A stretch of 34,179 nucleotides of DNA, from contig DATKZX010000011.1 in assembly GCA_035527755.1 (NCBI GenBank), forward strand, positions 1-34,179. Reading direction: 5' to 3'. Numbering within the stretch: position 1 is the stretch's first letter; every line of letters begins with the position of its first letter. The translations under genes were made by a program, and so were the position numbers. The DNA comes from Methanomassiliicoccales archaeon. GTDB lineage: Archaea > Thermoplasmatota > Thermoplasmata > Methanomassiliicoccales > UBA472. This document shows positions 1 to 34,179 of the stretch, in pieces. The notes beneath the pieces are model-generated. The model was not told the origin of the DNA. It ran no database searches and was given only the letters and a program-made list of their open reading frames with translations.

Positions 1-1235
1 CCATACAAATTCGCTTGGGCAGCGTCCATCACTACCAGTTTTCTGTAATTGACCGATGAATAAACATCATAGTTCACCCCAAGCTCGGAGTTAACCGCAG
101 TGAATTCACTGGTCCCCGCCATGGTGATATTGTTATATGCAGGGATTCTTAGGACGACCTCGACCCATACCCTGTCGATATAGATGCTCTGACCAGCCCC
201 ATTGTTCAGATAAACGGATAGGACCGACAGGTCCAAAGATGACAGGTCCAAAGATGATAGGTCCTCTGAAACGGTCACCTCGTTGTTGATGCTGTGGTCA
301 TAATCAGCATATGTAGGTAGAATCGCCATTCCAGACGCTGAGGTTGGTGACATCAGGTACTCGTAATAATCGAAGGTACCGGCCACCGCAACATAATCGC
401 TAGCGGTCTTATACTGTGCCTTCAATATCACGCTCTGAGCCTCGCCTTCATTGAAGATCAGCCCTCCAATGTCGAAGCCGGAAACTGTAAATTCTTCTCC
501 AGCCAACAGTGTCACGTTCTTAGAATCGTTCAATGTCAGGTCCATTGCGTTCTGTCCCACCGGGACCACAGTCTGCGCGGTGTCGGGATTGCGCTCGAAC
601 AGGTAGTCCACTTCGGTGGTATGGTTATAGGATGTGGCGAATGGATAGGGATAGGTAAATTCGGCAAATTCGGGGGTCGCCGGTATTCCTATCATCGCAG
701 AATCGTAAAGCTCGATCTGGCTAGACATCGCGGCGAATAGAGGGCCGATGATGGTGGTATCATCGGCGATGAAAGTCGCGTCATCCACCAATATCTTCCC
801 GTTGAAGTCCAGAACGGAGTTTTCAGCTATCAGGAATCCGCCGTTCCGAACAAGGACCCCAAGAGCGAATATCGCCTCGCCCAGGTCCTCTTCGGCCCTG
901 AGCTCAGCATTGCGTAGTATCAATTGACCGCCATCCTCGATGATCAATTGATTAGCGTCGCTCCCCCAGGATTTGAATGTGAGTGTGCCGCCTTCAACGA
1001 TCACGACCCCACCGGCCCTGATCGTCATATCACCAGTAACGATGTAATCACTCACGACTAAAGTATCATCCTCGAAATCTTCACCTATAAAAACATCCCC
1101 ACCTGGGTAGGATGGCCCTAATGCCTGTCCCGCCCCGGGAATCATAATTACTAGCAAACCTACCAAGGATGAACTTATCATGCACCAAACGATGATCAAG
1201 CTCAATAACTTTGAAGCCCCGACACTCAGTTTCAT
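1..1235 (-). CDS. Secreted surface protein, 3' end cut by window edge
   Basis: I read this frame directly from the minus strand; it is open from an ATG at 1233-1235 to the window edge (about 411 codons, incomplete). A GGTGG ribosome-binding site lies a few bases upstream. The N-terminus has one basic residue, a hydrophobic stretch of about 25 residues (SLIIVWCMISSSLVGLLVIM) and a small-residue region ending near GAGQA, which looks like a signal peptide or anchor. The following ~150 residues alternate short hydrophobic strands with G, N and D turns (IIEDGGQLILRN, VLVRNGGFLIAEN, KILVDDATFIADDT), as in right-handed beta-helix or polymerising surface proteins. Further on there is a short DLSSL repeat. 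I infer an extracellular or S-layer-associated protein; no catalytic motif is visible and no family was recognised. Confidence 0.75.
   Translation of the reverse strand, partial: MKLSVGASKLLSLIIVWCMISSSLVGLLVIMIPGAGQALGPSYPGGDVFIGEDFEDDTLVVSDYIVTGDMTIRAGGVVIVEGGTLTFKSWGSDANQLIIEDGGQLILRNAELRAEEDLGEAIFALGVLVRNGGFLIAENSVLDFNGKILVDDATFIADDTTIIGPLFAAMSSQIELYDSAMIGIPATPEFAEFTYPYPFATSYNHTTEVDYLFERNPDTAQTVVPVGQNAMDLTLNDSKNVTLLAGEEFTVSGFDIGGLIFNEGEAQSVILKAQYKTASDYVAVAGTFDYYEYLMSPTSASGMAILPTYADYDHSINNEVTVSEDLSSLDLSSLDLSVLSVYLNNGAGQSIYIDRVWVEVVLRIPAYNNITMAGTSEFTAVNSELGVNYDVYSSVNYRKLVVMDAAQANLY
226..270. repeat. 15-bp tandem repeat inside surface protein gene
   Basis: GACAGGTCCAAAGAT occurs twice in direct succession (226-240, 241-255) and a diverged third unit starts GATAGGTCC (256-270). 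The unit is five codons, so the repeat keeps the frame and encodes DLSSL-DLSSL-DLS-like residues on the minus strand. It is the kind of in-frame slippage repeat found in surface proteins. Confidence 0.85.
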
Positions 1236-1290
1236 TATCCCACCTATAGGAATGACGCTGGATAAACGCCAGGTAAAATAGATTGTTTTG

Positions 1291-1306
1291 ATTATAAATA
1301 AATATG
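1291..1306 (-). promoter_or_regulatory. TATA-like promoter of surface protein gene
   Basis: On the minus strand the AT-rich block reads TATTTATTTATAA, about 60 bases before the ATG at 1235. An archaeal TATA box here would place the transcript start near 1270 and leave a short leader containing the GGTGG site. Confidence 0.5.
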
Positions 1307-1346
1307 TTTACAAGAATGCTAATTCAGTAAGCAGACTGGCTAATAT

Positions 1347-1379
1347 AAAAAAAATTGGTGCGGAGAGGGTCATCTCCGC
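1347..1379 (-). terminator. Hairpin plus T-run terminator of the gyrase-run transcript
   Basis: On the minus strand GCGGAGA / TCTCCGC form a perfect 7-bp stem with a 6-base loop (1360-1379), followed by CACCAA and a run of eight T (1347-1354). The stem overlaps the last codons and the stop of the coiled-coil gene. It looks like an intrinsic terminator for the gyrB-gyrA-ATPase-coiled-coil run. Confidence 0.7.
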
Positions 1380-2611
1380 TTGATTATCTTTCTAATGGAA
1401 ACAGATTTTTTTGGCTCCACTGCAGGAGGTTCGGGTGATGGCCCCTCTTTTTGGGGTTTTTCGACCTTGATCTTTTTGGCCTCCTCATCCTTCTGCTCAT
1501 TCTCCTTCCGTTCTTCCTCGGTACGACGCCCGACCTCTCTCTTTTCCTCGAATGCCCTGATGGAATTCGCATCCAGAGCTTGACCGCATGCGTAGCATTT
1601 GGTGGCCGCGCCGTCGTTTATGGTGTCGCAACCGGGGCATTTGATCTCCGGAAGGGGCTCGTCCTTGGTTTGAGCGGCCTCTGACGGAACGGAGATATTT
1701 TCCTCGGGGGCTTCCGCGGGAGCGGGTTCCTCTGGCTCAGCTTTGGGAGCGTCCTCGGGCAATTCCTCGATTACCTCCTCTTCGGCTGATGGAGCGGGTT
1801 CCTCTGGCTCAGGCGTAGGGACCGGTTCTGGTGGTTCCACCGAAGGAATGATCGGTTCCGACACATCCTCCACCTTTTTGACCAAGGATTGGGATACTTT
1901 CTCCTCTGCCTCTCCGCCTTCGAACCCTTCGCTTACGACCGGTACGCTGACGCCTGCCCGCCTCGTTATCGCCGCCTCCCTGATGGTCAGCGCCTCCTCT
2001 CGCTCTGTCAACGAACGCTCCCAATCAACCAGGCGCTTCTGTTCCTCCATGGTCACCCTTTTTCCAGTGGCCAAGGCGTCGGCCTGCTCCTCCATGACGT
2101 TGATCTTGGCCAGCATCTCCTCGCGTCGGGCGTTGACCGCCTCCAAGCCCTGTTTGACATGGTTGACCTCCTCATGCATAGCCTCTTCCATGGCGGATAT
2201 CTTCTTGGTTACCTCCCTAAGGTTAGCCTCGTGGTCGCTAGCCTGTTGGAACAGCTGGCGTACTTGTTCCTCCTGTTGCAGCACCTCGCGATCCCTGCGT
2301 TCCAGGTTCACCCGGTTGGTGTGCAGTTCCTCCTCGCGGGTACGCAGCTCAGCGTTCAGCGCGCCCAACTCCCCTTCCAGGCGGGTAGCTTCCTTCTCAC
2401 GGGGCACCAGTTCGGCATCCCGTTCGTTCAGCTCCAATTCCTTGGCCTCCTGCGTTTGCTGCAACTGGTCCAGCTGATCCTCCTTGGAGTGCAGAGAGGC
2501 TTCCCAATCCCCCAGTTTCTCCTTTCGAATCTTTATGTCAGCCTCCTGGACCTTTATTTTCTCTTTGAACTCCTCTATAACTTGCCATATAGGAATCTGC
2601 TCTTCGGCCAT
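1370..2611 (-). CDS. Coiled-coil protein with zinc ribbon
   Basis: Protein of about 413 aa with no recognised family name. Residues ~5-230 are almost pure charged heptad-like helix (runs of E, K, Q, R, L), a long coiled coil. A Pro/Glu/Ala linker follows (~250-320). Next is a single zinc ribbon with two CxxC knuckles (CPGC, CYAC, ~330-350), then a Lys/Glu-rich stretch and a basic tail (IRKIIKRR). There is no signal peptide, so it is probably cytoplasmic. The frame is open to a GTG at 2623, but that GTG lies in the GAGGTG ribosome-binding site; the ATG at 2611 has correct spacing and is preferred. It starts 34 bases after the KaiC-like ATPase gene and is last in the gyrase run. A structural or scaffold role with the upstream ATPase is inference. 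Confidence 0.85.
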   Translation of the reverse strand: MAEEQIPIWQVIEEFKEKIKVQEADIKIRKEKLGDWEASLHSKEDQLDQLQQTQEAKELELNERDAELVPREKEATRLEGELGALNAELRTREEELHTNRVNLERRDREVLQQEEQVRQLFQQASDHEANLREVTKKISAMEEAMHEEVNHVKQGLEAVNARREEMLAKINVMEEQADALATGKRVTMEEQKRLVDWERSLTEREEALTIREAAITRRAGVSVPVVSEGFEGGEAEEKVSQSLVKKVEDVSEPIIPSVEPPEPVPTPEPEEPAPSAEEEVIEELPEDAPKAEPEEPAPAEAPEENISVPSEAAQTKDEPLPEIKCPGCDTINDGAATKCYACGQALDANSIRAFEEKREVGRRTEEERKENEQKDEEAKKIKVEKPQKEGPSPEPPAVEPKKSVSIRKIIKRR

Positions 2612-2645
2612 TTCTCTTACCACCTCTGTGAACTGTCTAACATGA

Positions 2646-3356
2646 TCATGCCAGTGTTGGCCCTAGGATGGTTAGGCCCTTTTCCCCTACTTCCAGGGTA
2701 TGGCGCTCCATACTGTGCTCACACGCTCGCATCTTCTCCACCCTCATGAAACGGACTAACTTCCCCCGGGTACGGTCCAGCCCAAGCTCGATGATGCCAT
2801 CCACCAGAAAACCTTCGTCCCCTAACAGCTCGGAAGGGGATCCAGGATTCCGCTCCATGACAATGAAACAGGTGAGGTTGTAGTCCCGGAGGGTCTTGAA
2901 GAAGTAGAACATCTTCTTCCGGATGCCCTTCACGTCCTCCATGAGGGAATATAATGCCCCCAGTGAGTCCAGGGCGAACATGGTGAACTGGTCACCATGC
3001 TTCTTCTTGTTATAACTGATCATTTGAATTATGAACTCCATATAATCGGTGGGAGCATCCACTTCCACGATATCATCCAGTTCCCTCAGGTCGGTGAAAT
3101 CGGATATCTCCAAATTCTCGTTGATATCGATGTTCAGGCTGCGCATGTTGCGCAGGTGGCTGTCGGCGGTCTCCTCGAGGGTGACATAGAGACCATATTC
3201 CCCGGAACTCACCAGATAAGATGAGATGACCGAGTAGCAGAAAGAGGTCTTCATGGAGCCCGGGGGGCCCGTGACCAGCACCACCTTGGGTGCCTCGATG
3301 TCAGTGCGAAATACTTTTTCTAAACCGGGTATTGAATCGCGTAACAAACGCTTCAC
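2646..3356 (-). CDS. KaiC/RecA-like ATPase (RAD55-type single domain)
   Basis: The protein (~236 aa) is one RecA-fold ATPase domain. It has SIPGLEKVF at the N-terminus as in KaiC domains, Walker A GPPGSMKTS, a YVTLEET segment (the KaiC-family glutamates after strand 2) and a Walker B-like FTMFALDSLGALY. The C-terminal part with DGIIELGLDR and RVEKMRA is typical of archaeal KaiC-like signalling or regulatory ATPases. The frame runs to a TTG at 3401 with no ribosome-binding site. The GTG at 3356 has AGGG seven bases upstream and starts just before the KaiC motif, so I prefer it. It lies between gyrA and the coiled-coil gene on the same strand. Its partner and function are unknown. Confidence 0.8.
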   Translation of the reverse strand: MKRLLRDSIPGLEKVFRTDIEAPKVVLVTGPPGSMKTSFCYSVISSYLVSSGEYGLYVTLEETADSHLRNMRSLNIDINENLEISDFTDLRELDDIVEVDAPTDYMEFIIQMISYNKKKHGDQFTMFALDSLGALYSLMEDVKGIRKKMFYFFKTLRDYNLTCFIVMERNPGSPSELLGDEGFLVDGIIELGLDRTRGKLVRFMRVEKMRACEHSMERHTLEVGEKGLTILGPTLA

Positions 3357-3365
3357 CGCCGTACC

Positions 3366-3392
3366 CTGTGACCGACCACAGCATGACTGCTG
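3366..3392 (-). promoter_or_regulatory. Two overlapping alternative hairpins before the KaiC-like gene
   Basis: CTGTG/CACAG (3366-3370 with 3377-3381) and CAGCA/TGCTG (3379-3383 with 3388-3392) can each form a 5-bp stem. They share bases 3379-3381, so both cannot form fully at once. They lie 10-36 bases before the preferred GTG start. Short stems like these can occur by chance; a regulatory role is inference. Confidence 0.3.
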
Positions 3393-3449
3393 TAATGGCA
3401 ACGGGATTTGAATGGTATTTCGTTAGGAGGATAAAGTAGTTCGCCTGGG

Positions 3450-6065
3450 CTAATCCTCCTCTTCCCTGGGTAGCTCTTCCTGCTCCGGCTCCTCCTCAGA
3501 GACGGATAACAAAGAATCACCATGTAATTCGGCCTCCTGGACGGCTAGTTCCTCTTTCCGTCCGGCCAACCGGGCTAGGGCGATGATCTTGTCCCCGTCC
3601 CGCAGGTCCATGATCGTGACACCTTGAGTGTTACGACCCATGACCCTGATGTCGGCGACGCGGATACGTTGGACCATTCCGTTGACGGTCGCAAGTATGA
3701 GCTCATCATCCTCTTCGACCTCCAGGACCGAAACGACGTCGCCATTGCGACCTTCGGTGCGGATGGTGATAACTCCCTTGCTGCCACGGTGCGTCTTACG
3801 GTAGGTGTCCCGCTCGTCATCAGCGTCCTTCTTGCCCACCACCGATATCTTACCGTAGCCGTTCTCGGTGACGGTGAGGAGTCGGGACTCCGAGGTCACT
3901 ATGGCCATGCTGACCACCTCGTCGCCCTCTTCCGGACGGATACCGATGACGCCGTGCGCCGGGCGGCCCATTGGCCGGACCTGACTCTCATCGAAGCGCC
4001 CGGCAAGCCCTTTCCTGGTGGCCAGGATGATCTCCTTCATCCCGTCGGTGATCTTCACTTCCACCAGATGATCGCCCTCCTCCAGTCCTACAGCGATGAG
4101 ACCGCGGGAGCGGATGTTCGCATAGGCTTTCAGCGGTGTCTTCTTGATGATACCACGGCGAGTGGCGAACACCAGGTAATGGTCGCCGCCCATGTTCGTC
4201 ACCGCACGGGTGGCCATGATCTTCTCTCCATCCTCCAATTTCGGCAGAAGGTTCACAATGGGCTTCCCTTTGGATTGACGGCTGCCAACGGGCACGTGCC
4301 AGGCCTTGAGCGAGTACATCTTACCCATGTTGGTGAAGAACAGCACCATGTTGTGGGCCATACAGACGAAGAGGTCCGTCACCACGTCCTCCTCCTTTGT
4401 TTCCATGCCCATTAGGCCGACACCCCCGCGACGCTGCTGTCTGTAGGTGTCCAGCGGCATGCGTTTTATGTAACCGTCCTGGGTGGTCATGAGCACCATC
4501 TCCTCGTTGGGAATAAGGTCTTCGATGTCCATGTCCAGGGCATGGGCGACGATCTCGGTTCGCCTCTCGTTGCCGTACTTCTGTTTCATCTCCAGTGTCT
4601 CGGCCTTTATGATGTTGAGAATTCGTGGCTCGTTGGCGAGTATGTCCTCCAGGTCGCGGATGAGCTTCTCTATCTCCAGGAACTCGGCCTTGATGGACTC
4701 CAACTCCAGACCGGTCAGTTTCTGTAACCTCATGTCCAGGATGGCTTTGGCCTGCTCCTCGTCCAGCTCGAACCGTGCTATGAGACCGTTGCGGGCCTCC
4801 TCAGGACTATTGGCCGATCTGATGATGCGCAGCGTGTCGTCCAGATCGCTGATGGCCTTTACAAGCCCTTGTAATATATGGTCACGCTTTCTGGCCTGTG
4901 CCAGGTCATATTGTGTACGGCGAACGATCACTTCGTGCCGGTGCTTGATGAAATACTGCATCTCCTCCTTTAGAGTGAGCACCCTGGGTTGATTGTCCAC
5001 CAATGCCAGATTTATGACCCCGAAGGTCTGCTCCATCTGAGTGTGACTGAACAGCTGATTGAGCACAACCTCTTCCATGACGTCCTTGCGCAGTTCAATG
5101 ACTATGCGCATACCATCGCGATCCGATTCGTCCCGCAGGTCGGTGATGCCTTCGATCCTCTTGTCCTTGACCAGTTCGGCGATGTTCTCTATGAGTTTGG
5201 ACTTGTTGACCTGGTATGGTATCTCGTCGACGATGATGCGCTTGCGGTGCTCCAGTTCCTCGAAGCGAGCTTTCGCCCGTACCTTCAGTTTACCGCGCCC
5301 GGTCTGGTAGGCCTCGATGATCCCATTGAGGCCGTAGATGGTACCACCAGTGGGAAAATCTGGACCTTTGATGAACTGCATGAGGTCCATTATCTCAGCC
5401 TCGGGGTTATCAACCAGATAGATCAGGGCGTCAGCTACCTCCGATAGGTTGTGCGGCGGCATATTGGTGGCCATGCCCACGGCTATACCGGCAGAGCCGT
5501 TGATCAGCAGGTTCGGCAGTTTAGAAGGCAGGACCAGAGGTTCCTTCAACGAATTGTCGAAGTTGTCCCCCCATTCGACCGTCTCCTTGCCCAGGTCGGC
5601 CAGCATGTCCTCGGCTCTCTCCTGCATGCGGCATTCTGTGTACCTCATGGCCGCCGCCTCGTCCCCGTCCACGGAACCGAAGTTACCCTGGCCATCGACC
5701 AGTGTATATCTTAGGGAAAAGTCCTGGGCCATTCGTACCAACGAATCGTAAACGGCAGTATCGCCATGTGGGTGATATTTACCCAAACACTCACCCACTA
5801 CCCTGGCGCTTTTCTTGTGCGCCTTGTTGTGATTGAGCGACATGTCGTACATCGAGTATAAAATGCGTCTGTGAACCGGTTTCAGTCCGTCCCTGACGTC
5901 CGGTAGCGCCCGAGAAACGATGACGCTCATGGCGTAGTCGATGTAGGACTTCTTCATCTCCCCCTCTATGGACTGGGGAACGACCTTGTGCGTGCCGGCG
6001 TCAGGGACCTTGACATCCCCCGCGCTCTGATCCGGGGCCTGCTGGTTAGAGTTGTCTTCCGTCAT
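3450..6065 (-). CDS. gyrA: DNA gyrase subunit A
   Basis: Breakage-rejoining subunit of type IIA topoisomerase, which with GyrB introduces negative supercoils using ATP. At 871 aa it is the usual GyrA length. The catalytic tyrosine is in [11 protein letters not shown] (Y142 from the ATG). The quinolone-region motif is [10 protein letters not shown], with Thr at the position of E. coli Ser83 and Asp kept at the Asp87 position. A GyrA box QRRGGVG at ~544-550 begins the C-terminal beta-pinwheel, which identifies gyrase rather than ParC or Topo VI; the last box position is Val instead of the common Lys. The tail is strongly acidic ([15 protein letters not shown]). The frame runs to a GTG at 6074 that forms part of the GAGGTG Shine-Dalgarno; ATG 6065 is the likely start. 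It follows gyrB by 10 bases. Archaeal gyrases are thought to derive from bacteria. Confidence 0.97.
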
Positions 6066-6075
6066 TTTTCTCACC

Positions 6076-8052
<1,977 letters not shown>

Positions 8053-8067
8053 CTAGGTCATCAGCAT

Positions 8068-8082
8068 ACATATATTAATACC
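8068..8082 (-). promoter_or_regulatory. TATA-like promoter of gyrB
   Basis: The minus strand reads GGTATTAATATATG about 100 bases before the gyrB ATG at 7971. A transcript start near 8045 would leave a leader of ~75 bases. It lies back to back with the thiC TATA box at about 8100. Confidence 0.5.
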
Positions 8083-8099
8083 CTGCCACTGCCATCTGG

Positions 8100-8107
8100 C
8101 TATATAA
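8100..8107 (+). promoter_or_regulatory. TATA-like promoter of thiC
   Basis: CTATATAAG on the plus strand is a close archaeal TATA match, predicting transcription start near 8128 and a ~95-base leader. The leader has CTGAGAGG but none of the other conserved TPP-riboswitch strands, so a riboswitch is not called. A five-codon ORF (8207-8224, MEKRG) ends in TGATG overlapping the thiC start. Confidence 0.55.
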
Positions 8108-8223
8108 GTAAGAGAGTGGTTTTTAAGACCAGTTTTTTACTCCCAAGAGAGACGTTCGTGCCGAGGAAACCTTCATATCTCCCCGGTTCTGAGAGGTAAG
8201 CAATAAATGGAGAAAAGAGGTTG

Positions 8224-9501
8224 ATGGCGACGATGAGCATCATGTCCCGGGCGAGGGCCGGACCCTCCGAAGAGATCGAGAAGGCGGCCGTGTCCGAAGG
8301 TGTGGACCCTGAATGGATAAGACGTATGTTGGCTTGCGGTCGGGCGGTCATGCCATGCAACCCCATCCATTCACCGGAGCCCTGCGTGATCGGCGAGGGG
8401 CTGACCGTCAAGATCAACGCAAATGTTGGCACGTCCCGTGACCAGCCGGATATGGGAATAGAGCTTGAGAAGGCCCGCGTTGCCGTTCGATATGGTGCTG
8501 ACACCATCATGGACCTCAGCACCGGAGGGGACGTGGACGCCATCCGCCGCGCCATCTTGAAAGAGGTACGGGTACCAGTGGGTACGGTGCCTATCTATCA
8601 GGAGGGTTTGCGCGCCGCCCGCCGCAGTGCGGTAGTGGACATGAAGGAGGACGACATGTTCAGCGGCATCGAAAAACACGCCAAGGACGGAGTGGATTTC
8701 ATGACCGTGCATTGCGGCATCACCCGTGAGTCGGTGTCACGTCTGCACAACTCCGGGCGCCTGACGGACGTGGTCTCCCGTGGCGGGGCTTTCCTCACAG
8801 CCTGGATACTGCATAATCAACGGGAAAACCCGCTTTACGAAAATTTCGACTACCTCCTGGAGATGGCGCAGAAGTACGAGTTCGCCATCAGCCTGGGGGA
8901 TGGTCTGCGCCCAGGATGCGTGGCCGATGCCACGGACCGGGCCCAAGTACAGGAACTTATCATCCTCGGTGAGCTGGTAAAACGGTGCCGCGAAGCTGGC
9001 GTTCAGAGCATGGTGGAAGGGCCTGGGCATGTGCCATTGTCACAGATAGAGGCCAATGTACAACTGGAGAAGCGCCTTTGTGATAACGCGCCCTTCTACG
9101 TACTGGGGCCGCTCGTGACCGACATCGCCCCGGGTTACGATCATATAGTCGGTGCCATCGGTGGCGCCCTGGCCGCCTATCATGGGGCGGATTTCCTTTG
9201 CTATGTGACACCGGCCGAACATCTGTCCTTGCCAACGGTTGATGACGTTAAAGAGGGGGTCATGGCCAGCAAGATCGCTGCCCACGCCGCCGATCTGGCT
9301 CGCGGACGGGGTGTGGACAGGGACGACAGGATGGCCAAGGCACGCAAGAAGCTGGACTGGGAGGCCATGTTCCGTGAGTCTCTCGACCCACAGAAAGCGC
9401 GCGAGTTCCGCAAGCGGGGCGTGACCGCCGAGGATGAAGGATGTTCCATGTGCGGCGACGTATGCGCCATACGCATGGTCCAAAAGTATCTGGAAAAGTG
9501 A
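8224..9501 (+). CDS. thiC: Phosphomethylpyrimidine synthase ThiC
   Basis: Radical SAM enzyme that rearranges aminoimidazole ribotide into hydroxymethylpyrimidine phosphate, the pyrimidine half of thiamine. The 425-aa protein is the short archaeal/anaerobe form without the long N-terminal extension of proteobacterial ThiC. Recognisable segments are INANVGTS, ADTIMDLSTGGD, VDFMTVHCGI, SRGGAFL, SLGDGLRPGC, EGPGHVPL and GGALAAYHGADFLCYVTPAEHL. The iron-sulfur cysteines sit at the C-terminus in CSMCGDVC, with CX2CX3C spacing rather than the bacterial CX2CX4C. The frame opens at a TTG at 8221; ATG 8224 is preferred and ATG 8233 is possible. The gene is monocistronic; its stop is one base from the 3' end of the convergent tRNA. 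Confidence 0.96.
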   Translation: MATMSIMSRARAGPSEEIEKAAVSEGVDPEWIRRMLACGRAVMPCNPIHSPEPCVIGEGLTVKINANVGTSRDQPDMGIELEKARVAVRYGADTIMDLSTGGDVDAIRRAILKEVRVPVGTVPIYQEGLRAARRSAVVDMKEDDMFSGIEKHAKDGVDFMTVHCGITRESVSRLHNSGRLTDVVSRGGAFLTAWILHNQRENPLYENFDYLLEMAQKYEFAISLGDGLRPGCVADATDRAQVQELIILGELVKRCREAGVQSMVEGPGHVPLSQIEANVQLEKRLCDNAPFYVLGPLVTDIAPGYDHIVGAIGGALAAYHGADFLCYVTPAEHLSLPTVDDVKEGVMASKIAAHAADLARGRGVDRDDRMAKARKKLDWEAMFRESLDPQKAREFRKRGVTAEDEGCSMCGDVCAIRMVQKYLEK

Positions 9502-9502
9502 G

Positions 9503-9599
9503 TGGAGCCACTGGAGGGTATTGAACCCCCGGCCTGCAGTTTACGAAACTGCCGCTCTATAGCGGCCCCGGTCAGGGGCTACCGCTGAGCTACAGTGGC
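9503..9599 (-). tRNA. tRNA-Thr(CGT), intron in D-loop, CCA encoded
   Basis: Minus-strand cloverleaf: acceptor GCCACTG/CAGTGGC, U8-A9 (TA), D stem GCTC/GAGC, anticodon stem GCAGT/ACTGC with loop TTCGTAA (anticodon CGT at 9543-9545, reading ACG), T arm GGGGG-TTCAATA-CCCTC. A T discriminator and CCA are encoded (9503-9506). The D-loop AGCGGTA is separated from the 3' D-stem strand by extra sequence, which only makes sense as an intron. The anticodon loop is uninterrupted. The 3' end is one base from the thiC stop on the other strand. Confidence 0.9.
9559..9579 (-). other. 21-base tRNA intron with bulge-helix-bulge
   Basis: Around the insertion the minus strand can fold as outer helix GCTC/GAGC (the D stem), central helix AGCGG/CCGCT, inner helix CCCC/GGGG closed by a TGACC loop. 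A 3-base bulge TAG lies on the 5' side and a 3-base bulge ATA on the 3' side. This is a bulge-helix-bulge motif with a 5-bp instead of 4-bp centre. Cleavage after the second base of each bulge removes 21 bases and leaves an 8-base D-loop (AGCGGTAA). A 22-base excision leaving AGCGGTA is the alternative, because TAG flanks the insertion as a direct repeat. Confidence 0.8.
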
Positions 9600-9624
9600 C
9601 TTGAGGCAGCATCAATAGCTACGC

Positions 9625-9637
9625 CCATTTAAAATTT
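9625..9637 (-). promoter_or_regulatory. TATA-like promoter of tRNA-Thr
   Basis: The minus strand reads AATTTTAAATGGG, centred about 30 bases before the mature 5' end at 9599, the usual distance for an archaeal tRNA promoter. Confidence 0.55.
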
Positions 9638-9656
9638 GTTGTTTCCACCGATTAGA

Positions 9657-9668
9657 CAATTATATTAT
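9657..9668 (+). promoter_or_regulatory. TATA-like promoter of DUF835 gene
   Basis: CAATTATATTATC on the plus strand would start transcription near 9687. That argues against the TTG at 9636 as start of the DUF835 gene and favours the in-frame TTG at 9699. Confidence 0.4.
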
Positions 9669-9698
9669 CTGGCACCACGTTTCGTATTTGGGGATCAA

Positions 9699-10706
9699 TT
9701 GATATCGGAGCTACGTCTCCCGTCGGGAGAGAAGGGGGAAGAGAGGAAGGGAGGACAAGCTTCCCTGCGGGACATTCTGGATACCATCAAGAAAGATATT
9801 TTTACGGGCTACCTCAGAACCACGCTGACCCTGGAAGGAGACGTTTCAAATGGAGTGCTGGTCTTTGACCAGGGGCTGCCAACAGTGGCGCTCTATTCCT
9901 TTAAGCCGGCCGGCAACAACAGCGTGGAGATGATGTATCGAGGGGAGAGGGCTGCCGAGTTCACCCTGGGCGATTCGATCTTCCCGGACACTGCCATTAG
10001 CCTGATAAAGGTGACCGACGAGCAGGCCCTCGCTGCCCTCATTGACGACTATCGCCAGGACCGGGCACCGGACCTCACCGATTTCATCATGCATTTCTAC
10101 CACGACAACCTGTGGTCAGATGCGTCGGGCGGAGGTTTTGACGAGGGAGCTAGCATCCTGGAGCTGAAGCAGGCCATCATTAAGTACCACCGGGAGAAGT
10201 CACTAGAACTTTCGGGGAAACGGGGGCTCAAGGACGTGGAACTGGACCTGGACGAGGGAGAGAGCTTTCTGGTCGAGGAGCAGAGCCGGGACTTCTCCCA
10301 TGGCATATTCGTCGCCTACCTGGCAAAGGGATACGCTGGCCTGGCCATTTCGAGGACCAATCCGCGCATGCTGCGCCGTTCCTATAACGAGATCGAGGCT
10401 GAGCTGATATGGCTCACGGACCATGAATCGGAGGTCGAACGGACCATACCGCCGTCCTTGGAAAAGATCGTCGTAGTGCTGGAAGAGTTCATGGCTCGAA
10501 AGGAGAAGTGCATCATCCTCATCGATGACCTTCAATATCTTATCAGTAGCAATTCGTTCGAGGGCGCTGTGCGCTTCATTCGATCCCTGGTGGACCGGAT
10601 AAGCGAGCATACGGCGCTCTTCCTTCTATCCATAGACCCGGCCAGCCTGAGTCAGCAGGAACGTTCCATCCTGGAACGCGAGATGCGCCTGGTACGGGAG
10701 AGATGA
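9699..10706 (+). CDS. DUF835 protein with N-terminal DUF4388-like region
   Basis: About 335 aa from the TTG at 9699; the frame opens at a TTG at 9636 and no ATG start exists, so the start is uncertain. Residues ~20-90 (FTGYLRTTLTLEGDVSNGVLVFDQGLPTVALY) resemble the DUF4388-type sensory or output domain. The C-terminal ~130 residues match DUF835: LVEEQSRDFSHGIFVAYLAKGYAGLAISRTNPRML in pieces, then IWLTDHE, IPPSLEKI, a hydrophobic IILIDDLQYLISSN and FIRSLVDRISEHTALFLLSIDPASL. DUF835 is a RecA/KaiC-like fold lacking a classical P-loop, found mainly in euryarchaea, with unknown function. The stop abuts that of the convergent zinc-ribbon gene with no gap. A signalling role is inference. Confidence 0.8.
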   Translation: MISELRLPSGEKGEERKGGQASLRDILDTIKKDIFTGYLRTTLTLEGDVSNGVLVFDQGLPTVALYSFKPAGNNSVEMMYRGERAAEFTLGDSIFPDTAISLIKVTDEQALAALIDDYRQDRAPDLTDFIMHFYHDNLWSDASGGGFDEGASILELKQAIIKYHREKSLELSGKRGLKDVELDLDEGESFLVEEQSRDFSHGIFVAYLAKGYAGLAISRTNPRMLRRSYNEIEAELIWLTDHESEVERTIPPSLEKIVVVLEEFMARKEKCIILIDDLQYLISSNSFEGAVRFIRSLVDRISEHTALFLLSIDPASLSQQERSILEREMRLVRER

Positions 10707-11690
10707 TCAGAGTCGTTTCAGCTCGATCTTGAAATCGGAGAGATGCAATAGCGCCTGGTCGTGCCTCTCCCGGCTCATGGCCACACCCGCGTCCTTGAGC
10801 ACTTTCACCAAGGTACGCACGTCCTTACCCTCGGCCTTGGCGTCCAGCAATTGGTTCTTCGCTTTCCTCATCTCTGCCTTGGTGGCCTCGGGCAGTCCTT
10901 TGAGCAATTGCTCCCGCCCTTTTCGCGCCAATATTCCCATCATGCTCCAGTCGCCGTGCTCCCCAGCGTCTTGCGCCTCACGCAGCATGCGCCGGGCTTC
11001 CCTCACGTCCAAGTAAAAACGGTCGCACACCTCCACCAGCTTCGAAAGCGATTCCGTCATGTCGTGCGCTTCCAGGTATTTACCGCTAAGTCTTTCAGCG
11101 GCCTTGCGGCCCTTGGCCCCGGCCTGAAGTGCGCCTTCCGTGTCTCCCTCAGAACGCAGTTTCTGCGCCGACGCGATGGCCTCATTTATCTCGCCGGGAT
11201 CGTTACCGGATTTAGCCGTTACCTCGGCCAGACGTTCCAGATGGCGTTGGTCGTGGTCCATCCTGCTCTCCAGTGCCCCTTTGATGGAAGAATGCGCCTC
11301 CTTGACCATCTTCACTGCGGTGGCCAGGTCCCTTTGCTTTCCAGCGCGTATCGCTTTGTCGATGAGACGGCGGCCTTCGGCCACATTCACGTCAAAGTCG
11401 TTTGAAATCATGAGCATCGGTTTGACCCCGGCCACAAGAAGAGGGAATTCCTGCCTTAGCTGGTCCTCCCCCTCGTCCACCAAAGCGCTTCCGCACTCCG
11501 GGCAGACCGAGGACTCTATTGGGACCGATCCCCCGCAGGAGGGACAATCCAGCATCGGCACCTCTTCGATCACGAATTCCGTGCCACAGCTTGGGCATTT
11601 ATCGGCCTCACCCACCACGTGGACGCCACACTCGGGGCAGTCGAACTCAAAAACCTCTTCCTCTTTGGCCGTCTCCCGCTTGTCTGGCAT
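10707..11690 (-). CDS. Double zinc-ribbon helical protein
   Basis: 327 aa, ATG at 11690 with an AGGTGG site. The N-terminus holds four CxxC knuckles making two zinc ribbons (CPEC/CPSC at ~15-36, CPSC/CPEC at ~50-68). The rest (~80-327) is soluble helix, with recurring motifs in which a short basic or acidic helix pair contains A-G-(K/E) turns (RLIDKAIRAGKQRDLATAVKMV, KLRSEGDTEGALQAG, MLREAQDAGEHGDWS), resembling TPR-like hairpins. No enzyme motif is visible. It is convergent with the DUF835 gene. It resembles in architecture the coiled-coil zinc-ribbon protein at 1370-2611 but with the zinc ribbons at the opposite end. Function unknown; an adaptor role is inference. Confidence 0.8.
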   Translation of the reverse strand: MPDKRETAKEEEVFEFDCPECGVHVVGEADKCPSCGTEFVIEEVPMLDCPSCGGSVPIESSVCPECGSALVDEGEDQLRQEFPLLVAGVKPMLMISNDFDVNVAEGRRLIDKAIRAGKQRDLATAVKMVKEAHSSIKGALESRMDHDQRHLERLAEVTAKSGNDPGEINEAIASAQKLRSEGDTEGALQAGAKGRKAAERLSGKYLEAHDMTESLSKLVEVCDRFYLDVREARRMLREAQDAGEHGDWSMMGILARKGREQLLKGLPEATKAEMRKAKNQLLDAKAEGKDVRTLVKVLKDAGVAMSRERHDQALLHLSDFKIELKRL

Positions 11691-11727
11691 GAACCCACCT
11701 GGACCGGGGAGGCAGATTGATTTAAGA

Positions 11728-12552
11728 TTATTTCAATCTGCTTGTTAAATTCTCTCCGACCATTCCATCGAGGTATGCACGCATCAACTGGGCATCCTCC
11801 TGAGGACTAGTGGATTCGCATATCACAGTGGCTTCGAGACCACTGTTCCATAGTGAGCGCAGGACCATGCGATGGTCCAACCCCTCCCCCAACCGCAGGT
11901 GCCTTCTCTCTCCGGCATCGGTATACTCTATTCCGCTGATATGGCAGTGGAGGCGCTCCACTGTGGATACCTCCTGGAAGATCTTCTCCAAACGTTCCGT
12001 GCTCAACACCTCGGGCCCCCTGGCCTGAAGATGGGCGAAGTCCAGAACGGGGAGGACCCCCTCCAACTGTCCGACGACAGTGGATATCTCGGCCAATGTG
12101 CCCCATGCGGCTCGGCGGCCCATGGTCTCCAACCCTATGACGGCCGGCAGCGATTCGTCGTCGGCCTTCTTCCTGATACGTTTCAACGAAGAGATGACCC
12201 GGGAGGTGGTCGCCTCCACTCCATTATCACCGTAAACTGCGGCGTGTACTACCACCATCCATGCCCCATATGCTTCAGCCCCCCTCATGGCTCTCAACGT
12301 CCATTCCTCGCTCTTATCCCGGGTGGAAACGGAGGCGGAGTTGAAATTGATATAATAGGGGGCGTGAACGCTCAAAAGCACGTCCAGATCCCTGGCGGTC
12401 CTTCGGGCCTCGGCGGCCTTCTCCGGATTGTAAAGTACGTTCCGCACGAACTGCAGTTCCAGGGCGTTCAACCCTGCCTGATGTACCAGGCGGACGCCTT
12501 CGGCTGGGGAGCGCGTTCCTTCGGGATAGCCCGCCTGGCCGATGCGGATCAT
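11728..12552 (-). CDS. nfo: Endonuclease IV-like AP endonuclease (TIM barrel)
   Basis: 274 aa, starting at ATG 12552 (MIRIGQAGYPEG) after a GGGGTC site. The frame stays open to 13116, but that part is antisense to the next gene and has no family signal. Endonuclease IV metal-site segments can be matched: SVHAPYYINF (H69 equivalent), VVVHAAVYGDNG (H109), IGLETMG (E145), VLDFAHLQARG (D179, H182), LHCHISGI (H216), RRHLRLGEG (H231) and VICEST (E261). The D229 position appears to be Arg, so one zinc ligand may be missing, as in archaeal relatives annotated as deoxyribonuclease IV-like. It would cut DNA 5' of abasic sites. It is divergent from the operon carrying the 8-oxoguanine glycosylase, which fits base-excision repair. 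A related sugar-isomerase-fold enzyme is the alternative. Confidence 0.8.
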   Translation of the reverse strand: MIRIGQAGYPEGTRSPAEGVRLVHQAGLNALELQFVRNVLYNPEKAAEARRTARDLDVLLSVHAPYYINFNSASVSTRDKSEEWTLRAMRGAEAYGAWMVVVHAAVYGDNGVEATTSRVISSLKRIRKKADDESLPAVIGLETMGRRAAWGTLAEISTVVGQLEGVLPVLDFAHLQARGPEVLSTERLEKIFQEVSTVERLHCHISGIEYTDAGERRHLRLGEGLDHRMVLRSLWNSGLEATVICESTSPQEDAQLMRAYLDGMVGENLTSRLK

Positions 12553-12598
12553 GACCCCAAATTGGCTCCTATGAGTAAACAATTTGCTTTGCCATACA

Positions 12599-12609
12599 AT
12601 ATTAAATAT
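12599..12609. promoter_or_regulatory. Near-palindromic TATA element between divergent genes
   Basis: ATATTAAATAT sits in the 88-base gap between the Nfo-like gene (start 12552, minus) and the adenosine-kinase-family gene (start 12641, plus). It reads as a TATA box on either strand and is ~32 bases before the plus-strand ATG and ~47 before the minus-strand one. Shared use by both directions is inference. Confidence 0.45.
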
Positions 12610-12640
12610 CTGTCCGAGGATTGTAAACAGTGGGGATCGT

Positions 12641-13123
12641 ATGAAGCAATACAGCGTGTCGGTGGATAAGCCAATCGATTGTAATATCATCGTCGGCCAG
12701 TCCCATTTCATCAAGACCGCCGAGGACCTATACGAGGCGATGGTCGGTTCCATGCCCCAGTTGAAATTCGGCCTGGCCTTCTGCGAGGCCTCCGGCGACC
12801 GATTGGTAAGGGTGGAGGGAAACGACGAAGAGCTAAGGGATTGTGCGATGCGCAACGCTTTGAAGGTAGGAGCCGGACACACCTTCTTCATCGTGATGAG
12901 GGAGGCATATCCGATCAACGTACTGAGACACATCAAGGAGGTCCCAGAGGTGTGCAACATATTTTGCGCCACGGCCAACGAGCTGGAGCTTGTAGTGGCG
13001 GAGAGCTCTCTTGGCCGGGGCATCATCGGGGTCATTGACGGGCAGACGCCCAAGGGGGTGGAGAACGATGAGGACGTCCAAAAGAGAAGAGGTTTCCTGC
13101 GCAAGATCGGATACAAGTTATGA
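12641..13123 (+). CDS. Adenosine-specific kinase family protein (PF04008)
   Basis: 160 aa, ATG 12641 with GGGG upstream. The whole protein matches the small archaeal/bacterial family called adenosine-specific kinase: VGQSHFIKTAEDLYEAM at the start, LKFGLAFCEASGDRLVR, the central GAGHTFFIVMREAYPINVL and CNIFCATANELELVVAE. The family-typical GRGIIGVIDGQTPKGVE and RRGFLRKIGYKL form the C-terminus. The kinase assignment comes from structural and ligand work on homologues; physiological function is not well established. It is first in an operon with a methyltransferase (56-base overlap) and an 8-oxoguanine glycosylase (ATGA overlap). Confidence 0.9.
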   Translation: MKQYSVSVDKPIDCNIIVGQSHFIKTAEDLYEAMVGSMPQLKFGLAFCEASGDRLVRVEGNDEELRDCAMRNALKVGAGHTFFIVMREAYPINVLRHIKEVPEVCNIFCATANELELVVAESSLGRGIIGVIDGQTPKGVENDEDVQKRRGFLRKIGYKL

Positions 13124-13886
13124 GGAACCAGACCTGTATGAGTCGCTAGGAAAGTACTACGACATCTGGTACGAGGACATCACCGAGGATCTGGATTTCT
13201 ACAGGCAGATGGCGGAGAACGTCGGTGGCCCGATATTGGAGTGCATGTGCGGCACCGGTCGCACACTGATCCCTCTGGCCGAGGACGGTTTTGAGATCTG
13301 GGGCTTCGATCGCAGCCATAGCATGCTGGACCGCCTGACGGCGAAGCTGGAACATCTGGACGAAAGCACCCAATGCAGAGTGATGGTGCACCATGCGGAC
13401 ATGCGCACCTTCCAGTGCCCTCGCCGGTACCACATGGTCTTGGTGCCCTTCAACGCCTTCCTGCACCTGCTGGAGAGAGAAGGACAGGAATCGGCCTTGC
13501 ACAATGTCGCTGAACACCTGGAGGATGATGGGCGTTTCATCATGAGCCTGTTCAACCCCCGCCTGGACCGGCCAGAGGAGCTGGTGAGGCATCGCGGTAC
13601 AAAGACATTGGTGAACGGGGAGATCGTTTCGAAGTTCGAAGCGCAGACCTTTGATCAACCGCGGAATCGCAGTACGGTGCACTACTTCATCGACATTTCG
13701 CGGCAGGACGGACAGCTACGTCGAGTGACCGCCCGTTTCACCCTCCGCTACTTGTCCTATCAGGAGGCGATCGATCTCATGGAGTCCTGCGGACTGGAGG
13801 TCGTGGATACGTTCGGTGATTGGCACTTCAACCCGTTCACCCGGAACAGCGACATCATGGTCTTCGTGGCCAAGCGGTCCCCATGA
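13068..13886 (+). CDS. Class I SAM-dependent methyltransferase
   Basis: 272 aa. ATG 13068 lies inside the previous gene in another frame, preceded by GGGGGTGG, so translation is probably coupled; the open frame to 13011 is not needed. Motif I is ILECMCGTGRTLIPLA (~48-63), motif II the acidic end of strand 2 GFDRSHSMLDRL, followed by HHADMRTF (motif III-like Asp) and the strand-4 region YHMVLVPFNAFLHL. This is a Rossmann methyltransferase of the Methyltransf_25/ubiE-like type. The C-terminal part has extra beta strands (YFIDISRQDGQLRRVTARFTLRYLS). The substrate cannot be read from sequence. It overlaps the ogg gene by ATGA (13883-13886). Confidence 0.88.
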   Translation: MRTSKREEVSCARSDTSYEEPDLYESLGKYYDIWYEDITEDLDFYRQMAENVGGPILECMCGTGRTLIPLAEDGFEIWGFDRSHSMLDRLTAKLEHLDESTQCRVMVHHADMRTFQCPRRYHMVLVPFNAFLHLLEREGQESALHNVAEHLEDDGRFIMSLFNPRLDRPEELVRHRGTKTLVNGEIVSKFEAQTFDQPRNRSTVHYFIDISRQDGQLRRVTARFTLRYLSYQEAIDLMESCGLEVVDTFGDWHFNPFTRNSDIMVFVAKRSP

Positions 13887-14671
13887 GCTTACTGCTTAAC
13901 CTGGACCATACCCTTGGCTGCGGCCAGGTGTTCCGTTGGAGAAAGGAGGGAGGCCTGTGGAAGGGAGTGGTCGATGGGCACGAGGCAACGTTGCGCCAGA
14001 AGGCCGATGGAGCAGAGGTGATCTCGGGCATGGACCAGGCCTGGTTCGACCGATATTTCCGAGCAGACGACGAACTGGAGAAGGTATATCGTGAACTGTC
14101 CTTCGATCCGGTGTTGGTCGATTATTTTGCCAGGTTCCGGGGATTGCGGTTGATACGCCAGGACCCATGGGAATGCGTGGCCTCATACGCGCTGGCCACC
14201 AACGCCAACATCCCACGGATACAGGGTATGATCGAACGGGTGTGCCGAACCTTCGGCACGGAAATGGACGACGGATCGTATGCCTTCCCCTCTCCGGAGC
14301 AGCTCCTTGACCGATGCCGTCGGGCGGCCGACTGTAGATTGGGGTATCGAACTGACCGCTTCATCGAGCTCGCTCGCTTGGTCCATCGAGAGAAGGTCGA
14401 TCTCTCTGCCCTTATGGACATGGAATACACCGACTGCGTGAGGGAGCTCGTCACCCTTCCTGGGATAGGGAACAAGGTGGCTGATTGTGTAGCCCTTTTC
14501 TGTCTGGACCATCTAGAGGCGTTTCCAGTGGACGTCAGGATCAAGAAGGCGATGGCGCAATTGTACGGAGCGGAGGGGAACTATCGCAAGGTGAGCGCCT
14601 TCGCCAGAGAAAGATTCGGTCACTGGGCAGGATACGCCCAGGAGTACATCTTCTACGCTTTCGGCAGATGA
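13883..14671 (+). CDS. ogg: 8-oxoguanine DNA glycosylase/AP lyase (OGG1-like)
   Basis: 262 aa, HhH-GPD superfamily. The N-terminal beta domain shows LDHTLGCGQVFRW, the conserved OGG1-type F-R-W segment. The middle helical domain includes LRLIRQDPWECVASYALATNANIPRI. The helix-hairpin-helix is LPGIGNKVADCVALF with catalytic Lys198, and the GPD Asp is D217 in EAFPVDVRI. It excises 8-oxoG and nicks the strand by beta-elimination. Length and the presence of the N-terminal domain fit eukaryote-like OGG1 rather than the shorter archaeal Ogg2 or AGOG. Start is the ATG of the ATGA overlap with the methyltransferase gene. Its stop is four bases from that of the convergent regulator gene. Confidence 0.95.
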   Translation: MSLLLNLDHTLGCGQVFRWRKEGGLWKGVVDGHEATLRQKADGAEVISGMDQAWFDRYFRADDELEKVYRELSFDPVLVDYFARFRGLRLIRQDPWECVASYALATNANIPRIQGMIERVCRTFGTEMDDGSYAFPSPEQLLDRCRRAADCRLGYRTDRFIELARLVHREKVDLSALMDMEYTDCVRELVTLPGIGNKVADCVALFCLDHLEAFPVDVRIKKAMAQLYGAEGNYRKVSAFARERFGHWAGYAQEYIFYAFGR

Positions 14672-14675
14672 TGAT

Positions 14676-15050
14676 CTATAGACCTTGAGGGCAGACGCAT
14701 GCCGGCGCTTTCAGACCTGTTTGGGTCTCATATATGCCAACGAGCATCCCGCTCTTCTTGACCATCTCACAGATGTGGCAGGTCTCGATGACGATGTCCG
14801 AGCCGTTGATGATGCGAACGGCGGATGTCTCCACCTCTTTTTTGAAGTCCTCGTACTTACCGCTGTTCTCCAATTCCTTATTTGTCCCTCTCTTGGCCTT
14901 GAGGTACTGGGAGATGGCAGCATCGGTCACACCGAACTTGCGAGCCACATCGGCCTGGCTCAAATGGTGCTTCTGCACGAGCTCCCTAGCCAACTCACGT
15001 CGTATGGAGGGCAGCACGTACCAGACGATCAGCTCGCATGGTATCTTCAT
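14676..15050 (-). CDS. HTH transcriptional regulator with cysteine-rich C-terminus
   Basis: 124 aa from ATG 15050 (MKIPCELIVWYVLPSIRREL). The helix-turn-helix is LSQADVARKFGVTDAAISQYLKAKRG (~30-55), given here in the XRE/Fis-like archaeal arrangement. The C-terminal part has CHIC and, ~27 residues later, CVC, four cysteines that could bind an iron-sulfur cluster or zinc; there is also Cys5. Related small archaeal regulators have the same layout. The frame runs to a TTG at 15062, but a TATA-like CTTTAAGAA at about 15075-15083 predicts transcription starting almost at the ATG, that is a leaderless message. Targets are unknown; the divergent neighbour across a 205-base gap is thi4. Confidence 0.88.
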   Translation of the reverse strand: MKIPCELIVWYVLPSIRRELARELVQKHHLSQADVARKFGVTDAAISQYLKAKRGTNKELENSGKYEDFKKEVETSAVRIINGSDIVIETCHICEMVKKSGMLVGIYETQTGLKAPACVCPQGL

Positions 15051-15073
15051 TGCCCCAATCAACGGCTTAACAA

Positions 15074-15083
15074 TTCTTAAAGA
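15074..15083 (-). promoter_or_regulatory. TATA-like promoter of HTH regulator
   Basis: The minus strand reads CTTTAAGAATTG about 25-30 bases before ATG 15050, consistent with a leaderless transcript. Confidence 0.45.
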
Positions 15084-15194
15084 TTGCTATGGTCAGGAAT
15101 ATCTGGAATACGTGAAACGCAGGATTTTTCGATCGAGAACGACACTTCGTAGGTCCGAAGAACTTTCGCCCTCATGCAGGGGTGCCGAGCATTG

Positions 15195-15203
15195 TATAAA
15201 TAA
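15195..15203 (+). promoter_or_regulatory. TATA-like promoter of thi4
   Basis: TATAAATAA is a strong archaeal TATA match ~55 bases before the thi4 ATG, predicting a start near 15228 and a ~28-base leader with TGAGG. A leader this short leaves no room for a TPP riboswitch. Confidence 0.65.
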
Positions 15204-15255
15204 AAAATGAACTTTACCTCAAACAACCGGTCAGGTAAGACCTTGAGGAATATCT

Positions 15256-16038
15256 ATGGAAATCGATGAAGTTCTGATCACCCGTAAGATCGTGGAGAGA
15301 TACACCGAGGAGTTCTTGGAGAACATCGACGTCGATGTGGTCTTGGCCGGGGCAGGTCCATCCTCGTTGACCGCGGCGAGATATCTGGCTCAGGCCGGAC
15401 TTCGGGTAGTGATCTTCGAACGCAAGCTGACGCCCGGTGGCGGTATGTGGGGGGGCGGTATGACCTTCCCCATCATCGTGGTCCAGGAGGGCAGCAAGCA
15501 CCTCCTTGAGGAGATAGGCGTCCGACTCCGGGACGCTAAGGACGGTTACTATACCGCCGATTCGGTAGAGGCATCCGCAAAGCTCATCGCTGCCGCTGTC
15601 ACAGCTGGCGCGCGTCTGTATAACACCATAACGGTGGAGGACGTCATGATGCGTGATGACCGCGTCTGCGGCGTGGTCATCAACTCCAGCGCCGTGGAGG
15701 TGGCCGGACTACATGTGGACCCGTTGTCCATCCGCGCCAAGTATGTCATAGACGGTACCGGACATCCCTCCGAGATCGCTCACGTCGTCGTGCGAAAAGT
15801 AGGCCGGCTCAACACCCCCACGGGAAAGATCGAGGGAGAGAAGAGCATGTGGGCCGAGATGGCCGAGCAGATGACCGTGGAGAACACCTCCGAGATCTAC
15901 AACAACCTGTACGTTACTGGTATGGCGGCCAACGCGGTCATGGGAGCGCCCAGGATGGGTCCCATCTTCGGCGGTATGCTGCTATCCGGGAAGAAAGTGG
16001 CTGATATGATCATCGCCCGAGAAAGGAAGGGCAAGTAG
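15256..16038 (+). CDS. thi4: Thi4 family thiazole synthase, archaeal type
   Basis: 260 aa. It makes the thiazole precursor of thiamine from NAD-derived substrate, glycine and sulfide; older annotation calls archaeal members ribose-1,5-bisphosphate isomerase. The FAD/NAD Rossmann motif is DVVLAGAGPSSLTAARYLA (~27-45), followed by the family markers GGGMWGGGM (61-69), KYVIDGTGHPSEIA and YVTGMAANAVMGAPRMGPIFGGM in pieces. At the position of the yeast sulfur-donating Cys205 this protein has His153 (AGLHVDP), as in methanogen Thi4 enzymes that use free sulfide catalytically; this alignment is from memory of the family. Start ATG 15256 has TGAGG upstream. It fits a sulfide-containing anoxic habitat. 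Convergent with lhr, 13 bases apart. Confidence 0.95.
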   Translation: MEIDEVLITRKIVERYTEEFLENIDVDVVLAGAGPSSLTAARYLAQAGLRVVIFERKLTPGGGMWGGGMTFPIIVVQEGSKHLLEEIGVRLRDAKDGYYTADSVEASAKLIAAAVTAGARLYNTITVEDVMMRDDRVCGVVINSSAVEVAGLHVDPLSIRAKYVIDGTGHPSEIAHVVVRKVGRLNTPTGKIEGEKSMWAEMAEQMTVENTSEIYNNLYVTGMAANAVMGAPRMGPIFGGMLLSGKKVADMIIARERKGK

Positions 16039-16043
16039 GATTG

Positions 16044-16058
16044 GGAGTGGATCACTCC
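16044..16058. terminator. Small hairpin between thi4 and lhr
   Basis: GGAGTG-GAT-CACTCC is a perfect 6-bp stem with a 3-base loop in the 13-base gap between the two convergent stops. No long T-run follows, so a role in termination is only possible. Confidence 0.3.
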
Positions 16059-19000
16059 TCCTGCCCCATCACCTTTCCCAGGAACTCCTGGATCTCCCAG
16101 TCCGGGATGGCCTTGGTCCTCTTCTCCCTTATCGTCCACCCCATGGTGGAGATGAAATCCTTCAAGACCTTCTTCGCTTCCCTTTCACCCTGCATGTCGA
16201 CGATCGACAGGTCCTTACCGCTGTGACGGGAGCGGAAGCAACCTATGACCAGGGGACCGCGCATCACGAGACTGCCCATGCCCCCGCACTTCTCCCTTAT
16301 GAGGTCGTACAGGTAATGTGCCATGTTGTCGAACTGATAGATCACGAGGTCTCTGTCCTTCACCTGACGGCCGATGTTCCCCGCGTCCTTTCTGAGCACC
16401 CAATGCACCGCGTCGCCTCCCTTCTCCAGAAATCCTTTGACCAGGAATCCTTCGTCCGTCAGTTCGGCAAGGAGAGAGCGCAGTTCACGCATGGACATCT
16501 CAAAGCGTATGTAACGGGAGAGGTTTTCGGCGGTGAAAACACCGAAATTGCGGAATAGCAGCTTTATAAACTTCGATCTGGCCTCCCTCACCCCTTCCCC
16601 GGAGAGCGGTATCAGTGTGATGCGGTTGCTCCTGCCGTAGCCGATGGCCGTAGCCTTGCTCAGTTCCCGCAGCGCGTCCTGCGTCCTCGCCGGACCAAGG
16701 GTGGACAGGTCGAAGAAGGCTCGGCGGGACATCGGTCCCTCGTGCTCCAGCATGCGCACCATGGCCCGGGCGTCTGCGGACAGCTCCCTGCCCTTGGCCT
16801 CGCGGTACAACGAGGCCCATTTCATGTTGGTGTACATCATGTGTTCCGGCAGCCCGCTGACCAGGTAGAGGGACCCCTGCTCGACCAGACGTTTCAGCGG
16901 CACCTTCACCCGACACCTTTGAAAAGCAGCGGGATCGCCCCGGAACCCGCCGCAGTGCTTTACCCCATCCAGTACGTTGGGGTAGGCCTCCCGGGGAAGC
17001 AGCCCTTGCTTATGCATCGCGTAGCGTAACAGTTGCTCGGCGGAATACTGTTCCTCGACCGTCGCCCCCTTGGCCCACATGCCCTCCAGGTGTAGGTAGC
17101 CGGCGGTCTTCAGGGCCTCGGCGGCCTCCCCTGTCACCTCATCCGCGGCCACCCCCAGCACCTCCTTTACCCTTACCAGGTCGTAACCTTGAGCGGATTG
17201 GAAGTCCAGCAATGGTTTAAGGGCCTCCAGGACCAGGGGCAGGTCCTCCTCTTGGTCCAGATCTATGGCGCGCAGTTCCATGCAACCGCCCATGTCCCAT
17301 TTCTCCATGCCTCCGACCACCCGGCCTTGGCGAAGGATAGGGAACACCCATGAGTCACCGAAGCGAGCGTTGATCTCCGCCCACTGCAGCTGGGCGGAGG
17401 GATCGTAAAGACTGACCACCGCCCATTCCTCCTCCCGAGGGGCCTGCATACTTAACGCCGGCAGTTCATCGCTCATGATGAACATGTCCGAAGCCGTCTC
17501 GCCCACGGTGATCTTCTCCACCTCCAGACGGGAGAGTATGTCCTCTATCTCATAGGGGGAGAAATCGGTGTACATGCGTATGGCGAAGAGGGGGACGGGA
17601 CCGTAGGCCTTGATGAACCGTCGGACGATGTCTTCCTTAGGGTCCCCGTTGAACTCGGGCGCCTCATACGTCTGGTAGTAGTTCTCCCGGGACCAGTCCT
17701 CGCCCTCGTCGTACCTGCGTACCAGGTACATGTTGCGATCCAGACGGTCCAAGGATTCCTTGACCACCTCCTTGACCTCGCCCATGTCCGCCGCCAGGTG
17801 CCTCATGCTGGCACCATCAAGATCGTTGAGGTTCTGCAGTACCAGTCTGTCCTGGGCGTTTGGGGACAGATTACGATAGGCCTTGACATACATAGGGGCG
17901 TCGCAGGCAAGCACATACCTCACCTTGCCGCGCATGAAGCGACCGCTCAGGACCTTGCCGCTCTCGCGCATCTCCTTCCAATCTTCCAGTTGGAAATCTT
18001 CCACGCGGCGGGCCACGTCGAACAGCATTCCCATCTCCCCGTAGTTCCGGAGACACTCTTCGATGGTGCCGAACTTTCGTTCCAACTTCGACCGCTGATA
18101 GGCGTCCACGGTTAGGTGGTCGTATACTTCTTTACCGTGCTTTAATCGCAGGTGGTCCCGCTTGAGCATGTACTGCTCGTGCTCCCCCACGATGAAGCGC
18201 CCCTCTTCCAGCAACCCTTCCTCGGTCATCTGGCTCAGGGCGGTTCGCACTTCCGCCTCGGGCAGATGAAGGGCGAAGGCCCCCTCGTCGGCGTTCAATG
18301 GCGCCCAATATCCCAGGTGGCGCTGCAGTGCCTTGTCGATGGCCTTCTGCCGGGGTATCGTCATGATCTCTCGGGCCTGATAGACGAACCTGCCCCTGGC
18401 CTGATCCACGCGCCCCACGATGTTGTGGGACTCCAGGGAGCGGAGGAGTATGCCGGTTGCTTCCCGGTCAACGCCCATCATCTTCTCCAGTTCTGCCGCC
18501 GTTCGAGGGTCCCGCAGATATTCCAATGCCCTGGTCTCCTCTGCGCTCAGCTTCTTCGGTTCGCTCAGGGACGCATAGATCGGCAGGTGCTCCGTCGCTA
18601 CGTAGTACACATCGTCCAGATGCACCGAGGCTATCTTTCCCTCGGTCAGAAGTTCCGAGGCCCACTGGTCCACCTGCTCCCGGGAGGGACGGCAGTATGG
18701 ATACACGCTGCGGCCCTTCTCCTTGAATATATGAAGAGGACCGGCCCGGGATATGAGCGATAGGAGCGACGCCTTTTCCTCGACTATACCACGCTTTCCC
18801 CGGAAATATGACGAGACCGCCGCCTCCTCGAACTGGAAGCTCTGTCCATCGCCGAGCACTTTGGACAACACCTTGCGATGCAGTTCCCGCAGTAAGGATG
18901 AGCGGTCCTCCATCATTACGATATCGGATATGCCTGCCAGTACGATATTGTGCCCGAAGGGGGAAGGTATTGGAGTGTAGGGGAGCAGGTTTATGATCAT

Positions 19001-21412
19001 CTCCCCTGATTCCATGGAACGGACCACGGACTCGGCGTTCTGGATGTCCATTACATCCTCCAGCACCTCGCGGTAGGTCTCCTCGATGACCGGGACCGAT
19101 TCCAGCTCCGTCAGGTAATCCAATAGGTAGGAGGAACGCACCTGTTGGCGATTGACCGATACCTCTCGCCCTTTGTAATTGCGCAATACCATGAAGGACC
19201 GGGCGGCCACGTGGCGGAAGCGCTGCTTGAATATCTCCGAATCCTTGACCGCTCGGCGTAGGATGCCGCGCATCTCCCCCGACCGTATGAGCCCCGGAAC
19301 GAGGTTCAGGTCCACTCTCCTGGGCGCCACCAGCAGGAAGGCGTCATCGGATATGGAGACGCTGATGTTACATCCCAGCTGTTGTGTGAGCAGGAAGGCG
19401 TACGTTCTGGACAACGCGTCGTTCACCCTTCGTCCGAAGGGGAAGTGGAAGATCAGACCGCTGTTCCCCTGCTTGTCCGTGTAGCCTTCCACCAGCAGGC
19501 GGCGCTGATTCGGTATGGAGGAGGCGGCCTTCTGCTCCTGGAAGTAGTGCAGTAATGATAGAGCGGAGCCGTGGTCGATGGCGAAGTTGTCCATCAACCA
19601 TTGCAGCACCTCTCCCTCCTCATCGTTCAGACGGTTCTCCATCTCGCCTCTGAAACGGGCGATCTCCATGGAAAGGTCGAACGAACGGGGCAGCATCTCC
19701 CCGGTCCAGGAGGGCACCGTTGGTTTGCGCCCAGGCGACGAGCGCACGAACACCCTCATCCCCTTTGCCCTGACGAACTCGTACGGGCGTCCACCCAGGA
19801 TGAATACGTCCCTGACGCTCAGACGCTCCACGAACTTCTCCGAGAGGTCTCCCACCATCCCTCCTCTCTCGTTGTAAACCTTGTAGGATGCCTCCTCGGG
19901 GATGGTGCCTTGATTGAGGAAGTATATCATGCGGGCACCTTTCTTTTTCCCGAAGATGCCTTCCTCTGGGTCGTACCATATCTTTGGGTACACGCCCTCG
20001 AACGCATCCTTGCTCCCCAGGTACCGCAGCGTCTGCTGGAACGATTCCAGGCTCAGATCGCGATAACAGTAGGAGCAGCGCACCATTCGCAGCGCCTCAT
20101 CCACCGTCCATCGTTTCTCCAGGGACATTCCTACCAGGCTTTGGGCCAACACGTCCAGGCAGTTCTCGGGGATGCTCACCCGGTCGATATTGCGTTTGTG
20201 GGCCGCACGGCTGAGGACCGCACACTCCACCAGATCGTCCAGGTCCAGGACCATCATGCGGCCTTTGGGCGTCTTGCCCACGGAGTGCCCGCTACGGCCT
20301 ATGCGCTGCAACCCTTTCGCCACGCTCTTCGGCGAGCCTATCTGGCAGACCAGGTCGACCGAGCCGATGTCGATGCCCAGCTCCAGTGATGTTGACGAGA
20401 CCACGCACCTAAGATCACCTTTCTTAAGGCGGTCCTCGACCTCGATGCGCGTCTCCTTGGACAGTGAACCGTGGTGTGCCTCCACGCTTTCCAGGCCCCG
20501 CTCCCTTAGCTTGTAGACCACCTGCTCCGTGCCAGAACGGGTGTTGGTGAAAATGAGCGTCGTCTGGTGCGCGTCCACCATCTCCTTCAAGGTATCGTAC
20601 ATGCGAGCGTTGACGATCTCGTAGGGCAGTGCTGTCATGTCCTCCGTTGGGCAGATGACCTCCAGGTCCAGGTTCCTCTTGGTGAGCACTTCTATGAGCT
20701 CCACCGGCCGAACGTGGCCGTCCTCGTAGCCCACCAGATAGGAGGCGATGTCCTCGATCGGAGCCAATGTCGCCGAAAGCCCGATGCGGGTGATGGGGTT
20801 CTGGCAAAGCTCCTGCAGACGTTCCAACGTCAGAGAGAGATGCACACCGCGTTTGGAATCGCATATCTCGTGGATCTCATCCACTATGACGTATTCCACC
20901 TGGGAGAACTTCTCTCGGAACTTGGGCGCCGTAAGCACCAACGCCAGCGACTCGGGGGTAGTGATGAAGATATGCGGCGGCTTGCGCAGTTGCTTCTGCC
21001 TTTCCGCCTGAGAGGTGTCACCAGACCGTACGCCCACGCGCACCTTGGGATACTCGTACCCCTTCTCCTGGGAAAGCTGGTGCATCTGCTGCAACGGCTC
21101 CTCCAGATTTTTATTGATGTCGTTAGCCAATGCCTTCAAAGGGGAGATGTAGACCACGTAGATGCGGTCCTCCAGCTTTCCCTCCTTGGAGTACTTGAAC
21201 AGCTCGTTGATGATGGATGTGAAAGCCGTCAGGGTCTTGCCGGAGCCGGTCGGTGACGACACCAGCACGCTCTTTCTCTCGTGGATCAGAGGGATAGCGT
21301 AGGATTGCGGTTCTGTCAGACCAGCGAACCGAGAGTTGAACCACTCCGCTATGAGAGGGTCCAATAGTGACAACACCTCCTCCTTGGTAGACCTCTTCTT
21401 CACCCTATGCAT
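16052..21412 (-). CDS. lhr: Large helicase-related protein Lhr, very long form
   Basis: About 1786 aa from ATG 21412 (MHRVKKRS); a TTG nine codons upstream is less likely. The core has Walker A SPTGSGKT (~52-60), ISPLKALAND (Ia), TTPESL, DEIH (~178-181), SATLA, TNTRSG, and QRIGRSGH (~370-376), then the winged helix and beta-barrel region ending near LPYTPIPSPFGHN (~860). This is the Lhr-core that unwinds DNA 3'-5' in repair. The remaining ~900 residues contain several winged-helix-like units and, in about 1330-1760, segments such as LQWAEINARFGDSWVFPILRQGRVVG that resemble the AlkZ-like C-terminal domain of E. coli Lhr. Archaeal Lhr proteins are usually 850-950 aa, so this is about twice that and longer than E. 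coli Lhr (1538). No frameshift is seen. Monocistronic. Confidence 0.93.
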   Translation of the reverse strand: MHRVKKRSTKEEVLSLLDPLIAEWFNSRFAGLTEPQSYAIPLIHERKSVLVSSPTGSGKTLTAFTSIINELFKYSKEGKLEDRIYVVYISPLKALANDINKNLEEPLQQMHQLSQEKGYEYPKVRVGVRSGDTSQAERQKQLRKPPHIFITTPESLALVLTAPKFREKFSQVEYVIVDEIHEICDSKRGVHLSLTLERLQELCQNPITRIGLSATLAPIEDIASYLVGYEDGHVRPVELIEVLTKRNLDLEVICPTEDMTALPYEIVNARMYDTLKEMVDAHQTTLIFTNTRSGTEQVVYKLRERGLESVEAHHGSLSKETRIEVEDRLKKGDLRCVVSSTSLELGIDIGSVDLVCQIGSPKSVAKGLQRIGRSGHSVGKTPKGRMMVLDLDDLVECAVLSRAAHKRNIDRVSIPENCLDVLAQSLVGMSLEKRWTVDEALRMVRCSYCYRDLSLESFQQTLRYLGSKDAFEGVYPKIWYDPEEGIFGKKKGARMIYFLNQGTIPEEASYKVYNERGGMVGDLSEKFVERLSVRDVFILGGRPYEFVRAKGMRVFVRSSPGRKPTVPSWTGEMLPRSFDLSMEIARFRGEMENRLNDEEGEVLQWLMDNFAIDHGSALSLLHYFQEQKAASSIPNQRRLLVEGYTDKQGNSGLIFHFPFGRRVNDALSRTYAFLLTQQLGCNISVSISDDAFLLVAPRRVDLNLVPGLIRSGEMRGILRRAVKDSEIFKQRFRHVAARSFMVLRNYKGREVSVNRQQVRSSYLLDYLTELESVPVIEETYREVLEDVMDIQNAESVVRSMESGEMIINLLPYTPIPSPFGHNIVLAGISDIVMMEDRSSLLRELHRKVLSKVLGDGQSFQFEEAAVSSYFRGKRGIVEEKASLLSLISRAGPLHIFKEKGRSVYPYCRPSREQVDQWASELLTEGKIASVHLDDVYYVATEHLPIYASLSEPKKLSAEETRALEYLRDPRTAAELEKMMGVDREATGILLRSLESHNIVGRVDQARGRFVYQAREIMTIPRQKAIDKALQRHLGYWAPLNADEGAFALHLPEAEVRTALSQMTEEGLLEEGRFIVGEHEQYMLKRDHLRLKHGKEVYDHLTVDAYQRSKLERKFGTIEECLRNYGEMGMLFDVARRVEDFQLEDWKEMRESGKVLSGRFMRGKVRYVLACDAPMYVKAYRNLSPNAQDRLVLQNLNDLDGASMRHLAADMGEVKEVVKESLDRLDRNMYLVRRYDEGEDWSRENYYQTYEAPEFNGDPKEDIVRRFIKAYGPVPLFAIRMYTDFSPYEIEDILSRLEVEKITVGETASDMFIMSDELPALSMQAPREEEWAVVSLYDPSAQLQWAEINARFGDSWVFPILRQGRVVGGMEKWDMGGCMELRAIDLDQEEDLPLVLEALKPLLDFQSAQGYDLVRVKEVLGVAADEVTGEAAEALKTAGYLHLEGMWAKGATVEEQYSAEQLLRYAMHKQGLLPREAYPNVLDGVKHCGGFRGDPAAFQRCRVKVPLKRLVEQGSLYLVSGLPEHMMYTNMKWASLYREAKGRELSADARAMVRMLEHEGPMSRRAFFDLSTLGPARTQDALRELSKATAIGYGRSNRITLIPLSGEGVREARSKFIKLLFRNFGVFTAENLSRYIRFEMSMRELRSLLAELTDEGFLVKGFLEKGGDAVHWVLRKDAGNIGRQVKDRDLVIYQFDNMAHYLYDLIREKCGGMGSLVMRGPLVIGCFRSRHSGKDLSIVDMQGEREAKKVLKDFISTMGWTIREKRTKAIPDWEIQEFLGKVMGQEE

Positions 21413-21501
21413 GCCGATACCGCTCCGCTGGAACCACAATCAATCTAACCCATCCCTATTATTATTTTCGCTCGGGCCGCCTGAAAGTGGGCGGTCGATA
21501 G

Positions 21502-21507
21502 ATATAA
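21502..21507 (+). promoter_or_regulatory. TATA-like promoter of 21542 gene
   Basis: GATATAAG lies ~37 bases before ATG 21542, predicting a leader of about 12 bases. Confidence 0.45.
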
Positions 21508-21541
21508 GCTCGAGCAAGCGCAAAATAGGACGGGTGTCGAG

Positions 21542-22381
21542 ATGAGATGGTTCAATTTTGAAACGAAGGGCGTCAGCCTACCTTGGAAGGAATGGAAGGC
21601 CGCAGCAACGGACCCTGAGGACCTGATCAAGAGCATGGCGCTCGGTAGGCGCACCTACCGTTTCTGTATGAAAGAGGCCGGAGTACCGGAGGAGAAGGAG
21701 GCTGAATTGGCGCTAATGGCCTTCGCGCACATATTGCACCACACCCTGGACGAGATGGATGAGGAAAGGTGGCTGGAGCTTCGTTGGCACCTGCAGGAAG
21801 GATGGAAGCAGAGCGAGCTGACACTGTGGGAGGCCCCTGATCGCATCTTGCACGCCGACCTCCTGATGACCCAGAAGGAGCCGTTGCCAAGACTCCTGGC
21901 AATTCATCAGGAGCTAGAGCACGTGGTGCGCCCGGAGCTGTTCCGCCTCCTGTGGTGCATGCTGACCTCCTCCGGCCGGAGACCAGGGCTTCGTTCCTTG
22001 GAAATGAGGAGCGTTGAGGGCGGCCTGCTATTCCCGTTGATGATGCTGGAGCAGTTGTCGGTGCAAGGTGTCCCTGCTTTCTTTGACGAGGATGAGAAGG
22101 AAGGGATGTCATATCTGAGGTCCTGTCTGCATCTGGGCGACCGTCTTTCCACCGATGAACTGCTGGAAGCGTTGTCGTTCAGACGATATCACGTACAAGA
22201 CGCAAAGATCTATCTGGAGCCATACCTCCGATCGGGCGGGGAATGGTTCACCCAGAAGGAGATCGCGGCCTGGCGGGTGAGCGTCACCCGCTCGTGCTCC
22301 CTGCTTTACGCCTTCCGGGTCATGTTCCTAGCGGCGGTGAGCGGGGAGAGCGGCCCCTTGCGCGTCCTTCTCCCCGATTAA
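21542..22381 (+). CDS. Hypothetical helical protein
   Basis: 279 aa, ATG 21542, not recognised. It is soluble, rich in Leu, Glu, Arg and Trp, with predicted helices throughout, no signal peptide and no clear transmembrane segment. Visible features are an aromatic N-terminus (MRWFNFETKGVSLPWKEW), an HxxxH pair in AFAHILHHTLDEM (~63-75) and a DRLSTDELLEALSFRR helix. The HILHH-x5-E arrangement could bind metal, but nothing else supports that. It is divergent from lhr and followed after ~28 bases by the membrane-anchored repeat protein. Conserved function unknown. Confidence 0.75.
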   Translation: MRWFNFETKGVSLPWKEWKAAATDPEDLIKSMALGRRTYRFCMKEAGVPEEKEAELALMAFAHILHHTLDEMDEERWLELRWHLQEGWKQSELTLWEAPDRILHADLLMTQKEPLPRLLAIHQELEHVVRPELFRLLWCMLTSSGRRPGLRSLEMRSVEGGLLFPLMMLEQLSVQGVPAFFDEDEKEGMSYLRSCLHLGDRLSTDELLEALSFRRYHVQDAKIYLEPYLRSGGEWFTQKEIAAWRVSVTRSCSLLYAFRVMFLAAVSGESGPLRVLLPD

Positions 22382-22389
22382 AGTTAAAT
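22377..22389 (+). promoter_or_regulatory. TATA-like promoter overlapping the end of the 21542 gene
   Basis: GATTAAAGTTAAAT overlaps the TAA stop of the upstream gene and would start transcription near 22408, almost on the ATG at 22410. That supports a leaderless message for the repeat protein rather than use of ATG 22392. Confidence 0.4.
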
Positions 22390-22409
22390 CCATGCTTCGA
22401 CAATGCTCC

Positions 22410-23441
22410 ATGGACATGCGGAAGATTTCGGTCCTATTGCTGGCATTGTCCTTTGTGCTCTGCGCAGTACATCTGCCCGGTCAGGCGGAGGGAGCAGCCA
22501 TGGGTACCTCCTTATTAGGGGCGGTCGTCTCCGAGGACGGGGCGGCATTTTCCGGGGTCCGGATCGTAGCGGTCAATGTCACCACCTCCCATACGTTCAC
22601 CGCGTTCAGCGGTGTGGACGGTAATTATTCACTGCCGCTCGACCCAGGGTTGTACGATGTCACCGCCAGCCTCCCTAATCATACGGCCAACGTCAGTTAC
22701 GCGGGGGTCCTGGTAGGATTGGGGCAGGAAGTGCGCCTGAACTTCACCATGTCAGAGGTGCTCTGCACGTTGACTGGCTATGTCACCAATGGCACCCAGC
22801 CTGTATACGGGGCTACGGTCACCCTGCTTAATAATCAGTATAACTACACCGGGGTGTCCATAAACCCCCTGGGGCAATATGTCATCGACAAGGTCAAGCC
22901 AGGAACCTATACTGTCATCGCTGACAAGCCGGGGTATTATCCTTCTGACGCGCAGCCACCTATCGAGATGGTCCGCAACGTCACGAAAAATCTGGACTTC
23001 GAGCTGGAAGAGCAACCGGCGAACTTGACGGGGATGGTGGTCTACCAAGGGGATGGTGTGACCGGGGTCAAGGTCGTTCTTTCCACTGACTTTTTCACCT
23101 CGGACACCTTTACTGACGAAAATGGAAATTATTCATTCCAGCTGGTGCCTGCCGGTAGTTATACCATCACTTTCACCAAGGATAAGTTTCAGGTCATAGA
23201 ACGATCGGTGAGCCTCTCCCCCTTCGAGGTCAAGCGATTGGACGTGGACCTGGAATACGATAGCGAGAACAACACCCAGAAGTTCATACTGAACTTCGAT
23301 CTGGCCCACTCGCTCATGATCGTGGGATTGATCGCTTCCCTGATCGTTCTGGTGGTCGGCCTGTACGTGAATTACAAGGTCAGGAGGAAACCAGAACTTC
23401 TTGAAAGGGAAAAGGAGAAGGACGAATCAAAGAAGGAGTGA
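22410..23441 (+). CDS. Membrane-anchored protein with three carboxypeptidase-regulatory-like domains
   Basis: 343 aa from ATG 22410 (alternatives ATG 22392 and 22416). The signal peptide is MRKISVLLLALSFVLCAVHL with a cut near GQAEG. Three beta-sandwich repeats follow (~30-120, ~120-205, ~207-290), each with a G-x-V start, a variable loop, a T-x-x-x-G-x-Y-x-L element (GNYSLPLDPGLYDV, GQYVIDKVKPGTYTV, GNYSFQLVPAGSYTI) and a final hydrophobic strand. These are CarboxypepD_reg/SdrD B-like folds. A C-terminal membrane segment (SLMIVGLIASLIVLVVGLYV) and a charged cytoplasmic tail (KVRRKPELLEREKEKDESKKE) make it a type I membrane protein with its repeats outside. Many N-x-S/T sites suggest N-glycosylation. 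The gene ends inside the convergent fumarase gene with a 15-base overlap. Confidence 0.85.
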   Translation: MDMRKISVLLLALSFVLCAVHLPGQAEGAAMGTSLLGAVVSEDGAAFSGVRIVAVNVTTSHTFTAFSGVDGNYSLPLDPGLYDVTASLPNHTANVSYAGVLVGLGQEVRLNFTMSEVLCTLTGYVTNGTQPVYGATVTLLNNQYNYTGVSINPLGQYVIDKVKPGTYTVIADKPGYYPSDAQPPIEMVRNVTKNLDFELEEQPANLTGMVVYQGDGVTGVKVVLSTDFFTSDTFTDENGNYSFQLVPAGSYTITFTKDKFQVIERSVSLSPFEVKRLDVDLEYDSENNTQKFILNFDLAHSLMIVGLIASLIVLVVGLYVNYKVRRKPELLEREKEKDESKKE

Positions 23442-24011
23442 GGCGGCGTTCTTTTTCACTTTATCCTCGATCTCCTGGAAAAGGCTTCGGCCGTGCGCAT
23501 CCATGGCCACAACCAATGGCCCCAGGTCCTCGGCCTTCATTCGCCATACCGCCTCTGGCATACCTAGGTCCTCCCAATAAACTCCAAGCACCTCGGGCAG
23601 ATGTTTAGCGGCCAGCACCGCCGCTCCGCCGGTGAAGGCCAAGTAGGCACAACCCACTTCCGCCAACGTCCTAAGCACATCGGGAGACATTCCCCCTTTG
23701 CCCACGATCAACCGTGGCCGGAAGGCCCGGAGGAACTCCGGTTCGAGAGAGTCCATCCTGGCGCTGGTGGTAGGGCCGGCGGCCACAACCTCCCATCGGT
23801 CCGTGCGGTTCATGATCGGTCCGCAATGATAGAGCGCCCGGCCCTCCATTTGGAAAGGGAGATCCTTACCTTCCCGGTACAATTGCAACGCGCGCATATG
23901 GGCCTCATCCCTCGCGGTCACCAGTTCACCGCTCAGAGCGACCATTTCCCCGGCCACCAGGGAACGGGCCTCCTCCTCGCTGATAGGGGAGGTGAGCTTT
24001 CTGATCTTCAT
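23427..24011 (-). CDS. fumB: Class I fumarate hydratase, beta (C-terminal) subunit
   Basis: 194 aa. The smaller subunit of the two-gene class I fumarase/tartrate dehydratase family, equal to the C-terminal third of bacterial FumA. Matching segments are the start LTSPISEEEARSLVAGEMVALSGELVTARDEAH (in pieces), YHCGPIM, the substrate-binding AAGPTTSARMDSLEP, IVGKGGMSPDVL and YLAFTGGAAVLAA. It converts fumarate to malate with the iron-sulfur alpha subunit. The ATG at 24011 overlaps the alpha stop as ATGA. The 3' end overlaps the convergent repeat-protein gene by 15 bases. Sequence alone cannot separate fumarase from L-tartrate dehydratase. Confidence 0.92.
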   Translation of the reverse strand: MKIRKLTSPISEEEARSLVAGEMVALSGELVTARDEAHMRALQLYREGKDLPFQMEGRALYHCGPIMNRTDRWEVVAAGPTTSARMDSLEPEFLRAFRPRLIVGKGGMSPDVLRTLAEVGCAYLAFTGGAAVLAAKHLPEVLGVYWEDLGMPEAVWRMKAEDLGPLVVAMDAHGRSLFQEIEDKVKKNAASLLL

Positions 24012-24877
24012 TCGAAGCCCTCCTGGGTGAACTGCACCCTACCATCCCGGTGGATGCGGGCGAAGGCCTTCCTCGCCGCCCAGCAATTAAGACTGACGGC
24101 GACCGGGAGGCTGGCCGTATGACAGTTCGCCTTCTCCGCAAGTACGCCTAGGACAGTGGTCCTGCCACCCAGTCCCATCGGCCCCAGGCCCAGCGAGTTC
24201 AGCTCGGTCTCCAGGGAGGCCTCCATCTCCGCTAGACGTTCGTCCCGGCTTCTGGATCCCAGTGGGCGGAGCAAGGCCTTCTTGGCGAGCGTGCACGCTA
24301 CGTCCGCCGTCCCACCGATCCCCACACCGACGATGGTCGGAGGGCATGGGCGAGCTCCAGCACGAACAACGCATTCCAGCACGAATCGGCGAATGCCTTC
24401 TTCGCCGTCCGCCGGATTCAGCATGCGCAAGGCGCTCCAGTTCTCCGAACCGGCGCCTTTTGGAAGGACCGCGATCTCCAAGAAATCTATCGATGCCGGT
24501 TCGTAGTGGACCGGCGGCATTCCCTCGCCCAGATTGTCCCCGCTGTTGTGCCGGGTGACCGGGTCCACCGCGTTCGGCCGCAACGGCACCTCCTCGGTAG
24601 CTCGGGCAACCCCGCGGTGAACGGCCTTCTCGATCCGGTGATCGTAACGTCCGCGGACGAAGAACACTGGTACGCCGGTGTCCTGACAGATCGGCCTCAT
24701 GCCTTCCGCGGCCATTCTGACATTGGTGAGAATGACCTTCAGTTGCGAGAGGGGGATCTCGTCCTCTTCGATCAAGATCGCCTTTTCCAAAGCGGCCAAG
24801 ACGTCCGGGGGCAGCCGGCATTCGGCCTCGCGTAACAGCCTGACAACGGTCTCTTCGATCACTCCTGTGGAGAGCAT
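24008..24877 (-). CDS. fumA: Class I fumarate hydratase, alpha (N-terminal) subunit
   Basis: 289 aa, oxygen-sensitive [4Fe-4S] hydratase subunit. Cluster cysteines can be placed in RPICQDTGVPVFFVRG (~62), in the CVVRAGARPCPPTIVGVGIGGTAD region (~170-190), where CPP and GIGG are family marks, and in AEKANCHTASLPVAVSLNCW (~255). The segments GLGPMGLGGRTTVLGV and NPADGEEGI also match. Archaea commonly carry this enzyme as two genes instead of the fused bacterial chain. ATG 24877 has AGGT upstream, and a TTAATT box at about 24903-24908 lies only ~26 bases before it, implying a very short leader. It forms an operon with the beta subunit and serves a partial or reductive citric-acid cycle. Confidence 0.93.
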   Translation of the reverse strand: MLSTGVIEETVVRLLREAECRLPPDVLAALEKAILIEEDEIPLSQLKVILTNVRMAAEGMRPICQDTGVPVFFVRGRYDHRIEKAVHRGVARATEEVPLRPNAVDPVTRHNSGDNLGEGMPPVHYEPASIDFLEIAVLPKGAGSENWSALRMLNPADGEEGIRRFVLECVVRAGARPCPPTIVGVGIGGTADVACTLAKKALLRPLGSRSRDERLAEMEASLETELNSLGLGPMGLGGRTTVLGVLAEKANCHTASLPVAVSLNCWAARKAFARIHRDGRVQFTQEGFE

Positions 24878-24980
24878 CTGAACCTGGATGGACGGAGAGG
24901 GAATTAATCCTTGGCCTGATGAACATTGGTTAACAAGGTTAGTATGAAATAGCGCGATGGGAATTTAGCGTGCGATCGAT

Positions 24981-25919
24981 ATGGACGGACCGATTCATAT
25001 TCAGGGCCTGACCAAGGTCTTCAACGGCGGGTTCAAGGCGGTGGACAACCTGGACCTGATGGTGCCCCAGGGCTCCTTCATGGGGTTCCTAGGACCCAAC
25101 GGTGCGGGAAAGACCACCACCATCAAGATCATCACCAACATGCTGACGGCCACTTCTGGCCATGCTTTCATTAACGGCATCAATGTCATGGAGGACCCCA
25201 AGACCGCCCTGGCCGACGTCGGCGCGGTGGTCGAGACCCCTGAGTTCTACCCTTACCTGACACCGATGGAGACCTTGCAATACCTGGGTTCCTTGCGGGG
25301 AATGTCCGCCACCGAGATCACCAACCGCGGCCGGGACCTGCTGGACCTGGTCAAGATGAGCGAGTGGACGGACCAACGGGTCGGTAAGTTCTCCAAGGGC
25401 ATGAAGCAGCGCCTGGCGATCGCCCAGGCCTTGTTGTCTCAGCCATCGGTGATCATCTTGGATGAACCAACGTCGGGTCTGGACCCCCGGGGCATGGTGG
25501 AGGTGCGCGACATTCTCAAACAGCTGCATAAGATGGACGTCACCGTGCTGATGTCCTCTCACCTGCTGAACGAGGTGCAGGAGGTGTGCACCGATGTCAC
25601 CCTGATCAACCGCGGAAAGATGCTGCGTTCCGGTAGCGTCGCCTCGCTCATCAACGAGGTCAAGGCACGCAAGATCGATGTTCGTACCTTGAATCCCCTG
25701 ACCCAGGATATGTTCAGCACGCTTAGGGGTATTCCAGGTGTCGAGAACTTCAACATCACCGGTGACCTGTCGTTCGCAGTGGACTTCGAGGGACCGGAGG
25801 ATGCTCAGGCCTCAATGCTGCTGGAGCTCCAGCGCATGGGGTTGAAAGTGGTCGCGTTCAAGGAATCAGGACTAGCACTGGAGTCGTTGTACATGTCACT
25901 GATCATGGATTCGAGGTGA
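24981..25919 (+). CDS. ABC transporter ATP-binding protein
   Basis: 312 aa. Walker A is GPNGAGKTTT (~38-47), the Q-loop region DVGAVVETPEFY, the signature FSKGMKQRLAIAQAL (usual LSGGQ replaced by FSKGM, the form common in ABC-2 exporters), Walker B IILDEPTSGLDP and the H-loop MSSHLL. The C-terminal ~90 residues are the extra alpha/beta domain of DrrA/CcmA-like exporter ATPases. No ribosome-binding site is evident before ATG 24981, so it may be leaderless. It is followed after four bases by the permease. Likely an exporter, possibly for lipids, peptides or drugs; the substrate is unknown. Confidence 0.93.
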   Translation: MDGPIHIQGLTKVFNGGFKAVDNLDLMVPQGSFMGFLGPNGAGKTTTIKIITNMLTATSGHAFINGINVMEDPKTALADVGAVVETPEFYPYLTPMETLQYLGSLRGMSATEITNRGRDLLDLVKMSEWTDQRVGKFSKGMKQRLAIAQALLSQPSVIILDEPTSGLDPRGMVEVRDILKQLHKMDVTVLMSSHLLNEVQEVCTDVTLINRGKMLRSGSVASLINEVKARKIDVRTLNPLTQDMFSTLRGIPGVENFNITGDLSFAVDFEGPEDAQASMLLELQRMGLKVVAFKESGLALESLYMSLIMDSR

Positions 25920-25923
25920 GAAG

Positions 25924-26775
25924 ATGGAGAGCGCTAATATTGTAAACAATCGCGGGAGGCTACCTTCCGACCTGAACCAGGTCATAACGGTGGCTCGATA
26001 CGACCTATTGAAGCACCTGCGCTCCAAACGCCTGCTGGGCCTACTGGCCCTAGAGGCCGTGCTCCTGGGGCTCATGTTCATCGTACCGATATTGCTGGAC
26101 CAGCCGACCACGAAGAATTCGGCGAATTACATATCCAGTTACATTCAATGGGTGAACATACTGGTGGTCCTAGGCGCCACCATGTTCGCCGGGGACGCCA
26201 TCGTCTCCGAGTTCCAGAACAGGACGGGATATCTTCTATTCCCCAACCCAGTGAAGCGCTCGGTGATCTTCGCCGGAAAATATCTCTCCACCATGTTGAT
26301 CGTGATTCTCATGCTGGTCAGCTACTATGGTGTGGCGGCGCTGCTCACATTGATCATGACCGGGGGCAGCACCGAGCTATGGGTATACTCCATGCTCTTC
26401 GCCATGTGCTACGGGGCGGCCGCGGCGGCCTTTGGGTTCCTGATCTCCTCGCTGTTCAAGGGATCGACCGGTTCGCTGGTCCTGACCTTCTTCGCGCTGC
26501 TCATGATCATCCCCATGGTGTCAGCGTTGCTGACGCTGGGAAATATCGAGCCGTTCTTCTTGCTGACCTACTCTGCCGGGGCCATAACCGCCCTGATGCA
26601 GACCCCCTATCCCCAGAACTATTCGCAGACCATACCTATTGGAGGAGGGGAGCAAATGACCCTTTGGAACTATTTCCCGGACGTCGGTGTCGCCTTGGCG
26701 GTGCTGGCGGCATACGTGGTGATCTGCTTGCTGCTAGGGTTTTTCCTCTTCAAGAGGAGAGAGATGGTCTCGTAG
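25924..26775 (+). CDS. ABC-2 type transporter permease
   Basis: 283 aa, start ATG 25924 with GGTGAG overlapping the ATPase stop. A cytoplasmic N-terminus (TVARYDLLKHLRSKRLLGLLAL, in pieces) leads into six membrane segments: the first around LLALEAVLLGLMFIVPIL, then one at QWVNILVVLGATMFAGDAI. Further segments are at MLIVILMLVSYYGVAALLTLI, LFAMCYGAAAAAFGFLISSL, SLVLTFFALLMIIPMVSALL and VGVALAVLAAYVVICLLLGF, near the C-terminus. The SEFQNRTGYLLFPNPVKRS coupling loop is typical of ABC-2/NatB-like permeases. It pairs with the preceding ATPase to form one exporter. Confidence 0.92.
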   Translation: MESANIVNNRGRLPSDLNQVITVARYDLLKHLRSKRLLGLLALEAVLLGLMFIVPILLDQPTTKNSANYISSYIQWVNILVVLGATMFAGDAIVSEFQNRTGYLLFPNPVKRSVIFAGKYLSTMLIVILMLVSYYGVAALLTLIMTGGSTELWVYSMLFAMCYGAAAAAFGFLISSLFKGSTGSLVLTFFALLMIIPMVSALLTLGNIEPFFLLTYSAGAITALMQTPYPQNYSQTIPIGGGEQMTLWNYFPDVGVALAVLAAYVVICLLLGFFLFKRREMVS

Positions 26776-26780
26776 GAACG

Positions 26781-26812
26781 AAAAAAATGGGGGTAAGCCC
26801 CCGATTTCTTTT
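26781..26812. terminator. Bidirectional hairpin terminator
   Basis: GGGGG-TAAG-CCCCC (26789-26802) is flanked by seven A on the left (26781-26787) and TTTCTTTTTT on the right (26805-26814 region). Either strand therefore has a GC stem followed by a T-rich run. It separates the convergent ABC permease and nmd3 genes. Confidence 0.75.
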
Positions 26813-27859
26813 TTAACCCTGCAGAGGAAGAAGATAGAATTCCTCGTTGTACTGGAAGACCTTGACCGTGTCCCCTTTCCTCTCGAACTTCGGCGGCTTC
26901 TTGAGGTCGAAGACCTTGAAACTGGTAGGGTGCATGACCTGCACCTCCCTGTCCGTCTCCGTAAGTATGACGGCCTCGATCAGGTCCTCCTTGCGCCCAA
27001 CGACCTTGGCCGAGATCATGTCGCTGTTGCTGACCATGACCCCTTGCGTGGTCTTCATGTTCGTAAGCTTAGTGGAATTGGAGCGCAGGGCGCCGACCAG
27101 ATACAGCTTTTTCTCGTACTCCACCAGGTCACCGAAGCGATATGCGGGAAGGCGAACCACGAAAGTGACCCTGTACAGGTCCTTTCCCTGTTTCTGAGTG
27201 ACGAGCTTGGCCGTTTCCTTGACCTCGGCGGCATACTGATCGGCGAGATGATGCGCCAGGTTGCGCCCGATGACGGACGATGAAAGGATCACGTCGATCC
27301 CGCCCTGGCTGGTGGTTAGACGATTGATCTTGGATATGAAAAGTTCACGATTGTCCTTCATGTGCTCATCCATCATCTTGAGGATGCGGTCCATGATCTC
27401 CTCTCTCAGGTCCTCGGGCATCTTGCGGTCCCGCGTGCGAACCTGCAATGTGCCCTCATAGTAATTGCCCATCAATTTATTGCAACGGGGGCAGGACGTG
27501 TTCTTGAAGCGCACGATGGTTTTCCGGTCCTCGTCCACCTCCAACCCCTCGATGGACAGTCCGATCGTCATGTTCACTTGATAATTGGCGTCGTCGATCT
27601 TCTCGGCGTGAAGGGCGACATTGAGCACCTGGGCGTCCTTGATGACGTTCAGCGCCAGCTCCGTGGCCCTTTCCGAGACCTCCTCTTTGGTCTTCACGGT
27701 CATCCATTTACCGCCCAGCAGGTAATCATCGCAGTGACAGCAATTGAACACGTCCACGTGGTCCGGAAGGATGGTGAAGACCTTGCCCTCCAAGAAGCAG
27801 CTCTCGCAAAGGGATTTGTACGTCGGGCCGTCGGCCCCGCACTTAACGCAGAAAGACAT
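26813..27859 (-). CDS. nmd3: Archaeal NMD3-like ribosome biogenesis protein
   Basis: 348 aa. NMD3 binds the large ribosomal subunit during late maturation in eukaryotes; archaeal versions lack the nuclear export tail and probably act on 50S assembly. The N-terminal zinc module is CVKC (4-7), CESC (~18-21), NCCHC (~39-43) and SCPRC (~123-126). The C-terminal part has the SH3/OB-like RFGDLVEYEKKLYLVGAL and SNSTKLTNMKT segments usual in the family. ATG 27859 lies one base after the DUF424 stop (TGAGATG), so the two are co-translated. It ends against the bidirectional terminator. Confidence 0.93.
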   Translation of the reverse strand: MSFCVKCGADGPTYKSLCESCFLEGKVFTILPDHVDVFNCCHCDDYLLGGKWMTVKTKEEVSERATELALNVIKDAQVLNVALHAEKIDDANYQVNMTIGLSIEGLEVDEDRKTIVRFKNTSCPRCNKLMGNYYEGTLQVRTRDRKMPEDLREEIMDRILKMMDEHMKDNRELFISKINRLTTSQGGIDVILSSSVIGRNLAHHLADQYAAEVKETAKLVTQKQGKDLYRVTFVVRLPAYRFGDLVEYEKKLYLVGALRSNSTKLTNMKTTQGVMVSNSDMISAKVVGRKEDLIEAVILTETDREVQVMHPTSFKVFDLKKPPKFERKGDTVKVFQYNEEFYLLPLQG

Positions 27860-27860
27860 C

Positions 27861-28154
27861 TCAGTACCTTACCATCTGGGCGTGAGGAACGCCCCCTATC
27901 ATGATTTTGCAGTCCGGGTCGATAAAGTTATGCTCGGCGGCGATGCGGCAGACCACTTCGCCGACCAGATTGACCATGGTGGCCGTGGCCAGCCGGCTCA
28001 CGAGCATCTCCTCCCCGCCCTGGTCTCCGCCATAGAACTCATCGCTCACGTCCAGGCGCAGCTTGTCGTCCTTGAGCAAGCGTCCTAGCAAGCCCTCGTC
28101 GCAGGCGGCAACGAGTATGTTGCTTCCGCATCTGTGCACCTTCACTCGGATCAT
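27861..28154 (-). CDS. DUF424 family protein
   Basis: 97 aa from the preferred ATG at 28154 (MIRVKVHRCGSNILVAACDEGLLG); an ATG six bases upstream is the alternative, but the GAGG lies at correct spacing only for 28154. Matches the archaeal DUF424 family throughout, including LRLDVSDEFYGG, a VNLVGEVVCRIAAEH helix and the strongly conserved IGGVPHAQMVRY end. Function is not established; the gene is often next to translation or ribosome genes, here nmd3. A TTTATC box near 28186 could give it its own promoter. Confidence 0.92.
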   Translation of the reverse strand: MIRVKVHRCGSNILVAACDEGLLGRLLKDDKLRLDVSDEFYGGDQGGEEMLVSRLATATMVNLVGEVVCRIAAEHNFIDPDCKIMIGGVPHAQMVRY

Positions 28155-28200
28155 CTTCATCCTCGAACGGAAGTCTTAGGCTTGGATGATAAACCTTTCC

Positions 28201-31200
28201 TCAGTCGCTAGAGATGAGCTTGTAGTGTCCCGCCTGCACCTCGAAGATGTCGCCAGCCTGCTTCAGCTTCTTCAGCACTTCCCGCAGTTCGCCCTCGGAC
28301 AGGTTGCGGTCCGCCGCCCTCTGGATCAGGGTAAGCTCGGAGACCCCGGAACGGGGATCGGAGTGTTCGTGTATCAGCTGCCGCACTAACGCGATGCGGT
28401 TCCGTTCGTTTCGAGTGGTCCCGGTCATCAGCTTGTCCACGTCGATGGTCCCCTCGTCCGAGGCCATCTTTCTCAGATAGTGCTCCACGATCTTGATGGC
28501 GCGGTCGGCGTCCTCATGGGCCACGACCTGCGATAAGCGTATCCGAGCCGATGCTTCGGACAAACGGATGAATGCCTCCAGCTGCCTGGCGGTGATCGGC
28601 ACGGACGACCCTGGCTTCTCCCCCAGTTTTCGTATCGACAGGTATTTGTCGATGATCATCTGCCGGGCATCGTCGCTAAGCACCGGGGTGAACCGTTTGG
28701 CGAAGGCGACGTATTTCCGCATGAACTCCCGGTCGTAGATGGGGCTAAGGACATTCGTTTCATCCATGATGCGCTGGTAATCGATGCCCTTGATGCTTTC
28801 CGGGTTGGGTACGTTGCGCAGTTCGCCTCGAACGTGCCCCTTCAGTATGTGCTCGGCGATGCGTTGGTCCTTCGTGGCGTTCGGTTTGTCGGTCAGGGCG
28901 AAGATCAGGTCGAAACGAGAGAGGAGCGCTGGCGGCATATTGATCTGAGAGGCCAAGGCCTCGGTGTCATCGAAGCGCCCGAACTTGGGGTTCGCAGCGC
29001 CTAGCATGGAACAGCGGCATTGCAGCGAGGCGGTGATGCCGGCCTTGGCCACGCTCACGCGCTGCGATTCCATGGCCTCGTGCATGGAACTGCGGTCCTG
29101 TTCGGTCATCTTGTCCATTTCATCGATGGCCGCCAGTCCCTTGTCCGCGAGGACCAGTGCCCCGGCCTCCAGGGTCCATCGGCCGTCACCGAACTCGTCC
29201 TTGACCGCCGCCGCGGTGTTGTGCACAAGAAATCCGTTTCCGATGAAACTATGCGCGCCTTCTACCGTAAGATCGTATACGAACGGGGGCAGTTCCTCTC
29301 GTACCTCCCGCACCGCCGAAACGCGGGTAGGGAGGGCTTCCCTTGGACCAGAGCCAGCCGTGACGTTGAGCAGCATATCGTCGGCTCTTACGTCTGACGC
29401 TTTTATCCACTGGAAATTGTCTTTTTCTACCCCTCTAAGCAGGGTCTCGGGGGTCACCTTGATCCTATTACCAGCTTCGGTCTCGAGTTCCACAAGAAAT
29501 GAAGGGGTCCGGAGGCGGAATACCGCAGAGATCGGTCGGACGTCTGTATGACATTCTCCTGTGATCGAACGCACTCCGTTGACATGGGCCTCCTGTCGCC
29601 AGACACCGGGCTCGATCTCTCGCGGGGCATTCATGCGCGATTCGACGAAATCGCCTATGGGTCTCTCCCTCCCATCCAATTCGATAAGGGTATCCGGAGC
29701 CACGCAGAGACCGGCCGCGGAGGAGCTTTTACCAGATGCATAGATCCCCCGTGGGGCCATCTCGGACATGTATCTCAAGATCTGACTATTATGGGAGATG
29801 ATCCCGTTCGCCACGAATATGTGGGTGTCCTCGACCTCGATATCGTAAACGAAACGTTCCTCGGCTCGCACCTCTTCCCGCTTGACCACCTGGTCCCAGC
29901 CAAAGCCCCGGTCGTAACCGCAGTGGTTGCCGTCTGGTTTCTGGTCGATCACTGTCGCCAGATAATTGCCTTCCACGATCTTGCTGGCCGCCCTTTGTGC
30001 CAGGAAATAGGCGTTCTGTACGAACAGCGGGTGTGTGGAGGTGACGGTGAGCGTCCTGCCCCCCTTGGTGGTGAACTTGATCAATTTCCGAGGGGAGTCC
30101 CGCTTCCAGACGCGGACCGCCCTCCCTTTCTCCACGTAACCTCTGGTGGTAAAGGTCATGACCTCGAAGTCGGCTTCAGCATACTCTCCGTCTTCGACCT
30201 CCTTCACTTCGCCTTTGGAGATCCAATGGTCCACCAGCTCCTTGATGTTGCTTTCCGAGCAGTCCCCCATGAGCACCTTGGCCTCACCGGTGACGCACTT
30301 GGCCACGCCTGGGTCGCCGACCAGTAGGATGTGTATGTCCCCCCTGATCTTCGTTCCGTCCTCCAGGGTCTTCGCCGTCCCGCCGAAAAGCTGCAGAGCG
30401 ATGGCTTCCTTGACCTCGTCATAACCGTGAATGGCCGGGGCGATGGAACCGACGATCTTGCGGAATACCTCGGGGTCCTTCGCCTCGGTCTTGATGAGCC
30501 CCTCGTCCTCCTCGGAGATCACCACCTCCTCGTACTCGTGCTGCTCGAACTCCAAGGAGAGAACGGAAAGATCGATATCGAACAGCGTCGACTTGATCTG
30601 CGCTCCCTTCTGATGGCTGCGCAGGATGCCGTTGAGCACTACCCTGTCACCCGGGGATATTTTCCCGGCCAGATCGTCCTCCAGGAAAGCAGTGAGCCTT
30701 TCGGGCTGCGCTCCGCCCCTCAGACCCTCGGGGGATTCCTGCATCTCCACCTTCTGCGTGTCCACATAGCGGGAGTCCTCGGCCAGCAGCTGGAACTTGG
30801 TGCTTCCGGCGGTTCGCCCGCAACCCTCCTGCTCCTTGTAGCATTCCATGGGCTCGCGGAAGAACAGGCCGTCCTGCGGTTCGACGATGCGTGCGGGGCA
30901 GCGCAGGCACTTGAACACGCCCATGATCAGGCGTGGGCGTACTTCCGTCGCCTTGCGCACCAGCCCTTCGACGGAAACGAGCTTTCCCAAGTGCTCGCTC
31001 CTCAATAATCGGATCTCAATTCGGCTGTCCCTCGGCAGCTCCCTGATCCGCAGATGGATCTCCAGGTCTCCCCGGGAGGGGTTCATCAGTCGTTTTATAA
31101 CTTCTTCGCCCTTTTGTAGGGAGCGATCGGGATGGCCCAGTATGAACGAGGCGAAATCTGGGTCGAATCTATCGATGTCGGAATAGGTAACGACAAGGCT

Positions 31201-31320
31201 CCTGAGCTCGGGATAACGGTCGGTCAGCTCCAGCAGCTTGAGGCGGTTGTCCTCGGCCTCCAGGAATTCCTCCCACCGGGCGACCAGGTCTTCGTCAGTA
31301 TAGTCGATAGTCAAAACCAT
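28201..31320 (-). CDS. mcm: Replicative helicase MCM with two inteins
   Basis: 1039-aa precursor from ATG 31320 (GTG 31323 and a TTG at 31314 are alternatives); splicing would give a 706-aa MCM, near the usual archaeal length. N-terminal domain with zinc cysteines CLRC (~139-142) and CYKEQEGC (~160-167). The AAA+ core has Walker A GDPGVAK-SQ split by intein 1, then SSAAGL-TAA split by intein 2, Walker B LAAIDEMDKM, sensor 1 ANPKFGRF, the arginine finger region LLSRFDLIFAL and a C-terminal winged helix. MCM unwinds DNA ahead of the replication fork. It follows tsr3 and precedes DUF424 and nmd3 on the same strand. Without splicing of intein 1 there is no ATP site, so splicing is required for function. 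Confidence 0.96.
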   Translation of the reverse strand: MVLTIDYTDEDLVARWEEFLEAEDNRLKLLELTDRYPELRSLVVTYSDIDRFDPDFASFILGHPDRSLQKGEEVIKRLMNPSRGDLEIHLRIRELPRDSRIEIRLLRSEHLGKLVSVEGLVRKATEVRPRLIMGVFKCLRCPARIVEPQDGLFFREPMECYKEQEGCGRTAGSTKFQLLAEDSRYVDTQKVEMQESPEGLRGGAQPERLTAFLEDDLAGKISPGDRVVLNGILRSHQKGAQIKSTLFDIDLSVLSLEFEQHEYEEVVISEEDEGLIKTEAKDPEVFRKIVGSIAPAIHGYDEVKEAIALQLFGGTAKTLEDGTKIRGDIHILLVGDPGVAKCVTGEAKVLMGDCSESNIKELVDHWISKGEVKEVEDGEYAEADFEVMTFTTRGYVEKGRAVRVWKRDSPRKLIKFTTKGGRTLTVTSTHPLFVQNAYFLAQRAASKIVEGNYLATVIDQKPDGNHCGYDRGFGWDQVVKREEVRAEERFVYDIEVEDTHIFVANGIISHNSQILRYMSEMAPRGIYASGKSSSAAGLCVAPDTLIELDGRERPIGDFVESRMNAPREIEPGVWRQEAHVNGVRSITGECHTDVRPISAVFRLRTPSFLVELETEAGNRIKVTPETLLRGVEKDNFQWIKASDVRADDMLLNVTAGSGPREALPTRVSAVREVREELPPFVYDLTVEGAHSFIGNGFLVHNTAAAVKDEFGDGRWTLEAGALVLADKGLAAIDEMDKMTEQDRSSMHEAMESQRVSVAKAGITASLQCRCSMLGAANPKFGRFDDTEALASQINMPPALLSRFDLIFALTDKPNATKDQRIAEHILKGHVRGELRNVPNPESIKGIDYQRIMDETNVLSPIYDREFMRKYVAFAKRFTPVLSDDARQMIIDKYLSIRKLGEKPGSSVPITARQLEAFIRLSEASARIRLSQVVAHEDADRAIKIVEHYLRKMASDEGTIDVDKLMTGTTRNERNRIALVRQLIHEHSDPRSGVSELTLIQRAADRNLSEGELREVLKKLKQAGDIFEVQAGHYKLISSD
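29218..29706 (-). other. Intein 2 in MCM (163 aa, no endonuclease)
   Basis: Inserted at SSAAGL/TAAAV of the AAA+ core. It begins CVAPDTLIEL (Cys1) and ends FLVHN with Thr as the +1 extein residue. Block F is FVYDLTVEGAHSFIGNG, with the penultimate His and terminal Asn present. In block B the expected T-x-x-H is VTPETLL, so the histidine that helps activate the N-terminal bond is replaced by Thr. No LAGLIDADG or other homing endonuclease domain is present. An intein in Thermococcus MCM (CDC21) is known to splice without this His, so activity is possible. Confidence 0.92.
29788..30297 (-). other. Intein 1 in MCM Walker A (170 aa, no endonuclease)
   Basis: Inserted between Lys and Ser of GDPGVAK/SQ, the P-loop. 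Block A begins CVTGEAKVLM; block B is TVTSTHPLFV with T-x-x-H intact; block F is FVYDIEVEDTHIFVANG; block G is IISHN followed by Ser as the +1 residue. All class 1 splicing residues are present. No homing endonuclease domain is seen, so it is a mini-intein, transmitted vertically or formerly larger. Confidence 0.95.
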
Positions 31321-31404
31321 CACTCCGTTCTTTGAAAGATGAGCGTTCGTAGCAAGTGCTAGGGAAGCTAGGGTATTCCTTACAGGCAGATTTACCTTTT
31401 TACC

Positions 31405-31944
31405 CTATTCCTCTTTTTCCGGGGCGCTCTCTTCCGGCGGGGGGCAGTAGTCCCATTGTATACTAACCACTTCCTGGCTGCTCTCCGCTTCGGAATAGCG
31501 CTCCAGCGGCTCCTTGTTCAATAGTATGAACTGCTCGCCCCAGTTGAACTTGGAAAGAACCTCGTGCGCCTGCTCCGTCTCTCCCAGAATGTAGAGCGCG
31601 GCAGCGACCGCTTCGGCGCTGGTCAGCTTCATGGGCTTCCCCCAGTTCACCGGATTGGCCGCCAGCATATATGGTAGCGCCCGATGGGCGGCGTCCTTGC
31701 GTATCTTCGGGAAGGACTCGATGTTCTCCCAGGAAAGGTCCATGACCAGTATGCCGTGCGCCTTGACCCGCTCCAGGTCCTCGCGGGAGATGGCCTTGGG
31801 GGCGAAGGGGTCGAGCACCAGCACCCCGTACGGAACGGATCTGAGGTTCGGCAGCTCCTTGGCCAAATGAAACTTGATCATCTTGCGTGAGGTGCATTTC
31901 TTGGGATCGCAATCCCGCTCGTCATAAACGTAGAGCTTGATCAT
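31405..31944 (-). CDS. tsr3: Tsr3 family rRNA aminocarboxypropyltransferase
   Basis: 179 aa. Tsr3 transfers the aminocarboxypropyl group of SAM to the N1-methylpseudouridine of small-subunit rRNA (helix 31). Family segments are LYVYDERDCDPKKCTSRKM at the start (in pieces), LVLDPFAPKAIS, the MDLSWENIE region, RALPYMLAANPVNWGKPMKL and LTSAEAVAAALYILG, covering the SPOUT-like knot and SAM site. The last ~25 residues are acidic (PPPEESAPEKEE). ATG 31944 overlaps the stop of the upstream phosphatase-like gene (ATGA), so the two are translationally coupled. Confidence 0.93.
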   Translation of the reverse strand: MIKLYVYDERDCDPKKCTSRKMIKFHLAKELPNLRSVPYGVLVLDPFAPKAISREDLERVKAHGILVMDLSWENIESFPKIRKDAAHRALPYMLAANPVNWGKPMKLTSAEAVAAALYILGETEQAHEVLSKFNWGEQFILLNKEPLERYSEAESSQEVVSIQWDYCPPPEESAPEKEE

Positions 31945-32387
31945 GCTTCGGACCCGAAGATGTCATCTATCCATTTCGTCAGATCGTCCCTGCTTTTTCG
32001 GTAGACAGTAAGAAGCTCCTCATCGGTGCCGCGCGCCTTGCACGGGTCCTTGAAGCCGCAGTGGATGTAGTCCTTTCCCCTAAGGAAGTGGGGGCATTCG
32101 TCCTCCGCTTCGTCGCAAAGCGTCACGACATAATCGAACTCCTTGCCGTAGAACTCCTCCACGCTCTTGGAACGGTTCTCTGAGATGTCGATGTCCATCT
32201 CGTCCATGACCGCTACGGCCTTGTGGCTGACGCTCTCCGGGCTAAGCCCGCCGCTGCGGGCCTGGTACCTGTCACTCATGCGGGCGTTGACGTACCCTTC
32301 TGCCATCTGCGAACGGGAGGCGTTGCCCATGCATATGAACAATATCGTGCGCTTAACTGTAGTGTCCCTATACCTTCTCCGAATCAT
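31941..32387 (-). CDS. Low-molecular-weight tyrosine phosphatase / arsenate reductase-like protein
   Basis: 148 aa from ATG 32387 (MIRRRYRDTTVKRTILFICMGNASRS, in pieces). The P-loop is CMGNASRS (C19, CX5RS). The pair C91 and C98 in TLCDEAEDECPHF corresponds to the disulfide relay cysteines of thioredoxin-coupled ArsC (Cys82 and Cys89 in the S. aureus enzyme). The general-acid Asp is in FKDPCKA (D114). The three cysteines favour arsenate reductase over a plain protein phosphatase. The open frame extends to 32471, but that part lies within the preceding gene. It overlaps the zinc-ribbon membrane gene by 20 bases and tsr3 by four. No ars regulator or pump is nearby. Confidence 0.85.
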   Translation of the reverse strand: MIRRRYRDTTVKRTILFICMGNASRSQMAEGYVNARMSDRYQARSGGLSPESVSHKAVAVMDEMDIDISENRSKSVEEFYGKEFDYVVTLCDEAEDECPHFLRGKDYIHCGFKDPCKARGTDEELLTVYRKSRDDLTKWIDDIFGSEA

Positions 32388-32694
32388 GTGATCGTGACTC
32401 CTTGGCCTTGGTGACCGCCCCGCAGTGGGGGCATCGGGAAATGGCCCAGTTCCCACCCTTGTCCCGTCCATGTTTGGACGCCAGTGCGCCCATCGCTCCC
32501 AGTTTGTACACCCCTTGGCATTTCAGGCATTGGTACTCGTACCCGCTAACTAGGGAGGTTGTCAACATAACCATGGCAATGGCCAACAGAACCAACCACA
32601 GCGGCCATAGGTCGTTGATGATCAGACCGATCACCGCTATCGCTACCAACAGCCCTCCGGCATAGGTGCGGGGATCGACCTTCGATTTCAGCAT
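32368..32694 (-). CDS. Small membrane protein with C-terminal zinc ribbon
   Basis: 108 aa, ATG 32694 with an AGGTG site. Two closely spaced membrane segments (YAGGLLVAIAVIGLIINDL, WLVLLAIAMVMLTTSLV, ~11-48) form a hairpin, followed by a soluble zinc ribbon with CLKC (~56-59) and CPHC (~88-91). No family name recognised. It is first of the tightly packed run with the ArsC-like and tsr3 genes. Function unknown. Confidence 0.8.
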   Translation of the reverse strand: MLKSKVDPRTYAGGLLVAIAVIGLIINDLWPLWLVLLAIAMVMLTTSLVSGYEYQCLKCQGVYKLGAMGALASKHGRDKGGNWAISRCPHCGAVTKAKESRSHDSEKV

Positions 32695-32777
32695 TATGTG
32701 ACACCTGGCATTGGTGTCGGTGATGGCCCGGGAGCACCGGACCTTGACGGGACACCCTGATATTTTCTCTTTTTCAG

Positions 32778-32796
32778 ATATCCCCTTTAGGGATAT
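32778..32796. promoter_or_regulatory. Palindrome over a TATA box, possible operator
   Basis: ATATCCC-CTTTA-GGGATAT is a perfect 7-bp inverted repeat with a 5-base spacer. On the minus strand the right half contains CCTTATATCC, a TATA-like box ~90 bases before ATG 32694; on the plus strand GGGATATAAGG is also TATA-like. A symmetric element overlapping a TATA box is what a dimeric archaeal repressor would bind. The regulator is not in the window or not identified. Confidence 0.5.
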
Positions 32797-33000
32797 AAGG
32801 GTGGATGCCGCGTTATCACGGAGCGAGAATCCGGCATACCTTTATCTCCGGGAGGCGTGATGCGTCCTCGCCACGATGATGATAAACCCAGCTCTGACCA
32901 GTGATGAGAGACGGGCGAGCTGAGTGGCCATTTGATATTTCTTTTATTTCAGGCCACAAGAATAAAGTATTCTGTCTCGGATATTCAAGAAGGGATGGAG
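32797..33000. other. Intergenic region before the RDD gene
   Basis: Together with 32695-32777 this makes a gap of about 306 bases without a convincing gene. Besides the palindrome it holds ATGCCG/CGGCAT (32804-32809 and 32833-32838), a plus-strand CTTTATCTCC near 32840 that could be a TATA box, a 15-codon ORF (about 32877-32924) and a second AT-rich element AATAAAGTATT near 32962, about 35 bases before the RDD start. None is well enough supported to call as a gene. Confidence 0.35.
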
Positions 33001-33423
33001 ATGCCGACTGGGTACGATCTTATAGAGCATAGTCATGAGTTCAGAATGCACCTGCTGAAGAGATTGGCAGCGGGATTGATCGACGCCATTGTGATCTTCC
33101 TCCCGGTCGTGTTAATCGTCTATTTGGTCGACTTGGAACCAAAGGAAATGTTGGTCGGGGTTCTTTCAGGGTTCTGTTGGTTCTTTTATTCAGCCGTATT
33201 TGAGTCGAGGACTGGGGCTTCCATTGGCAAGAAAATGTTAGGATTAATTGTAGTTTCTACTGATGGGCCAATGAGTTTCAGTAAAGGAATCATTAGGAAT
33301 GTTCCAAAGATGTTCTGGTATATTTTTTTACCACTAGATATTTTAGTGGGTTTTACTAGAAACCAAGATCCCAGGCAGAGATGGGTCGATAGCGTTTCAG
33401 CCACAACAGTAATTAAAAAATAA
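33001..33423 (+). CDS. RDD family membrane protein
   Basis: 140 aa from ATG 33001 (MPTGYDLIEHSHEF), preferred because AAGGG lies at good spacing; the frame opens at 32932. It has the RDD features: KRLAAGLIDAIVIFLPVVLIVYLV (first membrane segment with the Arg-Asp pair), a second segment GVLSGFCWFFYSAVFE with the conserved E, then SRTGASIGKKMLGLIVVS and RNVPKMFWYIFLPLDILVGF. Function is not established; some RDD proteins act in ion homeostasis. Codon use is strikingly AT-rich (ATT, TTA, TTT) compared with the GC-rich neighbours, which suggests recent transfer or a different history. Convergent with the pilin gene, 19 bases between stops. Confidence 0.87.
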   Translation: MPTGYDLIEHSHEFRMHLLKRLAAGLIDAIVIFLPVVLIVYLVDLEPKEMLVGVLSGFCWFFYSAVFESRTGASIGKKMLGLIVVSTDGPMSFSKGIIRNVPKMFWYIFLPLDILVGFTRNQDPRQRWVDSVSATTVIKK

Positions 33424-33442
33424 AAATTAAAAGAGGTTTATT

Positions 33443-33874
33443 TTAAGCAACGTTGATGGTCAAAGTTGCTATGTTGTTATTTGAATCGTTATACAACAGA
33501 GCGACGGTGTGTGCTCCAGAAGCAAGCGCGAAGGTCACTTCTATTGACGAGCCCGAAATTACTGGCTTAGTACCAAGAGCACCGCCTACCCAAACAATAT
33601 CGGCGGTATCTGCGACGGCTCCATCAACATACCAGGTTACCTGGCTCTGCAGAACATCGTTCGCGCTTATTGAGGATATAGTCACGTTGTAAACGCCAGC
33701 TCCCTCGTTGTTATAGGTTAAGGACCCGGTTGGGGTTTCATCGGCTCCACCGCCTCCAAAGCCCATTACCATTACGTACAAAACGGCAGCCAAAACAACG
33801 GTGATAGCGACCATCAAGATGGTAGCGATGACCGGTGAAACGGCCTTGTTGTTCAATTTCCACATTTTCTTCAT
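33443..33874 (-). CDS. Archaeal type IV pilin
   Basis: 143 aa from ATG 33874, which follows AGGAG at proper spacing; a GTG at 33898 is open but upstream of that site. The N-terminus MKKMWKLNNKAVSPVIATIL carries the class III signal of archaeal pilins (charged n-region, cleavage by an EppA/PibD-type peptidase before VSPVIATI). An uninterrupted hydrophobic helix follows (ILMVAITVVLAAVLYVMVMG), the family once called DUF1628. The remainder is a beta-rich, Ser/Thr/Asn/Val-rich extracellular domain. No pilus assembly genes are in the window, so it may be a stand-alone adhesion pilin. Confidence 0.92.
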   Translation of the reverse strand: MKKMWKLNNKAVSPVIATILMVAITVVLAAVLYVMVMGFGGGGADETPTGSLTYNNEGAGVYNVTISSISANDVLQSQVTWYVDGAVADTADIVWVGGALGTKPVISGSSIEVTFALASGAHTVALLYNDSNNNIATLTINVA

Positions 33875-33926
33875 GCGTATAGTCTCCTGGTAGGTCACCC
33901 TACCAAGTTCTGTTTATACATGTCAG

Positions 33927-33938
33927 AATATATAATTA
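33927..33938 (-). promoter_or_regulatory. TATA-like promoter of pilin
   Basis: The minus strand reads AATTATATATTC ~55-60 bases before ATG 33874, giving a start near 33905 and a leader of ~30 bases with AGGAG. Confidence 0.6.
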
Positions 33939-33962
33939 TCTGCCTGAAAATCAGAGAAAAAA

Positions 33963-34014
33963 ACGATACTTCGATAGAAAATTCCGGTTTGTGGGAAATA
34001 TTACGAAGTATCGT
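33963..34014. repeat. 11-bp perfect inverted repeat, 30-base spacer
   Basis: ACGATACTTCG (33963-33973) and CGAAGTATCGT (34004-34014) are exact reverse complements, set in an AT-rich gap upstream of the pilin promoter and downstream of the gene ending at 34050. It could be an operator pair for the pilin gene or a stem in the 3' region of the upstream transcript. Confidence 0.7.
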
Positions 34015-34049
34015 ATAATATTGAGATTGGATCCCCTATGCAATCATTC

Positions 34050-34179
34050 TCACTTCAATGTCACGATCTGATCGCATACCAAGGTCAGCATCTCACGAAC
34101 CTCCGGTTTCATCTGCTCCTCCATACTGAGAAGCACCGGATAGGCGCCTTTGCCTTTGGCACTGGCCATGAGCACCTGC
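34050..34179 (-). CDS. Unidentified gene, only the 3' end in window
   Basis: The minus strand is open from the window edge for 42 codons to a TGA at 34050-34052. The visible tail contains VLMASAKGKGAYPVLLSMEE and ends EMLTLVCDQIVTLK. The amphipathic, Leu/Met/Glu-rich end looks like a real soluble protein, but the family cannot be recognised from this piece. Confidence 0.55.
   Translation of the reverse strand, partial: QVLMASAKGKGAYPVLLSMEEQMKPEVREMLTLVCDQIVTLK

Follow-up and report, generated by a model that had tools for sequence, protein, structure and literature searches.

The sole MCM replicative helicase gene found in a Methanomassiliicoccales genome is interrupted by two mini-inteins, one within the Walker A motif and one at a downstream site (AAGL^TAA) whose inteins lack the block-B histidine across archaea. 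We consider it highly probable that the precursor must splice twice in cis, that both inteins are vertically inherited, and that the second (intein 2) splices by a compensatory route. The gene lies in a window, i.e. the whole stretch of DNA analysed, of 34,179 nucleotides (Table 1); below, the insertion sites of inteins 1 and 2 are termed sites a and b, respectively.

Table 1. Features of the MCM gene, with positions in the window; numbering within inteins starts at Cys1.
Feature	Position	Strand	Details and basis
MCM replicative helicase precursor	28201..31320	-	1039 aa + stop; Pfam MCM 1e-81, MCM_OB, MCM_lid
N-extein	30298..31320	-	residues 1-341, ending GDPGVAK (Walker A up to Lys); ORF translation
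Intein 1 (MCM-a / Walker A site)	29788..30297	-	residues 342-511, 170 aa mini-intein, Cys1...His169-Asn170, +1 Ser; family, sequence and fold matches
Block B of intein 1	30031..30042	-	TSTH, canonical His89; sequence
Extein between inteins	29707..29787	-	27 residues (SQILRY...SSAAGL); ORF translation
Intein 2 (AAGL^TAA site)	29218..29706	-	residues 539-701, 163 aa mini-intein, Cys1...His162-Asn163, +1 Thr, -1 Leu; family and fold matches
Arg64 of intein 2	29515..29517	-	Lys58 position of Thermococcus site-b intein; 24 residues before block-B position 10, ungapped
Block B of intein 2	29443..29454	-	TPET, Thr88 where the normally essential His sits; sequence alignment
C-extein	28204..29217	-	residues 702-1039 (remaining ATPase domain, lid, winged helix); ORF translation

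Two mini-inteins in a single MCM gene

Both inserts are real mini-inteins, of class 1 as judged from sequence, with a predicted Hint fold and exact boundaries. Each insert, searched alone, exceeds the Pfam Intein_splicing cut-off of 35.8 bits (61.7 bits for intein 1, 52.1 bits for intein 2), and both also lie above the cut-offs of TIGR01445 and TIGR01443. AlphaFold models built from alignments of relatives reached pLDDT values of 92.7 (intein 1) and 93.3 (intein 2), and the CDC21-1 intein of P. horikoshii (6rpq) is the best solved match for both (TM 0.89 and 0.90, respectively); sequence searching likewise placed intein 1 closest to the Pho/Pab CDC21-1 inteins, with E about 1e-22 (2e-22 for 6rpq). 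No endonuclease family was matched inside either insert in Pfam, the fold alignments cover each insert entirely, and lengths of 170 and 163 residues are those of solved mini-inteins. Class 1 residues are found at both ends of each, i.e. C...HN^S for intein 1 and C...HN^T for intein 2, and intein 1 enters directly after the Walker A lysine (GDPGVAK^SQ), which is the MCM-a site as defined in PMC10643990.

A query with the MCM extein gave matches in 94 of the 101 genomes searched. Forty of these, all of one family, carry no insert in the queried stretch (four such loci were inspected), and the empty sites are therefore real. That the two segments are instead ordinary MCM insertions has next to no probability, since the family matches, the Hint fold, the exact C...HN boundaries and the precise empty sites all stand against it; at the level of sequence the families, fold and empty sites rule it out. 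The description of the locus in the earlier note as two endonuclease-free inteins in MCM, one in Walker A, at known MCM sites is in agreement with the family, fold and site comparisons, and the coordinates, termini and lengths that it gave (170, 163, 27, 706 and 1039 residues) were all reproduced from the ORF translation. In the 40 relatives with empty sites, MCM is uninterrupted over both sites.

Excision of both inteins from the 1039-residue precursor would leave an MCM protein of 706 residues. No second MCM was found above the family cut-off in this 1.68 Mb genome, which is 99.7% complete, and a search of it with the intein profile PF14890 detected these two inteins only. Because this appears from sequence to be the sole MCM of a near-complete genome, we infer, as had already been suggested, that its production depends on two splicing events. 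Other genes in the window include gyrA and gyrB, adjacent at 3450-8040 (-), and an Lhr-type helicase of 1795 residues at 16052-21439 (-), with WH_Lhr, DEAD_assoc and an AlkZ-like region and without an intein, which seems unusually long among archaeal Lhr proteins.

The block-B histidine at site b

The two inteins differ at block B, where the Thr-x-x-His motif is present in intein 1 and absent from intein 2. The statement in the earlier note that intein 2 begins with Cys and ends with His-Asn is true, but overlooks this missing histidine. The same absence is established throughout the site-b family, as the histidine occurs in none of 56 distinct site-b inteins, compared with 95 of 95 inteins at other MCM sites. 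The site-b sequences come from Methanomassiliicoccales, Thermococcus, Heimdall- and Odin-type archaea, an Aenigmarchaeota record and Haloarchaea; those beyond the order were reached by searching with site-a inteins, and hence were not chosen by their block B. One further Thermoplasmatota site-b intein likewise lacks the histidine, as do site-b forms of >500 residues, long enough to contain an endonuclease. All 56 retain Cys1 and the terminal His-Asn, and residues equivalent to Thr85, Glu87 and Thr88 of intein 2 are invariant in the site-b inteins of the order (44/44). Because the 56 sequences share ancestry, they represent one or a few ancient changes of the histidine, not 56.

A 2014 review (PMC4031507) listed just two inteins overall without a block-B histidine, one of them a pseudogene, and the generality of the His-less state at the AAGL^T site was not found stated in the literature examined. 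We think it reasonably probable that AAGL^T inteins form an archaea-wide lineage, long forms of >500 residues included, in which lack of the block-B histidine is the rule and not the exception, that this whole family can therefore dispense with the "most conserved intein residue", and that in Methanomassiliicoccales an Arg/Lys and the invariant Glu-Thr pair take over its function. This large and old His-less family is more useful than the intein pair itself, and its natural sequences offer a ready panel for first-step catalysis without histidine and for intein engineering.

A route by which such inteins may splice is known from Tko CDC21-1 (Tori 2012, as presented in the reviews PMC4031507, PMC6333167 and PMC5874633), in which, by these accounts, Thr replaces the block-B histidine and Lys58 serves the first step (PMC4031507, PMC5874633), and whose orthologs carry Leu, a bulky residue, at -1 (PMC6333167). 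Because the Tko CDC21-1 group is described as active and also without the block-B histidine (PMC4031507), TxxH is not an absolute requirement for class 1. The 141-residue Thermococcus site-b inteins have Leu at -1, Thr at block-B position 10 (B:10) and Lys at exactly residue 58, and since these three features coincide they almost certainly, on sequence grounds, belong to this group. Of the group's marks, intein 2 has both Leu at -1 (AAGL^T) and Thr at B:10. A basic residue (Lys or Arg) occupies the Lys58 position in 56 of 56 site-b inteins, although conservation alone is no proof of a compensating role, since 52 of 53 His-bearing site-a inteins share it. In the literature examined we found no test of Arg at this position. 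Taken together, the motifs make it very likely that intein 2 splices by this known compensatory route.

Under the mechanism that we propose, intein 1 would follow the canonical class 1 route, i.e. N-S acyl shift at Cys1 aided by Thr86 and His89 of block B, transfer to Ser+1 (subsequently the Walker A Ser), and cyclisation of Asn170 aided by His169. Intein 2 would take the same four steps, with Thr at +1 and a first step without the block-B histidine, most likely through compensation of the Tko CDC21-1 type with Arg64 in place of Lys58; Thr85, Glu87 and Thr88 may give further help, as may strain imposed by the large side chain of Leu at -1.

Inheritance, selection and persistence

Both inteins are present in all seven other members of the genus in which MCM was detected. 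Site a alone is filled in three relatives and site b alone in 13 or 14. In some relatives MCM contains up to four inteins, with two additional sites in use (A^C ahead of the Walker B IDE, and AMESQ^S/T), and some of these MCM inteins are inserts of endonuclease size; site-a inteins are large in two relatives (472 and 539 residues), and the site-b inteins within the order are all of 149-169 residues. The MCM genes with up to four inteins occur in one family (relatives L067, L068, L071, L073, L074 and others). Of the order's AMESQ^S/T inteins, those with an initial Cys lack the penultimate His and terminate in Gly-Asn (13 of 13 distinct sequences). MCM of Thermococcus (L097, L100) and of a Heimdall-type archaeon (L147) is likewise interrupted by inteins at three or four positions, among them Walker A, AAGL^T, Walker B and AMEQQ^.

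When the window was compared with seven genus members, dN/dS was 0.07-0.18 for intein 1, 0.18-0.32 for intein 2 (a range that includes the nearest pair) and 0.03-0.12 for the exteins. Pairwise intein and extein distances are correlated (Mantel rho 0.84 for site b and 0.58 for site a, values reached in none of 999 permutations), and branching within the genus is identical in the trees of intein a, intein b and the exteins. Purifying selection and co-inheritance together fit long vertical inheritance of inteins that would be splicing-competent and immobile, and the selection lends indirect support to self-excision of both inserts.

It is very improbable that intein 2 is degenerate, with splicing that is poor, or replaced by cleavage, for want of the block-B histidine and a gene that is consequently decaying or dependent on slow splicing. 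The other natural intein listed without this residue is a pseudogene, and intein 2 has both the highest dN/dS of the gene's parts and a lower synonymous GC; however, its dN/dS is well under 1, Cys1 and the terminal His-Asn are unbroken throughout the 56 sequences, the histidine is absent even from the forms of >500 residues, and the host gene is the only MCM of its genome. Degeneracy of intein 2 is thus unlikely in view of the purifying selection and of how widely its His-less state occurs.

The lower GC at synonymous sites (GC3) of intein 2 might also be taken to indicate recent transfer, a reading that we rejected because the trees of intein and exteins agree and the drop in GC is seen repeatedly within the genus. 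At fourfold sites, intein b is poorer in GC than its exteins in 29 of 29 listed genomes grouped as having further MCM inteins (mean -0.11); the 13 genomes with intein b alone exhibit no such drop (mean -0.01), in a split with which families are confounded, and intein a exhibits none. With regard to a viral source, the best 10 of 76 viral-contig matches are not MCM; a phage search with intein 2 and a plasmid search with a haloarchaeal site-b intein each gave no match. Neither intein is able to home on its own, and we infer that both persist, through vertical inheritance, because loss of splicing would be lethal and exact deletion rare.

A further possibility, in line with the sensitivity to redox or temperature suggested in the earlier note, is that one or both inteins act as a post-translational switch that would keep MCM inactive under oxidation or cold, a role proposed for M. 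smegmatis DnaB intein 1. A P-loop intein of a replicative helicase can indeed respond to oxidation (PMC6195587), and in intein 1 a non-catalytic cysteine besides Cys1, Cys126, is kept in 8 of 8 genus members compared. Against this, no extein cysteine adjoins either junction, Cys126 sits in the loop of intein 1 that was modelled with the lowest confidence, and Cys52 of intein 2 is shared with the nearest relative only; nothing specific to redox or temperature control was found in the sequence examined. We therefore regard such a switch as unlikely, with Cys126, by analogy to M. smegmatis DnaBi1, as the only redox lead.

Comparison with known inteins

The paired MCM mini-inteins are a known arrangement, here in a further lineage, and not, as the earlier note had implied, a novelty. 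The same layout is found in P. abyssi Cdc21 (PabCDC21-1 and PabCDC21-2; PMC6801210), where two endonuclease-free inteins occupy the P-loop and a site 27 residues downstream, and intein 1 is closest in both fold and sequence to Pab/Pho CDC21-1, with 34% identity over the fold alignment. The present case differs in its host, a Methanomassiliicoccales archaeon, and in the length of the second intein, which is 163 residues compared with 268 for PabCDC21-2 as described in PMC6801210.

Intein 2 resembles the Tko CDC21-1 group, with Tko itself compared by published description and the Thermococcus site-b inteins by sequence, in its Thr in place of the block-B histidine and its Leu at -1, and the spacing from Lys58 to block B in the latter is the same as that from Arg64 here. 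Unlike the members of that group, intein 2 has Arg instead of Lys and is diverged outside TPET.

In haloarchaeal MCM, four intein sites are recognised (MCM-a, -b, -c and -d; PMC10643990); the same Walker A site is used, several close sites occur in one MCM, and the haloarchaeal AAGL^T inteins also lack the block-B histidine. The Haloferax inteins, however, carry endonucleases and home (PMC10643990), whereas the two described here are without endonuclease and appear vertically inherited. Finally, DnaB of M. smegmatis (PMC6195587) is similarly a replicative helicase with two inteins, one of them a P-loop mini-intein, but DnaBi1 is a class 3 intein with a cysteine toggle whilst both inteins of the present MCM are of class 1 by sequence.
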